Assembly: GCF_000756655.1 (NCBI RefSeq)
Contig: NZ_ARXU01000003.1
Location: 124,001 to 188,000 of the forward strand
DNA from: Alcanivorax jadensis T9
GTDB taxonomy: Bacteria > Pseudomonadota > Gammaproteobacteria > Pseudomonadales > Alcanivoracaceae
Length of the DNA: 64,000 nt
Direction: 5' to 3'
The notes under the pieces were generated by a model. It saw only the letters and a list, made by a program, of their open reading frames with translations. It did no database searches and was not told the origin of the DNA. A program made the translations under genes and the position numbers. Positions 1 through 64,000 of this stretch are shown here, one piece after another; the stretch's first letter is position 1, and each line of letters begins with the position of its first letter.

Positions 1-216
1 CGTGTGACCAACACTAGCGGTGGCAACGAAACGAAACAGGAGAGTTATGCACTGGTTAACCTGATGGCCGGGTATGACTTTACTGACCACTTCAATGCCA
101 AATTGCGGGTTAACAATGTGACCGACGAAAAATATCTGAGCAGTCTGCGTTACTTTGGTCAGAGCTATTACGGCCCACCGACCAACGCAAATCTGAGCCT
201 GAACTATACGTTCTAG
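1..216 (+). CDS. TonB-dependent receptor, C-terminal fragment
   Basis: Only the last 71 codons are in the window; the gene begins upstream. The fragment has the amphipathic beta-strand pattern of an outer-membrane barrel end, including a typical late-barrel segment (NAKLRVNNVTDEKYLSSL) and an aromatic C-terminal residue (YTF), the usual signal for outer-membrane insertion. By family knowledge such receptors import ferric siderophores or other scarce ligands using TonB energy. The ligand cannot be told from this piece. An intrinsic terminator follows directly. Confidence 0.85.
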   Translation, partial: RVTNTSGGNETKQESYALVNLMAGYDFTDHFNAKLRVNNVTDEKYLSSLRYFGQSYYGPPTNANLSLNYTF

Positions 217-242
217 CTACTTAATCACTGTAGCAACCGTTT

Positions 243-283
243 AACGCCGACATCTGTGCAAGCAAGGGTGTCGGCGTTTTTTT
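243..283 (+). terminator. Rho-independent terminator after the TonB receptor
   Basis: A perfect 10-bp stem (AACGCCGACA at 243-252 pairing with 269-278) is followed by a run of seven T. It lies 26 bp after the receptor stop codon. Confidence 0.9.
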
Positions 284-298
284 ATGTCTGAAAGCCCG

Positions 299-346
299 TG
301 TAGGAGCCATGCTAAGAGGGTTCGCCATGCGAGCATGGCTCCTACA
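299..346. repeat. TGTAGGAGC-family inverted repeat
   Basis: TGTAGGAGCCATGCT at 299-313 is the reverse complement of the sequence at 332-346. This is one member of a family dispersed through the window; the same outer 9-mer recurs near 921, 4041, 10749, 45170 and 61855. It lies between two convergent genes. Confidence 0.85.
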
Positions 347-356
347 GAGTGCTGCC

Positions 357-776
357 TTACAGCTTCAGCTTGTTCAGGCCGCGGCTGATGGCCTGACCCA
401 GACCGGCTTTTACCACCGGGCCAAGCAGTGGCAGTTTGCCTTCGAACTCAATCACGTAATGAAGCTGGCTGCCGCCATTGCCGTTTTCGGAAAAGCGCAT
501 GGTGCCCTTGTGGTTCTTCAGCGGGCTGCCCTTGCTGATCTTGTATTCGATCAGCTCGTTGGGGACCACCTTGGTGACCGTTTCTTCGAACGGCGGCGCG
601 ATCAGGATGCGCATACGGCGGGTGGAGCCCACGCCGTTGGGGCTGTCGATGCCGGGCTTCACCCGCTTGATCTTGGCCGGGGCGAAAATCACCTCCAGGT
701 TCTCGTGGTCACTGAGAAAGTCGAACAGCTTGTCCACGGAAAACGGGAAGGTCTTGGTAATCTCGATACGCTGCAT
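357..776 (-). CDS. SRPBCC (START/Bet v1-like) family protein
   Basis: This 139-residue protein starts MQRIEITKTFPFSVDKLF and ends in a long amphipathic helix (GLGQAISRGLNKLKL), the usual polyketide-cyclase/START-like layout. The ATG at 774-776 is chosen because GGAG lies 8 bases upstream; an in-frame start 13 codons earlier has no such site. The fold makes a hydrophobic ligand pocket. No substrate or enzymatic role can be assigned. It stands alone, flanked by TGTAGGAGC repeats on both sides. Confidence 0.75.
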   Translation of the reverse strand: MQRIEITKTFPFSVDKLFDFLSDHENLEVIFAPAKIKRVKPGIDSPNGVGSTRRMRILIAPPFEETVTKVVPNELIEYKISKGSPLKNHKGTMRFSENGNGGSQLHYVIEFEGKLPLLGPVVKAGLGQAISRGLNKLKL

Positions 777-921
777 GAAAAGCACTCCGCTAGGGCCCGG
801 CAACGGGCCGGGCAAATCTCACACCGGCCTGGCCGGTAAACAGGATGTCGATTCTGACCGCTGCCCCACAACCTGCAAGGTTAAATCGGGCCATAGGAGA
901 AGCGGCCCTGCCAGGTTTTCT

Positions 922-985
922 GTAGGAGCTATGCTTGCATGGCGAACAGGTTCTGAATTCTTCGCCATGCAAGCATAGCTCCTAC
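922..985. repeat. TGTAGGAGC-family inverted repeat, perfect 25-bp arms
   Basis: The arms at 922-946 and 961-985 are exact reverse complements (GTAGGAGCTATGCTTGCATG...). They surround a 14-base loop. The element lies immediately downstream of the nitronate monooxygenase stop codon. Confidence 0.9.
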
Positions 986-992
986 GTAAAAA

Positions 993-2027
993 CTAACTCC
1001 AGCCTTCGGCCAGCCACCGGGTCACTTCTACTGCCGATACATCCCGGCAAGCACTGGCAAACTGCCCTGCCCACAACGGTGAGCAGTCACCGCTGCCCTG
1101 GGCTTCCGCAGCGGCGCGCAACGGGCCGATGGCATTGCCCGCTAACGGGAAGGCCGGTGCGGCTTCCGGCAGAGGGCCCAGCGTATCCATCAACCGGTTC
1201 ATCATTCCACGGGCGGGGCGCCCGGAAAATACCGTGGTCAAGGCGGTATGGCGGGCTCGGTCACTCTGCAGCCATTGCCGGTGCACGCTCTTGGTGGTGG
1301 CCTCCGGGCATAGCAGATAGGCCGTGCCTACCTGAACGGCGCTGGCGCCCAGCGCGCGGGCAGCCCGGACCCCTGCCGGGGTGGCAATGCCACCGGCGGC
1401 GATCACCGGTAGGGAAATGGCGTCGGCAATCTGTGGCAGCAAGCTTAAGGTGCCCTGCTGCAGGCTGAGGTCGTCACTGAGGAAGTGCCCCCGGTGTCCA
1501 CCGGCTTCCAGTCCCTGCGCAATCACCCCGTCGGTGCCGTTCTCTGCCAGCCAGATTGCCTCCTCCACCGTGGTGGCGCTGGACAGCACCCGGGCCCCTG
1601 TAGCTTTTACTCGCGCCAGCAAGGCCGGGTCCGGTAAGCCGTAATGGAAACTCACCACCGCCGGGCGAAACCGTTCCAGCACCGCCGCGCTGTCTTCGTC
1701 GAAGGGTTGCCGGGAGGGGCCGTTGGCAATGGCCGAGGTATCCGCTGCGAATTCGTCATAGAAAGGCTGCAGGGCGTCCACCCAGCGCTGCTCCCCTTCC
1801 GGGTCCGGTGCAGGAGAGGTGTGGCAGAAAAAATTCACATTCCAGGGTTTGCTGGTGGCCGCAGACAATTGCGTCAGCTGTTCTTCCAGCCCCTGGGCAT
1901 TGAGCATCCCCGCCGGCACCGAGCCCAGCCCCCCGGCCTCACAAACCGCCGCCGCCAGGCGCCAGTCCTGGACGCCGGCCATGGGTGCCTGGATCAGGGG
2001 AAAAGCGGTATCAAAGAGGGACGTCAT
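993..2027 (-). CDS. Nitronate monooxygenase (2-nitropropane dioxygenase family)
   Basis: This 344-residue TIM-barrel flavoprotein has the N-terminal FPLIQAPMAGV segment. It also has the active-site motif GLEAGGHRG (residues 172-180, His178 the expected catalytic base) and VIAAGGIA (208-215), which binds the FMN phosphate. By family, it oxidises alkyl nitronates to carbonyl compounds and nitrite; the physiological substrate may be propionate 3-nitronate or another toxic nitronate. Length is typical. It is transcribed alone. Confidence 0.88.
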   Translation of the reverse strand: MTSLFDTAFPLIQAPMAGVQDWRLAAAVCEAGGLGSVPAGMLNAQGLEEQLTQLSAATSKPWNVNFFCHTSPAPDPEGEQRWVDALQPFYDEFAADTSAIANGPSRQPFDEDSAAVLERFRPAVVSFHYGLPDPALLARVKATGARVLSSATTVEEAIWLAENGTDGVIAQGLEAGGHRGHFLSDDLSLQQGTLSLLPQIADAISLPVIAAGGIATPAGVRAARALGASAVQVGTAYLLCPEATTKSVHRQWLQSDRARHTALTTVFSGRPARGMMNRLMDTLGPLPEAAPAFPLAGNAIGPLRAAAEAQGSGDCSPLWAGQFASACRDVSAVEVTRWLAEGWS

Positions 2028-2121
2028 AGGGAGCTCCGGTTACCGTCACGAAAGCTCAACGCTAACCGGAAAGCGGGGGTGTCGCTACCGTTTGCGAGAT
2101 ACAACCGCGAGAGCGGAGCCA

Positions 2122-2319
2122 TCAGGAGCCCGTGGCTTCCTGGCGCTCCCGCTCATACTCTTCGTAAGGCTTGCTGGCGCGGGACATGCAGTCGTCGTAT
2201 TCCGACAGTGGCACCTTGTCGCACTGGAGGCGGTTGTTGAGCTGGATGTTGTCATAGAGCGCTTTCTCGCTGCAGGCAGAAAGCAGTATGGCGGCGGTAA
2301 GCAGCAGGATTTTTTTCAC
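2122..2319 (-). CDS. Small lipoprotein of unknown function
   Basis: This 65-residue protein has a short signal peptide and lipobox (ILLSAC, Cys16), so it should be lipid-anchored. The mature part is polar and carries two further cysteines (CDKVPLSEYDDC) that could form a disulfide, then a charged helix. It starts 21 bp after the gamma-glutamyltransferase gene and is probably co-transcribed with it. No family is recognised. Confidence 0.7.
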   Translation of the reverse strand: MKKILLLTAAILLSACSEKALYDNIQLNNRLQCDKVPLSEYDDCMSRASKPYEEYERERQEATGS

Positions 2320-2340
2320 AGCATCAGCTCCTGGTCAGCC

Positions 2341-4014
2341 TTAATCCGTGCCGGTTTTCTTCAGCGCGGCCTGTCCGCTCACCTGGGCACTGCCAATCCC
2401 GCGCGGGTCGCTGGCGGCGGTGACCTCATTGCTGCCCTTGCGCCACAGGATCGCCTGCATGTTGCCGTAGTCGCGACCGGTGGAGACCACATGGTGGCCG
2501 CGTAGCATCAATTCCTTGGCCGCTTCGCTGCCGACAAACTCCGGCTCCGCCTGCACTTCATCGGGCAGGTACTGGTGGTGGAAGCGGACCCGGTTGACCC
2601 AGGCATCCACCGGCTGGTTGTTGGCCGCTTCCAGCACGCCGAGCATGACCATGGTGATGATACGGCTGCCGCCGGGGGTGCCGAGGATGGCCACGCGGTC
2701 GTCGAATTCCACGAAGGTAGGCGTCATCGACGACAGGGGGCGCTTGCCGGGGGCGATGGCGTTGGCCTCGCTACCCACCAGACCATAGGCGTTGGGAACG
2801 CCGGGTTTGGCAGAGAAGTCGTCCATTTCGTTGTTGAGCAGCACGCCGGTGCCCGGGGCCACGAAGCCGCTGCCGAAGGGCAGATTGATGCTCAGGGTGG
2901 CGGCGACCCGGTTGCCGGCCTTGTCCAGTACCGACAGGTGGGTGGTGTGGAAGCCCTCTTCCACGGTGAGCGGTTCGCCCAGGGTGTGGCTGGGGGTGGC
3001 CTCGTCCGGGTTGATGGTGCTGGCTCGCTGCTTGGCATAATCGCTGCTCAACAGCTTATCCACAGGGATATCCACAAAGTCCGGATCGCCCAGGTAGCGG
3101 GCCCGATCCTGGTAGGCCCGGCGCATGGCTTCCACGATCAGGTGGGTATCCGGTTCGCCATCGAACTGACTGAGGATATTGAGGGCCTGCCCCATCACGA
3201 TGCCGCCGGCGGAGGGCGGCGGTGCCGAAACGATACGGGCATTTTTAAAGGTGCTCACGGTAGGTGAGCGCTCAATCACTTCGTAGTTGGCCAGGTCGTC
3301 CAGGCTCCAGATACCCCCGGCCTGCTCCACGCCATCCACTAGCTGTTGGGCCACGTCGCCCTGATAGAAGCCGGCCTTGCCCTTCTCGGCCAGCAGGGTG
3401 AGCACCCGGGCCAGATCCGGTTGCTTGATCACATGGCCCGCGGGGGGCACCTTGCCGTTGTGCAGGAAGATGGCGGCAGCTTCCGGAAAGCGGTTGAGCA
3501 CATCTTCCCGGTAACCGGCCAGTTTACGGTAATGCGCTTCCACCTCGAAGCCGTCTTTGGCCAGCCGGATGGCAGGGGCCAGGGAGGTCTTCAGGGGCAG
3601 CTTGCCGTAGTTCTCCGCCAGGTGCACAAAGGCGGCGGCCTGGCCGGGGATGCCGGCGGCGCTGGGGCCGTTCAGTGCCCAGTCACGCACTACCTTGCCA
3701 TCGCGATCCTGGTACATGGTGGGGATGGCGGCGTCCGGGGCGGTTTCCCGGGCATCCACGAAGGTCTGCAGGCCGTCACTTTCCCGATGCAGCAGCCAGA
3801 AACCGCCGCCGCCCATACCCGCTGAGTAGGGCTCGACGACCGCCAGTGCCGCGGCCACGGCGATGGCCGCATCATAGGCATTGCCGCCCTGCTTGAGGAT
3901 CTCCATGCCCGCTTCGGTAGCCAGTGGGTGAGCGCTCGCTACCGCGTTCTTGCCCGGCCCGGCGGCCTGGGCAGTAATGGTGATCAGCAGTAGCAAGGGA
4001 AGCAGAATGCGCAT
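2341..4014 (-). CDS. ggt: Gamma-glutamyltransferase, periplasmic
   Basis: This 557-residue N-terminal-nucleophile hydrolase has a signal peptide (residues 1-18, cleavage after AQA). The autoprocessing site is TTHLSVLD, with Thr357 expected to become the catalytic N-terminus of the small subunit. The oxyanion and substrate regions PLSSMTPT and GTPGGSRI are present, and SAGMGGGGF (64-72) is the conserved large-subunit motif. The enzyme cleaves or transfers the gamma-glutamyl group of glutathione in the periplasm, allowing reuse of its amino acids. The small lipoprotein gene lies just downstream. Confidence 0.95.
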   Translation of the reverse strand: MRILLPLLLLITITAQAAGPGKNAVASAHPLATEAGMEILKQGGNAYDAAIAVAAALAVVEPYSAGMGGGGFWLLHRESDGLQTFVDARETAPDAAIPTMYQDRDGKVVRDWALNGPSAAGIPGQAAAFVHLAENYGKLPLKTSLAPAIRLAKDGFEVEAHYRKLAGYREDVLNRFPEAAAIFLHNGKVPPAGHVIKQPDLARVLTLLAEKGKAGFYQGDVAQQLVDGVEQAGGIWSLDDLANYEVIERSPTVSTFKNARIVSAPPPSAGGIVMGQALNILSQFDGEPDTHLIVEAMRRAYQDRARYLGDPDFVDIPVDKLLSSDYAKQRASTINPDEATPSHTLGEPLTVEEGFHTTHLSVLDKAGNRVAATLSINLPFGSGFVAPGTGVLLNNEMDDFSAKPGVPNAYGLVGSEANAIAPGKRPLSSMTPTFVEFDDRVAILGTPGGSRIITMVMLGVLEAANNQPVDAWVNRVRFHHQYLPDEVQAEPEFVGSEAAKELMLRGHHVVSTGRDYGNMQAILWRKGSNEVTAASDPRGIGSAQVSGQAALKKTGTD

Positions 4015-4040
4015 GGTTCCTCCGTGGATGCGGATATTTC

Positions 4041-4121
4041 TGTAGGAGCGCCGCTCGAGGCGCGAACCTGCTTGGGAAAGGTTTCCCGGGTTCGCTTCGC
4101 GCCTCGAGCGGCGCTCCTACA
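4041..4121. repeat. TGTAGGAGC-family inverted repeat, perfect 26-bp arms
   Basis: The arms 4041-4066 and 4096-4121 are exact reverse complements (TGTAGGAGCGCCGCTCGAGG...). They sit upstream of ggt in the gap towards coaD. The core (GCGCCTCGAGGCGC-like) differs from the CATGC core of the 299 and 922 copies, so at least two core types share the outer TGTAGGAGC. Confidence 0.9.
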
Positions 4122-4270
4122 GCAGTTTGTCAGCGTTATTATTATTGAGTGGCTATTCTGACAACGCGATCCAAGGCTACCGCTTCTGAAAAGCCGCTAC
4201 CCGCGACTGGTTCCGGTTCGCGGGGTTGGCCTGGCTGTATGCAGGGGCTGACTCGCGCTGTCGGGTGCCG

Positions 4271-4861
<591 letters not shown>

Positions 4862-5926
4862 TCAGGCCGGTTGCGGGGCCGCTGGATTGCCATGGTGTTG
4901 CTGGTACCAGCGGGCGCTGCGGGCAATAACCGCCTCCATGGCAGGGCGTGCCAGGCCCTGCTGGTTCAGGAAATGGTCGGTGTCGGTGGTGTCGAAGCGG
5001 GTGGGCTGGATAAAGTGCAGGGCCTCCGGCCAGGTGTTCATCAGCCTTGGCATCCCCGGCAGGCGCAGCAACGCCGCCAGTACTGGTATCGGCAGGTGCC
5101 GCTGCGGCGCGCGCCGGTCCAGCATATCGGCGGCGATGGCCAGCAGGCCCTGCAAGTTGGGCGTGGTCGGGTCCAGGGCCAGTAGCCGCTGCGGGACGCT
5201 GTCAGCGGTGGCGGCCACTGCAATCAGGGCCGCCAGATGATCCACGGCCACCAGCGGCAGCCAGTGCTCGGGGCTGCCCGGGACCATGGCCATCCGCCCC
5301 CGTGCCAGGTTGTCGAGCAGGGCAAACAGTGGCTGGGCACTATCCAGGGCGCCGGTACGACTGTGGCCGGCGACGGTAGCGGGTTGCACTTCCACCAGGT
5401 TCAGATCGTGGGTTGCCGCCAGGGCGCGTACCCGGATTGCCGCTTCCAGTTTGCTCGCTTCATAACCGCCGGCCCGGCGGTAGACGTGCTGCCAGTCCAC
5501 CTGATCCGGGTCGTCGCTGGTGATACTCAGTCGTTGCAGATGCTCCCGGTTTTCCAGCATGAAGCCACTGATAAAGACCAGGCGGCTGCCATGGCGGCGG
5601 GCCAGCTCGGCCACCGCCAGGCTGCCGGCCACATTGGTGCGCTGGGCGGTGGCGCGATCCAGTTGCCAGGCAAAGCGGGCGCCCAGGTGAATGATGGCCT
5701 GAGGTGCAGCGAGATTCTCCGGCAGGCCCAGGCTGGGCAGATCCAGGTCGCCCTGCACCGCCTGCAGGCGCTCGCCCTGCCCGCCCAAGGCATTGACCTG
5801 TTGGCGCAGGGCGGGAAGCTGGCTATCCGGCTGGCGCAATACCGCCAGAATGTCATGGTCATGGGTTAACTGGGCGCAGACATGGCGGCCGATAAAGCCG
5901 GTGGCGCCGGTGATGAGCAGGGTCAT
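4862..5926 (-). CDS. NAD(P)-dependent epimerase/dehydratase (extended SDR)
   Basis: This 354-residue extended short-chain dehydrogenase has an N-terminal TGATGFIGRHV dinucleotide-binding loop and a YEASK active-site motif (YxxxK). It probably acts on a small carbonyl, a sugar nucleotide or a dihydroflavonol-like substrate; which one is unknown. GGAG lies 7 bases before the ATG. It is divergent from a MerR regulator, and the shared 81-bp gap carries a MerR-type palindrome, so it is the likely target. Confidence 0.8.
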   Translation of the reverse strand: MTLLITGATGFIGRHVCAQLTHDHDILAVLRQPDSQLPALRQQVNALGGQGERLQAVQGDLDLPSLGLPENLAAPQAIIHLGARFAWQLDRATAQRTNVAGSLAVAELARRHGSRLVFISGFMLENREHLQRLSITSDDPDQVDWQHVYRRAGGYEASKLEAAIRVRALAATHDLNLVEVQPATVAGHSRTGALDSAQPLFALLDNLARGRMAMVPGSPEHWLPLVAVDHLAALIAVAATADSVPQRLLALDPTTPNLQGLLAIAADMLDRRAPQRHLPIPVLAALLRLPGMPRLMNTWPEALHFIQPTRFDTTDTDHFLNQQGLARPAMEAVIARSARWYQQHHGNPAAPQPA

Positions 5927-5955
5927 GGCAGGTCTCCGTGATGGGGTATGCCACC

Positions 5956-5987
5956 ACCCTAAAGGGTAGAGTATGCTCTAAGGTCAA
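5956..5987 (-). promoter_or_regulatory. Putative MerR-type promoter/operator for the epimerase gene
   Basis: On the minus strand a -35 box TTGACC (5982-5987) and a weak -10 (TTAGGG, 5957-5962) are separated by 19 bp, the long spacer typical of MerR-activated promoters. The spacer holds the inverted repeat TAGAG-N4-CTCTA at 5967-5980. Position between the MerR gene and the epimerase gene supports the call; the weak -10 lowers confidence. Confidence 0.55.
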
Positions 5988-6007
5988 CAGCAAATTGAGA
6001 GGCGGCC

Positions 6008-6391
6008 ATGCAGATCGCAGAACTGGAACAGCGCACCGGCGTGAACCGCCACACCCTGCGCTATTACGAAAAGGCCGGCCTGCTCCAGGAAGTGGAACGG
6101 CGTGGCAATAATTACCGGGACTATCCGGAAAAGGCGGTGGAACGAGTCGCCATGGTGCGTCAGCTCAAGGCATTGGGGTTTTCCCTGCGTGAGATTCGAG
6201 AAGTGCTCGATGCCTTGCGCAGCGACAGCATCGATTGCGAACAGGGCGCAGTGCTGATGGCGGAAAAGAAGGCGGCGGTGGACGACAAGATTCGCGAGCT
6301 GAAACAGGTCAGTGCCCTGCTGGGCCGGGAACAGCAACGGCTGGAAGACAGCGCGGCGGCATTGCGCGAAGAAGGACGCTGCAAGGGGTGA
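6008..6391 (+). CDS. MerR family transcriptional regulator
   Basis: This 127-residue regulator has an N-terminal winged helix (IAELEQRTGVNRHTLRYYEK) and a dimerisation coiled coil (about residues 80-118). The C-terminus is short, with one cysteine near the end (GRCKG) and one at about residue 78. The effector is unknown; the lack of a clustered cysteine pair argues against a simple metal sensor. It is divergent from the epimerase gene, which it probably activates. Confidence 0.88.
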   Translation: MQIAELEQRTGVNRHTLRYYEKAGLLQEVERRGNNYRDYPEKAVERVAMVRQLKALGFSLREIREVLDALRSDSIDCEQGAVLMAEKKAAVDDKIRELKQVSALLGREQQRLEDSAAALREEGRCKG

Positions 6392-6396
6392 TTGTT

Positions 6397-6414
6397 ACCA
6401 CAGTGGGCACAGAG
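6397..6414. repeat. Half copy of the CACAGAGGGCACAGAG repeat
   Basis: ACCACAGTGGGCACAGAG matches one arm of the inverted repeats at 13427-13494 and 24877-24947, but no second arm follows. It lies just after the MerR stop codon. Confidence 0.6.
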
Positions 6415-6645
6415 TTCACTGAGGAAAACACAGGCTAAAGATGTCGATGCTGCCGGGTGTGCAGTAAACAATATCGTATGATTTTTCTCTTTTTCTATCC
6501 GTTTTTTAGCAAAAGACCGTTTTGGTCAATCAATGATGTTTTTGGTGAACGTCATTGCCTGACAATAGCGCACAAGCGCTGGTGATTCCGCCGCACTCTG
6601 CTTAGCGTAAGAGCCCATCATTAACACGGTTTCCGGGAGTAGAGC

Positions 6646-7224
6646 ATGGGTGCGTCACAGGCAGATCAAAGCAAATTGAAAACAATCAGTTTTGCAGCGG
6701 CGCAACAGGCCGGCCGGGTATCACCGGACGATGCACTGGCCCTTTATGATGCGCTGGAGCCTATTGAGACGGATTTCATGATCGGTGCCTGGAAAGGCGA
6801 AGGCTTCGAAACCGGTCATCCGCTGGATGGGGTGCTGGAGCGTTGTCACTGGCACGGCAAGCGTTTTGACAGTGCGGAGCATGTGCACCCGCTGGTGTTT
6901 CGCAAGGCGTCCGGTGAGCTCACGACGGTGAAACCGCTGCTGGTGATGCCGGGGCTGGGCCTGCTCGACCGGTTGCCGTTCCTGAAGTCAGAACGGGTCG
7001 GCAAGTTGTTCCAGTGGATGCTGCCACTGCTGTCCGGGCGCCAGTCCGCCGCCCGCCTGCGCATGGTGAACTACCGGGGAAAAACCTCCGCCACCATGTC
7101 CTACGACAACCTGCCCATCAATGATGTGTTCCGCAAGGTAGATGCCAACACCGTGCTCGGCATCATGGATCTGAAAGGCATGAAGCAGCCGTTTTTCTTT
7201 GTGCTGCGTCGCGACAATTACTGA
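6646..7224 (+). CDS. DUF4334/GXWXG domain protein
   Basis: This 192-residue protein carries an N-terminal GxWxG motif (IGAWKGEGF, about residues 46-54) and a C-terminal region with LRMVNYRGKTSATMSYDNLPI and FRKVDANTVLGIMD, the pattern of DUF4334. The pair of domains suggests a lipocalin-like ligand-binding barrel. The function is unknown. The start is supported by GGGAG 8 bases upstream. No signal peptide is seen. It is a single gene between repeats. Confidence 0.8.
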   Translation: MGASQADQSKLKTISFAAAQQAGRVSPDDALALYDALEPIETDFMIGAWKGEGFETGHPLDGVLERCHWHGKRFDSAEHVHPLVFRKASGELTTVKPLLVMPGLGLLDRLPFLKSERVGKLFQWMLPLLSGRQSAARLRMVNYRGKTSATMSYDNLPINDVFRKVDANTVLGIMDLKGMKQPFFFVLRRDNY

Positions 7225-7297
7225 GCCTTCTGTCCCGTGCCGCCTGGGTGATCGGGAATGTCTGCGGCAGGACGGTTGCGTATGGCACCACCATTAG

Positions 7298-7374
7298 CCG
7301 TTGGAGCTTTGCTCGCAAAGCGAAAGGCGTGGCCGATACTCAAGCGGTTCGCTTTGCGAGCAAAGCTCCAACGG
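7298..7374. repeat. Variant inverted repeat, perfect 27-bp arms
   Basis: CCGTTGGAGCTTTGCTCGCA... at 7298-7324 is the exact reverse complement of 7348-7374. GTTGGAGC replaces GTAGGAGC, so it is a diverged sister of the TGTAGGAGC family. It lies between convergent genes. Confidence 0.85.
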
Positions 7375-7434
7375 GTAACGGAATAGCAGGGTGAGTCTTG
7401 ACCGAACGTGAGGCCTTGGTTGAACGGTATGGGC

Positions 7435-8298
7435 TCAGTAACCACTGTCCTCTGCGTCGCCGCTGAGCCGCTCTCGGCGTTCCTGTTCTTCCTCGAATGC
7501 CGCCTTGATCTCTGCCAGCACGTCTTCCACATCGGCGATGTGGCCGTCGTCTTCCACCTGGCCGGTGAGTTCGCTGTCCGGGGTCAGTTCACCGCTTTCA
7601 TACAGGGCCCAGATTTCCTGACCATAACGGCTGCCACGGAGTGACGGAGCGTACTGGCCGTAATAGCGGGTCATGTTGTCCACGTCCCGGTAGAGCATGG
7701 CTTCGGCGCTGTTGTTGGCGGCGGCGTCCACGGCCTGGGGCAGGTCGATGATCACCGGCCCGTAGTCATCCACCAGTACATTGAACTCGGACAGGTCGCC
7801 GTGGATGATCCCGGCGCACAGCATGCGCACCACGTATTGCATCATCAGGGCGTGGTCTTCTTCCGCCTGCTCGGCGGACATCACCACCTCACTGAGGCGC
7901 GGGGCCACGTCGCCTTCATCGTCGGTGACCAGCTCCATCAGCAGCACCCCTTCGAGCATGTCGTAGGGCTTGGGCACGCGCACGCCGGCTTCGGCCAGCA
8001 GGCGCAGGGCATCCACCTCGGCGCTCTGCCAGATCTTTTCCTGCTGTTCCCGGCCGAACTTGGAGCCCTTTTCCATGGCCCGGCTGCGCCGGCTATTACG
8101 GACCTTGCGGCCTTCCCGGTACTGGGCGGCTTTCTTGAAGTTCCGTTTGGCGGCTTCCTTGTAGACTTTCGCGCAGCGGATCTCGTCGCCACAGCGGACC
8201 ACGAAGATATCGGCTTCCTTGCCACTCATAAGACGGCTGATGACTTCGTCGATGAGACCGTCATCTACCAGGGGTTGTAATCGTTGCGGGGTTTTCAT
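7435..8298 (-). CDS. RIO-family serine protein kinase
   Basis: This 287-residue RIO1-like kinase has SGKEADIFVV (25-34), the ATP-binding lysine in CAKVYK (Lys44), the catalytic loop HGDLSEFN (Asp168) and the metal-binding IIDLPQAV (Asp185). The last 60 residues are acidic and predicted helical. It also has the basic linker typical of bacterial RIO proteins (RKVRNSRRSRAMEKGSKFGR). By family it phosphorylates Ser/Thr; its bacterial substrate is unknown. Confidence 0.9.
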   Translation of the reverse strand: MKTPQRLQPLVDDGLIDEVISRLMSGKEADIFVVRCGDEIRCAKVYKEAAKRNFKKAAQYREGRKVRNSRRSRAMEKGSKFGREQQEKIWQSAEVDALRLLAEAGVRVPKPYDMLEGVLLMELVTDDEGDVAPRLSEVVMSAEQAEEDHALMMQYVVRMLCAGIIHGDLSEFNVLVDDYGPVIIDLPQAVDAAANNSAEAMLYRDVDNMTRYYGQYAPSLRGSRYGQEIWALYESGELTPDSELTGQVEDDGHIADVEDVLAEIKAAFEEEQERRERLSGDAEDSGY

Positions 8299-8378
8299 GC
8301 CGCACTTATACCTTATTTGGCGTCCGGCTTCCCCTGCTACCTGAGGTTTTCGTGCTGAAATCGGGGGGACGGGTGGAG

Positions 8379-8412
8379 CACCCTGCTCCGTTATGGCAAC
8401 CGGAGCAGGGTG
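8379..8412. terminator. Hairpin downstream of the GMC oxidoreductase
   Basis: CACCCTGCTCCG (8379-8390) pairs perfectly with 8401-8412 around a 10-base loop. It lies 14 bp beyond the stop codon of the minus-strand operon. No T run follows, so it may be a factor-assisted terminator or an mRNA-stabilising hairpin. Confidence 0.45.
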
Positions 8413-8425
8413 AGTCAGGAGCGGG

Positions 8426-10042
8426 TCAGGCTTTCAGCTTGTCCGCCAGGGCGGTGGCATTGCGGGCGCTCATCCCGTAGATGGTGAGCTGCGGGTTCAC
8501 CCCCAGGCTGGTGGGGAAGACCGAGCCGTCAATAATGTACAGGCCATTCAGGTACTTGTAGCTGCCGTCGCTGTTGACCACGCACTGGGACTCATCCTGA
8601 CCCATGGCACAACCGCCCATGACATGGGCGCTGCCGAGGCCGGTGATCACCGGGTCATAGGCGAAGTTGTTGATGGCGTCTTTGGCGGCTTTCCAGCTTT
8701 TGTAATAGCCAGCGTGGCTGTGGCTGGGGCGAATCTCTTTGGCGCCGGCGGCGAAGTGCATTTCCGCCATGGTCAGGTGGGTACGTTTGGCGCCTTCCAG
8801 CAGATAGTCGTCAACGGGGTAGTCGATGACCGGCTCGCCATTGTCGCGAAGCTCCACACTGCCACCGGGATTGTCGGCGTGGAAACCATCGCGCAGCAAG
8901 GCGATGGAGGATGCCAGGTTCGGCAGTCGCTCGATTTCGTTACGGGCATCGCCCCCGTAACCGCCCATCAGGGCACCGGTGAGGCCCGGGTGCATGGGCA
9001 TCATTTCCAGCTTGTAACCCGCCGGGCCATCCACACCATGCTTGAACACGAACTCGTCGGAATACAGGGATTGTGGTGCACCGTAATACGGCGCCACTTC
9101 CTTGTCGTAGATGCCGAAGGTGAAGGTGGTGGGGTGCAGGAAGGTGCGCTTGCCCACCCTGCTTTGGGGGTCCGGAGCCTCAGAACGCATCAATAGGGCC
9201 GGAGTTTGAATGCCGCCGCCGGAGGCAATCACGGTTTTCGCCTTGACGGTGACCGTGGCGCCGGTGGGTACCTTGTCGTTGTTGAGCGGGCGCACTTCCA
9301 CGCCAGTGACAGTGTCGCCGTCGATGAGCAGTCGATGGGCCTGGGCGCTGTGAATCAGTGTGGCACCGTTGTTCATGGCCATGGGCAGGGTGGTCACCAG
9401 CATGGATTGCTTGGCATTGGTGGGGCAGCCCATGCCGCAGTAGCCGATGTTCCAGCAGCCTTCCACGTTGCGGGGAATCACCGCCCATTCCCAGCCCAGC
9501 GCTTCACAGCCCTTTTTCAGCACGTCGTTGTTGGCGTTGGGGGGCATGATCCACTGGCTGATCTTGAGACGCTCTTCCATCTTCTGGAACCAGGGGTCCA
9601 GATCCTGGCGCAGCAGGTTTTCCACCCCGAAGGTGTCCTGCCAGTACTGCAGGGTTTCGCTGGGGGTGCGGAAGGAGCTGGTCCAGTTGACCACGGTGGT
9701 GCCGCCTACCGTGCGGCCCTGCAGGATGGTGATGCCGGCATCCTTGGTGGCGCGCATGGCGCCCTCCTGATAGAGGTCCCGGTAGGCCTGCCCTTCGTTC
9801 AGGGTAAAGTCGTCAGAGCTCATCAGCTTGCCGGCTTCGATAAGAATCACCTTGAGCCCGCGCTGGGTGAGAATTTCTGCGCTGACGCCGCCGCCGGCAC
9901 CGGTGCCGATGATCACCACATCCGCTTCCAGAGTGCGGTCAGCGGAAACGGTACGGCCGTCAATGACATCCCAGCCGTTCTTGATACCGGTTTTCCACGG
10001 GTCATTGATGCCCTTGATGGGCAGGGAAGACAGGTCCTGCAT
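8426..10042 (-). CDS. GMC family FAD-dependent alcohol oxidoreductase
   Basis: This 538-residue glucose-methanol-choline enzyme has an N-terminal FAD loop (VVIIGTGAGGG, Gly46, 48 and 51). Its C-terminal half carries HVMGGCAMG and the FAD/active-site segment IIDGSVFPTSLGVNPQLT. The Asn of VNPQ is the conserved catalytic-region residue. With an aldehyde dehydrogenase in the same operon, it probably oxidises alcohols to aldehydes, passing electrons to the respiratory chain. The ATG at 10040-10042 is preceded by AAGGA; the longer frame would need a TTG start. A CCCTGCC/GGCAGGG hairpin (10108-10125) separates it from the upstream Tat protein. Confidence 0.88.
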   Translation of the reverse strand: MQDLSSLPIKGINDPWKTGIKNGWDVIDGRTVSADRTLEADVVIIGTGAGGGVSAEILTQRGLKVILIEAGKLMSSDDFTLNEGQAYRDLYQEGAMRATKDAGITILQGRTVGGTTVVNWTSSFRTPSETLQYWQDTFGVENLLRQDLDPWFQKMEERLKISQWIMPPNANNDVLKKGCEALGWEWAVIPRNVEGCWNIGYCGMGCPTNAKQSMLVTTLPMAMNNGATLIHSAQAHRLLIDGDTVTGVEVRPLNNDKVPTGATVTVKAKTVIASGGGIQTPALLMRSEAPDPQSRVGKRTFLHPTTFTFGIYDKEVAPYYGAPQSLYSDEFVFKHGVDGPAGYKLEMMPMHPGLTGALMGGYGGDARNEIERLPNLASSIALLRDGFHADNPGGSVELRDNGEPVIDYPVDDYLLEGAKRTHLTMAEMHFAAGAKEIRPSHSHAGYYKSWKAAKDAINNFAYDPVITGLGSAHVMGGCAMGQDESQCVVNSDGSYKYLNGLYIIDGSVFPTSLGVNPQLTIYGMSARNATALADKLKA

Positions 10043-10135
10043 GGCGTTGTCCTTGTTGTTTTGCGCCGGCTGCAAGATGCCGGACGCTTGACGCTAAAAC
10101 CAGATCGCCCTGCCCGCAGGCAGGGTGAAGATCCA

Positions 10136-10717
10136 TCAGGAGGTGGCGGTTGGTGCCGTATCCGCTGCCGGGATACCTGCCTCGGGCGTGATGATCACCT
10201 GCGGCGGGCCCGGGTAACCGGTACTGCGCGCCGCCTCAGGCTTCACATACCAGGCCATGAACATGGGCTGGGTGAGGCCTTTGAAGGCCATCTGCGACAG
10301 GCCGCGATCACTGGAGGACCAGTGGGCCAGGGTCTGTTGCAGCTCGTCCTCGCTTTGCTCGGCAAAGCTGGCCCAGGTGCCGGTGATAAACCAGCGGGCA
10401 GCGCCCAGCTGCATCAGATCGAGAATCTGAAAGAGCGTGGCACGGGTGCCGGGCATGGCCCCGTCGAGCAGGTCGTCGTAGGCTTTCATGCCGTCTTCGG
10501 CACTGGCCCCCACGTCGGTGAGGGCCTTGCCCAGCACTGCGCCGACCAGGGGAGTGAGCAGGTCCACGTCCTGTTGGCGGAAATGGCGATAGCCCGCCGC
10601 CGGGCCATCATTGCTGGAACAGCCGGTCAGCAGGGTGAGGGTGGAGCCAGTGGCCAGCAAGGCACTACCGGCGGCGCCCAGCTTGAGAAAGCTGCGGCGA
10701 TTGAGTCCCTGATCCAT
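10136..10717 (-). CDS. Tat-exported gluconate dehydrogenase subunit 3-like protein
   Basis: This 193-residue protein begins MDQGLNRRSFLKLG, a twin-arginine signal (Arg7-Arg8), followed by a hydrophobic stretch and a lipobox-like TLLTGC. It should be exported folded, perhaps lipid-anchored. The mature part resembles the small subunit that accompanies membrane GMC dehydrogenases. It lies between the aldehyde dehydrogenase and GMC genes, which supports a partner or maturation role. The ATG at 10715-10717 places the RR signal correctly. Confidence 0.75.
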   Translation of the reverse strand: MDQGLNRRSFLKLGAAGSALLATGSTLTLLTGCSSNDGPAAGYRHFRQQDVDLLTPLVGAVLGKALTDVGASAEDGMKAYDDLLDGAMPGTRATLFQILDLMQLGAARWFITGTWASFAEQSEDELQQTLAHWSSSDRGLSQMAFKGLTQPMFMAWYVKPEAARSTGYPGPPQVIITPEAGIPAADTAPTATS

Positions 10718-10748
10718 AACGCACTCTATATTGTTGTTAGTGGTTATT

Positions 10749-10900
10749 TGTAGGAGCGGCGCTTGAGCCGCGAACCAACAAGGTACGAGTTGCGAGAAGC
10801 GAGTTTCGAAAACCCCCAACCCGCTCTTCGTCTTTCGTAACTCGCTTCTAGTGCCTCGTTACTGCATGAGGCTGTTCGCGGCTCGAGCGCCGCTCCTACA
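10749..10900. repeat. Composite nested inverted repeat
   Basis: The outer arms (TGTAGGAGCGGCGCTTGAGC... at 10749-10775 and its near complement at 10874-10900) belong to the TGTAGGAGC family. Inside lies a second inverted repeat (TACGAGTTGCGAGAAGCGAG at about 10784 facing CTCGCTTCTAGTGCCTCGTT at about 10842). It resembles the stop-codon-linked palindromes at 17705 and 62924. One element appears to have inserted inside the other. Confidence 0.75.
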
Positions 10901-10932
10901 GCAAGGTGGCGGTTACACTGTAACCGTCGTTG

Positions 10933-12375
10933 TTATTTCAAAAAGTACTTATCAATCATCTTGTGCATGCCACGGCCATAGGGGGGCAGGATGAACTTGG
11001 TAGCGTTGAACTTGCCCTTCTTGTAGATGCCCTTGGCCTGGGAGAAGGTCAGGAAACCTTCCGGGCCGTGGTAGGCGCCCATGCCGGAATCGCCCACGCC
11101 GCCGAACGGAATGTCGTCCACGCCCACATGGGAAATGGTGTCGTTCAGGCAGACACCGCCGGAGTGGGTGTTCTTCAGCACCCGGTCACAGTTGCTCTGG
11201 TTCCAGTCCAGGTAGTACAGGGCCAGCGGACGGGGGCGCTCGTTCACATACTCGATGGCGTCATCCAGGTTCTTGTAAGGCACCACGATCATCAGCGGGC
11301 CGAAAATTTCGTCCTGGGCAATCTGCATGTCGTCGGTCACGTTCAGCACCAGGGTATGGGGAATTTTCTGGCTGCCGGTAAAGTCTTCATTGGCCGGGTT
11401 GATCTCGATGACATCGGCGCCCTTCTCGCTGGCATCCTTCAGGTAACCCTGCAGGCGGCTGAACTGGCGCTGGTTGATGATGGCGGTGAAGTCCGGGTTG
11501 TTGACCATGGTGGGGTAGGACTGGGCCACCTGGGCTTTCCAGGCGTCCACGAATTCCTGCACCCGGTTTTCCGGGCAGAGGATGTAGTCCGGAGCCACAC
11601 AGGTCTGGCCGGAGTTCAGGCACTTGCCGAAGGCGATACGCTCGGCGGCATCCTTCATGGGGAAGTCCTGGCCGATGATGCAGGGGCTCTTGCCACCCAG
11701 CTCCAGGGTCACCGGGGTCAGGTTGGCGGCAGCGGCGCGCATGATGTGGCGGCCCACGGTGGTAGAGCCGGTGAACAGCAGGTGGTCGAACGGCAGGCTG
11801 GAGAACGCCTGGGCCACATCCACCTCGCCATTGATCACCGCTACCTGTTCTTCCGGGAAGGTGTCCGCGATCAGTTTCTCCAGCAAGGCACCGGTGCGCG
11901 GGGTAGCTTCACTCATCTTGATCATCACCCGGTTGCCGGCGGCCAGGGCGGTGATCAGGGGCACCACAGCCAGCTGGATCGGATAGTTCCAGGGCACGAT
12001 GATGCCCACCACGCCCACCGGCTGGTATTCCACCCAGGTCTTGCCCGGCCAGCTCAGTGCGCTGACACTACGCTTCTGTGGCTTCATCCACTTGCGCAGC
12101 TTCTTGGTGGTGTACTTGAGCCCTTCCAGGGTGATCAACATCTCGGCCAGCTTGGTTTCGTCAGCGGCGCGGGTGGTGAAATCGTTGTTGAGGGCCTCGA
12201 TCCAGGCATCCAGGTTGTCCAGCAGCAGGGGCTTGATGCGGTTGATCAGCTCAATGCGCTGTTCCGCGCTGGGGTAAGGGTGCTGGCGGTAGGCCGCTTT
12301 CTGGGCAGCGAAAATCTGCTGCATGCGTTCGATGTCGGCATTGTTGCTGTGGAGATCTTTCACTTCGGCGACCAT
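10933..12375 (-). CDS. Aldehyde dehydrogenase (coniferyl/fatty aldehyde type)
   Basis: This 480-residue NAD(P)-dependent aldehyde dehydrogenase has PWNYPIQL near the cofactor site, the general base Glu225 (TLELGGKSP) and the nucleophile Cys259 (NSGQTCVAPDY). A C-terminal PFGGVGDSGMG motif is also present. The start is the ATG at 12373-12375, preceded by GGGAGG; the frame remains open upstream without a ribosome site. First gene of the operon with the Tat protein and GMC oxidoreductase, it likely converts aldehydes from the latter to acids. A TetR gene is divergent. Confidence 0.93.
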   Translation of the reverse strand: MVAEVKDLHSNNADIERMQQIFAAQKAAYRQHPYPSAEQRIELINRIKPLLLDNLDAWIEALNNDFTTRAADETKLAEMLITLEGLKYTTKKLRKWMKPQKRSVSALSWPGKTWVEYQPVGVVGIIVPWNYPIQLAVVPLITALAAGNRVMIKMSEATPRTGALLEKLIADTFPEEQVAVINGEVDVAQAFSSLPFDHLLFTGSTTVGRHIMRAAAANLTPVTLELGGKSPCIIGQDFPMKDAAERIAFGKCLNSGQTCVAPDYILCPENRVQEFVDAWKAQVAQSYPTMVNNPDFTAIINQRQFSRLQGYLKDASEKGADVIEINPANEDFTGSQKIPHTLVLNVTDDMQIAQDEIFGPLMIVVPYKNLDDAIEYVNERPRPLALYYLDWNQSNCDRVLKNTHSGGVCLNDTISHVGVDDIPFGGVGDSGMGAYHGPEGFLTFSQAKGIYKKGKFNATKFILPPYGRGMHKMIDKYFLK

Positions 12376-12688
12376 GGTCACTTGCCTCCCGAGGCTTTTT
12401 TTATCCTGAGTCCACGACTTCATCGCGGCGTCTGACGCAAGCCTTTGCCGCCACAGAAAATTTTCTTCAGTCGATCGCATTCCCTGATGCGACGCTTCTT
12501 CAGAAAATCCCCTGTGACAGCAAATTCTTACGCCATCCATCCGCGCTGAAGCCGCGGCTTCAGGATTATGTATGATGACAAGACCGGCAGTGCTGATTGC
12601 CGATCAAAAATTAACCTTGAGTCTGATTTTTAGAGTAATTACTCTAGGAGTCAACCTGCGGTAATGAAATCACAACATTTGGCCTACA
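12376..12688. promoter_or_regulatory. Divergent control region of the alcohol oxidation operon
   Basis: This 313-bp gap between the aldehyde dehydrogenase and tetR genes contains no convincing gene. Its AT-rich half (about 12555-12690) should hold both promoters. A 16-bp perfect palindrome lies 42 bp before the tetR start. Confidence 0.6.
12631..12646. promoter_or_regulatory. Putative TetR operator
   Basis: TAGAGTAATTACTCTA is a perfect 16-bp palindrome placed between the regulator and its likely target operon. Size and position fit autoregulation plus repression of the aldehyde dehydrogenase operon. Binding is inferred. Confidence 0.65.
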
Positions 12689-13390
12689 ATGACCAGCACC
12701 AAGGAACGCATCCTCAACACCAGCCTTACCCTCTTCAACCGCGAAGGGGAACGCAATGTGACCACCAATCACATCGCCGAGGCGCTGGGCATCAGCCCGG
12801 GGAATCTCTACTACCACTTCCGTAACAAGGGCACCATCGTGGCCGCCCTGTTCGAGCGCTACAGCCAGAACTTGCTGGCCCTGCTGGAAGCCCCCCAGGG
12901 GCCGCTGACCTGGACCATCAAGACCCATTATTTCGAGGGGTTGCTGGCGTCCATGTGGCAGTACCGGTTTTTCCACCGCGACCTGACCCACTTTCTGCAT
13001 GCCGACCAGGCGCTGGCGGCGCGCTACCAGGCCTTTGTGGAGGTGGTGCTGGAACGGGGACTGGTGATTTACGGCGAACTGCGCAGCAGCGGCATTATCG
13101 ACGTGGATGACGAGCAGTTACAGGGGCTGATGGTGAACACCTGGGTGCTGATGTCCTCCTGGGCGGCACTGGTGCATGGCCTGCGCCCGGATGCGGCCGC
13201 CGATGAAGCCCTGGATGAATCCCTGATGCGCCACGGCATCTACCAGATCATCTGCCTGGAAGAACCCTTCCTGCGCGGCGAAGCCCGCGAACACCTGGAA
13301 GAAATGAAGGCCCGCTACCGGGCCGTGGATACGACCTCGGCGTTGCTGCTCGGCCATGTGCCCGGGCTGGACAGAACCGGCAGCGAATAG
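12689..13390 (+). CDS. TetR/AcrR family regulator
   Basis: This 233-residue protein has an N-terminal helix-turn-helix (TTNHIAEALGISPGNLYYHF, residues 25-44). The long helical C-terminal domain resembles those that bind fatty or aromatic ligands. It is divergent from the aldehyde dehydrogenase/Tat/GMC operon, with a perfect palindrome between, so it most likely represses that operon and itself until an alcohol, aldehyde or acyl ligand binds. The ligand is unknown. Confidence 0.9.
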   Translation: MTSTKERILNTSLTLFNREGERNVTTNHIAEALGISPGNLYYHFRNKGTIVAALFERYSQNLLALLEAPQGPLTWTIKTHYFEGLLASMWQYRFFHRDLTHFLHADQALAARYQAFVEVVLERGLVIYGELRSSGIIDVDDEQLQGLMVNTWVLMSSWAALVHGLRPDAAADEALDESLMRHGIYQIICLEEPFLRGEAREHLEEMKARYRAVDTTSALLLGHVPGLDRTGSE

Positions 13391-13842
13391 CTGCCCTTTC
13401 CCCTCAACCGCTGTAAAAAATGGTTTACCACAGAGGGCACAGAGAACACTGAGGAGAATCCTCTTTTCCCAATGTGCTCTGTGCCCTCTTGGTGAAGACG
13501 CAGGGGCATTGCCCTTTTCCGGATACACCCCCACCACTCACCTTCAAACATAGGCGGTTGATAACCGATGGTTGTTTGCCTCTATGGGGCGGCCTGTACG
13601 CTCCTTGTGCATGGGCTGGATCCTATTCTCAATCACTCTGTCTTTATGATCAGGGTTATTGGGTCAGGGAAAAGAAGAGGTCAACATATTGAATCATGCG
13701 TAAACCGACCAGTTTGTAACTGACTGACTTTTCTGCTTTTATCTTTCGATATGCAAATTTGTATCTGGTGATATGAAGCCGGCGTGTTCATTGGATATTC
13801 GAGCCGGCTTCCTAATACCTGTTATGAGTCTTAAGGAATCTC
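13391..13842. other. Gene-free left boundary of the AT-rich island
   Basis: No convincing gene is seen in this 452-bp gap. It holds the CACAGAG inverted repeat (13427-13494), then a drop in GC from about 13550. A perfect 9-bp hairpin follows (GAAGCCGGC at 13775-13783 with 13803-13811, no T run), then GTTATGAG at 13821, which could be a cassette junction. Confidence 0.6.
13427..13494. repeat. CACAGAGGGCACAGAG-family inverted repeat
   Basis: ACCACAGAGGGCACAGAG (13427-13444) faces a near-complement at 13477-13494. The same arms occur at 24877-24947. A small inner GAGGA...TCCTC hairpin lies in the loop. Confidence 0.8.
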
Positions 13843-14550
13843 GTGAGAATTACACAATCGCTGAAAAAACAAGTTTTCGAGGAAGCAGGATGGAAGTGTG
13901 AATATTGTGGTGTTGCTCTCAATGAGAGTAATGCCTCAATAGACCATAAAATGCCGCGAAGTAAAGGCGGAACTGATGAACGAGAAAATTTAGCTGCGGC
14001 ATGTCGTCAGTGCAATACGCAAAAAGCCGACAAAATAATTGAGGCAATAAGCGCTCCTATTGCAAAACAGGCGGCAGAAGCTTGGATTCATGCGTATATA
14101 AACTCACCTAAAGTGACAAGTGCTGTATCTTTTATAGTAGGTGTGCTCGGAATAGTGCTTGCTCTCTACTTTAATGAACAAGCAACCCTAAAGCGTGAGG
14201 CGAAGCTTGCAGAAGACTTGAGTTTCACCAACCAAATTAATCAGCTTAATGAAACAGAGGAGAATGTGAAAACACTTCTGTCTTTCATTCAGCAGCAGCG
14301 AAACCAGATGGTTGATAACCAAAACTCTCTTGAAGAGTTAAAAGAAGAAAAAAGCAAGCTACAGCCATTGGTTAGCGCCGACAAAGAGATTGTAGAAACT
14401 TTATTTTCAGCACAAGAGGCGAGAGCAAAAGCGTCAGCAAAGACAGAGAGATGGATCGGTTTCGGTTTGGGGATAGTTGCATCCATAGTTGCATCGATAT
14501 TTATCATGATTATTCAGTATTTTGTTAAAGCTCGGCGCCGTGACTCATAA
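13843..14550 (+). CDS. Membrane-anchored HNH endonuclease-like protein
   Basis: This 235-residue protein joins an N-terminal HNH nuclease domain to a membrane-coiled-coil module. The HNH part has a zinc knuckle (Cys19, Cys22, Cys54, Cys57), the catalytic-type Asp34-His35 and Asn49. Then follow a transmembrane segment (about 94-110), a long charged coiled coil (about 115-200) and a second transmembrane segment (about 204-227) with a basic tail. The nuclease domain and tail should be on the same side, probably cytoplasmic. The start is GTG with AAGGA 5 bases upstream. Base composition is much AT-richer than neighbours, and an attC-like site begins at its stop codon. Role unknown; defence is possible. 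Confidence 0.8.
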   Translation: MRITQSLKKQVFEEAGWKCEYCGVALNESNASIDHKMPRSKGGTDERENLAAACRQCNTQKADKIIEAISAPIAKQAAEAWIHAYINSPKVTSAVSFIVGVLGIVLALYFNEQATLKREAKLAEDLSFTNQINQLNETEENVKTLLSFIQQQRNQMVDNQNSLEELKEEKSKLQPLVSADKEIVETLFSAQEARAKASAKTERWIGFGLGIVASIVASIFIMIIQYFVKARRRDS

Positions 14551-14614
14551 CAAGCGCAGTCACTGGGACACAATTTACGCTGCGCTCCAATTGCGCCCGT
14601 GCTGCGGGCGTTAA
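14546..14614 (+). mobile_element. Integron attC-like recombination site
   Basis: The site begins at the HNH stop codon with ATAACAAGCGCAG and ends CTGCGGGCGTTA. The outer 12-base arms TAACAAGCGCAG and TAACGCCCGCAG (complement) match at 9 positions. Inner CAATT/AATTG and CACTGGG/CCCGTG pairings flank a TACGCTGCGCTCC loop. Length (about 69 bases), the terminal GCGTTA and the overlap with a stop codon are as in chromosomal integron cassettes. No integrase gene is in the window. Confidence 0.7.
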
Positions 14615-14627
14615 CTTTAGGAAGGCT

Positions 14628-14966
14628 ATGGAAGATTACTTCAATTATATTTCGGAGTGGGTTGGCTTTGGTGTATTAACGCCATTTCTATTTGTCTTCG
14701 CGATTACCGGACCATTCGCAATTGTCGTTCTAGAAGAGGTAGGTGGAGATGCGGCGGAGAGGATCAAGGTGATTGTGGGTCTTTGTGCATTCTTCGCATC
14801 ATTCTTTTTGTTTATTGGCACCGCTCAATACCTCTTGGAGCCAATGAGATTGCCCGGCAAAGGGATGCTAGAGTCTTTATTGGGGATTACCGTTTGGTAC
14901 TTATCAATCAAATTTATTGCAATAATAATAGACCTTAGAGAAAGGGATACGGGCAGTAAAAGTTAA
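14628..14966 (+). CDS. Small membrane protein, cassette-like
   Basis: This 112-residue protein has three hydrophobic segments (about 12-35, 50-67 and 80-102) and is probably an inner-membrane protein. It begins 14 bases after the attC-like site, with AGGAAGG as ribosome site, and is followed at its stop by a weaker attC-like sequence. One gene per cassette is therefore plausible. It is AT-rich against the chromosome. No family is recognised. Confidence 0.65.
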   Translation: MEDYFNYISEWVGFGVLTPFLFVFAITGPFAIVVLEEVGGDAAERIKVIVGLCAFFASFFLFIGTAQYLLEPMRLPGKGMLESLLGITVWYLSIKFIAIIIDLRERDTGSKS

Positions 14967-15013
14967 CAAGAAGCAGCGGGCCTACCTTCGGCGGCTGTGC
15001 TAGGCGCTAGGGC
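14962..15013 (+). mobile_element. Weak attC-like sequence
   Basis: GTTAACAAGAAGCAGCGGG at the stop codon of the previous gene resembles the 5' side of an attC, and GGCGCTAGGGC could be a degenerate 3' end. Internal pairing (AGCAGC.GGCC with GGC.GCTGTGCT) is imperfect. It could be a decayed site. Confidence 0.35.
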
Positions 15014-15052
15014 GGTCGTGCTAAAAAATAATTAAAAAAGGGGGTGGTGGAC

Positions 15053-15376
15053 ATGTTTGAAAGTAAGTCCCAGCAAAGTGATATCAAATTATCTATGAAG
15101 CTATTTTCAATAGTTAGATGGATACGTCATTCTTTGGCGGTTCTCATCTTATTAGCTTATTTTGGAGGGCAGGAATGGGTTCTAGATATTATGCTAATTG
15201 CTGTGGTTCTACTTCTTATTTTCCCAATGGGTTTTTTTGACGTTTTTATTCAAAAGCTAGTAGAGCATAACACTTCCCAGTTAGAGGACCGTGTCAGGCT
15301 AAACGCTGAAGAGGCGAACAGTACTTTCGTTGACGTGTATTCAAAAATAAAAGTCGGAGCTGGTGATGACGATTGA
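15053..15376 (+). CDS. Small membrane protein of unknown function
   Basis: This 107-residue protein has two hydrophobic segments (about 25-40 and 45-66) followed by a soluble C-terminal helix with acidic end. The ATG at 15053 is preferred over a GTG nine bases earlier because the G-rich ribosome site is better spaced. It overlaps the next gene by 11 bases, which suggests translational coupling. AT-rich; no family recognised. Confidence 0.6.
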   Translation: MFESKSQQSDIKLSMKLFSIVRWIRHSLAVLILLAYFGGQEWVLDIMLIAVVLLLIFPMGFFDVFIQKLVEHNTSQLEDRVRLNAEEANSTFVDVYSKIKVGAGDDD

Positions 15377-15773
15377 GTTTCGTGGAGAGGAATACTACGA
15401 CGATAGGTTGTTTGTCTTTTACATATGCAAAGTAACGGCAGAAATTGTCGATGGTGTTAAGGAGATAATCCTGCATCATGATGAAGCCCCTGATGATCAC
15501 GTGTGGGCGCTTGTCCTTTATAAGAATACGGGGCGAATGATGGCTGCCAAAGTGAACTATTTTAGAATCAGGGAAGATGCTGAAGAGTACTACAGGGATA
15601 TAGCTCCCCAAGTTCCGCGTATCTCTTTAAATGGCGAATCACCGCTGCATCCACCATCCTTCAAAGAGTATTCTGATTGGATGGCAAGGGAGGGCCTTTC
15701 TGAATACGACAAAAAAGCGTTCTATTCAAGCAGTGGGAGCAATCAAAAAGAAGTAATATATGAGCAATTATGA
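15366..15773 (+). CDS. Unknown soluble protein coupled to the upstream membrane gene
   Basis: This 135-residue acidic protein has no membrane segment or signal. The ATG at 15366 has GGAG 6 bases upstream inside the preceding gene, and the two reading frames overlap by 11 bases. Such a pair could be an effector and partner, but nothing in the sequence names a function. Last gene of the AT-rich island; the following 130 bases hold a large stem-loop. Confidence 0.6.
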   Translation: MTIEFRGEEYYDDRLFVFYICKVTAEIVDGVKEIILHHDEAPDDHVWALVLYKNTGRMMAAKVNYFRIREDAEEYYRDIAPQVPRISLNGESPLHPPSFKEYSDWMAREGLSEYDKKAFYSSSGSNQKEVIYEQL

Positions 15774-15782
15774 GGCGGGCAC

Positions 15783-15877
15783 CCCCAACAAAACGTGGCA
15801 GTTCGAGGGTACGGGGTCAAACCTCACATTTCACTGGCTTCCATTGCGATCTGGCATGACCCCATATTGTTATTGGG
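15783..15877. repeat. Large imperfect stem-loop closing the island
   Basis: GGGGTCA (15813-15819) pairs exactly with TGACCCC (15857-15863), and outer CCCAACAA/TTGTTATTGGG segments extend the stem. The GGGGTCA...ACCT...ACATTT arrangement resembles sequences that flank REP-associated Y1 transposases; an attC remnant is the alternative. No transposase is present. Confidence 0.45.
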
Positions 15878-15907
15878 TTAGCGCAGCCCTGCCCCCTCTC
15901 GCACCTC

Positions 15908-16894
15908 TCAACGAAACCCAAACCCCTGCACAAACGCCATCAACCGCTGCTCCAGCCAGAAGCGCTGGGGGCCGTGGTTGATAAAGCCCACGTGGCCGCC
16001 GTACTCACTCACTTCCAGGGTCACCGCCGGGCCCAGCTCTTCCTGGCGCGGCAGGGTATCCGGGGTCATGAAGGGGTCGTCACGGTTTTGCAACATCAGT
16101 GTGGGGGTGCGGATCTGCAGGAGTTTGGGCCCGGCAGAGCATTGGGCGTAGTAATGGTAGGCTCCCCGAAAACCATATAGTGGCGCGATGATCTGGTCGT
16201 CGTAACGCCAGAAGGAACGGATACCGTTCATGTTCAGCCGGTGCAGGCGTTTGGCCTCCGGCGGGTTTACCTTGTCCAGATGGCGCTTCTTGTCACCGAG
16301 CTGGCCGAGCAGGGTCTTCAGAAGATGTTGGCGGTACAGCTTTGACAGCCCCCGATCCAGCCGATTGGCGCACAGGTCCAGCCGCAAGGGCGCGCACACC
16401 GACGCCACTGCGGTCAGTTTGCCGTTGTCCCGGTGAGCCAGCCAGTTCAGCAGCCGGCTACCACCCAGGGACACGCCGATGGCGATGCGATTGCCGGTGG
16501 GGTCCTGGGCAAAGACATGCTCGATCACCGCATCCACATCGTCGGTTTCCCCGGCGTGGTAGCACAGGGCGGTGTCATTGGGCTGCTTGGCACCGCGACT
16601 GTTGATCGCCACCGAGCGCACCCCGGCATCGGCCAGCGCCTTCTGAATGCCACGCATATAGTGGGAATCGCTGCAGCCAGAGAGGCCGTGGAGCAGGATC
16701 ACGGTGAGCTGACCGGGGTGGGGTTGCGGCCCGGCCCAGTCCAGCAACAGCTGGTCACCATCCGCCAGCGGCAGCCATTCGCTGTGCCGCTCCACCTCCG
16801 GCAACGCCCGGCCCAGTGGCCCCCACAGGGTTTGCAGGTGCGGGTTGCGTAGCCACACAGGGGGCTGGAACGGGGAACGAACGATTTCGCCCAT
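15908..16894 (-). CDS. YheT-family alpha/beta hydrolase
   Basis: This 328-residue hydrolase has the family start (RNPHLQTLWG), the oxyanion region LLHGLSG, a serine elbow GVSLGGSRLL and a late His in YGGHVGFI. The Asp of QNRDDPFMTPD is the likely acid. The family hydrolyses esters of medium-chain acids; the physiological substrate is unknown. It is divergent from rsmE with 88 bp between the starts. Confidence 0.88.
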   Translation of the reverse strand: MGEIVRSPFQPPVWLRNPHLQTLWGPLGRALPEVERHSEWLPLADGDQLLLDWAGPQPHPGQLTVILLHGLSGCSDSHYMRGIQKALADAGVRSVAINSRGAKQPNDTALCYHAGETDDVDAVIEHVFAQDPTGNRIAIGVSLGGSRLLNWLAHRDNGKLTAVASVCAPLRLDLCANRLDRGLSKLYRQHLLKTLLGQLGDKKRHLDKVNPPEAKRLHRLNMNGIRSFWRYDDQIIAPLYGFRGAYHYYAQCSAGPKLLQIRTPTLMLQNRDDPFMTPDTLPRQEELGPAVTLEVSEYGGHVGFINHGPQRFWLEQRLMAFVQGFGFR

Positions 16895-16982
16895 GAATCT
16901 CTCACTCGATAGCAGTCTCTTCGACCGGCGCTATGGTAGCCTTTTGCTTTTCCCACTGGCACCCATTGATGACGGAGATCCC

Positions 16983-17708
16983 ATGGCCCGCCGCTTTTTC
17001 GACGATCAGGAATTTCAGTCCGGCCTTGCCACCGAGCTGGGCGCCAATGCCAGTCATCATATTGGCAAGGTGCTGCGCATGGCGGTGGGCGACGAGCTGG
17101 TGGTATTCAATGGGCACGGCGGCGAATGGTCCGCGCGGATCCTTGCCGTGGGCAAGAAGGCGGTGACCGTGGAGCCGCTGGCGTTTGTGGCGGATGACCG
17201 CACAGCGCCGCTGGCGGTGACCGTGGCGCTACCCATGATCAAGGGCGAGCGCATGGATTATGCGATCCAGAAAGCCACCGAGCTGGGCGCTGCGCAGATC
17301 GTGGTGCTGGATACCGAACGCTGCGAAGTGCGCCTCAAGGGCGAACGCCAGGAAAAGAAGCTGGGCCAGTGGCAGCAGGTGGCCATCAGTGCCTGCGAGC
17401 AATGCGGCCTGAACCGCCCCCCACAGGTCACCGGTGTGAGGTCGCTCAAGGATTGGTTGAGCGGGGATCTGCCAGACTTGCGACTGATCGCCCACCCTGG
17501 GAAAAGCCCGTTCTCCCCTGCGGCCCTGAAAGGAACAGCGGAATTGGCCCTGCTCACCGGCCCGGAGGGCGGCTTTTCCGATGAGGAACTGCGCGCGGCG
17601 GAGGAAAACGGCTTTGTGGCGTTTGCCCTGGGCAACCGGGTGTTGCGTGCCGAGACCGCGCCGGTGGCCTTGCTGGCGGCGTTGTGGGCGTGGGAAAGCA
17701 GTGACTAG
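16983..17708 (+). CDS. rsmE: 16S rRNA (uracil1498-N3)-methyltransferase
   Basis: This 241-residue SPOUT-fold enzyme begins MARRFFDDQ and has an N-terminal PUA-like part. The C-terminal knot holds LLTGPEGGFSDEE and LGNRVLRAETAP, which bind S-adenosylmethionine. It methylates N3 of U1498 in the small ribosomal subunit. The ATG at 16983 has GGAG 5 bases upstream; the frame is open for 46 more codons but those are not family-like. Its stop codon lies inside the left arm of a long palindrome. Confidence 0.95.
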   Translation: MARRFFDDQEFQSGLATELGANASHHIGKVLRMAVGDELVVFNGHGGEWSARILAVGKKAVTVEPLAFVADDRTAPLAVTVALPMIKGERMDYAIQKATELGAAQIVVLDTERCEVRLKGERQEKKLGQWQQVAISACEQCGLNRPPQVTGVRSLKDWLSGDLPDLRLIAHPGKSPFSPAALKGTAELALLTGPEGGFSDEELRAAEENGFVAFALGNRVLRAETAPVALLAALWAWESSD

Positions 17709-17810
17709 CTTCGAGCTGCTAGCTACCAGGCGCGAGCTTGTTCCTCGTAACGTATTGCTTAGTGCCCGCGCCTGATCGGTGGCGGCATCCTGCTAGTAGC
17801 TCGAAGCTAG
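17705..17810. repeat. Nested palindrome starting at the rsmE stop codon
   Basis: The outer arms CTAGCTTCGAGCTGCTAGC (17705-17723) and 17792-17810 pair with one mismatch. An inner pair CAGGCGCG/CGCGCCTG nests inside. The left arm includes the rsmE stop codon. Confidence 0.85.
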
Positions 17811-17843
17811 TCGCTAGACGCTGAATAACAACAAGGACAAGAC

Positions 17844-19013
17844 ATGCTGACCACCCTGGCCATCAGTAATTACCGCTCCGCCCTGGAGCTGGTATTGCCG
17901 CTCGGGCCGTTGAATGTGATTACCGGGGCCAACGGTAGCGGCAAGTCCAACCTGTACCGGGCCCTGCGGTTGCTGGCAGCCACGGCGCAGGATGATGTGA
18001 TTGCGGCGCTGGCCAGTGAGGGCGGGCTGGAGTCCACCTTCTGGGCCGGGCCGGAAACGCTCAGCACCGCCATGCGCAAGGGGCTGGTGCCGGTGGAAGG
18101 CGGGCCGCGCCAGCATAGCCGTCGGCTGAAGCTGGGGTTTGCTGATGAGGATTTCGGTTATCTGATCGAGCTGGGCCTGCCGCGACCGGACAGCACCACC
18201 GCCTTCAACCTGGACCCGGAGATCAAGCGGGAAATTATCTGGGCCGGCGGCGCCTATCGCCCGGCGGCGGCGCTGGTGGACCGGCGTGGCCCACTGGTGA
18301 AAGCCCGTGTCGATAACGGCTGGTTAACCCTGGCCGACCATCTCAATACCTTCGACAGTCTGTTCAGCCAGGTGGCCGATGCGCGCACGGCGCCGGAGGT
18401 GCTGGCCCTGCGTGAACGCATTCGTGGCTGGCGTTTCTATGATCATTTCCGCACCGACCGGGAGGCGCCGGCCCGCCAGGTCCAGATCGGCACCCGCACG
18501 CCGGTGCTGCATCACGATGGTCGAGACCTGGCGGCGGCGCTGCAGACCATCCGCGAGGTGGGCGACAGCATGGCCCTGGACGCCGCCATCGAAGATGCCT
18601 TCCCCGGTGCCAAGCTGAACATCGAACCGTTGCCGGATGGTCGCCTGAAGCTGGAGTTTCACCAGTATGGTCTGCTACGACCATTGTCGGCGGCGGAGCT
18701 CTCTGATGGCTCCCTGCGCTACCTGTTGCTGATCGCCGCCCTGCTCACCCCTCGGCCACCCTCACTGATGGTGCTCAACGAACCAGAGAACAGCCTGCAC
18801 CCGGACCTGTTGCCGGCACTGGCCCGCCTGATCGAACAGGCCAGCCAGCACAGCCAGTTATGGGTGGTCAGCCACGCCAATCGGCTGGTGGCGGCGCTGA
18901 ATGAGCACCCGGATTGCCATGGGGTAGAGCTGACCAAGGAACTGGGCGAAACGCAGGTCGTTGGTCAGGGGTTGTTGAGTACGCCTAACTGGCATTGGTC
19001 TGAATCCCACTGA
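17844..19013 (+). CDS. RecF/SMC-like AAA ATPase
   Basis: This 389-residue ATPase has Walker A GANGSGKSN (28-36), an ABC-type signature LSDGSLRY (about 285), Walker B LMVLNEPENSLHP (about 309) and an H-loop VVSHAN (about 341). The short middle region replaces the long SMC coiled coil. Asn replaces the usual Asp in the Walker B (LNEPE instead of LDEPE), but the catalytic Glu is kept. Cellular role unknown; related proteins act in DNA repair or defence. No nuclease or protease partner lies beside it. Confidence 0.82.
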   Translation: MLTTLAISNYRSALELVLPLGPLNVITGANGSGKSNLYRALRLLAATAQDDVIAALASEGGLESTFWAGPETLSTAMRKGLVPVEGGPRQHSRRLKLGFADEDFGYLIELGLPRPDSTTAFNLDPEIKREIIWAGGAYRPAAALVDRRGPLVKARVDNGWLTLADHLNTFDSLFSQVADARTAPEVLALRERIRGWRFYDHFRTDREAPARQVQIGTRTPVLHHDGRDLAAALQTIREVGDSMALDAAIEDAFPGAKLNIEPLPDGRLKLEFHQYGLLRPLSAAELSDGSLRYLLLIAALLTPRPPSLMVLNEPENSLHPDLLPALARLIEQASQHSQLWVVSHANRLVAALNEHPDCHGVELTKELGETQVVGQGLLSTPNWHWSESH

Positions 19014-19025
19014 CATGAAGAAAAA

Positions 19026-19688
19026 ATGAAAAAACAAAGCGGTACGCTACAGCGTTGGGATGATGCCCGGGGTTTCGGTTTTATTGTCGACCGAAAAGGG
19101 CGGGACATTTTTGTGCACATCACTGCCTTCGGAAAAATCCGGTCGCGTCCGAAAGACGGAGACAAGGTCCTGTTCCGGGTAGAGCCCGATGCCGCCAAAG
19201 GGGTACGCGCCATCGATGTGGAACGATGCTGGCGGCCGGCACATCTGTTGTTACCAGAGTTTCTGTTGCCGCTGCTTGTGGTGGCCGTTTTCTATGGTGC
19301 TTTCTGGCTATTTTTCTCGAAAAATGCGTTATGGTTTTTTCTGGCGCCGTTGCTGATTTTTATCGCGGTTCTGACATTCATCATGTTCGCACTGGACAAG
19401 CGAGCGGCGCTTAACGAACGTCAGCGGGTACCGGAAAATACCCTGCACTTTCTATCACTGGCAGGCGGTTGGCCCGGCGCCCTGTTGGCGCGCCCGCTTT
19501 TCCGTCACAAGACCCGAAAGCAGCCCTTTCGCACTATTTTCTGGCTGGTAGTGGTGATAAATATTGCCCTGGTTGGCGCATTTGTTTTCAGCTTTCAGGC
19601 CGCACCTCTGCGGGACTGGCTGGATGGGCAGGCGCTGAGTTGGCTGATCACCCTCAAGGAGTGGGGATGGATACGGGGTCCGGTTTGA
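19026..19688 (+). CDS. Cold-shock domain / DUF1294 membrane protein
   Basis: This 220-residue fusion has an N-terminal cold-shock RNA-binding domain (GFGFI at about 16-20 and DIFVH at about 27-31, the two RNP motifs). It is followed by several membrane segments carrying DUF1294 (FALDKRAAL, LALAGGWPGA-like LSLAGGWPGALL, HKTRK). This arrangement is common in proteobacteria; function unknown, possibly RNA contact at the membrane. Only 12 bp separate it from the upstream ATPase gene. Confidence 0.9.
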   Translation: MKKQSGTLQRWDDARGFGFIVDRKGRDIFVHITAFGKIRSRPKDGDKVLFRVEPDAAKGVRAIDVERCWRPAHLLLPEFLLPLLVVAVFYGAFWLFFSKNALWFFLAPLLIFIAVLTFIMFALDKRAALNERQRVPENTLHFLSLAGGWPGALLARPLFRHKTRKQPFRTIFWLVVVINIALVGAFVFSFQAAPLRDWLDGQALSWLITLKEWGWIRGPV

Positions 19689-19751
19689 GAATGAAAATCT
19701 TATGAAAGAACAGCCAGTAGAATAAAACCATAACCAGGGAAGGAAAACGGT

Positions 19752-19991
19752 ATGCGGTTACCGCAAGATGTGGAACGCTCGCTGAAAGTGCATGGAAAAA
19801 AAGCGGCGATCAGACAGTTATGCCGACAGTATAAAATGAGTCGCGGGGCGGCAGCAGGCTGGGTATCAGCCTGCGGCGACAGACATCTGCAAGTGACCGA
19901 AACGTCGCTGACTAAGCCAAAAATAGCCGCCATTCTGATCGCAGCCTTTCTTGTTGGCATGCTGCTGGCGGCTCTGGAAAAACTGGTCTGA
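19752..19991 (+). CDS. Small protein with C-terminal membrane anchor
   Basis: This 79-residue protein has a basic N-terminal half with a possible helix-turn-helix (AIRQLCRQYKMSRGAAAGWV) and a C-terminal transmembrane helix (about 57-75). A ribosome site (GGAAGG, 11 bases upstream) supports the start. No family recognised. It is followed 34 bp later by the MAPEG gene. Confidence 0.6.
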   Translation: MRLPQDVERSLKVHGKKAAIRQLCRQYKMSRGAAAGWVSACGDRHLQVTETSLTKPKIAAILIAAFLVGMLLAALEKLV

Positions 19992-20025
19992 GCGCTTCAG
20001 CTGAGACGGGACACGAGGAAAAGAC

Positions 20026-20451
20026 ATGCAAGTGACAAGCCCTATTATCGCCCCGGTCGTGGTACTGGTGGCCTGGACCATGGTCATGTGGCTCTGGATG
20101 TATGTGGCCCGATTGCCGGCCATGAAAGCCGCCAAGATGAAACCGGACCCGATGGCGCCCCGGGGCGAACAGATGAGCACCCTGCCCGCTAGGGTTCGCT
20201 GGAAAGCGGATAACTATAATCATCTGATGGAACAGCCTACGGTGTTCTATGCCGTGGCCCTTTCGTTGGCGCTGCTTGGCCAGGGTGACGGTATCAACCT
20301 GACGTTGGCCTGGGCCTATGTGGGTATCCGCATGGTGCATTCGGTACTGCAGGCGCTGATCAACAAGATCGAGCTACGTTTTGTGTTGTTTGCCCTGTCT
20401 TCGCTGGTGTTGATCGGCCTCACCGTCAATGCGTTGCGCGCCGTTTTCTGA
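20026..20451 (+). CDS. MAPEG family membrane protein
   Basis: This 141-residue four-helix membrane protein has the MAPEG motif VRWKADNYNHLMEQPTVFYA. The family includes membrane glutathione transferases and eicosanoid enzymes; in bacteria the role is usually unassigned, perhaps detoxification. Its stop codon overlaps the start of the tfoX-like gene (TGATG). Confidence 0.85.
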   Translation: MQVTSPIIAPVVVLVAWTMVMWLWMYVARLPAMKAAKMKPDPMAPRGEQMSTLPARVRWKADNYNHLMEQPTVFYAVALSLALLGQGDGINLTLAWAYVGIRMVHSVLQALINKIELRFVLFALSSLVLIGLTVNALRAVF

Positions 20452-21052
20452 TGGCGTTTGATGCGGAGCTGGCGGAGCGTGTCCGTGAAGGATTGCTGGC
20501 GGTCAGTGGTGCCCTGCCCGATGAAAAACGCATGTTCGGTGGCCTCTGTTTCATGATTGCCGGCAACATGTGTTGCGGCATTCTTGGTGACCGGCTGATG
20601 GCCAGAGTCGGGCCGGATGCCTACAGCACCCTGCTTGCCAAGCCAGGCGCCGGCGAGATGGATTTCACCGGCCGACCTATTAACAGGCTGCTGAAAAGCC
20701 CTTTGCGTACTCAGCGTGGCCTGAAGGGTGCAGCTGTTGCGTTTTGTCGCGACGGACAGGGTGGCTCCCTTTCCTAGCGACAAAGCGCAGCAGATGGGCC
20801 CTTCAGGCCGCGCCCTCCGGGTCTTCCAGGCTGGCCCGCACTCGTTGTTACAATGTCTCGATGGGTGGACACACACCTTCAACATTGCGCCTAGATTGCG
20901 AGCCAGCCTGAAAGACTGAGCATGCAAAGGGCTTTTCAACAGCCTGTTAGGGCATGCTGATGATCGACGCCGATACCGCCGCCGATGATGCGGCCCTGCA
21001 GGACTGGTTATCTCACTGCTTTGCCTTTGTGCGTACCCTGCCACCCAAATGA
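20451..21052 (+). pseudogene. TfoX N-terminal domain protein split by a MITE
   Basis: The 5' part (20451-20680) encodes a TfoX-N domain start (DEKRMFGGLCFMIAGNMCCG to MDFTGRP). The 3' part (20951-21052) encodes the expected end (GMLMIDADTAADDAALQDWL to LPPK). A 269-bp inverted-repeat element lies between, and translation now reads into it and stops at 20777. The intact protein would be about 110 residues. Removing 266 bp (20683-20948) would give GRPIKGML, close to the family pattern. Confidence 0.88.
20681..20949. mobile_element. MITE-like element with 26-bp terminal inverted repeats
   Basis: The ends TAACAGGCTGCTGAAAAGCC (start of the left repeat, 20681-20706) and 20924-20949 are inverted repeats with one mismatch. 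Inside is a second long hairpin (GGCCTGAAGGG at 20718-20728 with 20799-20809, pairing on inwards). There is no transposase. The ends ACAGG/CCTGT are flanked by TA on both sides, which could be a TA target duplication. It interrupts the tfoX-like gene. Confidence 0.85.
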
Positions 21053-21068
21053 ATCATCAGGAATGACC

Positions 21069-21644
21069 ATGCTGCAAATCGGGATTGTGATCTACGATGA
21101 TGCCGAAGTGCTGGATTTTGCCGGCCCTTTTGAAGTGTTCTCTACTGCCGCCCGGCTCTGTGATAGTGCGCCCTGGCAGGTGTCCCTGATCAGTGAAAAC
21201 CGTGAGGTGATGGCGAGAGGTGGCTTCCCGGTGAAAAGTCACTTCACCCTCGCCGACCACCCGTCTGTGGATGTATTGCTGGTCAGCGGTGGTGTGCATT
21301 GCGCTGGCATGGAAAACCCTACCCTGTTGAAAGCCATTCGCGAGGCCGGTGATGCCGCCAGCTGGGTCACGTCTGTCTGTACTGGCGCCTTTCTGCTGGC
21401 CGAGGCCGGTTTGCTGACGGATCAACGGGTCACCACTCACAGGGAAGATAGTGCTGATTTACGACAGCGTTTCCCTGCGCTGGATGTGCAGGAAAATGTC
21501 CGCTGGGTAGAAGATGGCAATCGCCTCACGTCGGCGGGCATTTCCGCCGGCATCGACATGAGTCTGCATCTGGTGGAGAAGCTGCACAGCCGGAAACTGG
21601 CGGATGACACTGCCAGGCAGATGGACTATGCCTGGCAGCAGTGA
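21069..21644 (+). CDS. DJ-1/PfpI family protein (isonitrile hydratase-like)
   Basis: This 191-residue protein has the glutamine-amidotransferase-like fold with the nucleophile elbow VTSVCTGAFLL (Cys104) and DFAGPFEVF near the N-terminus. It has the size of isonitrile hydratases but lacks the AraC DNA-binding domain of related regulators. The second of two nearby ATG codons is preferred because AGGA lies 6 bases before it. Exact activity unknown. Confidence 0.85.
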   Translation: MLQIGIVIYDDAEVLDFAGPFEVFSTAARLCDSAPWQVSLISENREVMARGGFPVKSHFTLADHPSVDVLLVSGGVHCAGMENPTLLKAIREAGDAASWVTSVCTGAFLLAEAGLLTDQRVTTHREDSADLRQRFPALDVQENVRWVEDGNRLTSAGISAGIDMSLHLVEKLHSRKLADDTARQMDYAWQQ

Positions 21645-21677
21645 TACCCGCAGGTTGATGGTGCCGGTGAGTAAGGA

Positions 21678-22751
21678 CTAATACTGCGGCGCGAAATAGT
21701 GTTCCCGGTAAAGCGGGTAGCGGCTCAGATCCGGCCCCGGATGCAGTTGCTCCGGCCAGTGATACAACATGATCGCCAGCACGTTGCGGTGTTCCCCCTT
21801 GTTCATATCAGTGCCCCACTGCGGCGAAGGGATCATGCCGGCCTGTGGGTCGTAGCGCTGCTCCAGTGCCTGGCGAACGGCCCCGACAACCGGGCTGGTG
21901 CTCTCCCCTGCCAGCAGAAAGCACAGGGCCATTTCCGTATAGATGTCCGCTTTGGTATGGACGATCAGCTCCCGGTGATGGCGCTCCAGATAGTCGAAAA
22001 TCCAGGCGAAGTCCTGACGGCGGATCGGCTTCTGGTAGTAACCGCTGGCCGCGATGATCACATGGGTCATGCCGTAGACCCGGGCATCCAGAGCCGGCCC
22101 GGGTTGTGGCGGCTGGTCCGGGAATACATGACGAAAGGTCTGCTGAAAAGGTTCCCGCAGATCACGAATACCCAGGTCGTGCAGGTAATAGACCATATTG
22201 GCCAGCTGCGGTGAGTAGGCGGCGATTACCTCCGGGTCGAGAATGAAGCGGGCAAAGTCCACCTGGCGCAGATAATCCAGACCCTGCCCCGTTTGGGTAA
22301 AGGGTGGTTTCCCGGCAAGACCGAGCTGGTCCACCTTGTTCAGGTAATAGAGCAGGTTCTTGGCAAAGGGAATCTCATCGTGGGCCAGCAGTAGCTGTTT
22401 ACGCCGCTGGTGTTTGTCCGTGTCATCCCGGTAGGCGCGAGCGATCTGTCTGGCCCGGCTCAGCCGGTACTCGCGGTTGTGTAACTGGCTCAGGTCCTGT
22501 TGCAGGGAATCGGCGTTGCTGATCAGGTGCTGATAGATGATGGCCAGGTAATCCTGGTCTCCGGTGATTCGGTAAAGGCGGGTGGCGTAATGGCGCTGCT
22601 TGTTGGGAAGAAGATCTGGCAGCGCTCGCTCGTAGCGATCACGAATCTGTTCGCCGATAGACTGTGTGGCGGGTGGAGAAATTGCCGTTGGCTGGCAGGC
22701 AAGCAACAGGGCGATAAGCATACCGAGCCAGGCAGACTGAACCCATCCCAT
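21678..22751 (-). CDS. DUF3541 lipoprotein
   Basis: This 357-residue protein has a signal peptide with lipobox (LLLAC, Cys19). Its mature domain is rich in helices and aromatic residues, in the pattern of DUF3541 (for example NVLAIMLYHW near the end). It should be anchored to a membrane facing the periplasm. Function unknown. Single gene, convergent with the DJ-1 gene. Confidence 0.75.
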   Translation of the reverse strand: MGWVQSAWLGMLIALLLACQPTAISPPATQSIGEQIRDRYERALPDLLPNKQRHYATRLYRITGDQDYLAIIYQHLISNADSLQQDLSQLHNREYRLSRARQIARAYRDDTDKHQRRKQLLLAHDEIPFAKNLLYYLNKVDQLGLAGKPPFTQTGQGLDYLRQVDFARFILDPEVIAAYSPQLANMVYYLHDLGIRDLREPFQQTFRHVFPDQPPQPGPALDARVYGMTHVIIAASGYYQKPIRRQDFAWIFDYLERHHRELIVHTKADIYTEMALCFLLAGESTSPVVGAVRQALEQRYDPQAGMIPSPQWGTDMNKGEHRNVLAIMLYHWPEQLHPGPDLSRYPLYREHYFAPQY

Positions 22752-22859
22752 AGCGCACCACCGTGTCAGCTTGTTTGCGGACCTTTCAATTTAGGCCTCT
22801 CAATAAAGCAGTCTGTGCCAGCGCCAGCAATGGTGCAAAGCTTTACAGGGATTAACGTT

Positions 22860-23531
22860 TTACCGGTAGCGGCGGCTATAACGCCAGTACACCACTGCCA
22901 GCGATGCAGCCAGGGCGGCCGGGGCCATCAGCGCGGTGAAATGCAGCAGCCGGAACAGCAAGGTTCCCACCGCACCGCCACAGACGAAACCGCCAATCAG
23001 TAAGACGAACAGCAACAGCCGACGGCCGTTGAGGGGAATGCCTCGCAGCCGGTTGCCGAGCATGATGCCAAGATCCGTGAAGATGCCGGACAGGTGGGTG
23101 GTGCGGATGATGGAGCCGCTGTAGGTGGTGACCATGGCGTTCTGCAGGCCGCAGGCCATGGACGCCAGGTAGATGCCGAGATCACTGCCCCGTTGCAGTG
23201 ACAGCATGGCCATGACCAGCAGCGCGGCTTCGATCAACAGGGAAAAACCATAGTGGCGGCCCAGCTTCAGGGCGGTGCTGGTGATCAGCATGCCACTCAG
23301 GGCAGCACCGGCGAGAAAACTCAGCAGGGTGAAAAGCAGGTGCAGCGCATTGCTCAGGGCCAGATCTGCCAGTGCCAGGCCCAGTAGCGAGGAGGTGCCG
23401 GTCAGGTGAGAGACGGACTGGTGGCTGAAGCCGAGCAGTCCTACCGCATTGACACTGCCCGCCAGAAAGGCGAGCAGAAAGGCTCCAACTTCTACCCAGG
23501 GTGGAAGACGCGTCAGCAAGAAAACCCCCAT
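22860..23531 (-). CDS. DUF1275 (YoaK-like) membrane protein
   Basis: This 223-residue protein has six hydrophobic segments and the family signatures GSVNAVGLLGF, HLTGTSS and MACGLQNAMVTTYSG. It is a polytopic inner-membrane protein of unassigned transport or sensing role. No partner gene is adjacent. Confidence 0.88.
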   Translation of the reverse strand: MGVFLLTRLPPWVEVGAFLLAFLAGSVNAVGLLGFSHQSVSHLTGTSSLLGLALADLALSNALHLLFTLLSFLAGAALSGMLITSTALKLGRHYGFSLLIEAALLVMAMLSLQRGSDLGIYLASMACGLQNAMVTTYSGSIIRTTHLSGIFTDLGIMLGNRLRGIPLNGRRLLLFVLLIGGFVCGGAVGTLLFRLLHFTALMAPAALAASLAVVYWRYSRRYR

Positions 23532-23585
23532 GCTTATCCGTGGTGATGCGCCAGTGTAACATGCGCGCCGGTGGGGGATTTTTGG

Positions 23586-24071
23586 CTATTTCTTTTTCTT
23601 CTTCTTGCTACCTTTTGAGCCTTTCTTGCCGTCGCCCTTTTTTCCGGACTTTTTCTTGTTGTCCTTCTTGTCGCTCTTCTTGCCCTTTTTGCTGGTGCCC
23701 TTGGTGCTTTTCTTGTCTGCTTTTTTCTCAGACTTTTCGCTTTTGGCTTTGACGGGTTTCAGGGCTTTGGTTTTCTTGCCGGTTTTCTTTTTTTCTTTAT
23801 CAATTTTTTTGGTCTTGCTGTCGCCCTTCGGAGCAGAGGTGGAGGCCGGGCTATCCGTGTCGAAGATGTCCAGAGCCACGGTCCGGAACCGGCGCAGACA
23901 GTAGCGCACCTGACCGAGACTGAGCCCGCTTTGTTCGGCGGCCTGCTGCTGGGTGTTGCCCTGGTCCAGCGCCAGCAATGCCTTGGCACGGGGGCCGTTC
24001 GGGGCCGGCTGGTCGGATCGGGCCTGGCAAGAAGTACGCTGTGCGCTGGTAAGAAGAGAAGACTGACTCAT
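23586..24071 (-). CDS. Helix-turn-helix protein with lysine-rich tail
   Basis: This 161-residue protein has two parts. Residues about 28-65 form a homeodomain-like helix-turn-helix (AEQSGLSLGQVRYCLRRF). From about residue 80 to the end it is almost only Lys, Ser, Gly, Asp and Thr, ending KKGSKGSKKKKKK. The tail resembles histone H1-like or AlgP-type tails that bind DNA without sequence preference. It may be a nucleoid-associated regulator; this is inferred. The ATG at 24069-24071 is chosen over an upstream TTG. A C-to-T strand skew over the tail reflects AAG/AAA codons. Confidence 0.75.
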   Translation of the reverse strand: MSQSSLLTSAQRTSCQARSDQPAPNGPRAKALLALDQGNTQQQAAEQSGLSLGQVRYCLRRFRTVALDIFDTDSPASTSAPKGDSKTKKIDKEKKKTGKKTKALKPVKAKSEKSEKKADKKSTKGTSKKGKKSDKKDNKKKSGKKGDGKKGSKGSKKKKKK

Positions 24072-24202
24072 TATAGGTGATCCCCTGAGGTGAGCCCGGC
24101 GAGGGTGCCGGGCCTTGGACAAAAATCACGAGCCTTACACAATACGAGACAGCCAGAGAGGAAAGCAAAAAAACAGATTGACTGTCAGAAAAGTGACATC
24201 TT

Positions 24203-24751
24203 TCAGTCGTTCTTTTGCTGCTTTTCCATCATGTCAGCCTGCAGGATCTCGATCCAGTAGCCATCCGGATCCTTGATGAACGCCAGACCTTTCATCTTGC
24301 CGTCATCCGGTTTCTTGACGAATTCGACCCCCAGTTTTTCAAACCGTTCGGCGGCGGCGTAAACGTCGGGGACGGTGATGCCGATATGACCAAATCCCTG
24401 GGGCTGGGCATTGCCGTCATGGTAGGCAAAGTCCGCATCGTCTTCGGTGCCCCAGTTGTGGGTCAGTTCCAGCATGGCCTCACGGCCAAAGGTGTAGGTG
24501 AGTCGTTTGGCATCGTCCTCTGGTACCTGTCGCGCTTCCTCTTCACCCAGGTAGGCCAGGAAGTAGAGGCTGAACTTCATCTCCGGAAAATCCAGCTTGC
24601 GCACCAGGCGCATGCCCAGCACCCGGGTATAGAAATCCAGGCTGGTTGTGGGGTTCTTGATACGCAGCATGGTCTGGTTGAACAGGAAATCGCGGGTGGC
24701 ATCGTCCGGAGTTTCACAGAGGCCGTCGGCCTGTTCGAAATGGCGGGACAT
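24203..24751 (-). CDS. gloA: Lactoylglutathione lyase (glyoxalase I)
   Basis: This 182-residue enzyme turns the methylglyoxal-glutathione adduct into S-lactoylglutathione. The four metal ligands are all visible: Gln26 (FNQTMLRIK), Glu95 ([10 protein letters not shown]), His122 (FGHIGITV) and Glu168 (YWIEIL). The longer form with the N-terminal extension and the [10 protein letters not shown] loop is the zinc-type, human-like class rather than the short nickel-type of E. coli. Confidence 0.95.
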
Positions 24752-25079
24752 GGGGGCTCCTGAATCTTTGAGGCTTGGGGATCTTCAGGATATTGGGATG
24801 GGGTGAAAGGAATGCAAGCCTTGTTGCAGGTGCGTCGCTGGCGGCGCGATCCCCCAAATACCTGAAAAGACGGATCTACCACAGAGGGCACAGAGCACAC
24901 AGAGAAAAACCCGTCTTTTCCTCAGTGATCTCTGTGCCCTCTGTGGTGGAAGTGCTTTTGATCCTGGTTTTGGGGGCGCCCTGGCAGCGTTACCTCAACG
25001 GTCGCTCCGGTTCGCACCTCAAGCGGTGCTCCTACAGAGAGGGTGGAGCTTGCCTGGGCAAGCTCCTGAGGGGGGTAGA
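24752..25079. other. Gene-free gap with repeats
   Basis: This 328-bp stretch between gloA and the SPFH gene has no convincing gene. It contains the CACAGAG inverted repeat (24877-24947) and one arm of a TGTAGGAGC element (TTCGCACCTCAAGCGGTGCT..., about 25012-25036). Confidence 0.6.
24877..24947. repeat. CACAGAGGGCACAGAG-family inverted repeat
   Basis: TACCACAGAGGGCACAGAG (24877-24895) faces a near-perfect complement at about 24930-24948. An inner GAAAA...TTTTC hairpin fills the loop. The same arms occur at 13427-13494. Confidence 0.8.
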
Positions 25080-26039
25080 TCAGGCCGGGGTTTTTTCCAC
25101 GGTCTTGAGGACTTTCTGCAGGCCGGCCACGGCGCCACCGATGTCGCTGAGGCCCTGGGGCAACAGCAGGGTGGTGGATTCCTTGGCGACTTTTTCGAAG
25201 GCGGATACGTACTGCTCGGCGATGCGCAGGCTGACGGCTTCTTCGCCGCCATCCTCTTTCACGGCACCGGCCACCTGGCGCAGACCTTCAGCGGTAGCGG
25301 TGGCGATCAGCTCGATCTGACGGGCGCGACCTTCCGCCTCGTTGATCTGCTTCATCTTCTCACCTTCGGAGATATTGATCATCTCCTGCTTCTCACCTTC
25401 GGAGCGGTTGATGGCGGCCTGGCGATCACCCTCTGAACGGTTGATGGCGGCCTGGCGCTCACCCTCGGACTCGGCAACCACGGCGCGACGTTCACGCTCG
25501 GCGCGAACCTGTTTCTCCATGGCGTCCTTGATGGACACGGGCAGGTTGATGTCGGCCACTTCGTAGCGCAGCACTTTCACGCCCCAGGGCTGTGCGGCTT
25601 CATCTACCGCCTTGACCACTTCCATATTGATTTCGCCGCGTTCCTCGAAGGTCTTGTCCAGATCGATTTTACCGATCACGGAACGCAGGGTGGTCTGGGC
25701 CAGTTGCTGGGCGGCCATCACGTAGTCGTCCACACCATAACTGGCGGACTTGGGATCGATTACCTGCAGGTACATGACGCCGTCGATGGAGACTTCGATG
25801 TTGTCCTTGGTGATACAGCTCTGGCGCGGCACGTCACGGACGATTTCCTTCTGGGAGTGCTTGTAAGCAACCCGGTCGATGAAGGGCATCAGGAAGTGAA
25901 GGCCCGCCTCCAGGGATGTCTGGTACTTGCCCAGCCGCTCCACCACATACACCTGCCGCTGCGGCACGATGCGAATCACCATGAAGAGCAGAATGACAAC
26001 GCCGAGGGCGATGAGAGCGGAAATAATTAAACCTGCCAT
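25080..26039 (-). CDS. SPFH/band 7 (stomatin-like) membrane protein
   Basis: This 319-residue protein has an N-terminal membrane anchor (about 4-22), a band 7 domain with RLGKYQTSLEAGLHFLMPF, and a C-terminal coiled coil. The coiled coil contains four imperfect 11-residue repeats beginning SEG (SEGERQAAINR, SEGDRQAAINR, SEGEKQEMINI, SEGEKMKQINE). Such proteins oligomerise into membrane microdomains and often partner with NfeD proteins; the nfeD gene lies just upstream in the same operon. Confidence 0.9.
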   Translation of the reverse strand: MAGLIISALIALGVVILLFMVIRIVPQRQVYVVERLGKYQTSLEAGLHFLMPFIDRVAYKHSQKEIVRDVPRQSCITKDNIEVSIDGVMYLQVIDPKSASYGVDDYVMAAQQLAQTTLRSVIGKIDLDKTFEERGEINMEVVKAVDEAAQPWGVKVLRYEVADINLPVSIKDAMEKQVRAERERRAVVAESEGERQAAINRSEGDRQAAINRSEGEKQEMINISEGEKMKQINEAEGRARQIELIATATAEGLRQVAGAVKEDGGEEAVSLRIAEQYVSAFEKVAKESTTLLLPQGLSDIGGAVAGLQKVLKTVEKTPA

Positions 26040-26097
26040 GGATAGGGTTCCTTGTTATTGCTAGCGAGTTGAGATGAAAACGGGTTGGCGATAGGGG

Positions 26098-26571
26098 TCA
26101 TTCAGCCGGTGGTGTCTGCGGCCCTGGCATCCAGGGCTCTACGGTGAGCCAGAGGCCGTCGTGCTGGGTGATGCGCACCATGTCGCCGGGATGCAGGGGC
26201 TGGGCACACTGTGCCTGCCAGCGGGCGCCCCGGTAGGAAACGGTGCCCACGCCGTTGTTGAAGGCGTCTGCCACGGTGGCGCGGCCACCGACCAGGCCGG
26301 CACTGTCTGCCTCGCCCTCACCGCGGGGCCGCTCATTGCCCATCAGCTTGTCGTTGATCACGCGACGGACAAATACCAGCAACAGCAGGCTGGTAAGGGC
26401 GAACAGGGTCAGTTCCCAGGCGGTGTCATCCAGCAGTCCGAGGAACTTGAGGCTGCCTACCAGCAACGCGGCGATCCCGAAGAAAATCACGACCAGCCCG
26501 GACACGGCGAATTCCGCGATCACAAAGGCGAGCCCGGCGATAATCCAGTAACTGTATTCTGGCAGATCCAT
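26098..26571 (-). CDS. NfeD-like membrane protein
   Basis: This 157-residue protein has two or three membrane segments in the N-terminal half (about 8-52 and 55-70) and a C-terminal OB-fold domain (VGGRATVADAF through LTVEPW). It lacks the ClpP-like protease of long NfeD forms. It lies 58 bp before the SPFH gene, the classic NfeD-stomatin pair thought to act in membrane quality control. Confidence 0.88.
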   Translation of the reverse strand: MDLPEYSYWIIAGLAFVIAEFAVSGLVVIFFGIAALLVGSLKFLGLLDDTAWELTLFALTSLLLLVFVRRVINDKLMGNERPRGEGEADSAGLVGGRATVADAFNNGVGTVSYRGARWQAQCAQPLHPGDMVRITQHDGLWLTVEPWMPGPQTPPAE

Positions 26572-26676
26572 TCCTGTGCCCCTGTAGCGTGTGCATTATT
26601 TTGATCAACTAAGATAGCACGTTGGTGACAGGTTAGTCGGTAGGAAAAGGCTGAAAATCAGAAGTCGCAAGCGACA

Positions 26677-26835
26677 AGCTTCAAGCTGCAACGCGGTTAA
26701 GGTCAGCTGTGCAGGGAGAGGTGGTCAGCCGCGGACCAGGCGAAGGGAATTTAGTTAAAGAGATAAGCGAAAGGGGTGGGGCGCGGAGAAGGCCTTTGCG
26801 CCAATCAGGCCTTCTCCGCGTTGCAGCTTGAAGCT
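26677..26835. repeat. Nested palindrome next to the slyD stop codon
   Basis: The outer arms AGCTTCAAGCTGCAACGCGG (26677-26696) and 26816-26835 are a perfect 20-bp inverted repeat. A second perfect 13-bp hairpin (GCGGAGAAGGCCT at 26783-26795 with 26807-26819) lies inside. The right arm ends 2 bp from the slyD stop codon. Confidence 0.88.
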
Positions 26836-26837
26836 GA

Positions 26838-27326
26838 TCAGTGCTGATGCCCGCCTACGCCATGGGCATGTTTGTGCGCTTTTTCTTCTTCGCTGGCATC
26901 ACGGATATCGGTGATTTCCACCACAAAACGCAGGGACTGGCCGGCCAGCGGGTGGTTGGCGTCCACGTCCACGGTTTTCAGGCCTACCTTGAGCACGGTG
27001 AGCATGCGCGGGCCTTCGTCGGTGGACACCGTGACCACCTTGCCGGGGCTGAGCTTGCCGGCGTGTTTCAGATACTTGCGGGAGATGCGCTGGAACAGGG
27101 TGTTGTCGTATTCGCCGTAGGCGTCTTCCGGACTGACGGTCACATCGACTTCGTCGCCAACAGCCTTGCCGGTGAGGGCGGCTTCCAGGCCCTTGATGAT
27201 GTTGTTATAGCCGTGCAGGTACGCCATGGGCTCGCCGGTTTCCCGGGAGTTTTCAATTTCGCTGCCGTCGTCGGCGTTGAACAGGCTGTAATGCAGGGTA
27301 ACGACCTTGTCGTTTTCGATGGTCAT
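26838..27326 (-). CDS. slyD: FKBP-type peptidyl-prolyl isomerase, SlyD-like
   Basis: This 162-residue FKBP has the SlyD start (ENDKVVTLHYSLF), the YLHGYNNIIKGLEAAL segment, the inserted flap chaperone domain (about 75-125) and the late HPLAGQSLRFVVEI motif. The His-rich metal-binding tail is short (HKHAHGVGGHQH). It catalyses proline isomerisation and chaperones folding; nickel handling may be weaker than in E. coli. The ATG at 27324-27326 matches the family start. Confidence 0.92.
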   Translation of the reverse strand: MTIENDKVVTLHYSLFNADDGSEIENSRETGEPMAYLHGYNNIIKGLEAALTGKAVGDEVDVTVSPEDAYGEYDNTLFQRISRKYLKHAGKLSPGKVVTVSTDEGPRMLTVLKVGLKTVDVDANHPLAGQSLRFVVEITDIRDASEEEKAHKHAHGVGGHQH

Positions 27327-27397
27327 GCATGCTCCGGTTGTCAGGCGATCGGGATGGTGGGCAATTGTGGCGCCTTCATCGCCGCCGGGCAATTACC

Positions 27398-27946
27398 TCA
27401 GTCGCTGTGTTTGCCGGGGAGCATGCGTTTCAGGGTAGTGTCCCTGTCGATGAAATGGTGCCACAGGGCGCCTGCTACATGGATGGCTATCAGGGTCAGC
27501 AGCGTGGTCCACAGCACCTCCTTGTGGATGAAGGCGATCTGTTTGGCCAGGTCAGTATTGACCGCCGCCAGCTGGGGCACGTTAAAAACCCCAAATATTT
27601 CAATGGTCTTGCCGGCGAACTGGCGCATGGCAAAGCCGCTGAGGGGCATGGCGAGAAGCACCCCATAGAGCAGTCCATGAACAAGACGGGATAAGTGATG
27701 CTGCCAGGCGGCGCCAATGGGTGCCGGGCGCGGGTACAGGGCGCGGCCATAAAGCCGAATCAGTATGATAGCCAGCGTGGTGAGTCCCAGGGAAAAATGC
27801 AGCATTTTCCACCATTCGCGCATGGGGTCACTTTTTTCGTAGAACTCATGGAGCTCGACGGCTCCCCAGACCATGACCAGCAACAAAACCACCAGCCAGT
27901 GAAGTCCTTTGTGTAATGCATGCCAGCTTGTTGGTCGTGTTGCCAT
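27398..27946 (-). CDS. Cytochrome b561
   Basis: This 182-residue membrane cytochrome has four helices with the haem-ligand histidines in LHKGLHWL, KMLHFSLG, HLSRLVHG and LIAIHVAGALWHH. It likely passes electrons between a periplasmic partner and quinones. GGGAG sits 6 bases before the chosen ATG. A second b561 paralogue lies at 48683. It precedes slyD with 71 bp between. Confidence 0.88.
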   Translation of the reverse strand: MATRPTSWHALHKGLHWLVVLLLVMVWGAVELHEFYEKSDPMREWWKMLHFSLGLTTLAIILIRLYGRALYPRPAPIGAAWQHHLSRLVHGLLYGVLLAMPLSGFAMRQFAGKTIEIFGVFNVPQLAAVNTDLAKQIAFIHKEVLWTTLLTLIAIHVAGALWHHFIDRDTTLKRMLPGKHSD

Positions 27947-28010
27947 GATGCGCTCCCGTTCCATTGACCGAAGTATGCCGGATAAAGATTAACCGGGGCT
28001 TAACGGGCAT

Positions 28011-29009
28011 TCACTGATCCTTGTCAGTGTCCGGGTGCATGCCCAGGGCTTTGCGATCCTCGCCCTGCGCGATCCGCGCCAGCAGGTCCCTGGATTGCCG
28101 ATACCAGCGACGCCGACCATTGGGGCCCCATTTGAACCTTTTGTAGGTCCACTGATACTGGGCCAGGTTGCGGTCGATATAGCACTGCAGGCCGGTGTTC
28201 ATGGCGGTGAGGATCTCGGTGGTGTCACTGGCCTGTTCGATGTCCGGGGCGGATTCGAAGTGGAGGTGGATGTCTTTCACGCCGCCCTGGCCACGAATGC
28301 AGGAAACAATGAACACATGAGGCCGGTAGCGTTGCACCAGCTTGTCGATCAGCGCCGGGGTGGGGACCTCGTAGCCGAAAAAAGGCACGCAGGGATTGCT
28401 GCGGTTGCCCGGGTTGTGGTCGGAAAGAATGCCCAGGGTGCCGCCGCTCTTCATGGCGGCGAGGGCCTGTTTGACCCCCTGGCTGTTGGTGGGGATGAGC
28501 ACCGAGCCGGTACGCTCCCGGGCTGCCTTGACCATGGCATCCATCAGTGTGGCGGGATGGGGCTGGTACATGATCAGGGTCTTGTCGCGGTCGCCCTTGT
28601 CACCCACATAGAGGTTGCTGATTTCCCAGCTACCCTGGTGCAAGGACAGCATGAGTACCGGCCGCTCGCAGGCGCAGGCATCCAGAAAGGCTTGTTCGCC
28701 GTGGATATGGGTGATCCTGGCCAGGGTTTCTTCCACCGGGCGATGCCAGACATGGCTGAATTCGGTGAGGGTACGGCCCAGTTCGGCCATGCTCTGGCGG
28801 CCGATGCGTTTGGCGTCCGCCAGGCTCATGGCCGGGTGGGTGGCCAGCAGATTGATCAGCACCACCCGGTAGGCACTGGCATAGCGCAGTGGCACCAGCG
28901 TGATCAGGGTGGCAACAAAAGCCCCGAAGGCGGTGACTAGCGGCAGTGGAAGCCAGGCAAGCAGACGGACCACCAACCACAGGCGGCGGCCTTGATATTG
29001 TTTACTCAT
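28011..29009 (-). CDS. LpxL/HtrB-family lysophospholipid acyltransferase
   Basis: This 332-residue enzyme has an N-terminal membrane anchor and the acyltransferase motif HQGSWE (His124, Glu129). The family adds secondary acyl chains to lipid A or to other lipids such as ornithine lipids. The exact acceptor is unclear. Its start overlaps the stop of the upstream metallo-hydrolase (ATGA), suggesting translational coupling. Confidence 0.88.
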   Translation of the reverse strand: MSKQYQGRRLWLVVRLLAWLPLPLVTAFGAFVATLITLVPLRYASAYRVVLINLLATHPAMSLADAKRIGRQSMAELGRTLTEFSHVWHRPVEETLARITHIHGEQAFLDACACERPVLMLSLHQGSWEISNLYVGDKGDRDKTLIMYQPHPATLMDAMVKAARERTGSVLIPTNSQGVKQALAAMKSGGTLGILSDHNPGNRSNPCVPFFGYEVPTPALIDKLVQRYRPHVFIVSCIRGQGGVKDIHLHFESAPDIEQASDTTEILTAMNTGLQCYIDRNLAQYQWTYKRFKWGPNGRRRWYRQSRDLLARIAQGEDRKALGMHPDTDKDQ

Positions 29010-30001
29010 GATGGCAATTCAATTGTCAGGGTCTCGCCATGCTGCGGGACCCGAAATGTCTCGGAATCGATCTGTTGTTCTTGCAGCGCCAGGGCCAGGG
29101 CCCGGGGCGGCGCGTCCATGGGCTCGTCGGTGAGCACAAAGGTGCCCCAGTGCATGGCTACCGACTGGCGGGCGCGAATCTCCTGGTGAATTGTAACCGC
29201 TTCTGCCGGGTTTATGTGTACCGGGGACATAAACCAGCGGGGTTCATAGGCGCCGATGGGTAACAGGGCCAGGTCCACGGGGCCGAAAATGTCGCCAATT
29301 TCATCGAATAGCGGGGCGTAGCCGGTATCGCCGGCAAAATAGAGGCTGAAATCGGGGAAGTTCAGGCGCCAGCTACACCACAGGGTCCGGTTATGATCGC
29401 CGGGGCCACGGCCGCTGAAATGCTGGGCGGGCAGACAGAAGGCTTCCACCTGGCCGTGGTATTCACTCTGCCACCAGCCCAGTTCGATAATGCGCTCCAC
29501 GCCCAGGTTACGTAGCCAGGAAGCCACGCCCGTCGGAACGAACCAGAGAATCTCGCGACCAAACCGGGCCTGTAGCTGTTTTACCGAAGTCCGATCCAGA
29601 TGATCGTAGTGGTTGTGGGAGACCAGCACCGCATTGATCGGCGGCAGATCATCGACGGTAAGGGCTGGCGGTACCGCCCGTTTCGGGCCGGCAAAGGATA
29701 GCGGTGAGCAGCGCTCGGAAAAGACCGGGTCGGTAATCAAATTCCAGCCCCGGTGCTGAAACAGGAAGGTAGCGTGGCCGATCCAGGTCAATTGCGGTTG
29801 TGGTCCCGGGTTGGCAAGACGTTGCTGATCCGGCTGCTGCAGAGGGAAAGGCTGATGGCGCGGAAACTGGCCCCGGGTGTCCCATTGCCAGCGCAGGAAG
29901 GCACCCAGGCCATGGCGGGGAGTAGGGAACCGATTGCGATACACCCCGGCGCGGGCGGGGTGTTCTGCTGCCAGAGCGGCCAGCCGTTCCCGGTCGATCA
30001 T
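29006..30001 (-). CDS. Metallo-beta-lactamase fold hydrolase (NAPE-PLD-like)
   Basis: This 331-residue hydrolase has the metal motif HNHYDH (129-134), ITDPVFSERCSP near the N-terminus and AGDTGY, HWGTF late. This is the pattern of phospholipase D-like metallo-hydrolases such as NAPE-PLD and RomA-like proteins. With the coupled acyltransferase gene, an action on a lipid is plausible. It also overlaps the end of chpC by 4 bases. Confidence 0.85.
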   Translation of the reverse strand: MIDRERLAALAAEHPARAGVYRNRFPTPRHGLGAFLRWQWDTRGQFPRHQPFPLQQPDQQRLANPGPQPQLTWIGHATFLFQHRGWNLITDPVFSERCSPLSFAGPKRAVPPALTVDDLPPINAVLVSHNHYDHLDRTSVKQLQARFGREILWFVPTGVASWLRNLGVERIIELGWWQSEYHGQVEAFCLPAQHFSGRGPGDHNRTLWCSWRLNFPDFSLYFAGDTGYAPLFDEIGDIFGPVDLALLPIGAYEPRWFMSPVHINPAEAVTIHQEIRARQSVAMHWGTFVLTDEPMDAPPRALALALQEQQIDSETFRVPQHGETLTIELPS

Positions 30002-30453
30002 GCGCCGTCCCGCAGTCCTGCTACGGCGCCTTCAATGGCATCCAGATCCGGAATCACCGCCAGGTCGCCGCCCACCTGGATGTACATGGCTTCCGCGGGG
30101 CCGGTGTCTACCGGTTCTTCCACCGGATCGTCCTTGGCCACTTTCATCATCCGCGGAATCCCCTGCACGATCACCGCATAGAAGGTGCTCTTGCCGGCCA
30201 CGGTATTCAGTACCGCGATGCGGGCATCCTGGCCAATGGTGATCTGCCCGGACTCGTTGAGTTTCTCAAAGGACAGCAGCGGAATGTTCTGATCCCGCCA
30301 GCTCAGCCAGCCCAGCAGCCATTCCGGCCCATGACCGGGCCGATCCGGTTGCCGCAGGGGGATGATTTCGGCGACCACGATGTTGGGGATCAGCCAGGGT
30401 CGCCCCTGCATGGGGATCAGCAGGCTGGAAATGTCGGATGGCAAGCTGCTCAT
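29998..30453 (-). CDS. chpC: CheW-like protein ChpC
   Basis: This 151-residue CheW-domain protein is the last gene of the Pil-Chp cluster. By homology it couples receptors to the ChpA kinase and is an accessory to PilI. The domain runs almost the full length (SSLLIPMQGRPWLIPN to the IPDLDAIEG end). The ATG at 30451-30453 has GAGG 7 bases upstream. Its stop overlaps the metallo-hydrolase start. Confidence 0.88.
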   Translation of the reverse strand: MSSLPSDISSLLIPMQGRPWLIPNIVVAEIIPLRQPDRPGHGPEWLLGWLSWRDQNIPLLSFEKLNESGQITIGQDARIAVLNTVAGKSTFYAVIVQGIPRMMKVAKDDPVEEPVDTGPAEAMYIQVGGDLAVIPDLDAIEGAVAGLRDGA

Positions 30454-30495
30454 AGTTAACCTCAAAGTGTAAGCCGGAGTATGCAGTAGCCCGTG

Positions 30496-31521
30496 TCAGG
30501 CACCCGGCTTCTGTACTTCTGCTTTTAATTCTCTTCTTAACCGTTCCACCAGCTGTCGTGCAAGCTGTTCCGGAGAGCCGCTATAACTGACGCAGCCCGT
30601 CTCACGGGTAGAATCGGGCTGGCTGCTGACGGCGCAGGTATCGGCGCTCTGTGCCCATACGGGGCAGCCACTGGCGGCCAGCCGGGGGGCGGCGATGGCG
30701 CCGTCATTGCCCATGCCGGAAAACAGGATAGCGCCGCAGGCGTTACCGAAGCCCTCGCCCACGTGCTGTATCACCTGATCAATGGACGGTGCATAGGGCC
30801 CTTCCCAGGCCTGACCAGTGCACTGGATGCGACCGTCGTGGCGAAATTTCACCGCGTATTCCACCGGCGCGATGGCCAGTTCGCCATGGCGCAGGGCGCT
30901 GCCGTCCACGCCTATTTTGCAATCAATGTTGTTGTCCCGACCCAGCACGCCGCACAGGGTGTCCAGGAAACTGTCGTCGATATGCTGGGCCAGCACAAAG
31001 GCCACCGGCAGATTGGCCGGCAGGCAGTCGAGAAACAGTTTTACCGCTGCCGGACCGCCCAGGCTGGCCCCCAGTACCCAGACCCGTTCGGGGCGGTCGC
31101 CGGGGCGAATGGTCTCGAATTCCCGCGGGGTGGGGATTTTTACCTGTGGCGGGCGCTGGGGAATCACGTCCAGCCGCTCTTCTACGGCCGGCTTGCCGAT
31201 GTAATCCACCAGCTTGGTCACCAGCCGCCGTTCCCATTTCGGGTAACGGGCATCGGTACGCGCCGGGGCCTGACCATCACAGAACAAAATGGGGGCGGCG
31301 GCGTCTTCCAGCAGGTTATCCAGAAAAGCCTGCCAGCGATCCTCGCTGGACAGGTCTACGACCCACAGATCCAGAGCACCCTCTTCCAGCCAGCGTTTTT
31401 CCAGGGCTTCCGGATCGGTGTTGACGACCACCTGGTAGCCCTGACTCTTCACTGCGCTGGACAGCAGGTGGCCCTGCAATGTGCTGTCGGCGATCACGCC
31501 GACCCGGCCCGGTGCGGTCAT
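30496..31521 (-). CDS. chpB: Chemotaxis methylesterase ChpB
   Basis: This 341-residue CheB-type enzyme removes methyl groups from the PilJ receptor. The C-terminal domain has the catalytic triad Ser153 (GASLGGP), His180 (LAQHID) and Asp273 (GMGNDG). The N-terminal 115 residues look like a degenerate receiver: a possible Asp56 (VVDLSSED) is kept but the usual acidic pocket is not (VGVIADST). The start overlaps the chpA stop codon by 4 bases. Confidence 0.92.
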   Translation of the reverse strand: MTAPGRVGVIADSTLQGHLLSSAVKSQGYQVVVNTDPEALEKRWLEEGALDLWVVDLSSEDRWQAFLDNLLEDAAAPILFCDGQAPARTDARYPKWERRLVTKLVDYIGKPAVEERLDVIPQRPPQVKIPTPREFETIRPGDRPERVWVLGASLGGPAAVKLFLDCLPANLPVAFVLAQHIDDSFLDTLCGVLGRDNNIDCKIGVDGSALRHGELAIAPVEYAVKFRHDGRIQCTGQAWEGPYAPSIDQVIQHVGEGFGNACGAILFSGMGNDGAIAAPRLAASGCPVWAQSADTCAVSSQPDSTRETGCVSYSGSPEQLARQLVERLRRELKAEVQKPGA

Positions 31522-34500
31522 TCGTTACCCGTTTCCTGCAACTCGCCCAGCAGTTCACGAATGGTGGAGAGCAGTTCGTTCTCCTGGAACGGCTTGCCCA
31601 TGTAACAGTTCACGCCGATATCGAAGGCCCGTTCGCGATGTTTTTCGCCGGTGCGCGAGGTAATCATGATGATCGGCACGTCTTGCAGGCGGCTGTCGTG
31701 GCGCACGTGGGTGGCGACTTCGAAGCCGTCCATACGTGGCATCTCGATATCCAGCAGCATCACATCCGGGCGGATATCCTCCAGCTTGGCGATGGCATCC
31801 ATGCCGTCCTTGGCAGTGACCACTTCGTAGCCATTGCGCTCCAGCAGGCGAGTTGTCACCTTGCGCACAGTCACCGAGTCATCGGTGACCATGACCAGCG
31901 GCGTATCGCGCTTGAATTCGGCTTCTTCGTCTTCCTGCACCGGTTCCTGGGGCAGTACCGGAATGTCTGCGACACCCAGGGTCGGCACCTGCACGTGGGC
32001 AGCACGGATCAGCGAGTGGATATCGAGAATGATCACCACGGAGCCATCCCCGAGGATGGTGGCACCGCTGATGCCGGCCACCGATGCCAGCTGCGGGCCG
32101 ACTGATTTCACAACCACTTCGCGGGAACCCACCAGGTTGTCCACCACAATGGCCACGGTGTGTTCGGTGCTGCGGATCAGCAGTACCGGCATGGGAGTGG
32201 TGTGGCTTTCCAGGTGCGGGCTGCGGGTGCCATGGACGAAATTGCCCAGGTATTGCAGTTCGTAGTCCTGGCCCACATAGGTGTAGACTGGGTTGTCTTC
32301 CTCGAAATAGTGCTGCAGCTCGAAGGGGCTGATACGCACGATGCCCTCGATCTGGTTGAGCGGGATGGCATAGGTATCTTCCGCCGCCTTCACCATCAGG
32401 GCCCGGTTCATGGCCAGGGTGAACGGCAGACGGATGATGAAACGGGTGCCCTGCCCCTTGTGCGAATCGATGGTCACCGAGCCGCCCATCTGCTTGATCT
32501 CGCTGGCCACCACGTCCATGCCCACGCCACGGCCGGAAATCTGGGTGACAGCGGCGGCGGTGGAGAAGCCGGCGTGGAAGATGAACTGCTGGATTTCCTG
32601 CTCGGAGAGTTGCGCGTCCGGGGCGATCAGGCCGCGCTCCACGGCTTTCGTGCGCACGGCGTCGGTGTCGATGCCCTTGCCATCGTCGGACAGGGTAATC
32701 ACTACCTCGCCGCCCTCGCGGCCCAGTTCCAGGTTGATGCGGCCGGAGTCGTTCTTGCCGGCGCTCTGTCGACCTTCGCGGGTTTCGATGCCGTGATCCA
32801 CGGCGTTACGCAGCATGTGCTCCAGCGGGGCGACCACCCGTTCCATCAGGGAGCGGTCCAGTTCGCCTTCCGGGTTGAGCACATCGAATTCCACTCGTTT
32901 GTCCACTTCACCGGAAATCTGCCGGACGATACGGCGCAGACGCGGTACCAAGCGGCTGAAGGGCACCATGCGGGTGCGCATCAGTTTTTCCTGTAGCTCG
33001 GTGTTGATCCGCGATTGCTGCAGCAGCAGGGTTTCGGTGTCCTTGGTGCGGTCCAGCAGGGTGTTCTTCAGATCCAGCAAATCCGAGGCGGATTCCGACA
33101 GCTGCTTGGTGATCTGATGCAGCTCGGAGTATTGATCCATTTCCAGGGGATCGAAGTCTTCGTCGATTTCACCCCGTTCCACGCCCTGCTGATAATTGGA
33201 CATGATCTGCGCTTCGGTTTCCGAATCCAGACGGCGCAGCTGTTCGTAGAGGCGCTGTACCGTGTTGCCCATTTCCTCCACGTTGAAGGTGAACTCGGAA
33301 ATCCCCTGCTCTACCCGGCCGCGGTTGATGGAGGTTTCCCCGGCCAGGTTCACCAGCGCTTCCAGAACGTCGGCCCCGACCCGCACCATTTCCTGGGGTT
33401 GCGCCTGATTTTGACGCTGGCGGCGGTCATCCTGTTTTGGCTGTTGCGGTTGTGGCTTCTCGGCCGCCGGTGCCATGGCCGTGCCGCTCTCTTGCGGGGC
33501 GGTGACGGGCTGGCGGCGGGCGCTACGGGCCACTGATTCCATGCCCCGGACAATCTGGTCGTACCAGTTGATCATGGGCTGGAAATCTTCCTGGGTGGGC
33601 GCCTCGCGGCGCCTTTCCAGCTGTAGCAGATAGGTTTCGAAGTCGTGACTGATGTCGCCCAGCGGCTTCAGGCCGGCCAGTCGTGCGCCGCCCTTGAGGG
33701 TATGCAGGGCGCGTTTGAGGTCATCGGTGAAATCGGTGCTTTCCGGGTGGTCTTTCCAGGAAGTCAGGCAGGCATCGATGATTTCCGCCAGCTCATCGGA
33801 CTCTTCCAGGAAGATTTCCAGAATTTCCGGGTCGCTGTCCGATTCCCAGTCGCTGTAATCCTCGTCCGGCTGTTCGCGGGTGGCCGTCGGTTCTTCCCGG
33901 TTGGTCGGCGTCGTTGGCGAAGCTTCTGCGGGTGCTGGCGCAGCAGACGCAACAGCGGGCAGGCTGAATCCTGCCGGGTCGGCCACATAGCCGTGGATCG
34001 CCTGGATCAGGGTGTCGCCCTGGGGCAGCGGCCGGCCGGCCTTGAGTGCCTCTACCATTTCCGCCAGTTGGTCGTGGCAACGATGCAACAGATCGAACAG
34101 GGTCGGTTCAATGGCCAGACGGCTTTGCGCCAGGCCTTCATAAAGCGTTTCCAGCTCGTGGCCCAGATCGCCCAGTTCGCTGACTTCCGCCATGCGCGCG
34201 CCACCCTTGAGGGTGTGAAGGTCACGCTGCAGGGATTGCAGTTCGATCAGGTTGTCCTGCTCGCCGATCCACTGCTCCAGGCTACTGCCGGCAGATTCCA
34301 GAATCTCGTCAGCTTCTTCCAGAAAGATTTCTACCAGCTCCGGGTCACGCTCCGGTTGAGGGGGCGCCGGAGTGGCGGGCGCGTCCTCAACCGCAACGGG
34401 CGCGGGGCTGCCGGTGTCTTCGGCAAAGTCGGAAGCGGCTTCGTGAGCCTGGGGTTCACTGTCGAGGGAGGCACTGGTGTCCGGCGTGCGGTCGCCGCGC

Positions 34501-37500
34501 AGGAAAGCCTGGATGGCGCTGACCAGTTCCGGGGCGTCGTCCGGGGTTCTGCCGCCGCGCAGGGCGTCAATCATTTCGGCGAGCCGGTCGTGGCAACGGT
34601 GCAACAGGGCAAACAGGGCCGGGTCCGTTTGTTGCTGGCCGTTATGATGCGCTTCGTAGAGATTTTCCAGTTCGTGGGCCAGATCGCCCACCGGGGCCAC
34701 GGCGGCCATGCGGGCCCCCCCCTTGAGGGTGTGAAGGTCCCGCTGCAGACCATCCACGTTGCCGGCATCTCCCTGTTCCCACTGGTCCAGGGTATGGCTG
34801 GCGGATTCCAGAATATCTTCGGCCTCTTCCAGGAACAGGCTGACCAGTTCCGGATCCATGTGGGCCTGATATTCACCACTGCTGGCCCAGCTGTTGGTAT
34901 CCGGGGTGCTATCCACAGCCTGGGGATCCGCGCTGCTGTGAGAGAAGGCATCGTCCCAGTGTGGTGAACGTCCGCCGGGGCCAGGGCCATCGCCGTCCGG
35001 GCCGCTGTTTTCTGCCAGTTCGTGAAGCGAATCCACCAGCCCCAGTTCCGGGCGCACGGTCTGGCCGGCGGCCAGGCAGTCCATCATGTTGACCAGAGCA
35101 TCCTGGCCTTCACCAGCCAGCGACAGCATCTGTTCGCTGCAAGCCAGGCGGCCGGATTCCACCGCGCTGTAGCAGGCGGCCAGGGCCGCGGCCAGGGCGT
35201 GAATTTCGTTGAGACCGGCGGTGGTGGCGCTGCTGGAAAGCAGTTGCAGTTCGTCGCGCAGTTTTACCAGTTCTTCGGTCTGTTCCGGATGCTGGGCCCA
35301 CTGGTCCAGTAGTTGTTCCGCGTCCACGATCAGGTCCATGCCTTCGGAAAGGAACACGGAAAGGATGTGTGGATCCGGGCCGGAGTCATTTTGGTCGGCC
35401 AGCCCGTCGCGGTGTTGCTGTAGCGCGGCGATCAGGGCATCGGCGCCGGGCAGATGGGGTTGAGCGAGCTGTTCCAGGTTGTTGAGCACCAGGCGATGAG
35501 CCTGTCGCAGCAGTCCGGCCTGCTGGGTGGTTATCCGGCGGTTGCTGCTGATCAGGTCGCGGACCAGTTTTTCAGCCGGTTCCGCCACTTCCGCCACCGC
35601 TTCGATTTCCGCCATGCGGGCACTGCCCTTGAGGGTGTGCAGGGCGCGGTGGACGCTGTCGTCCAGGGTGTGTTCGGATAAATCCGGGTCTACGGTGTCC
35701 AGCCACTCATCTATCAGTGCCAGGTTGCGACGGGCTTCGCTGGCGAAGATCTCCAGCAGCACCGGGTCGGGTCCCTCCTCGCCGTCGGCATCCGCTGCGG
35801 CGTCGTCACCGTCACTCATGTCCGGAATGTCAGAAAGACTGTCGATACCGTTGTCGGCGCTGTCGCTATCTACGGACGCGGTTTCGCTGGCGGGTTCGGC
35901 TGCTTCTTCATCAGGCAGGCTGAATTCGATGGCGCCATCATCGATATCGTCGTTGTCTTCCCAGGCAAGGTGGGCATCGCTATCGTCGGAGGCGTCGTTG
36001 AAGGCAGCCAGATCCTCCATGGACAGGCTATCGTCATTGTCGGTGCTGCTTTCCGCGAACGAATCGCTGTCCGCGGGCAAGGGGATTTCCAGCGTGTCGT
36101 CGCTTTCCGTGTCATCGCCGAGTGCAGCAAAGTCGGTCTGGTTGTCAGCCTTGCTGGTTTCGCTGCCAGTGATGGCCGGTACCTGATCAATCTGGCCGCC
36201 GGCGGCCAGGGTGTCGGCGGCGTCGGCCAGCGGTTGCACATCGAACGGATCTGGCTGTCGCAGGGTAAAGGCATCCACCAGAGCGGGAACGCGATTGCGC
36301 ACCTCCTGTACCAGCGCAATCAGCACCGAAGTTGGTTCAATGCTGCGGTCAATGACCCGGTTAAGCATGTTCTCCACGGACCAGCCCAGCTCGCCCACGG
36401 TGCTGGCACCGACCATGCGGCCGGAGCCTTTCAGAGTGTGGAAGGCGCGACGGAATTCCACCAGGGATTCCTCATCGCTGGTGTTGGCGGCCCAGCGCGG
36501 GAAAAATTCATCCAGCGCGTCCAGGACTTCGCTGATTTCTTCCTGGAAGATTTCGATGATTTCGTCATCGATCAGATCGTCATCATCGTCAGAGGGACTC
36601 TCGGCGACCGGTTGCGGCTCGTCGTCGGATTCCTGCGAAGCGGACTGTGTTTCCTGTTCGGTGGAGGCCGGCCCGGTAATTTCTAGAGTGCGGTCGCCTT
36701 TGTCGAGGCTGCCCTGCAGGGCATCGTTGCTGTCGTCGAAAGCTTCTTCCAAAGCGAAGTCTTCATGCAGATCGTCGCCGTCGAGACTGTCGTCGGCATC
36801 AGGCTCAGCATGCAAAGAGATGGACTCGTCGACGGTGTGGCTGTCAGTCCGGGCCTCTGCGTCCAGCTCAATGCGTTCCACTTCGAACTGGTCATTGCCG
36901 AAATCACTGCCCTGCTCCAGCGGGTAGCCGAGAGCGTCCACACTGGCACGGGCCAGTTGCAGGATATCGTCGGTGGTTTCCGGATCGTCGCTGAGACGTT
37001 CCAGATAGTACTCCACCGAGGTGATGGCATCGGCCAGGGTGTCCATGCTGCGCCAGTCCGGTTTGGGCTGGTCGGCGTCAAGCAGCTTTTCCTGAATGAA
37101 GAGCACGCATTGGCGCAGAATCACCGCAGGCTTGCTGAGCTGGATCACTTCCAGACCGCCGCGCACGGCATTGAGTCGCTCCGGCACCGGCTCCAGGTGC
37201 TCCGGGTTCCACTGGGAAGCAATGAACTCGACGATGCCGTCCTTGGCCTCTTCCAGGCCGGCACGGCATTCGCGCAGTACCGCATCCATGGCCTGGCCCA
37301 CGTGGCCGGGCATGTCGCTCTGGTCGCCGGGGTAGGACTTGCCGCGACGGTCACCGCCGCTGATACCCGCCAGGGTGGCTTCCACATAAAGCAGGGCGCC
37401 GGCGATATCCATCAGGGTTTCGCGTTCGGCGGGACGTTTGCCGGCGACAATGTCTTCCACCGCGTGGAGCTGTTCTTCTACCAGGGTGCGAGGCTGGCCA

Positions 37501-38600
37501 AGGCCAAGCACTGCCACGGTGTCGGCTACCTGTTTCAGGGTGACCGTCTGCGGCTGCAGTTTGCTGGCGTCGCTTTCGCCACTGTGGACGAAGGTTTCCA
37601 GGGCATCCTTGACGGTGGTGATTTCCTCGGACAGGGCCTTCACGACGGAATTCATGGCTTCGGCATCCGGGCCGGTCATGCGGGCCCGTTCTGCGTTGAC
37701 CAGGTCATCGGAAGGGAGTGCATCGTCCAGGCGGAAACGGGCTTTGACATCGCGAATGCGCGGGCTGTCTACCTCTGCCTTGGCCACGTAATAAAGCAGG
37801 TTCTTGATCAGTTCGGTGGGCGCCGGCTGGTTCAGGCTATTGGCGCCGTCGATGACCAGTTCACGCAGGTTGCGGTCCACATGACCGAGCATCAGTTTTA
37901 CCGAGGTGCCCAGGGTAATGGCGTCTTCCGACAGGCCTTCCACCAGGGCGTTGCTGATGGCCCATAGCGGGGCACGCGGAGCGTCACCAGTGACTTGCTC
38001 AAGTTTGCTAAAGACCTTGGCCATATAGCCCAGGTTCTCACCCATGTTGTCGTTGCGCAGCACGCCGAGCAGGGCAATCTGGAACATCTGGCGAATTTTC
38101 TTGGCCAGCTGAATAAAACGGGGATCGTTGAGCAGGTCATCCGGTATCTGACCACTGCCGGTGGCGTCGGTCAGGTCCGGCTTGAACAGGGCGGTTTCCG
38201 ACAGCAGCGGTTCGCCGCGGGCGGCGCGCAGGTCGTTGAGTAGCGGCAGCAGCACCACCGGCAGGTCACGACGGTTGGTGGCTACCCGATCCAGATAGGG
38301 GGGCAGCTGCAAGATGGCCCGCATCAGGGTTTCCTGGCCGTCCCCCACATTGCCTACCCGGCCTTCAAGCAGGGCCTGGGCCAGCTTTTCCATTTCCTCG
38401 GCGAGCAGAGCAGCACCGTAGAACTCCACCATTTGCAGGGTGCCGTACACCTGGTGCAGATGGGCCTGGCAAAAACGCATGCGGGTGGCGTCGTCCGGGG
38501 TATCCACGAACGCTTCCAGTGCCTGCTGCGCCTGGTTCAGGGTTTCCTGGATCTCCCCGCGAACCCAGTCCAGAGCCAGATAGTCGTGACGGTCACTCAT
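31518..38600 (-). CDS. chpA: Hybrid histidine kinase ChpA with multiple HPt domains
   Basis: This 2360-residue kinase is the core of the Pil-Chp system controlling type IV pilus motility and cAMP. Five HPt domains with phospho-acceptor histidines are visible (FHTLKGSGR about 720, LHTLKGSAR about 987, LHTLKGGAR about 1290 and 1461, LHTLKGGARLA about 1633). The first roughly 550 residues hold a degenerate HPt-like region without the motif. Then follow a dimerisation part, a CheA-type ATPase (NAVDHGIE about 1931), a CheW domain and a C-terminal receiver (LLDIEMPRMDGF, Asp about 2281). AGGAG 5 bases upstream fixes the ATG at 38598-38600. Confidence 0.96.
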   Translation of the reverse strand: MSDRHDYLALDWVRGEIQETLNQAQQALEAFVDTPDDATRMRFCQAHLHQVYGTLQMVEFYGAALLAEEMEKLAQALLEGRVGNVGDGQETLMRAILQLPPYLDRVATNRRDLPVVLLPLLNDLRAARGEPLLSETALFKPDLTDATGSGQIPDDLLNDPRFIQLAKKIRQMFQIALLGVLRNDNMGENLGYMAKVFSKLEQVTGDAPRAPLWAISNALVEGLSEDAITLGTSVKLMLGHVDRNLRELVIDGANSLNQPAPTELIKNLLYYVAKAEVDSPRIRDVKARFRLDDALPSDDLVNAERARMTGPDAEAMNSVVKALSEEITTVKDALETFVHSGESDASKLQPQTVTLKQVADTVAVLGLGQPRTLVEEQLHAVEDIVAGKRPAERETLMDIAGALLYVEATLAGISGGDRRGKSYPGDQSDMPGHVGQAMDAVLRECRAGLEEAKDGIVEFIASQWNPEHLEPVPERLNAVRGGLEVIQLSKPAVILRQCVLFIQEKLLDADQPKPDWRSMDTLADAITSVEYYLERLSDDPETTDDILQLARASVDALGYPLEQGSDFGNDQFEVERIELDAEARTDSHTVDESISLHAEPDADDSLDGDDLHEDFALEEAFDDSNDALQGSLDKGDRTLEITGPASTEQETQSASQESDDEPQPVAESPSDDDDDLIDDEIIEIFQEEISEVLDALDEFFPRWAANTSDEESLVEFRRAFHTLKGSGRMVGASTVGELGWSVENMLNRVIDRSIEPTSVLIALVQEVRNRVPALVDAFTLRQPDPFDVQPLADAADTLAAGGQIDQVPAITGSETSKADNQTDFAALGDDTESDDTLEIPLPADSDSFAESSTDNDDSLSMEDLAAFNDASDDSDAHLAWEDNDDIDDGAIEFSLPDEEAAEPASETASVDSDSADNGIDSLSDIPDMSDGDDAAADADGEEGPDPVLLEIFASEARRNLALIDEWLDTVDPDLSEHTLDDSVHRALHTLKGSARMAEIEAVAEVAEPAEKLVRDLISSNRRITTQQAGLLRQAHRLVLNNLEQLAQPHLPGADALIAALQQHRDGLADQNDSGPDPHILSVFLSEGMDLIVDAEQLLDQWAQHPEQTEELVKLRDELQLLSSSATTAGLNEIHALAAALAACYSAVESGRLACSEQMLSLAGEGQDALVNMMDCLAAGQTVRPELGLVDSLHELAENSGPDGDGPGPGGRSPHWDDAFSHSSADPQAVDSTPDTNSWASSGEYQAHMDPELVSLFLEEAEDILESASHTLDQWEQGDAGNVDGLQRDLHTLKGGARMAAVAPVGDLAHELENLYEAHHNGQQQTDPALFALLHRCHDRLAEMIDALRGGRTPDDAPELVSAIQAFLRGDRTPDTSASLDSEPQAHEAASDFAEDTGSPAPVAVEDAPATPAPPQPERDPELVEIFLEEADEILESAGSSLEQWIGEQDNLIELQSLQRDLHTLKGGARMAEVSELGDLGHELETLYEGLAQSRLAIEPTLFDLLHRCHDQLAEMVEALKAGRPLPQGDTLIQAIHGYVADPAGFSLPAVASAAPAPAEASPTTPTNREEPTATREQPDEDYSDWESDSDPEILEIFLEESDELAEIIDACLTSWKDHPESTDFTDDLKRALHTLKGGARLAGLKPLGDISHDFETYLLQLERRREAPTQEDFQPMINWYDQIVRGMESVARSARRQPVTAPQESGTAMAPAAEKPQPQQPKQDDRRQRQNQAQPQEMVRVGADVLEALVNLAGETSINRGRVEQGISEFTFNVEEMGNTVQRLYEQLRRLDSETEAQIMSNYQQGVERGEIDEDFDPLEMDQYSELHQITKQLSESASDLLDLKNTLLDRTKDTETLLLQQSRINTELQEKLMRTRMVPFSRLVPRLRRIVRQISGEVDKRVEFDVLNPEGELDRSLMERVVAPLEHMLRNAVDHGIETREGRQSAGKNDSGRINLELGREGGEVVITLSDDGKGIDTDAVRTKAVERGLIAPDAQLSEQEIQQFIFHAGFSTAAAVTQISGRGVGMDVVASEIKQMGGSVTIDSHKGQGTRFIIRLPFTLAMNRALMVKAAEDTYAIPLNQIEGIVRISPFELQHYFEEDNPVYTYVGQDYELQYLGNFVHGTRSPHLESHTTPMPVLLIRSTEHTVAIVVDNLVGSREVVVKSVGPQLASVAGISGATILGDGSVVIILDIHSLIRAAHVQVPTLGVADIPVLPQEPVQEDEEAEFKRDTPLVMVTDDSVTVRKVTTRLLERNGYEVVTAKDGMDAIAKLEDIRPDVMLLDIEMPRMDGFEVATHVRHDSRLQDVPIIMITSRTGEKHRERAFDIGVNCYMGKPFQENELLSTIRELLGELQETGNE

Positions 38601-38620
38601 GACGTCTCCTGTCATACTCA

Positions 38621-38650
38621 AACCTGCCGTCACTGCGGGCAGGTTTTTTT
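38621..38650 (+). terminator. Terminator-like hairpin between pilK and chpA
   Basis: AACCTGCC (38621-38628) pairs with GGCAGGTT (38638-38645) and is followed by T7 on the plus strand. The genes here run on the minus strand, where the hairpin has only three T after it. So it would stop antisense transcription entering the operon and perhaps weaken chpA readthrough. Confidence 0.6.
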
Positions 38651-38664
38651 ATTATCTACAGCGC

Positions 38665-39543
38665 TTATCGACAGCGCCGGAAGGCCAGCGTATCGGCGAA
38701 ATGTATACGTTCCAGATCCGGATGTTGCCAGTCGGTCACTTCCCCGGGACCGAGCACCAGAATGCCACCGGGAGCGAGTCGTTCCGCCAGACGGTTGACG
38801 ATCTGGCGTTTCCGCCAGCGGCGAAAGTAGATCAGCATGTTCTGGCAGAAAATCAGATCCATGTCGTTCATTGGCGCGTTGCTCAGATCCAGCACGTTGA
38901 GCCGGGCAAAGCAGATGCGCTCACGCAATACTGGCGTCACGGCCAGAGTTTGTTCATTGCCGCAGGGCTGAAAATATTTCTCCCGCAGTAGCGGGTCCAC
39001 CTGCAGTACCCGGCGCGCCGGGTATTCCCCTTTGCGGGCCTTGGCCAGGGTGGGCAGGCTGATGTCGGTGGCGGTGATTCCGTAGAATAGTTTGCGGCCG
39101 CCGCCGTTGAGCTGCTCATTGATCATCATGGCGAGGGAATAGGCTTCCTCGCCGGTGGAGCACCCCACGCTCCACGCATCCAGGCTGGCACCGTCGGGCT
39201 GCTCGGCCTTGAAGCGCTGTACGAATTCCTCCACCAGGGCATAGGAGCTTGGGTGGCGGAAAAAGCTGGTTTCCTGCACGGTAAGCCGGTCTACCAGTAC
39301 CGACCATTCCATGGCCCGGGATTCTGTGGAGCCCACCATCAGGTGTTCGTAATAGGTGTCGTAGTCTTCGATGCCCAGCTCGCGCATACGAATGCTCAAG
39401 CTGGTTTCGAGGAAGGTCTTGCGCTCGTTGGACAGGGTCATGCCGGTGCGCTCTTCCAGCAACGCCTGCCATAGCTGGAACTGCTCCGCATCCATGGCGG
39501 GCGTGCTTTTGATGGACCAGCGGTCTGTCACTGCAGCACCCAT
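38665..39543 (-). CDS. pilK: Chemotaxis methyltransferase PilK
   Basis: This 292-residue CheR-type enzyme methylates the PilJ receptor using S-adenosylmethionine. The SAM site WSVGCSTGEEAYSLAM, the helical N-terminal domain and FCQNMLIYFRR are all present. It lies between pilJ and chpA, as in Pseudomonas aeruginosa. A later in-frame ATG (MDAEQFQLW, 16 codons on) could be the true start. Confidence 0.92.
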   Translation of the reverse strand: MGAAVTDRWSIKSTPAMDAEQFQLWQALLEERTGMTLSNERKTFLETSLSIRMRELGIEDYDTYYEHLMVGSTESRAMEWSVLVDRLTVQETSFFRHPSSYALVEEFVQRFKAEQPDGASLDAWSVGCSTGEEAYSLAMMINEQLNGGGRKLFYGITATDISLPTLAKARKGEYPARRVLQVDPLLREKYFQPCGNEQTLAVTPVLRERICFARLNVLDLSNAPMNDMDLIFCQNMLIYFRRWRKRQIVNRLAERLAPGGILVLGPGEVTDWQHPDLERIHFADTLAFRRCR

Positions 39544-39574
39544 AGCATCACTCCTTTAGCCGGCGCGAGCCGGA

Positions 39575-41599
39575 TCAGGAGTGCTCCGGCAGGCGGAAGC
39601 CGGCAACAGAGTTACGCATCTCCTGCGCCATCTCGGCCAGGTTACCAATGGATCGCGCAGTCGCGGTGGTACCGGCGGAGGTCTGCGAGGTAATTTCCTG
39701 GATCACGTTCATGGTGTTGGAAATGTGACCGGCAGACGCTGCCTGCTGGCGCGCCGCGTTGGAGATGTTCTGGATCAGGTCCGCCAGGGTTTTCGATACG
39801 TTCTCAATTTCTTCCAGTGCCACACCAGCGTCCTGCGCCAGACGGGCCCCTTTTACCACCTCGGCGGTGGTGGCTTCCATGGAGATTACCGCCTCGTTGG
39901 TATCGGTCTGAATGGTTTTTACCAGGGTCTCGATCTGCTTGGTCGCGGCGGCGGAACGTTCCGCCAGTCGCTGTACCTCATCCGCTACCACCGCGAAGCC
40001 CCGCCCGGCTTCACCGGCCATGGACGCCTGAATGGCGGCGTTCAAGGCGAGGATGTTGGTCTGGTCGGCAATGTCGTTAATCAGGGATACGATGTCGCCA
40101 ATTTCCTGGGAGGATTCACCCAGACGCTTGATCCGTTTGGAGGTTTCCTGGATCTGTTCGCGAATGGTGTCCATGCCGTGGATGGTGGCCTGTACCACTT
40201 CGGCGCCCTTGTTGGCGATGGCTACCGCTCGTTCCGCTACCGCCGCCGATTCGGCGGCGTTGGCGGATACCTGGTCAATGGACACCGCCATTTCGTTCAC
40301 AGCGGCGGAGGCGCCGGCAATTTCCTGGGCCTGGTGCTCGGAGGCTTCGGCCAGATGCATCGCCGTGGACTGGGTTTCCTGGGCGGCCGAGGCCACCTGT
40401 ACCGCCGAGTTGTTGATGGTTTGTACCAGGCTGCGCAGCTGGTCAATGGAGTAGTTGATGGAGTCAGCGATGGCACCGGTGAAGTCCTCGGTTACCGTCG
40501 CCTGTACGGTCAGGTCGCCGTCCGCCAGGTCACCCAGTTCGTCGAGCAGTCGCAGAATCGCCGCCTGGTTACGCTGGTTCTCGCTTTCCAGCTCGTCCTT
40601 CAGCGTTGCCGCCTGACGGTTACGCTGGGCCATGATCAGGAAGAACAGCAGTACCGCGATGGCAGCAGACAAGCCACCCAGGGTCACTGACGGGAAGAAG
40701 GTGTTGGTGGAGCCTTCAAACTGGGTGTTCAGGTTGCTGGATTCCTGCAGCAGATCCTGGGAGCGACGGAAGATGGTGTCGGCCGCGTTACGTACCTGGA
40801 ACAGTTCGGGAGCCGTTTCCAGGATTTCATCCACGGACTGGTTAACGAATTCGTCGAACAGGTCGGCAATCTCGGCCAGGTAATCCAGGGCATCCGGGTC
40901 GTTGACCTGGTCAATGCCCATGGCTTCGTCGCCTTCGATCATGCCGTTCATGACCCGGCCAAACAGGCTGGCATCACGACCAAAGGCATCCGCCGCAATC
41001 ACCGCGCCGTCGCCACCTTCCAGCACTTTGGAAATAGAGCTGAGAATCCGTTCGGCCAGCAGGGACTGACGCTGGGCAAAGGCGATCTGATCCGGCTCGG
41101 CGCCGGTGGCCACCAGAATGTCCACCACGCCTTCATATTCTGCCTGCAGGGAAGGAATGGTCTGGGCCAGGGTGTCTGCCACTTCGTGCAGATCCAGAAC
41201 CGTATCTTCCCCGCGCAGGATGATGCCCGCGTTGCTGTTCACTTCGGACCACAGGCTGCTCAGACGTTCTTTCACCTCGGTATTGTCGACCGGTTCGTCT
41301 TTAACGTCATCCCAGGCGGATTGAAAGCTCTGCTGGGATTTGGCCAGCAATTCGAAGGCGTCGGCGTTACCGGCAGCGGCCTCAAGGGAGTTTTTGGCGA
41401 TCTGCTGGGAGATAACCCGCATATCAGAGGCCAGGGTAATATTCTCTTGGGCCTGGTTCGCCGTGGTTGCGGAGAGCAGGAAATTCACCACCGCCAGAAC
41501 GATAAAGACGGCAAGGCCGATGTACAGCGCGATATTCAGCGTGCTGCCTTCCGCGCCCCCCCGCAATTTGTCAAAGATTGCTCCCGAATTGAACTTCAT
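39575..41599 (-). CDS. pilJ: Methyl-accepting receptor PilJ
   Basis: This 674-residue receptor has two membrane segments (about 23-44 and 306-325) bounding a helical periplasmic PilJ sensor. A linker and the cytoplasmic signalling hairpin follow, with its conserved tip ([20 protein letters not shown], about 515-535). It senses surface contact or pilus retraction and controls ChpA. Ala/Gln/Glu-rich methylation helices flank the tip. Confidence 0.95.
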
Positions 41600-41658
41600 A
41601 GTCTGGCTCCTGGCCTGGCGTTCGCTCTTCTTATGTACCCCAAATGCTTATATACAGC

Positions 41659-42207
41659 TCAGCCGGTGCGGGCGACCTGCATAAAGCGCGGATCCTCTGC
41701 CAGCCGGGTCAGGCTGAACACGGACCAGTACTCCCCGTCCCGCCGGTAGGCGCCGCGCACAAAAGGTGTGACGCTGGCATCGCTGACCGGCAGTGATTCC
41801 ACAAATTCATCAATGGGGAAATGTTGCATCCCCAGTACCTCGTCCACCGTCATGCCGGTGTACAAGTCATCCTGGTCCAGGACCAGCAACCGTCGGCGCT
41901 TTTCCTGGACCGGCGAATTCTTTTCCAGAAAGCCACTGAGATCCATCACGGTCATCAGCCGGCCCCGGACATTGGCCACGCCCTTCATCCAGCTGCGTGC
42001 GCCGGGAATGCGGGTGTAGGCCGGCACCGAGAGGATTTCGGAAACCTCATCCAGCGGTGCCACGTATTTCTTGCCATCCATCACAAAGCCCACGCCGCTC
42101 CAGTAGCTGACCGCATCCTGCTGCATAGGCAGGTCTTTGGCCTGCTCGCGGCAGCGACGGTTGTAGTCGGCCAGTTGAATATAGGCGGCGGAAGCAGTTG
42201 CGCTCAT
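41659..42207 (-). CDS. pilI: CheW-like adaptor PilI
   Basis: This 182-residue CheW-domain protein links PilJ to ChpA. Conserved segments are YVAPLDEVSEIL, GVANVRGRLMTVMDLSGFL and VDEVLGMQ. It lies 15 bp after pilH and before pilJ. Confidence 0.93.
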   Translation of the reverse strand: MSATASAAYIQLADYNRRCREQAKDLPMQQDAVSYWSGVGFVMDGKKYVAPLDEVSEILSVPAYTRIPGARSWMKGVANVRGRLMTVMDLSGFLEKNSPVQEKRRRLLVLDQDDLYTGMTVDEVLGMQHFPIDEFVESLPVSDASVTPFVRGAYRRDGEYWSVFSLTRLAEDPRFMQVARTG

Positions 42208-42222
42208 CAGGGGCTCCGAATA

Positions 42223-42591
42223 TCAGCCGTCGGCCAGCATGCGCTCGACAGTTTGCAGGAGCACATCCTCGTCCACCGGTTTGGTCAGGTAGTCCTTGGC
42301 GCCCTGGCGTTTACCCCAGACACGGTCGGTTTCCTGATCCTTGGTGGTTACGATGACGATGGGAATGTGCGCGGTATCGGCACCCTTGGTGAGCTGGCGG
42401 GTCGCCTGGAAGCCGTTAAGGCCCGGCATTACCACATCCATCAGAACCAGTTCGGGCAGCTCGGAGCGGGCCATGGCGACGCCATCGGCTCCATTGGCGG
42501 CCTCGAGCACCTCGTGGCCGTGCTTTTCGAGTATCTCCCGCAACTTGTAGGTTTCGGTGGGAGAGTCATCCACAATCAGAATACGTGCCAT
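42223..42591 (-). CDS. pilH: Response regulator PilH
   Basis: This 122-residue single-domain receiver has Asp52 (LVLMDVVMPGLNG) as the expected phosphorylation site, Asp8-Asp9 in the acidic pocket and a C-terminal Lys (LTKPVD). In Pseudomonas PilH tunes ChpA signalling, acting as phosphate sink or on pilus retraction. It has no output domain. Confidence 0.93.
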   Translation of the reverse strand: MARILIVDDSPTETYKLREILEKHGHEVLEAANGADGVAMARSELPELVLMDVVMPGLNGFQATRQLTKGADTAHIPIVIVTTKDQETDRVWGKRQGAKDYLTKPVDEDVLLQTVERMLADG

Positions 42592-42623
42592 CTTATCCTC
42601 TTCAGGCTCAGCGACGCTGTCGC

Positions 42624-43007
42624 TTAACCGCTGATATGCTGTCGAATCGCGCCGAGAAGCTCGTCCTTGGAAAACGGCTTGGTCAGATACTCGTCGGACC
42701 CCACTATCCGCCCCTTGGCCTTGTCGAAAAGGCCGTCCTTGGATGACAGCATGATCACCGGGGTGGCCTTGAAGGCACTGTTGTTCTTGATCAGGGCGCA
42801 GGTTTGATACCCGTCAAGGCGCGGCATCATGATGTCGACGAAGATGATATTGGGTTTGCTGTCGGCGATTTTGGCCAAGGCATCGAAGCCATCGGTGGCG
42901 GTGATCACTTCACAACCTGCTTTCTTCAACAAGGTTTCCGCGGTGCGACGGATGGTTTTGGAATCGTCGATCACCATTACCTTGAGGTCTTGGAAATTGT
43001 CAGTCAT
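42624..43007 (-). CDS. pilG: Response regulator PilG
   Basis: This 127-residue single-domain receiver has Asp58 (IIFVDIMMPRLDG), an Asp14-Asp15 acidic pair and LTKPFS. First gene of the Pil-Chp operon; in Pseudomonas it promotes pilus extension and cAMP production. The 244-bp region before it is shared with divergent gshB. Confidence 0.94.
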   Translation of the reverse strand: MTDNFQDLKVMVIDDSKTIRRTAETLLKKAGCEVITATDGFDALAKIADSKPNIIFVDIMMPRLDGYQTCALIKNNSAFKATPVIMLSSKDGLFDKAKGRIVGSDEYLTKPFSKDELLGAIRQHISG

Positions 43008-43251
43008 GGAAACTGCCTTTAACCGTGAACCGTTGTTGGCCGCAACTTATTGTAATTTTTGGCCTTTCTAGTAATTCGATGGGCGGGGGGTGTAGCGAGA
43101 CAAGCCCAAACGAAGTTTTTAACACAGATTCTACAATCAATCTATAAGACCCTATGAAACTTGAGAAAATGCCCCGCGCATCCCTGCATAGCGGTGGGCA
43201 GTCAGCGCTGCTAACATTGCCCGGCCTGATCCCGATGTCTGTGGAGACCCC

Positions 43252-44205
43252 ATGAGTCTGCGTATTGGTGTGGTGATGGACCCCATCGCCAAAATCAAAC
43301 CCTGGAAAGACAGCACCTTCGCCATGCTGCTGGAAGCGCAACGACGTGGCTGGTCATTGCTCTACATGGAGCCGGCGGATCTATACGTGCGAGATGGTCG
43401 CACCTTTGCGGCCACTCGGGCACTGTCCGTCACCGACAATAACGACGATTGGTACCGTCTGGCCGACGCCGTGAATTACGATCTGGCCGATCTGGATATT
43501 ATCCTGATGCGCCAGGACCCGCCGTTCAATGCGGAGTACATCTACGCCACCTACCTGCTTGAAAAGGTGGAGCGTGAAGGCGTGCTGGTGGTGAATCGGC
43601 CTGGCAGTGTCCGCGACAGTAACGAAAAACTGTTCGCCACTGACTTCCCGCAGTGTTGTGCTCCGACGCTGGTCTCCAGCCAGTCCGGGCTGCTGCGCGA
43701 TTTTGTACGGGAGTTCGGTGACACTGTGATGAAGCCACTGGATGGCATGGGTGGCAGCAATATCTTCCGGGTGCGCCAGGACAGCCCCAATATCTCGGTG
43801 GTGATCGAGGTGCTGACACAGCACGGCAAGACGCCGATCATGGCTCAGCGCTTCGTGCCGGAGATCACCGAGGGCGACAAGCGCATCCTCATGATCAATG
43901 GCGAGCCGGTGCCCTATGCGCTGGCGCGGATCCCCAAGGAAGGTGAGCTGCGTGGCAATCTGGCCGCCGGCGGCACTGGTCAGGGCCGCGAGCTGACCGA
44001 CCGCGATCGCTGGATCTGTGAGCAGGTGGGCCCCACGCTCAAGCGCAAGGGGCTGTATTTCGTGGGCCTGGACGTGATCGGTGATTATCTCACCGAGATC
44101 AACGTGACCAGTCCCACCTGCATTCGCGAGCTGGACGCGATCTTCGGCATCAACATTGCCGGTCAGCTGTTCGACATGTTGCTGGAGTTGCGGCAGCCAT
44201 CATAG
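43252..44205 (+). CDS. gshB: Glutathione synthetase
   Basis: This 317-residue ATP-grasp enzyme joins gamma-glutamylcysteine and glycine. The expected regions are MDPIAKIKPWKDSTFAML at the start, LDGMGGSNIFRV (grasp loop), and VGLDVIGDYLTEINVTSPT near the metal site. GGAG lies 5 bases before the ATG. Divergent from pilG, upstream of tonB as in Pseudomonas. Confidence 0.97.
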   Translation: MSLRIGVVMDPIAKIKPWKDSTFAMLLEAQRRGWSLLYMEPADLYVRDGRTFAATRALSVTDNNDDWYRLADAVNYDLADLDIILMRQDPPFNAEYIYATYLLEKVEREGVLVVNRPGSVRDSNEKLFATDFPQCCAPTLVSSQSGLLRDFVREFGDTVMKPLDGMGGSNIFRVRQDSPNISVVIEVLTQHGKTPIMAQRFVPEITEGDKRILMINGEPVPYALARIPKEGELRGNLAAGGTGQGRELTDRDRWICEQVGPTLKRKGLYFVGLDVIGDYLTEINVTSPTCIRELDAIFGINIAGQLFDMLLELRQPS

Positions 44206-44269
44206 ACGATGAGTACGGTCCGGGGCACACTCCCTGGCCGTTTAAAGGCAGTAACAAAAAGAAGAAATC

Positions 44270-45145
44270 ATGGCAGCCAATTCACCCGTCAGCGCCTCCG
44301 ACCGCCTCACCTTTACGGTGTTCCTGGCGTTAGCGTTCCACGGCATTCTCATCTTCGGGGTCAGCTTTGCCCCCGAGAAGCAGCGCGCCGCCCCGCATAC
44401 CCTGGAAGTCACCCTGTCCCAGCATCGCAGCGATGACGAGCCGGATGAGGCGGACTTTATTGCCCAGAGCAACCAGCAGGGTTCCGGCGATCTGGCCGAG
44501 AAGCAGGAGCTGACCACCACCGAGCAGGTGGATTTCGCCGACAACAAGCTGGACAAGGTGCAGCTCAAGGAAAAGACCACCCGTGAGCGTCGTGACCGCC
44601 AGTCCCAGTTGCTGGTCATCACCACCGCCCGTACCAGCGATCACCAAATCAAGGCGGACGAGCAGGAGAAAACCGATCCCAAACCGTTCAAGGTAGCCAA
44701 ACAGGAGAACCTGCAGGACCTGAGCCGCGAGATCGCCAGCCTGCAGGCCCGCCTGGATGCCCAGAAACAGGCCTATGCGAAACGTCCGCGCATTCGCCGC
44801 CTGACCTCGGTATCCGCCAAGGCCCACTACGAAGCCCAGTACATCGACAACTTCCGTCGCGAGGTGGAGGCCATGGGCACCCGCAACTTCCCGTCCCGGG
44901 CGCTGAACAGCAATACCTTCGGTGCGGTGCGGCTGGTGGTGGCGATCCAGAAGGATGGTCAACTCAAGGAAGTGCGCCTGCTGAAATCTTCCGGCCACAA
45001 GTTCCTGGACCAGGCCGCCATCCAGAGTGTGCGCCTCGCGGCCCCCTTCGATGCCTTCACCCCAGAGATGCGCAAGAACATGGATGTGCTGGAAATCATC
45101 CGCACCTGGAAGTTCGACAAAAACCAGCGGGTGTCGTCGAAATAA
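44270..45145 (+). CDS. tonB: Energy transducer TonB (TonB3-like)
   Basis: This 291-residue protein has an N-terminal membrane helix (about 12-32), a charged and partly coiled periplasmic region and a C-terminal TonB domain (GAVRLVVAIQKDGQLKEVRL, TWKF). The usual Pro-rich spacer is replaced by a charged Glu/Lys-rich one. Its place beside gshB and pilG matches Pseudomonas tonB3, which is needed for twitching motility, though whether it energises a receptor is open. Confidence 0.88.
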   Translation: MAANSPVSASDRLTFTVFLALAFHGILIFGVSFAPEKQRAAPHTLEVTLSQHRSDDEPDEADFIAQSNQQGSGDLAEKQELTTTEQVDFADNKLDKVQLKEKTTRERRDRQSQLLVITTARTSDHQIKADEQEKTDPKPFKVAKQENLQDLSREIASLQARLDAQKQAYAKRPRIRRLTSVSAKAHYEAQYIDNFRREVEAMGTRNFPSRALNSNTFGAVRLVVAIQKDGQLKEVRLLKSSGHKFLDQAAIQSVRLAAPFDAFTPEMRKNMDVLEIIRTWKFDKNQRVSSK

Positions 45146-45458
45146 AGCCCGCGCTCGCTACAACGCAACTGTAGGAGCGCCTCTCGAGGCGCGAACCGCG
45201 CTTGCGCGGAAATCGCCCGCAGGGTGATCAGGCCTGTCAGCATTCGACAGGTGTCTTTAGAAGAATCCGGTGGTTACCGTTATACGTTTCCTTCGCTGTC
45301 GCTCGGATTCGCACCTCGAGAGGTGCTCCTACATTCGCACCTTGAGAGGCGTATTCGCTACGTTTCGCCCTGCAGGGAATCTGCCCGATACCGGGAAAGG
45401 GCTCCTATCTAGCCTCCCGACGCTTGCAGCGCTCCCTCCTGCCCCGGATACTGTTCCC
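45146..45458. other. Gene-free gap carrying TGTAGGAGC repeats
   Basis: This 313-bp stretch between tonB and yqgE contains no convincing gene. TGTAGGAGCGCCTCTCGAGG... (45170-45195) and its near complement (45308-45333) form a long inverted repeat. An extra partial arm (TTCGCACCTTGAGAGGCG) follows at 45334. Confidence 0.65.
45170..45351. repeat. TGTAGGAGC-family repeat with an extra third arm
   Basis: The 26-base left arm at 45170-45195 pairs with 45308-45333 apart from scattered mismatches. Right after it a third, partial copy of the right arm occurs, so the element looks like a duplicated or rearranged REP-type unit. Confidence 0.75.
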
Positions 45459-46019
45459 ATGGACAATACGACCCTCAAACATCAGTTGCTGGTGGCCATG
45501 CCGCAGATGGCTGACCCCAACTTCGAACATTCCGTCACCTATATCGTCGAATACAGCAGCGAGGGGGCCATGGGGCTGACCCTCAACCGCCCGGTGCAGA
45601 TCAGTCTGGGTGATATTCTCAGCGACATGGACATCGAGATTGAAGTGCCGCCGTCCGAGCGTCACCGGGTGGTGGCAGGTGGGCCGATTCAGCAAGAGGC
45701 GGGGTTTGTCCTGCATGCGGCGTCGACGCACTGGCAATCCAGTGTGCCGCTCAGCGATGGCCTGATGCTGACCACCAGCCGCGATATTCTGGAAGCCATT
45801 GCCATCGGCGAAGGGCCGGAGCAATCGCTGATCTGCCTGGGCTATGCCGGCTGGGACGCCGGTCAACTGGAGCAGGAGCTGGTGGAAAACACCTGGCTCA
45901 GCACCCCGGCAAGCCGTGAGCTCGTTCTCGACACCCCCTTCGAACAAACCTGGCAAGCCGCCGCGGCTCGAATCGGCGTGGATATGAGTCTGATTGCGAC
46001 CCAGGCGGGGCACAGTTAA
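45459..46019 (+). CDS. yqgE: UPF0301 protein (AlgH/YqgE family)
   Basis: This 186-residue protein has the family core VAMPQMADPNFEHSVTYI, GALGLTLNRP-like GAMGLTLNRP and GGPIQQEAGFVLH. Molecular function unknown; often next to yqgF, as here. The ATG at 45459 (MDNTTLKHQ) is the family-like start; an open frame runs 63 codons upstream without family similarity. Confidence 0.93.
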   Translation: MDNTTLKHQLLVAMPQMADPNFEHSVTYIVEYSSEGAMGLTLNRPVQISLGDILSDMDIEIEVPPSERHRVVAGGPIQQEAGFVLHAASTHWQSSVPLSDGLMLTTSRDILEAIAIGEGPEQSLICLGYAGWDAGQLEQELVENTWLSTPASRELVLDTPFEQTWQAAAARIGVDMSLIATQAGHS

Positions 46020-46020
46020 T

Positions 46021-46185
46021 GCAGTTGATAGTTGACAGTGGACAGTGGACAGCTACGCGACCTCGCCCCTTTTTTTTCGCCCATAGTAAAGATTTCGCGC
46101 CTGATCTTTGGGCGCGGCTTCCTGGATTTAAGAGCTGCATCATCCCGTTCCGCGACGCTGTCCACTGTCCACTATCAACTGTCCA
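46021..46185. repeat. Nested palindrome after the yqgE stop codon
   Basis: The left arm (GTTGATAGTTGACAGTGGAC and following, 46023-46052) and right arm (46158-46184) are long near-complements. The loop carries a GC-rich core with GGGCGCGGC, like that at 52396-52430. It begins 2 bp after the yqgE stop codon and ends just before yqgF. Confidence 0.85.
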
Positions 46186-46194
46186 TTATTATTC

Positions 46195-46596
46195 ATGATC
46201 CTCGCCTTCGACTACGGCACACAAAAAATCGGCGTGGCCAGTGGCAACAGTCTGCTGGGTACTGCCACGCCCCTGAAAGCCCTCTCCTGCAAGAACACCC
46301 AACCCAACTGGGATGACATTGCTGCCTTGCTGAAAGAGTGGGAGCCGGAGGAGCTGGTGGTGGGTCTACCGTTGAACATGGATGGCAGCGAAAGCGAATC
46401 CACGGCGCGGGCGAAGAAATTTGCAGGCCGTTTGAAAGGCCGGTTCGGCATGAAAGTGTGGCTGGTGGATGAACGCTTGAGCACCCGTGAAGCGCGGGAG
46501 CGTACCGGGATCCAGAAAGCCGACTCGCGAGTGGATTCCATGGCAGCGGTGATTATTGCCGAAGGCTTCTTCGCGGGCGAGGCACAGGTTTTTTAA
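46195..46596 (+). CDS. yqgF: Holliday junction resolvase-like protein YqgF/RuvX
   Basis: This 133-residue RNase H-fold protein has DYGTQKIGVA (Asp5), VVGLPLNMDG, and DERLSTREA with the late acidic residue of VDSMAAVIIAEGF. By family it processes pre-16S rRNA 5' ends. Overlaps nothing; yqgE is immediately upstream beyond the palindrome. Confidence 0.93.
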   Translation: MILAFDYGTQKIGVASGNSLLGTATPLKALSCKNTQPNWDDIAALLKEWEPEELVVGLPLNMDGSESESTARAKKFAGRLKGRFGMKVWLVDERLSTREARERTGIQKADSRVDSMAAVIIAEGFFAGEAQVF

Positions 46597-46622
46597 TACC
46601 AATTATATGGGGGAAAACAGGT

Positions 46623-47999
46623 TTGAGAGAAAAAACGGAAGTTAAGTCGTTGACCCTTGTGGTTGTTCTTTCAATTCTGATTGCAGGCTGCGGTGGCGGT
46701 GGCGGAGGTGATGGTCAATCTGCTACCGGGTCCTATGCGCCGGTTCCCGATACCGTGACCTACCGGGAGGGTGGCGATGTTAAAGGTATGCAGGTTTTCG
46801 ACTACAGCGTAAGCAATGTTATTCGATCCCGGTTTGTTGTGGATCCGGGTACTGATGGCCGATGGGGGACAGGCGATGATGTGCGTGCGGGAGGCCTGAC
46901 ATGCCGATATCAGCCATCTAAAAACCCTCTCCCTCCTGCGCTTCTGTCCGTAGTGCAAAACATGGGAACAAATGGTGATGGGAATTTCGCCCTTCAACAG
47001 CTTGATATTGAAAGTGACGGTCGACTTTCAGTGTGTCCGCGCTGGAAAGGAAAGCAACTCGTTAGGGAAGAAGTGCTTTGCAAGGGGGCATTTTGTCCAG
47101 CCAGGTACCAACTTGGTTACAGGATGACGATAATCCAGCAGGCGCTGGAGTACGGCGGCTGGAAGCAATCCCAGCATGTGGTTTTCTACGGAGAGAATGA
47201 TCAGATAACAACGGCGCCCCCTTTTCTTTCTCACATTCAAACCACCGAGTTATCGGGAGACTCGCAGGCCGGTTTCGAATTTGTTGTCACGGTAGATCCA
47301 TCTCCCGAATATTCGGATTCCGTCAGCCTGCCGAATATTGCCGTCTATTCCGGCAATGGCTACCAGAAAAAAGTGGCCAAGTGGTTGCCCGGAGATCTGG
47401 AAAGCCGGGTGATCATTGATCGCTATGGTGACAATGATAGCTATGTTGATACCCGTTACCGGACATTAACCTGGCTTCCAGAAAAAGGTGAGTTGCAGGT
47501 GAGTGAAGCCAGCCAGAACCCACCTGCTTCGAATCAGTTGATGAAGGTTTATGTCTTTGATGGAGAAGAGAAGCCTATCGGGGAGATCTTCCTTGGTGCA
47601 GGTAATGACGAAATATGGTTCAGCATTGATGACGTGGTCGAAGGGTTCCCCGAATTTGTTTACGACGAAAACGGCCAGCTTCTGTCAATGCTTGATACAC
47701 AGGAAAATCCGGAGCGCGAGTTCACCTATGATGGAGATAAAGTAAAATCCATTCATGTCCGGGATCGGAAAAGAAGGGAATACCAATATTCAGATGCAAA
47801 GCTTGCCAAGATAAGTCTTTTTTCTCGTAGTGTTGAAAGGGAGGAGATCGAGCACCAGGTCCTCTTTCGTGATGATATCTCGGGTGTGGCCACATTTATT
47901 CCCGATAGGCGCTTTCCGAGAGATAAGGAAGGAGTTTTTCTAGACCCGCTTTTTCCTCAAGATAGAGATCAGATTATACGTCTCGGGCGTCCTTTCTGA
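46623..47999 (+). CDS. Lipoprotein of unknown function with YD-like C-terminus
   Basis: This 458-residue protein has a signal peptide with lipobox (LSILIAGC, Cys23) followed by six Gly. A large beta-rich middle follows, then a region with FVYDENGQLLSML and EFTYDGDKVKSIHV that resembles YD/RHS-type repeats. The start is TTG. Codon use is more AT-rich than the neighbours, suggesting transfer. It lies between yqgF and pyrR, a pair normally adjacent in Pseudomonas. Confidence 0.65.
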   Translation: MREKTEVKSLTLVVVLSILIAGCGGGGGGDGQSATGSYAPVPDTVTYREGGDVKGMQVFDYSVSNVIRSRFVVDPGTDGRWGTGDDVRAGGLTCRYQPSKNPLPPALLSVVQNMGTNGDGNFALQQLDIESDGRLSVCPRWKGKQLVREEVLCKGAFCPARYQLGYRMTIIQQALEYGGWKQSQHVVFYGENDQITTAPPFLSHIQTTELSGDSQAGFEFVVTVDPSPEYSDSVSLPNIAVYSGNGYQKKVAKWLPGDLESRVIIDRYGDNDSYVDTRYRTLTWLPEKGELQVSEASQNPPASNQLMKVYVFDGEEKPIGEIFLGAGNDEIWFSIDDVVEGFPEFVYDENGQLLSMLDTQENPEREFTYDGDKVKSIHVRDRKRREYQYSDAKLAKISLFSRSVEREEIEHQVLFRDDISGVATFIPDRRFPRDKEGVFLDPLFPQDRDQIIRLGRPF

Positions 48000-48002
48000 G
48001 TA

Positions 48003-48033
48003 TGCAGGAGCTCATGCAAGCATGGCTCCTGCA
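48003..48033. repeat. TGTAGGAGC-family variant hairpin
   Basis: TGCAGGAGC...GCTCCTGCA forms an inverted repeat of the CATGC-core type 3 bp after the lipoprotein stop codon. It lies between convergent genes. Confidence 0.7.
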
Positions 48034-48060
48034 GTTCTTGGCTTTTGTTACTTCAGAACC

Positions 48061-48657
48061 TTACTGCCGAACCCCTTCCACGGAAATAATAATCTCCACG
48101 GTTTCCGATGCCGGGCCCAGGTCATAGGTGATGCCGAAGTCCGCCAGCTTCAGGGTGGTGGAGGCTTCCAGGCCCATGCGGTAACCGCCCCAGGGATCAT
48201 CGCCGTAGCCGAGCAGTTTGGCGTCCAGGGTGACTGGCTTGGTGACGCCATGCAGGGTGAAATCGCCGGTGATTTTTGCGGTTTTTTCGCCGGTCTTTTC
48301 AATCTTTGTGCTCTTGAAGGTGGCGGTGGGGTACTCGTCTACCTCGAGGAAGTCATCGCCGCGCAGGTGCTTGTCACGCTCGGCGTGGTTGCTGTCCAGG
48401 CTGGCGACCTGGATGGTGGCCTGCACGCTGCTGTTCTCCGGGTTGTCCGCGTCCACGGTGAAGCTGCCGTCGAAATCGTTGAAGCGGCCGTACAACCAGC
48501 TGTAGCCCAGATGGGAAATCTTGAACATGACAAACTGGTGAGCGCCCTTTTTATCAAACGCATAGGTGCCGCCGGGTTTATCGGCAAAGGCCATGCTGCT
48601 GAGCAGCAGTGCCAGGGCGGGAATGGTGATTTTCTTTGCTAGCGTCAACATAAGCAT
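48061..48657 (-). CDS. YceI family periplasmic protein
   Basis: This 198-residue protein has a signal peptide (cleavage after MAFA) and a lipocalin-like domain with [19 protein letters not shown] and [10 protein letters not shown]. The family binds polyprenoid or other lipids in the periplasm. It follows the b561 gene by 25 bp, the same order as E. coli yceJ-yceI. Confidence 0.9.
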
Positions 48658-48682
48658 CGAACTCCGTTTGGATTAAAGGTTG

Positions 48683-49255
48683 TCAGGAAAGCTTGTCCGG
48701 GTCACGGGGCGCTTTGCCCAGCATGCGGCGCAAGGTGTCGTCCCGATCAAGCAAGTGGTGTTTGAGCGCGGCCAGGGCATGCACGCCGGCGAGGATGATG
48801 ATCGCCCAGGTGGCAATCTCGTGGATGTCTCCGGCAAGATCTTCCAGGCCCTTCTGGTCGCCGGTCATAGAGGGTACGGCAAACCAGTTGAATACATCGA
48901 TGGCAGACCCGTCGGCGCTGGTGATCAGATAGCCGCTGATCATGGCGGTGAACAGCAACAGATACAGGGCCCAGTGGGTCAGGTGGGCGCTGACTTTTTC
49001 CCAGGGCTGATGGGTGGGCAGGGCTTTCGGGGGTGGAGAAATCAGCCGCCACAGTAGGCGGGCGCCCATCACCAGAAACAGCAGGATGCCCACGCTGCGA
49101 TGCAGGTGCGGCGCGCTGCGGTACCAGTCGTGGTAGTAGGTCAGGTCGACCATGTAAAGCCCCAGCGCAAACATGCCCACCACCGTCATCGCCACCAGCC
49201 AATGCAGTGCGATGGTGATGATGCCGAAGCGTTGTGAGTCGTTGCGCAGTTGCAT
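48683..49255 (-). CDS. Cytochrome b561
   Basis: This 190-residue four-helix cytochrome has haem-ligand histidines in IALHWLVA, HLHRSVGILL, HLTHWALY and HEIATWAIIILAGVHALAALKHH. It likely reduces or is reduced at the periplasmic side together with the YceI-partner. It is the second b561 in the window (the other at 27398). Confidence 0.88.
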   Translation of the reverse strand: MQLRNDSQRFGIITIALHWLVAMTVVGMFALGLYMVDLTYYHDWYRSAPHLHRSVGILLFLVMGARLLWRLISPPPKALPTHQPWEKVSAHLTHWALYLLLFTAMISGYLITSADGSAIDVFNWFAVPSMTGDQKGLEDLAGDIHEIATWAIIILAGVHALAALKHHLLDRDDTLRRMLGKAPRDPDKLS

Positions 49256-49513
49256 CCCTGTACCCTACCCGATCTTCCTGATGATTGGAGTGTTGCCCGC
49301 TAGCCGGGTTCCGCCCTTTACAAAACTTACCGTTACCGGCGACGGCTTTGCCATCCTCACCTTGGCGGGGTGTTACTGCCATCCCAAAAAACTGAACGGT
49401 TTGATCATCTGGCCTGAAGGTTTGTCGGGTCCTGGCCTTTATTCTTTCTCCGGCAGGCGCCATGCTTGCAGGGCGAACGTCGGATATCGCCATACACAGA
49501 GCAGGAGAGCCCC

Positions 49514-50041
49514 TTGAGCTGGGACGAGCAACAACTACAGACACATCTGGAAACCATGGCCAAAGCCATCACCGAACAATACGGTGATTCGTCGCCGTTG
49601 CTGGTGGGGATCGAGTCCGGCGGCGCCTGGGTGGCCCAGGCATTGAACGAGAAGCTGGCCAAGCCGCTGCCAATGGGCACCCTGAACCCGGCGTTCTACC
49701 GGGATGACTTCGATACCCGGGGGCTGAAAAGTACCGTGTCTCCATCGAAGCTGCCCCTGGAGGTGGATGGCCAGCATATTCTGCTGGTGGACGATGTGCT
49801 GATGACTGGCCGCACCATCCGTGCCGCCATGAACGAACTGTTCGATTTCGGTCGCCCGGCGTCGATTGCCCTGGTGGTGTTATTCGATATTGGTCACCGG
49901 CAATTGCCAATTCGTGCCGATATCTGTGGTGAAACTTTGGCATTGCCCCCCCATCAGCGGGTAGAATTACGCGGGCCCTCTCCGTTGGTTGCCGAGATTC
50001 GCAATCTGGTGGTTGAGGATGAAACAGAGACAAGGTCTTAA
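49514..50041 (+). CDS. pyrR: PyrR: pyrimidine regulator/uracil phosphoribosyltransferase-like
   Basis: This 175-residue PRTase-fold protein has the PRPP motif [15 protein letters not shown]. It starts at TTG with AGGAGA 5 bases upstream, since no suitable ATG lies near. In Pseudomonas the linked pyrR acts in control of pyrimidine synthesis but its exact mechanism is not the Bacillus attenuation; this gene cannot settle it. Next to pyrB (2 bp gap). Confidence 0.88.
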
Positions 50042-50043
50042 GA

Positions 50044-51057
50044 ATGACGCCGACGCTTGCGCCATCCTCCCGCGTACAACTTACCGAAGACGGTAAGCTT
50101 CGCCATTTTCTGACTACCGAGCACCTGCCCCGCTCTCTCCTTGAAGACATTCTGGATACCGCCGCCAGCTTTGTGGACGTGGGCGGCCGGTCGATCAAGA
50201 AGGTACCGCTGCTGCGCGGCAAGACAGTGGTCAACCTCTTCTTCGAGTCCAGCACCCGCACCCGCAGTACCTTCGAGCTGGCTGCCCAGCGACTGAGCGC
50301 CGATGTGCTCAACCTGGATATTGCCAAATCCGCTACCAGCAAGGGTGAAACCCTGCTCGATACCCTGCGTAATCTGGAAGCCATGGCGGCGGACATGTTC
50401 GTGGTGCGTCATCAGGATTCCGGCGCCCCCTTCTTTATCGCCAATGAAGTGACCCCCAATGTGGCGGTGATCAATGCCGGTGACGGGCGCCATGCCCACC
50501 CCACCCAGGCGATGCTCGACATGTACACCATCCGCCACTACAAGGGTGGCTTCGAGGGCCTGAAAGTGGCCATCGTCGGTGACATCCTGCACTCGCGGGT
50601 GGCGCGCTCCCAGATCCATGCCCTGAATATCCTCGGCGCCGATGAAGTGCGCCTGATCGGCCCGAAAACCCTGTTGCCGGTAGAGGCAGAATCCCTGGGG
50701 GCGACGGTGTTCACCGACATGGCCCTGGGCCTGAAAGACGTGGATGTGGTGATCATGCTGCGCCTGCAGAAGGAACGCATGGATTCCGCCCTGCTGCCCA
50801 GTGAGGGAGAGTTTTTCCGCCTCTACGGGCTCAACAACGACAAGCTGCAACTGGCCAAACCGGATGCCATTGTCATGCATCCCGGGCCCATCAACCGGGG
50901 TGTGGAAATCGCCTCGGAAGTGGCCGACGGGCCCCGTTCGGTGATTCTCAACCAGGTGACCTTCGGTATTGCGGTGCGCATGGCGGTCATGTCCATGGCC
51001 ATCAGCGGCCAGGAAAGCAGCGCCCATGGCCGCACGGGAGGTGAGCGTGGCCAGTAA
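50044..51057 (+). CDS. pyrB: Aspartate carbamoyltransferase catalytic chain
   Basis: This 337-residue enzyme makes carbamoyl aspartate from carbamoyl phosphate and aspartate. The motif [13 protein letters not shown], the SKGET loop and [11 protein letters not shown] are all present. A longer N-terminus than in E. coli (about 20 extra residues) is as in pseudomonad class A enzymes, which need PyrC' to assemble. The pyrC' start lies inside its last codons. Confidence 0.96.
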
Positions 51058-52330
51058 GAAAGCCAATATCCTGATTCGCAAGGGCCGGGTCATCGATCCG
51101 GCCAGTGGCCGTGACGAAATCGCCGATCTGTTGATCGAAAACGGCCGCCTGGTGCGTATCGGCGCCAGCCTGGATGCGCCCGGCGCAGACATTGTGGAAG
51201 CGGAAGGCCACTGGGTGCTGCCCGGGCTGGTGGATGTCTGCGTGCATCTGTCTCTGCCGGGCAGCGGTCGCAGCGGTGACATCGCCAGCGAAACCCGCGC
51301 CGCCGCCGCCGGTGGCATCACTCACCTGGTGGCCCAGCCGGATTGTGGCCCGGTGGACTCCACCGCCGTGGTGCGGCTGATTCGCGAGCAGGCCGGCCAG
51401 GCCGGGTTTGCGCGGATCATGCCCATTGCTGCAATGACCCAGGGACTGGCCGGCGATCAGCTGGCGGAAATGTCCACCCTGGCCAAGGCGGGTTGTATCG
51501 CGGTGGGTAATGCGGGGCGCAAGGTGGCTAGTGCCCTGGTGCTCAAGCGGTCCCTGGAATACGCCTCCACCTTTGATTTGCCGGTGATGTTCCGGCCCCA
51601 GGATTCTGCGTTGAGCGCCGGTGGCTGTGCCCATGAAGGCGCAGTGGCCACCCGCCTTGGGCTGCCGGGAATTCCGGCGGTGGCGGAAAGTGTCGACCTG
51701 TCCCGGGACCTGCTGCTGGTGGAAGCCACCGGCGTGCGCGCCCATTTTCAGCAGATTTCCAGTGCCGAGTCCCTGCGCCTGCTGCGCGCGGCCAAGCGTC
51801 GCGGTCTGCCGGTGACGGCGGATGTGAGTATCCAGCACCTGCTGCTGGATGAGTCGGCCCTGGAAGGGTTCAACAGTCACTGCCATGTGATTCCGCCGCT
51901 GCGCAGTGCGGCCGATCGCGAGGCCTTGCTGGAGGCGGTGGCAGACGGCACTATCGATGCCATCTGCTCCCAGCACACCCCCATCGGCTCCTCCAGCAAG
52001 GCGGCACCCTTCCCGGCCACCAAGCCGGGCATGGCCGGGCTGGATACCCTGCTCGGTCTGGTGCTGCAACTGGTGAACGACGGCAAGCTGGAACTGCCGC
52101 GCGCCCTGGATGCCATCACCGCCGCCCCGGCCCGCTGCCTGGGGCTTCAGGCCGGCCAACTGGAAACCGGCCGCCCGGCCAGCCTCTGCGTGCTGGATGC
52201 CGAGGCCGATAAAGACTACGCCGAACACTGGCTGTCCGCCGGCAACAACTCCCCCTGGCGGCGCGCGGTGCTCAAGGGCAACGTGAAGCTGACGGTGTGT
52301 CAGGGGAAAGTGAGTTGGCTAAGCGATTAG
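51047..52330 (+). CDS. pyrC': Inactive dihydroorotase homologue PyrC'
   Basis: This 427-residue amidohydrolase-fold protein has the DHOase layout but the usual metal motif HxH is altered: [11 protein letters not shown] instead of DxHVHxRxPG. FRPQDSAL likewise replaces the usual HAED-type segment. It should be catalytically dead and serve as the structural partner of PyrB, as in Pseudomonas. The start is GTG with GGGAGG upstream, overlapping pyrB by 11 bases. Confidence 0.9.
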
Positions 52331-52331
52331 G

Positions 52332-52488
52332 CAATTGATAATTGAGAATGGATAATTGATAACGCGCGAATAAGCGCCGCATTGATCTTAAAGACATGAG
52401 GCCGCGTCCAGACTCTGGGCGCGGCCTCATGCGTTTGCAGAACCCACCAGCTTTGTCCCGCGAGTTATCCATTCTCAACTATCAATTA
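52332..52488. repeat. Nested palindrome after the pyrC' stop codon
   Basis: The outer arms (AATTGATAATTGAGAATGGA, 52333-52352, and following) face 52464-52488. An inner perfect hairpin ATGAGGCCGCG/CGCGGCCTCAT (52396-52406 with 52420-52430) carries the GGGCGCGGC core. It begins 1-2 bp after the pyrC' stop and runs into the 3' end of the convergent dsb-like gene. Confidence 0.87.
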
Positions 52489-53027
52489 AGCTGAAACACC
52501 TCCGCCCGCAACGCTTCCTCCCCAACGACCCCCGGTGCCAGCCGCCAGCGTCCCTGTGAATCTTCAAACACCAGTGCCGGGGTGCCCTGCAGGCCCAAGC
52601 CGATCATCAGGGCGGTGTTGTTGTGGATCTGGCTGCGGATGGCGTCGGGAACCCGCTCCAGCGGCCGGATACCGCCGTCGTCAAAGTGGCCTTCGTGCTC
52701 GGCCAGTGCCACTGCCGGGTCCGGTGCGGCGAGGATGGCGCCACCTTGGGTAAAGCTGCGCTTGGGGTGGATCATACCGACGATGATATGGCGCACCTGC
52801 AGGGTGTTATCCGGGTCGTTGACCAGTGGTTGCATGTTTTCCCATAGAACGGCGCAGTAGGGGCAGGCCATGTCGGTGAACACATAGGCCACCCGTTGCG
52901 GGTCTTCGGCTCCCTCTGCCACCCAACTGCTGCTCTCCAGCCGGGCGAGCAGGCTTTCCATGTCGGCTTGTTCGCCCAGAGCGGATAGTGGTAGCAGCAT
53001 GGCGACCAGCAAGGTGAGCATTCTCAT
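52482..53027 (-). CDS. DsbG/DsbC-like periplasmic thiol-disulfide protein
   Basis: This 181-residue protein has a signal peptide (cleavage about residue 18-19) and a thioredoxin fold with CPYC (Cys55, Cys58). A cis-Pro region follows late (LGLQGTPALVF). It lacks the N-terminal dimer domain of DsbC. It overlaps the TlpA-like gene upstream by 4 bases, so the two work together in periplasmic thiol reduction or cytochrome maturation. Confidence 0.85.
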   Translation of the reverse strand: MRMLTLLVAMLLPLSALGEQADMESLLARLESSSWVAEGAEDPQRVAYVFTDMACPYCAVLWENMQPLVNDPDNTLQVRHIIVGMIHPKRSFTQGGAILAAPDPAVALAEHEGHFDDGGIRPLERVPDAIRSQIHNNTALMIGLGLQGTPALVFEDSQGRWRLAPGVVGEEALRAEVFQLN

Positions 53028-53833
53028 GGGCGAGGATCATCCAGGTGAGTGGTAAGGAGGTGATGCAGGCTGGCCCGGGACAGAGGACCGAAGTGACGGG
53101 CCAGCTCGTTGCCGTCGCCATCAAGCAGCAGGGTCAGCGGCAGGCCACCGTTGCCAGCATGTTGACCCAGTGCCATCGATGGGTCCAGCAGCGGCAGATC
53201 AAAATGCAGGTCGGCCTGTATCAGGTAATCCCGCACGGCCGAGGCGGTTTCCCCCTGATTGGCCAGCACGAAGCGAACATTGGGGTAGCGCGACTGGGCG
53301 CTGGCCAGCACCGGCATTTCCCGCCGACAAGGTGGGCACCAGGTGGCCCAAAGATTGATCAGGGTTGGTCCCTGTGCCACTTGCGTGAGGGGTATGGGCG
53401 TGCCCTGCAGGTTTTCCAGAGTGATGTCCGGCATGGGGACGGGCTCGGGTGTCATGGCGCGCAGGGTGGCCAGGGAAATGGCCAATGCCATTAATGCCAC
53501 TGCGGCGCTGGAGAGCAACGCCAGCCGCAGGGCCGGTCGACGCCATAAGCTCAGAATCGCGACCGGTAGGGCTGCGAGTGCCCCGGGCCACCACCAGCCG
53601 CCATCGCGAATATCCAGCATGGCCAAAAGGCCGGAATACTGCTCGGGGTAACGCAACACAAAGGCCAGACGGGCGCCAGCCAAGGCTGACAGAGTGATTA
53701 GCCACAGCCACTTTTCTACCGGCTTGCCGCGCCACTGCCACCAGAGGCTGGCCAGTACGGCGGCGGAAAAGGTAATCAGGGCAACAACAGTGCCCGCTGG
53801 CAGCGCCAGCGGGCCGATCAGAATGGCGTCCAA
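53024..53833 (-). CDS. TlpA-like thioredoxin fused to an Lgt-like membrane part
   Basis: This 269-residue protein has about four N-terminal membrane segments. Their pattern resembles prolipoprotein diacylglyceryl transferase (IGPLALPAG, ARLAFVLRYPEQY), but they are too short to be active. A periplasmic thioredoxin-like domain (about 130-269) with WCPPC (Cys166, Cys169) follows. The membrane part may bring electrons across the membrane, as in DsbD-type systems; this is inferred. Confidence 0.8.
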   Translation of the reverse strand: MDAILIGPLALPAGTVVALITFSAAVLASLWWQWRGKPVEKWLWLITLSALAGARLAFVLRYPEQYSGLLAMLDIRDGGWWWPGALAALPVAILSLWRRPALRLALLSSAAVALMALAISLATLRAMTPEPVPMPDITLENLQGTPIPLTQVAQGPTLINLWATWCPPCRREMPVLASAQSRYPNVRFVLANQGETASAVRDYLIQADLHFDLPLLDPSMALGQHAGNGGLPLTLLLDGDGNELARHFGPLSRASLHHLLTTHLDDPRP

Positions 53834-53871
53834 AGGGGGTGATCCTTCTACCTGCAGTATGCGTCGTCCAG

Positions 53872-54384
53872 TCAGCCGGGATAGCGCTGGAACATCTCAT
53901 CCACCGCCTTCTGAATGTGCTCGCTACGTCGTTCGCTGCGCATGTCGTCGTAGAGGCGGTCGCGACTGGTGGCCTGCCAGACCACATTGTTGGTGGCCGG
54001 ATCGATCATCTGCACCACCAGTTTATATTCTTCTGTGATATCGCCTTCCACCGGGGTGGTGGTGCCTATGCCCACATTGTTACGGCTGAAGCCGAAACCG
54101 AACTGCACTACGGAGCCGTCGTAGCGCTGCTCACGTTTGAAAAAATGTTTGACGTGCACATCGGCCTGCCCGGAGGCGCTGGCGGTCAGCCCCTTTTCAG
54201 CCAAGGCAGTTTTCAGGGCAGTGCGGGCCCGTTGGTCGTCCAGCTCTCTGGGCTGGTCCTCGTTCTGTTCCACGAAGGCATAGCTGCGGTACTGGTTCAG
54301 TTTGGCGTCTTCCTGGCTATCGATGACCACCGGGCTGACGCAGGCGCCAAGGAACAGACAGAGTGAAAGGAAAAACCAGCGCAT
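53872..54384 (-). CDS. DUF4136 lipoprotein
   Basis: This 170-residue protein has a lipobox (LFLGAC, Cys15) and a mature domain of the DUF4136 type (SYAFVEQNED, LTASASGQADVHVKH, VVQMIDPATNNVVWQAT). Envelope location; function unknown. Single gene. Confidence 0.85.
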   Translation of the reverse strand: MRWFFLSLCLFLGACVSPVVIDSQEDAKLNQYRSYAFVEQNEDQPRELDDQRARTALKTALAEKGLTASASGQADVHVKHFFKREQRYDGSVVQFGFGFSRNNVGIGTTTPVEGDITEEYKLVVQMIDPATNNVVWQATSRDRLYDDMRSERRSEHIQKAVDEMFQRYPG

Positions 54385-54516
54385 GGCTCTTCTCCCGGTT
54401 GCGGTGAATGTCCCCCAGTATCACAGGGGAACGGCACGATACCGTGAACGATCAGCCCCGGCAGCTAGCTCCGGGACTAACTGGTTGGACTGCAATGCGG
54501 GCGAAGGGTTCAGTGG

Positions 54517-55965
54517 TCAGGCCGGCAGGGCCTGTTCCAGTCGCGACCACAGGCCGGTTTCGTTGGCTGCCTCGCGGAAGGCCTGCTGGTCCTGGGGATT
54601 CTGCCGCTGATAGATGCGACCGATGTCGCGGAGCATGTCCGGGGCGTCCACCACGCTGACGGCGGTGGCGATGGCTTGCCAGCCGTCGCGGGTATCGCGG
54701 GCGGCATCCAGAAACGCCTGCAACAGGTCGCCGCCATCGCGCAGGCTGATTTCCACCACGGTTTGCAGACCTTCACGGTGAAAGCGGCGGGCGAAATCCA
54801 GCAACAGGTCGGTCTTGCCGAGTTTGGCTGCGTTTCGCATCAGGGCTTCTATCACGGAAGGGTTATGGCTGATTGGCAGCCGTGCCAGCATGTTGCGTTC
54901 ATCGTCACCGAGAAATTGTGCCAGGTCCAGAATCAGATCCCATTGACCGCTCTGATGGGCTGCTTGCACCACGGCTTCAGCCACCTCTTCGCCCTGGCGC
55001 AGGGCCGTGTGGGCGACCACTTCCCGATAGTCGCGTTGCATGGCGTTGACCAGGGGCAGGGTCTCTTCCAGCAGATTCTTGCTGACGGCGGCATTTACCA
55101 GATCGGTCAGCACGGCGCTGTTGCGCAGGGAGGGCAGATTGACGATTTTGCGATGGTAGCGGGGGTTGATGACGGACAGCGCGCGAAGCACCGGCCCCCA
55201 TAATTGCTGGCGGTGGGCCACATCGACCAGGGAGTCCAGGGTGCGTTCGTCTTGCTCGGCCATGATGTTGCCCAGCCGGCTTTTCAGCTCGCCTTCCACA
55301 TGGTCTATCACCCAGATTGCCTTTGGCCACAGGTCAACATTTTCGGTGCCGGAACGCACGATGCTGGCCAGCCGGCTGTTATCAATCATGCGGATCACAT
55401 TGCTGAGCTGGGTGGTGTTTTCCATGTAGAAAGCAATGGTCAGCAGCGCGCCATCATCTTTGACTGTGTTGACTACTTCGCGAATGGAGGGGGCGGAAAG
55501 CGCATCGGCAAAACGACCCAGCAGCAGGAATTGGTTTTCCTGAATCTGTTTCAGTGCCACTTGGCTGATTAATTCCGCAGGCAGGCGCCGAATGACTTCG
55601 CGAATCTTGCGCGGGTCTGCCTGGGCGGCGACCTCGCCGAGAAAATCCGGGGTCAGCCGTCGGGCAACCTTTGCCGCAAAGTAGGGGTCCATTTCGCCGA
55701 CCAGGCGGGCCGCCATTTTGGCGCCGATGGCATAAGCCAGTTTCGCCAGTTGCTTGATGGAGAGCCAGCGGGTCCAGCTTGCCAGGTGCTGGAACCCTTT
55801 GCGGTGCTGGTTGTACATCTCCTGTTCGATGTGTTCGCGCAACTCGCGAAGGTTAGCAGCGCCGGCATCGACCAGGGCTTGCCAGGTGGTGTCGTCAAGA
55901 GTCAGGTACTGAGCGAGCTTTTCCAGCTCAACCTGGATTTCCAGGTTCGGAGTCAGGTCGTTCAT
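54517..55965 (-). CDS. Unknown helical-repeat protein
   Basis: This 482-residue soluble protein is almost fully helical, with repeated paired helices that look like an alpha-solenoid. No catalytic motif, membrane segment or signal peptide is seen. The ATG at 55963-55965 is preceded by AAGGA; the open frame extends 48 codons upstream with no family support. It follows a 67-residue gene by 22 bp and is probably co-transcribed with it. No family recognised. Confidence 0.65.
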   Translation of the reverse strand: MNDLTPNLEIQVELEKLAQYLTLDDTTWQALVDAGAANLRELREHIEQEMYNQHRKGFQHLASWTRWLSIKQLAKLAYAIGAKMAARLVGEMDPYFAAKVARRLTPDFLGEVAAQADPRKIREVIRRLPAELISQVALKQIQENQFLLLGRFADALSAPSIREVVNTVKDDGALLTIAFYMENTTQLSNVIRMIDNSRLASIVRSGTENVDLWPKAIWVIDHVEGELKSRLGNIMAEQDERTLDSLVDVAHRQQLWGPVLRALSVINPRYHRKIVNLPSLRNSAVLTDLVNAAVSKNLLEETLPLVNAMQRDYREVVAHTALRQGEEVAEAVVQAAHQSGQWDLILDLAQFLGDDERNMLARLPISHNPSVIEALMRNAAKLGKTDLLLDFARRFHREGLQTVVEISLRDGGDLLQAFLDAARDTRDGWQAIATAVSVVDAPDMLRDIGRIYQRQNPQDQQAFREAANETGLWSRLEQALPA

Positions 55966-55987
55966 GTGAGCATCCTTGGTGCGGGAA

Positions 55988-56191
55988 TTAGCGAAGCGCG
56001 CTGCGGGCGATGCTGCGCAGCCACAAAGGCAAGGCCTGAATGCCGCTATCGATAGCTTTCTCCAGCCGACCCTTTTCGCTTTCCAGATAGTCATCCACTG
56101 CCTGGTCAAGATCCCGGTTAACCGGTTCCGGCAGGTAGGAAAGAAATCCTACACGCTGATGCATACGTTCAATGGCGTCCTTGTTATTCAT
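55988..56191 (-). CDS. Small unknown protein
   Basis: This 67-residue protein (MNNKDAIERMHQRVGF) has an AGGA ribosome site 6 bases upstream. It is amphipathic and basic near the end (LPLWLRSIARSALR), with no clear membrane segment. It lies 22 bp before the helical-repeat gene, divergent from the 56449 operon. Confidence 0.55.
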   Translation of the reverse strand: MNNKDAIERMHQRVGFLSYLPEPVNRDLDQAVDDYLESEKGRLEKAIDSGIQALPLWLRSIARSALR

Positions 56192-56448
56192 GATCGATCC
56201 TGTTTGGAGTGTGCCGTTATGAGGTGTGCCGAATCGTAAAATGGTGGCTGAAAATCGATTCGGGAAAACACCATCATTGCACTGTATCAAACGAGCGCAA
56301 ACAGAAAGTACACATAACATTAAGCGACTGTGGGATTTTTGTATCGACATTATCGCCAGCATTGTTGACCCCCCTAAACAGTGATACTTAATGACCCTGT
56401 AAAAGACGGAATCGATAGCTTCGCAAAGTCGAAGCTGCCACGGAGGCG

Positions 56449-57177
56449 ATGTTGGCTGAAGAAAAAATACAGAGAAGAAAACCGGCCACAACACCCTGGG
56501 CTGGACGCCTTGTCCGGCAAATGCGACAGGCTGTGGCGCGTGCCCCAGGCGGTCACTATGTGCTGGACCAGGCGCGGGCAGTCGAGGATATCTTGTTCGA
56601 AGATTTGCAGTTGCGCCTGGGCGGCATGGATAGCCATCACTACCTGCCGGGGCCAGTGGAGACATCATTCGGTGAGGGCGGAGGGCATGATAAATCCTTG
56701 CAGTCACGGTTTGCCGCTCTCGCTGAGCAGTCTCTGGAACAGACCCCGGCCAGCGCCTCGGCCAGAGTTTATGCACGTATCGTCAACCAGTTGCTTCCAG
56801 ACGAAGTGAGGATCCTCACGGCCATGTCGGACGGTTCTGATATTGCCATCAGTCATTTGCTGGCACGTGGTGGTCGTTTCAAAAACAGTGAGCATCGGGT
56901 GATGGCATTTCTTAGCCGGGTGGGTAATGAAAGTGGTGTGATGCTGGCGGATGCCGTCCCCCATTACCTCGCGCATTTATTTTCTCTCGGGCTTCTCGAT
57001 GGTGGTCCGGAGGATAATTCCCAGACAGCAAAATACGAAGCCATCGAGAATGGTTCAGAGGTCCGCTCCGCCTGTGAACGGATGCGCAAAGAGTCCCGGC
57101 TTCGGCCAGTCTTTATTCGCGAAACCGCACACCTTTCAGCTTTAGGCAAGGCATTCTGGGCGGCCTGCTCCGGATAA
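56449..57177 (+). CDS. Unknown protein, DUF4393/Abi-alpha-like C-terminus
   Basis: This 242-residue protein has a basic N-terminus and a C-terminal region (LLARGGRFKNSEHRVMAFL to LFSLGLLDGG) that resembles the DUF4393 pattern, though weakly. No membrane helix. First gene of a five-gene cluster ending at 60158. GGAGG lies 2 bases upstream of the ATG, rather close. Function unknown. Confidence 0.55.
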   Translation: MLAEEKIQRRKPATTPWAGRLVRQMRQAVARAPGGHYVLDQARAVEDILFEDLQLRLGGMDSHHYLPGPVETSFGEGGGHDKSLQSRFAALAEQSLEQTPASASARVYARIVNQLLPDEVRILTAMSDGSDIAISHLLARGGRFKNSEHRVMAFLSRVGNESGVMLADAVPHYLAHLFSLGLLDGGPEDNSQTAKYEAIENGSEVRSACERMRKESRLRPVFIRETAHLSALGKAFWAACSG

Positions 57178-57242
57178 CAATCTGTACTGAAGTGTAAGGA
57201 GTTATTCAGAGACTCCTCAAAAAGAATGAAAAGCGAGGCCAC

Positions 57243-58466
57243 ATGGAAGCGTATATCAACGAGTTTGCCGATAACATCTGGCTGTACTTATCCATGCCAT
57301 TGATCAGTGCCGTGGTGGGTTATGCCACCAATGTGATTGCGATCAAGATGATGTTCTATCCGGTAGAGTTTTTTGGCAAACCCCCTCTTCTTGGCTGGCA
57401 GGGTATCATCCCGCGCCGAGCTGCCAAGATGGCTGCTATCTCTGTAGACACTATCACTACGCACCTGATTACCCAGGAAGAGATTTTTGACCGTCTCGAT
57501 CCGGATAGGGTGGCCGGTGAGCTGGAGCCGGCACTCAACAATATGATCGAAGACGTGGTGGATTCCATCATGGGTCAGCACGAGCCCGGCCTGTGGGAAT
57601 CCATGCCGGAAATGGTGAAGAGGCAAGTCTATAAACGTGTCAAGAAAGAGGCCCCAAGTCTGATATCTGACATTATGAAACAGATCAAGATCAACATCGC
57701 ACAGATGTATGATCTTGAGGACATGGTGATCACCAATCTGACCAAGGACAAGTCACTACTGAACCGTATTTTCCAGGAAGTGGGCGCGGCGGAGTTCAAG
57801 TTTATCGGTCGTTCAGGACTCTACTTTGGCGGCATTTTCGGTACCTTCCAGATGATTGCCTGGGTTTTCTACAAGGGCTCCTGGTTGTTGCCGGTTTTCG
57901 GCCTGGCGGTGGGCTATGCCACTAACTGGATTGCCCTGCAGATGATTTTCAATCCCAAGGAATTGATGCGTTTTGGCCCGTTCAATGTTCAGGGCCTGTT
58001 CATGAAGCGTCAGGATGAAGTAGCTAGAGATTATGGTCGTCTGGTGTCTTCCTACGTGCTGACCCCGGCCAATATTATTGAGGGCATTCTCAAAGGGCCT
58101 TACTCCGACAAGGTGTTTGCCATGATCGGCAAGCATGTCCAGAAAGCGGTGGATGAACAGACCAGTTTTGCCAAGCCGTTTGTTACCTTTGCCGTGGGCA
58201 CCCAGAACTATCGGGACATGAAGGAATGTGCCGTGTCGGAGTTGGTAAGCCGATTACCGGAAACGCTCAAGCATATTGAAAACTATGCTAATGATGCGCT
58301 GGATCTGGAAAACACCCTTTCCACCCGTTTGCAGAGTCTCAAACCGGAAGAGTTTGAAAGCATGTTGCGCCCGGCTTTCGAACAGGATGAATGGATACTG
58401 ATTGCCGTAGGGGCATTCCTTGGTTTCCTGGTCGGTGTGTTCCAGTTGTTGGTGATGTTTTCTTGA
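57243..58466 (+). CDS. DUF445 family membrane protein
   Basis: This 407-residue protein has membrane segments at both ends (about 14-35, 190-225 and 385-406) and the repeated motif VGYATNVIAIKMMFYPVEFFG / VGYATNWIALQMIFNPKEL, typical of DUF445. The internal repeat suggests two homologous halves. Family members may bind or deform membranes; function unknown. 65 bp after the previous gene. Confidence 0.88.
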   Translation: MEAYINEFADNIWLYLSMPLISAVVGYATNVIAIKMMFYPVEFFGKPPLLGWQGIIPRRAAKMAAISVDTITTHLITQEEIFDRLDPDRVAGELEPALNNMIEDVVDSIMGQHEPGLWESMPEMVKRQVYKRVKKEAPSLISDIMKQIKINIAQMYDLEDMVITNLTKDKSLLNRIFQEVGAAEFKFIGRSGLYFGGIFGTFQMIAWVFYKGSWLLPVFGLAVGYATNWIALQMIFNPKELMRFGPFNVQGLFMKRQDEVARDYGRLVSSYVLTPANIIEGILKGPYSDKVFAMIGKHVQKAVDEQTSFAKPFVTFAVGTQNYRDMKECAVSELVSRLPETLKHIENYANDALDLENTLSTRLQSLKPEEFESMLRPAFEQDEWILIAVGAFLGFLVGVFQLLVMFS

Positions 58467-58485
58467 TGCTGTCCGGGAGTAGTGC

Positions 58486-58692
58486 ATGTCTACGCTAATG
58501 ATGGTCTGGGTCCTGTTGTGTGCGATTTGCTTCGGCGCTGGGCTGGTGTGGTCATGGCGACGGGCGCGGCGACGTTTTCGCGTGCGTATGGAACAGGCGG
58601 TGGATGAGGAAATCCGTCAGCAAATCAAACAGGAAGTATTACGCCATTTGCAGGATGGTCCGGCCTCCAATAATGGCCAGGCGGAGCGCTGA
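58486..58692 (+). CDS. Small single-span membrane protein
   Basis: This 68-residue protein has one N-terminal membrane helix (about 3-22) followed by an Arg-rich stretch and a charged helix. It should sit in the inner membrane with its tail in the cytoplasm. 19 bp after the DUF445 gene and 3 bp before the next. No family recognised. Confidence 0.65.
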   Translation: MSTLMMVWVLLCAICFGAGLVWSWRRARRRFRVRMEQAVDEEIRQQIKQEVLRHLQDGPASNNGQAER

Positions 58693-58695
58693 TTC

Positions 58696-59457
58696 ATGCA
58701 GATTACCATTCGCAAATCGTTTGTGATCGGTGCTGGTGTACTGTTGATCATTGCCCTTGCTGTTGGTGCCTACCTGGCCTGGTGGGTGTGGAAGAATCTG
58801 GGGGCAGAATTGTTGCTGCGCGATCAGCAAGCAAGCGTAGTCGTACCCAAGCCCATGTCTGTGGGTATCGATATTCTCGATGACCTGGACATCATGATCG
58901 ACACGGTCATCGACACCACGGTGCCGATCGACCAGACCCTGACTCTGCCCGTCAAGGAAACCCTGGACGTGCAGGTGGGCTTCGATAATGCGGTACCCAT
59001 CAAGATGAATGTGCCGTTGAAGGACACCATCAAGCTGGACCAGATCATTCCGGTGGACGGGGAAGTCCGTGCCCGGGTGCTGGGTAAGTGGATCACTGTG
59101 CCGATCAAGGGCGAGTTACCCGTGAAAGCGGATGTGCCCATCGATGTGAATGTGCCGGTGGATCAGCTGGTCAAACTGCAATTCAACGCTCCGGCAAAAG
59201 TAGACATTCTCGAAGACCTGTCGGTACCGCTGAAGGCGAATATCAAGACATCGATTCCCTTGAAGAGCGCCATGCAGGTGCCGGTACGCTCCAGGTTACG
59301 GGCCAGCGCCACCATTCTGGAGCCGGCAGATGCCCTGATTGCGGAAATGGATTTGAAGTTGCCTCTGCGGGAAGTGGGGCTGTCATTCAGCGATGGAGAT
59401 GACGCCAGGGCGAGCGACGAGGCTGGGATAACAGCGCCGGACGGGGAGCAGCCCTGA
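58696..59457 (+). CDS. Anchored periplasmic beta-repeat protein, copy 1
   Basis: This 253-residue protein has an N-terminal membrane helix (about 10-33) and a long Val/Pro-rich region of alternating short strands (VPIDQTLTLPVKETL, VPIKGELPVKADVPIDVNVP). It should be a periplasmic elongated domain. The next gene is a paralogue: both share the PIxGELPxKxxVPxxxxVPVD pattern. Stop overlaps the next start (TGATG). Confidence 0.7.
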   Translation: MQITIRKSFVIGAGVLLIIALAVGAYLAWWVWKNLGAELLLRDQQASVVVPKPMSVGIDILDDLDIMIDTVIDTTVPIDQTLTLPVKETLDVQVGFDNAVPIKMNVPLKDTIKLDQIIPVDGEVRARVLGKWITVPIKGELPVKADVPIDVNVPVDQLVKLQFNAPAKVDILEDLSVPLKANIKTSIPLKSAMQVPVRSRLRASATILEPADALIAEMDLKLPLREVGLSFSDGDDARASDEAGITAPDGEQP

Positions 59458-60158
59458 TGGGGCGCTGGATTTTGTGGGGCTGGGTGGCCCTGGCTGTGAT
59501 CGTGGTGGGGCTGGTGTTGGGATTCGTGCTCTACACCCGCATTGTTATCGGCATCGGCCTGCAGGACCAGCGTGCGCTGCTGCATCTACCGGAAACCCTG
59601 ATCGTGCAGACCCGCGCCGAGGAAGAAGCGGCCATCACCCTGCGAGGTCGTGTGGAAGTGGATGTCCCCTTCAAGCACGATGCCTTGCCGCTACCATTGA
59701 AAGGCACCTACAAGGCCAACCTGGCCCTGGACACCATGGTGCCCCTGCGCATGACCATTGAGTATGAGGATGTGATTCCCATCGAGACCACGGTGGCGAT
59801 CGAAGGCGACACCAAACTGATTTCCGAATGGCTGCCGCGCATGCCCATAGAAGGGGAGCTGCCCCTGAAGCTGGAGGTGCCGGTGTCATTGAAAGTGCCA
59901 GTGGATACGCAGATCCGTTTCGTTTACGACGGTCCGGTACAGGTGGGTTTCAACCAGACCATCCACCCGCCGGTGGATACCGTGCTGCGCACGGCCATCA
60001 ATCTTGATAAGGAAGTCAGCGCACCGATCACCAATGTGTTCGAGGCGCGGGTGGTGCCCGATAACCGGGCGCTGCCCATCATCCTTACCGACACCCGCCT
60101 GACCCTGCCATTACAGGATTTGATACTCAGGCCCATGGAGTCGCGGGTTGAACAGTAA
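59457..60158 (+). CDS. Anchored periplasmic beta-repeat protein, copy 2
   Basis: This 233-residue paralogue of the previous gene has an N-terminal membrane helix (about 5-28) and the same Val/Pro-rich strand repeats (MPIEGELPLKLEVPVSLKVPVD). The two could form a heteromeric structure. Last gene of the cluster; the convergent LysR gene follows 68 bp later. No known family can be named with confidence. Confidence 0.7.
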   Translation: MGRWILWGWVALAVIVVGLVLGFVLYTRIVIGIGLQDQRALLHLPETLIVQTRAEEEAAITLRGRVEVDVPFKHDALPLPLKGTYKANLALDTMVPLRMTIEYEDVIPIETTVAIEGDTKLISEWLPRMPIEGELPLKLEVPVSLKVPVDTQIRFVYDGPVQVGFNQTIHPPVDTVLRTAINLDKEVSAPITNVFEARVVPDNRALPIILTDTRLTLPLQDLILRPMESRVEQ

Positions 60159-60226
60159 CGTATCGCTCCCGAACGGCTGTGCTCGCGTTCCCTTATTGCT
60201 TACGTAACCCAAAGGGGTGTCAGCGT

Positions 60227-61129
60227 CTACGACACCGTCACCCCGGGGCAGGGAACCGCCGCCGCTTCACGGATCCGTTCCCCCAGGTAGCGTGCCGCCT
60301 GGCCGGCATACTGGCCGTCCGCATAGATCAGATGCAGGTCCACCAACCGTTCCACGCCCTCCTCCAGTGGCAGCACCTTCAGCGCGCCGCTTTCCAGGCC
60401 ATCGCCGATCTCTGATTCCGGCACCCAGGCAAATCCCAGTCCGCGGCGAATGGCGGCAATACGTGTGGAAGGATGCGACACGGTCCAGCGTTGCTCAGCC
60501 CCCAGCCAGCCGGAATCGATGCGCCGGCTGCCGGAATCGCGAATGACAATTTGCCGATGCTGGCGCAGATCCTCATGGGTGAGGCTGTCCGCCTGATTGA
60601 GCGGATGGTCTGCGGCTGCCACGGCCACAAAACGTACCCGCATCAGCTGATCACCGAAGAACCCCGGCGGTACCCGTCCGCCGATTACCACATCCGCCTC
60701 CTTGCGCAGCAGGGCCTCATCGGAGCCGGACAGCACGGTCTCGCTGTACTCGACCCGGGTCAGCGGGCTGTGCTGGGCAAACGCATCCAGGGCCGAGAGC
60801 ATGCAATGCTGGGGGAACAGAGCGTCAGCGGCCACGCGTACCAGAGGTTCCCAGCCCTGGCTGAGTTGAATGGCGGCGCTCTCGATGCGGTTGGCCTCTT
60901 CTACCAGCACCTTGGCCTGACGGTAGAGCATTTGCCCGGTCTCGGTGAGCCTGGCCCGCCGGCCTTCCAGGGCAAAGGCACGTACGCCCAGTTCGGTCTC
61001 GATCTTCTGCACCGCGTAACTGATGGCGGACTGGCTCTTGTCCAGCGCCTCCGCGGCGCTGGCGTAACCGCCCTCGTCCACTACGGCAATCAGGGCTTGC
61101 CACTGGTCCAGGCTGATTTTGGCTGACAT
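60227..61129 (-). CDS. LysR family transcriptional regulator
   Basis: This 300-residue regulator has an N-terminal winged helix (WQALIAVVDEGGYASAAEAL, SQSAISYAVQKIE) and a periplasmic-binding-like effector domain. It is divergent from an azoreductase gene with a 130-bp gap between the starts, the typical layout for a LysR regulator and its target. Effector unknown; a quinone or azo compound is likely by context. Confidence 0.9.
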   Translation of the reverse strand: MSAKISLDQWQALIAVVDEGGYASAAEALDKSQSAISYAVQKIETELGVRAFALEGRRARLTETGQMLYRQAKVLVEEANRIESAAIQLSQGWEPLVRVAADALFPQHCMLSALDAFAQHSPLTRVEYSETVLSGSDEALLRKEADVVIGGRVPPGFFGDQLMRVRFVAVAAADHPLNQADSLTHEDLRQHRQIVIRDSGSRRIDSGWLGAEQRWTVSHPSTRIAAIRRGLGFAWVPESEIGDGLESGALKVLPLEEGVERLVDLHLIYADGQYAGQAARYLGERIREAAAVPCPGVTVS

Positions 61130-61259
61130 ATCGAAATTCCTGAGCTAAATGTACAATTTTGTCTCGTTTTATATCGTATTTGCTGAATCCACAATAGCCC
61201 CATCGTTAACAAATCATCGGCACACCCGGCCGGCACAGAAACAATATGGAGTTGGGGTC

Positions 61260-61847
61260 ATGAATATTCTGGTTATCAAGAGCAGCGTTTTCGGCGACAA
61301 CGGCAATTCCTCCACCCTGGTCAACGAGCAGGTGGAGCGACTGAAAGCGCAACATCCTGACGCCACCGTGGTGGTTCGGGATCTCTCCGCCGATCCTATC
61401 CCGCACCTGGACGGCGAGCGTGTCGGCGCCTTCTTTACGCCGGCAGACCAGCGCAGTGAAGCCCAGCAGGCGGTTGACGATTTCTCCCTGGCGCTGATTG
61501 AGGAGCTCAAAGCGGCGGATCAGGTGGTGCTGGGACTGCCCATGTACAACTTCGGCATTCCCAGCCAGCTGAAGAGCTGGATCGACCACGTGGCCCGGGC
61601 CGGTATCACCTTCCGCTACACCGAGAACGGTCCCCAAGGGTTGCTGAACGACAAGCCAGTGACCGTAGTGGCCGCCCGTGGTGGACTGTATGCCGGTACC
61701 GAAAACGATACGGTAACCCCGTACATCAGGCTGTTCTTCGGTTTCGTAGGCATTACCGATCTGTCTTTCGTGTTTGCCGAAGGCCTTAACATGGGTGATG
61801 ACAGCAAAGAAAAGGCCATGAGCGAAGCGCGGGCAGCGCTGCAGTGA
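61260..61847 (+). CDS. FMN-dependent NADH azoreductase / quinone reductase
   Basis: This 195-residue flavodoxin-like enzyme has the SSVFGDNGNSS loop and LGLPMYNFGIPSQLKSWIDH, with the ARGGLYAG segment that binds FMN. It reduces quinones or azo dyes two electrons at a time. The ATG at 61260 is the family start; the frame remains open 37 codons upstream. First of a string with yqjG and pirin, perhaps one quinone-stress group. Confidence 0.9.
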   Translation: MNILVIKSSVFGDNGNSSTLVNEQVERLKAQHPDATVVVRDLSADPIPHLDGERVGAFFTPADQRSEAQQAVDDFSLALIEELKAADQVVLGLPMYNFGIPSQLKSWIDHVARAGITFRYTENGPQGLLNDKPVTVVAARGGLYAGTENDTVTPYIRLFFGFVGITDLSFVFAEGLNMGDDSKEKAMSEARAALQ

Positions 61848-61854
61848 TCCAGGT

Positions 61855-61894
61855 TGTAGGAGCTATGCTTGCATGGCGAACCTGGCTCCTGCGA
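61855..61894. repeat. TGTAGGAGC-family repeat, shortened
   Basis: TGTAGGAGCTATGCTTGCAT (61855-61874) repeats the left arm of the copy at 921. The right arm is shortened to GGCTCCTGC (61884-61892). Confidence 0.65.
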
Positions 61895-61926
61895 TCAAAC
61901 GCTAATTCTGCAACAGGGAGAACATC

Positions 61927-62928
61927 ATGGGACTGCTGGTCGATGGCAAATGGCAGGACAAGTGGTACGACACCAAGAGTACCGGTGGGCGCTTCAAGCG
62001 TTCCGAGAGCCAGTTCCGCAACTGGGTGACTGCTGACGGCAGCGCCGGACCCAGTGGCGACAGTGGCTTTCAGGCAGAAAGCGGTCGTTACCACCTGTAT
62101 GTGTCCTACGCCTGTCCCTGGGCCCACCGCACCTTGATCGTGCGGGCATTGAAAGGTCTCCAGGAGCACATTGGCGTGTCTGTGGTGCATCCGCACATGC
62201 TGGAAAACGGCTGGGAACTGCGCGATGACTTTGACGGCGCCAGCGGCGATGCGCTCTATGGTTTCAGCAAGCTCTATGAGTTGTACCTGAAAGCGGATGA
62301 CAACTACACCGGCCGCGTCACCGTGCCAGTGTTGTGGGACACGCAGCGCGAGACCATTGTCAGTAACGAGTCCGCAGAAATTATCCGCATGCTCAATACC
62401 AGCTTTGACGATCTGGGGGCGGCGCCGGGCAATTTTTATCCGCAGGCGTTGCAGGCGGAGATTGATGCCATCAACGAGCGTGTCTACAACGACGTAAACA
62501 ATGGCGTCTACAAGGCCGGTTTTGCCACCAGTCAGGACGCCTACGATGAAGCGGTGGTGACCTTGTTCGAGCAGCTGGATGCCCTCGAGCAACGGCTTGG
62601 CGAGCAGCGCTATCTGGTCGGTAACACGCTCACCGAAGCGGATCTGCGGCTGTGGACCACCCTGGTACGCTTTGATCCGGTGTACGTCACCCACTTCAAG
62701 TGTGACCGCAAGCGGATCGCGGACTACCCGAACCTGAACGGGTTTCTGAAAGAGATTTACCAGCTGCCCGGTGTGGCGGAGACAGTGAATATGGCGCATA
62801 TCCGCCACCACTATTTCCGCAGCCACCCGACGGTGAATCCCCACGGGATTATTTCCATCGGGCCAGAGCTGGATTGGGATTCACCCCACGGTCGAGAACG
62901 GTTGGGGGAAAGAGAGATCAGCGGCTAG
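61927..62928 (+). CDS. yqjG: Glutathionyl-hydroquinone reductase
   Basis: This 333-residue xi-class glutathione transferase has the catalytic motif SYACPWAHRT (Cys63) and the C-terminal helical domain (TLTEADLRLWTTLVRFDPVY). It removes glutathione from glutathionyl-hydroquinones. GGGAG lies 7 bases before the ATG. Its stop codon lies within the left arm of a palindrome. Confidence 0.93.
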   Translation: MGLLVDGKWQDKWYDTKSTGGRFKRSESQFRNWVTADGSAGPSGDSGFQAESGRYHLYVSYACPWAHRTLIVRALKGLQEHIGVSVVHPHMLENGWELRDDFDGASGDALYGFSKLYELYLKADDNYTGRVTVPVLWDTQRETIVSNESAEIIRMLNTSFDDLGAAPGNFYPQALQAEIDAINERVYNDVNNGVYKAGFATSQDAYDEAVVTLFEQLDALEQRLGEQRYLVGNTLTEADLRLWTTLVRFDPVYVTHFKCDRKRIADYPNLNGFLKEIYQLPGVAETVNMAHIRHHYFRSHPTVNPHGIISIGPELDWDSPHGRERLGEREISG

Positions 62929-63004
62929 CTACGAGTTACTAGCTGCGAGAAAAGCCAAACCGGTTTTTTTTAACTGGCAGCTAGTAGCTAGAAGCTCGTA
63001 GCTG
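62924..63004. repeat. Nested palindrome at the yqjG stop codon
   Basis: The left arm GGCTAGCTACGAG...ACTAGCTGC (62924-62945, includes the stop codon) faces 62978-63004. An AACCGGTT with T8 run lies in the loop (about 62958-62971), so the element could also terminate transcription. Sister of the 17705 copy. Confidence 0.82.
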
Positions 63005-63022
63005 CTTTCACAGGAGGTTCCC

Positions 63023-63883
63023 ATGGAACGCACTATTCTCAACACCATTCGCGCACTGGATACATCTGATGGTGCCGGCGTTCGCCTGAAGCGGGCACTG
63101 GGCTACAACCCCATGGTGCGCCTGGACCCTTTCCTGATGCTGGATGCGTTCTCTTCGGATAACCCGGATGACTACATTGCCGGCTTCCCGCCGCACCCAC
63201 ACCGGGGCTTTGAAACGGTGACCTACCTGATGGAAGGCCACATGAAGCATCGCGATCATCTGGGTAACGAAGGGGACCTGCAGCAAGGCGGTGTGCAGTG
63301 GATGACAGCCGGTCGCGGCATCATTCATGAGGAAATGCCGCAGCAACAGGATGGCTTGCTGCGCGGTTTCCAGCTGTGGATCAACCTGCCGGCGGCGGAA
63401 AAAATGAAAGCCGCTGGATACCGGGACATTACCGATACCGAGATTCCGCGCCTGGATTTGCCCACGGGAGGTCAGATCAAGGCGATTGCCGGGGAAGTCA
63501 CCATCGGCAATCAGGTGATCAAGGCACCGGTAAACGGCGGCAGTACCGATCCGCTTTACCTGGACGTGAAATTGCGCGCTGGCGAAACAGTGACAGTGCC
63601 ACTGACACAGGGCTATAACGCCTTCCTGTACCTGTTCGAAGGCCAGGTCAGCGTGGCCGGCGAGGGGGTAAAGAGCGACCACCTGGCCACCTTCACTGAC
63701 GGTGACAAGGTCTCTCTGGTGGCCGGTGATCACGGTGCCAGGCTGTTGCTGCTGGCAGGCAAGCCCATTGGCGAGCCCATTGCCCAGTACGGCCCGTTCG
63801 TTATGAACACCCAGGACGAGATCAATCAGGCCCTGAGTGACTATCGCGATGGCACCCTGACCGCCGAGCCGTCATCCCTGTGA
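63023..63883 (+). CDS. Pirin family protein
   Basis: This 286-residue bicupin has the pirin metal ligands in the N-terminal half: His58 and His60 (PPHPHRGFET), His102 and Glu104 (RGIIHEEM). Some pirins are quercetinases. The gene lies after two quinone-reducing enzymes, which fits flavonoid or quinone handling. GGAGG lies 6 bases upstream of the ATG. Confidence 0.93.
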   Translation: MERTILNTIRALDTSDGAGVRLKRALGYNPMVRLDPFLMLDAFSSDNPDDYIAGFPPHPHRGFETVTYLMEGHMKHRDHLGNEGDLQQGGVQWMTAGRGIIHEEMPQQQDGLLRGFQLWINLPAAEKMKAAGYRDITDTEIPRLDLPTGGQIKAIAGEVTIGNQVIKAPVNGGSTDPLYLDVKLRAGETVTVPLTQGYNAFLYLFEGQVSVAGEGVKSDHLATFTDGDKVSLVAGDHGARLLLLAGKPIGEPIAQYGPFVMNTQDEINQALSDYRDGTLTAEPSSL

Positions 63884-63899
63884 CGGTTAACCACACCCT

Positions 63900-63925
63900 G
63901 CCCCGCACTTGCCGGGGCTTTTTTT
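63900..63925 (+). terminator. Rho-independent terminator after pirin
   Basis: GCCCCG (63900-63905) pairs with CGGGGC (63913-63918), followed by seven T. It lies 17 bp after the pirin stop codon and before a convergent gene. Confidence 0.9.
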
Positions 63926-63942
63926 GCCGATGATGTTGGCCG

Positions 63943-64000
63943 CTAGCGTGACGCGATCACCCAGACCGCATGCACGATACCGGGAATGTAACCGAGAATG
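63943..64000 (-). CDS. Pmp3/YqaE-type membrane peptide, C-terminal fragment
   Basis: Only the last 18 codons are in the window; the gene starts beyond it. The translated end ILGYIPGIVHAVWVIASR matches the second helix and tail of small Pmp3 (UPF0057) hydrophobic proteins, which are salt- and stress-linked membrane peptides. The stop is TAG at 63943-63945. Confidence 0.8.
   Translation of the reverse strand, partial: ILGYIPGIVHAVWVIASR

Follow-up and report, generated by a model that had tools for sequence, protein, structure and literature searches.

The window analysed here, a 64-kb stretch of an Alcanivorax genome (G000:C3:124001-188000), contains an AT-rich block with four plus-strand open reading frames (ORFs). 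In particular, GC content falls to 0.427-0.455 in four 1-kb intervals within positions 13501-16000, as compared with 0.53-0.67 in the rest of the first 40 kb, confirming the dip claimed in the original prediction, and the four ORFs named there are all present. The first ORF (13843..14550) encodes an HNH endonuclease (Pfam PF01844, 48.5 bits, cut-off 21.4); the second (14628..14966) encodes a hydrophobic protein of 112 aa; and the third and fourth (15044-15376 and 15363-15773) overlap each other. Only the HNH protein has a family above cut-off; the products of the other three ORFs match no Pfam family above its own cut-off. A hydrophobic stretch was spotted by eye at the C-terminus of the HNH protein. 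The top PADLOC match of this protein is PtuB (30.9 bits, E 5.6e-8), with most of the listed matches spanning the HNH part only, and the other three proteins have no PADLOC match at E ≤ 0.01; the defence cargo that had been suggested for the block thus finds little footing.

The left end of the block repeats DNA that lies beside an intact integrase gene, intI. Specifically, positions 13585-13829 align with G000:C3:375965-376210 with 207 of 247 positions identical (84%; BLAST, E 1.7e-68). The repeated DNA comprises a minus-strand intI remnant (13586..13612; 84% DNA identity to the intI side, read by translation) that begins with the start codon and extends for nine codons (MHKERTGRP) before homology is lost; a CTG-N10-CAG motif (13638..13653) in the old intI promoter region, read in the sequence and present also beside the intact intI, which we take to be LexA-box-like; and a plus-strand attI site of subtype A (13713..13824). 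The nhmmer score of the attI site (110.6 bits, E 2.2e-32) comes from a model with the window copy among its training sequences, and independent support for the site is provided by the 84% BLAST match to the intI-linked attI. Within the site, two plus-strand direct repeats, GATATGAAGCCGGC (13770..13783) and GATATTCGAGCCGGC (13794..13808), are kept in attI-A copies and are putative integrase boxes. Homology among attI-A copies ends at a plus-strand G|TTA (13821..13822), and homology between the attI of the window and that of the intI side stops at GTTATG; GTTATGAG at 13821, which had been proposed as a cassette start, is the crossover G|TTA of the attI. A TTGTAA-N17-TTTTAT element is seen by eye to be kept across type-A attI copies. 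A promoter scan of 13390-15950 for the cassette promoter Pc gave no site at the attI.

The sole intI above cut-off in the window's genome (G000:C3:375024-375956, minus strand; TIGR02249, 413.6 bits) lies on the same contig as the block at a distance of 237 kb, and two attC matches were found in its array. As had been predicted, the block holds no integrase; it is not a complete integron, as only nine intI codons remain beside its attI. With the attI and the intI remnant repeated from the intI side, the island resolves into an attI, two cassettes, and a stretch with no recognisable attC, all on the plus strand. Specifically, cassette 1, which carries the HNH gene (13822..14610), and cassette 2 (14611..15006) are delimited by the crossover points of attI, attC 1, and attC 2, while the last cassette or remnant (15007..15805) contains the two overlapping ORFs, has no terminal attC detectable by the model R2 described below, and is followed by right-flank homology to two relatives, G007 and G009, that restarts near 15806.

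attC sites of the block

An Rfam search of 13000-16500 at a permissive threshold returned three chance-level matches and no relevant family, and a loose attC pattern returned 40 matches in the whole genome, as compared with 127 in a reversed control, and was discarded as useless. We therefore built our own attC model. As seeds, we used 27 candidate sites from arrays of related genomes, selected by a regular expression, a folding threshold, and eye, and we derived the structure from a pair-frequency matrix after aligning the ends of the seeds: R''/R', five pairs, one extrahelical base, three pairs, one extrahelical base, and three pairs. Model R1, comprising the ends of the 27 seeds only, gave 25.1 and 20.9 bits (E 0.0016 and 0.016) for the two attC sites of the window and found 44 sites at E ≤ 0.01 in the 26 loci to which it was applied, every one on the strand of its own locus's attI. 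Model R2 was built from those 44 sites with loops included and with the window left out of training. In the 44 sites, 90.4% of cells are paired, as compared with 64.3% after shuffling, and the covariation score is 0.598, as compared with 0.135 (0 of 500 shuffles), values that are not independent proof because the seeds were partly chosen by folding energy and the alignment was fitted to the model. Covariation in the 27 seeds is likewise partly selected, and the independent tests are R2 on the window and R2 on 89 loci fetched by their attI.

The two top R2 matches in the window are the two sites that had been proposed, one at the HNH stop codon and a weaker one after the second gene; the third-ranked place scores 14.8 bits (E 0.16). 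attC 1 (14548..14613, plus strand) scores 60.0 bits (E 5.6e-14 in the 64-kb window) with 15 of 15 modelled pairs, and the TAA of its initial TAACAAG is the stop codon of the HNH ORF. attC 2 (14964..15009, plus strand) scores 24.8 bits (E 2.9e-4) with 12 of 15 pairs and has a degenerate R' (GCTA). The R''-L''-L'-R' fold with extrahelical bases is present, strong in attC 1 and weaker in attC 2. Single-strand folding of both stretches had been proposed as a check, and its outcome speaks against the attC reading: free folding yields other folds that are almost equal or better. Specifically, free folding of 14546-14614 has a z-score of -2.1 with a fold other than that of attC, the competing fold (-15.5 kcal/mol) being nearly equal to the attC fold (-14.8 kcal/mol), and free folding of 14962-15013 is no better than shuffles, with the free fold of attC 2 clearly better than its attC fold (-5.4 versus -2.1 kcal/mol).

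Association of attC with attI

For the second independent test, we took 89 attI sites outside the training loci of all attC models, each with at most 2.5 kb of upstream and 1.8 kb of downstream DNA. At E ≤ 0.01, all 142 attC matches of R2 lie downstream of the attI and on the same strand, and 74 of the 89 loci have at least one match. The 15 loci with no attC within 1.8 kb downstream include three that end at a contig edge and three beside intI. Seen from the attC side, an attI lies within 7.5 kb upstream on the same strand for 9 of the 10 attC matches found in the window's genome, 10 of 12 in G001, and 25 of 25 in G007, where about 1% would be expected for each; attI sites with no attC match of their own number 3 of 11, 5 of 9, and 1 of 12, respectively.

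attI sites and intI genes across the genus

R2 matches are present in all 17 Alcanivorax genomes, at scattered places. BLAST with the attI part of the block identified 27 type-A sites in 11 of the 17, and comparison of the DNA upstream of attC places with the DNA upstream of the intI genes of ten other genomes yielded a second attI family, ending AATACGCTG|TTA. A sequence-only model of this family (R3, 24 sites) found at least 122 type B/C attI sites, with matches in 17 of 17 genomes; at most 150 candidates were scored per genome in the genome-wide R2 and R3 searches, and the counts from both are therefore lower bounds. Across the wider family, R3 matched 22 of 46 genomes: all 17 Alcanivorax, with 2-11 sites each, and 5 of 29 others, with 1-3 each. 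False positives thus seem few, and the multiplicity seems particular to the genus. An exact attI-A pattern, searched in 84,980 species genomes among which the window's genome may be absent, occurs in six stretches, five from Alcanivorax and one from a Pseudomonadales MAG.

The resulting census, which omits 12 of the 122 B/C matches (weak or at contig ends), comprises 137 attI sites from 17 genomes; judged by coordinates, 13 of the sites lie at an intI. The window's genome has 11 that were found, one of them beside the intact intI. Subtype labels (A, B1, B2, and C) are those of the nearest reference, and one of the 27 type-A sites from BLAST is labelled B1. As fetched, 127 of the 137 sites end in GTTA, with site ends taken from the ends of model matches, so that some of the other ten may be cut short. 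The subtypes differ in their paired repeats, and the repeats are alike within a subtype, as would be expected of integrase binding boxes. One genomic place can have different attI types in different species. Tandem attI sites occur in G001, where an attI-A is followed about 600 bp on by an attI-B2, and, by eye, in G015 at the tetR site, the counterpart of the window's own site; they suggest that attI units can land side by side.

One intI above cut-off is present in 13 of the 17 genomes. The remaining four (G001, G011, G013, and G016) have no intI match at E ≤ 1e-60, yet carry platforms, as we term the attI-headed sites; the assemblies of G011 and G013 are fragmented. Among the intI genes that were compared, which are of types A, B1, and B2, identity is 45-67%, and they occupy one syntenic locus. 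Many genomes have attI types other than that of their own intI; in the window's genome, the intI is of the type-A lineage and 8 of the 10 orphan attI sites, i.e., those with no adjoining intI, are of types B or C. This mismatch implies either that IntI specificity is broad or that integrases come and go.

Conserved sites with differing cassettes

We grouped the attI sites by reciprocal best upstream flanks and counted pairs with at least 200 bp downstream. This procedure replaced a first grouping (15 groups, 126 sites, 680 pairs, 2 sharing DNA) that had chained unlike sites. It yields 17 syntenic groups that together take in 118 of the 137 sites; one group is the intI locus, the largest spans 14 of 17 species, and all groups but one have one site per genome. 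DNA common to both members within 350 bp past the crossover is present in only 2 of the 436 within-group pairs from different species, namely a match of 61 bp and a pair at the intI locus. In a type-A group of eight species, of which seven were used and one was omitted for its short contig, identity is 79-96% per 25-column window over the last 150 attI columns and 43-74% in the next eight windows. Flanks offer less contrast elsewhere: at the site of the window, in a group of three, attI (87-100) and flank (mostly 78-89) differ little, and one B1 group has a flank just as conserved as its attI.

The site of the window lies between tetR and a hydrolase gene. An attI is present at this tetR site in 7 of the 17 genomes (5 of type A and 2 of type C), and none of the 21 pairs has DNA in common over the initial 350 bp of cargo; in another 7 of the 17, the hydrolase gene follows within about 300 bp of tetR and the platform is absent. 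The comparison of relatives that had been proposed thus reveals presence and absence of the platform, with differing cargo where it is present.

Cassettes and intI remnants at orphan attI sites

Three genomes (G000, G009, and G016) have an identical intI breakpoint at the tetR site, and none of the 3 pairs among them has DNA in common over the initial 400 bp of cargo; G009 has a type B1 intI elsewhere in its genome, and none was found in G016. The simplest reading of a common breakpoint with different cargo is that cassettes changed after integrase loss while the G|TTA was kept; homologous exchange of the left half would be a less simple alternative. At other orphan sites, intI pieces of differing length are present; three sites of G001 retain 31 and 42 residues from the N-terminus and a piece of the C-terminus, which fits erosion of complete units.

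Whole cassettes are shared between platforms. A search that kept only matches bounded by GTTA at both ends, leaving others uncounted, gave 42 whole-cassette alignments between platforms; several come from one cassette family, 8 are within one genome, and many cross attI types. In particular, a cassette of G005 (B1) is 99.6% identical over 487 bp to one of G006 (B2); a cassette of the window's genome (B2) is 98.7% identical over 396 bp to one of G012 (C), in first position at both platforms; and G003 has one 345-bp cassette twice, on platforms of type A and type C (97.1%). Judged by sequence, such near-identical cassettes look like recent moves between platforms.

These observations bear on the possibility that the orphan sites are fossil integrons, whose cassettes were captured while intI was in cis and on which nothing acts in trans now. 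Such an origin would account for the intI remnants at several orphan sites (nine codons at the tetR site and the pieces at the three G001 sites), for platforms in the four genomes with no intI match, and for the degenerate second attC of the window. It accords poorly with one intI breakpoint followed by different first cassettes in three species, with the 96-99.6% identity of cassettes from platforms that differ in species and attI type, and with the GTTA kept at 127 of 137 sites, and we consider it unlikely. Still less probable is that homologous recombination, rather than an integrase, shuffles arrays or the common intI breakpoint between strains: syntenic platforms would permit allelic exchange through conserved flanks or attI, but the shared cassettes are mostly at non-orthologous platforms, and the matches, in a search restricted to GTTA-bounded ones, end at G|TTA on both sides.

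We regard as highly improbable the reading of the block as an ordinary CALIN, formed by cassette insertion at non-attI sites (attG), or as the far end of the main array. The original prediction had offered both, and the first holds insofar as there are two attC sites, 350 bp apart, with the nearest intI 237 kb off, as the definition of a CALIN has it; insertion at attG is, moreover, described in the text available of PMC12444791. It falls short in that an attI with an intI remnant heads the cassettes. The far-end reading is contradicted by the presence in the block of a separate attI with two direct repeats and an intI remnant, and by the distance of 237 kb from the intI array on the same contig. 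Lastly, an AT-rich insertion of unrelated origin, its attC-like motifs having arisen by chance, would have nothing but the low GC content in its favour and is ruled out by the attC 1 E-value from a model trained without the window and by the BLAST match of the attI to the intI-linked copy.

Proposed action of an integrase in trans

In relatives, such sites recur at the same positions on the chromosome with other captured genes, a pattern suggesting that the platforms are served by a recombinase encoded elsewhere. We think it likely, on the sequence comparisons above, that the block is a satellite integron platform, i.e., an attI whose own intI was deleted, with captured cassettes behind it, and that integrases act in trans on such fixed orphan attI platforms. 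The platforms were probably complete intI-attI units originally, with intI then eroding. An integrase made elsewhere (in the window's genome, the one intI 237 kb away) would bind an orphan attI through its repeats, would insert folded single-stranded attC circles at the G|TTA, and would excise them; in other lineages or at other times, an integrase of another type may supply the platforms. Many separate loci would in this way act as one distributed integron. The sites, their junctions, and the exchange of cassettes are shown by sequence comparison, from which we infer the identity of the integrase serving the orphan sites and its present-day activity. Several observations count against this proposal: platforms in the four genomes with no intI match, the mostly B or C orphan attI sites in the window's genome with its type-A intI, the 15 loci with no attC match, the groups in which attI hardly stands out from its flank, and, in the window, the degenerate attC 2 and the lack of a terminal attC match.

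With somewhat less assurance, we favour extending this proposal to the genus as a whole: Alcanivorax may have a distributed integron in which, besides the intI locus, 16 or more orphan attI platforms at fixed places, about a dozen at most per genome, are under selection and are supplied in trans, across attI subtypes, by one resident or even visiting integrase.

Comparison with known systems

In the usual view, an integron has a single integrase, attI, and array, and CALINs arise by integrase loss, rearrangement, or off-target insertion. The Alcanivorax platforms resemble sedentary chromosomal integrons in having attI direct repeats, a G|TTA crossover, one-way attC arrays, and folded attC sites with covariation; they differ in that the platform described here has no adjoining intI and in that the window's genome has about ten platforms rather than one. 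For Treponema, one attI per integron is described in the text available (PMC3607928). With CALINs, the block shares at least two attC sites and no integrase nearby; the difference is that a conserved attI heads the array and marks the insertion point, whereas the definition of a CALIN contains no attI.

Several elements of this picture are already published, as far as the accessible parts of the sources extend: CALINs, their mobilisation in trans, and conserved places in Xanthomonas (PMC12444791, PMC9668308, PMC8618304, PMC9229058), with CALIN cassettes described as mobilisable in trans in two of them (PMC12444791, PMC9668308). In Xanthomonas, seven conserved loci, none of them at ilvD, are reported to harbour CALINs (PMC12444791), which, like the Alcanivorax platforms, are integrase-less arrays at conserved places within a genus; attI copies are not mentioned in the portion of that paper available, and the comparison is by description. 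Δ-attI gene cassettes of mobile integrons are similar in that a displaced attI sequence recombines (PMC12901181), and differ, by the portion available, in that part of an attI lies inside cassettes there, whereas the Alcanivorax attI sites stand at the head of separate arrays on the chromosome.

Should some CALINs prove to be orphan attI platforms on which an integrase acts in trans, the origin and activity of CALINs would become testable on a defined set of sites, and one genome would offer ten separate contexts for captured genes. If the distributed integron proposed for the genus is real, captured genes would be placed in many genomic contexts and not in one array.

In the main texts of the open-access papers listed, we found neither a genome described as having many orphan attI sites nor any mention of attC sites in Alcanivorax. 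The one precedent found for an orphan attI heading an array is in Shewanella, where prophage M16-3 carries one CALIN with its own attI (PMC9892861, section 3.3). As described in that section, an attI of the resident type heads an array with no integrase, as in Alcanivorax; the Shewanella array is a single case in one prophage, whereas the Alcanivorax sites are conserved across species with differing cassettes. By comparison with the parts of these sources available, platforms present many times per genome appear to be a new variant.

Variation among attI platforms

At the tetR site, the intergenic place between tetR and a hydrolase gene where the island of the window sits, related Alcanivorax genomes (G003, G007 and G015; loci L101, L102 and L078) carry attI of type C at one intergenic place in two species, and in the third species attI-A comes after an upstream stretch that resembles attI-C. 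The type of platform at this fixed site thus varies between species. In a further relative, G001, attI-A and attI-B2 lie in tandem (locus L096, ~10150-9436), separated by ~600 bp that include an N-terminal remnant of intI-B2; by eye, the adjoining gene is dihydroxy-acid dehydratase-like. Among the ten attC matches listed for the window's genome, G000, only one (C13:715-796) had no attI found upstream, and the contig end is 715 bp away from it.

Sequences adjoining the island and possible insertions

The orphan copy in the window retains a motif (13638-13653) that we take to be LexA-box-like, and the intI that this motif would control is lost. A ~38-bp repeat (ACCACAGAGGGCACAGAG...), recurrent in intergenic DNA, is present at window positions 13424-13493 and in locus L012 (13355-13541), and by eye an inverted pair of it also adjoins the island.

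In G007, a 1.3-kb element is present in three arrays within the one genome (L123, L126 and L128), in copies 95.5-98.3% identical, and may be an insertion sequence targeting attC sites. The intI-A of G003 (L080 / L027) is in two parts with ~1.2 kb between them, a split apparently due to insertion.

The second cassette adjoining the intact intI of G000 (locus L011, 15635-16879) encodes a 414-aa protein, residues 5-87 of which give a partial match to the PADLOC candidate-defence entry PDC-S59 (E 2.1e-10).
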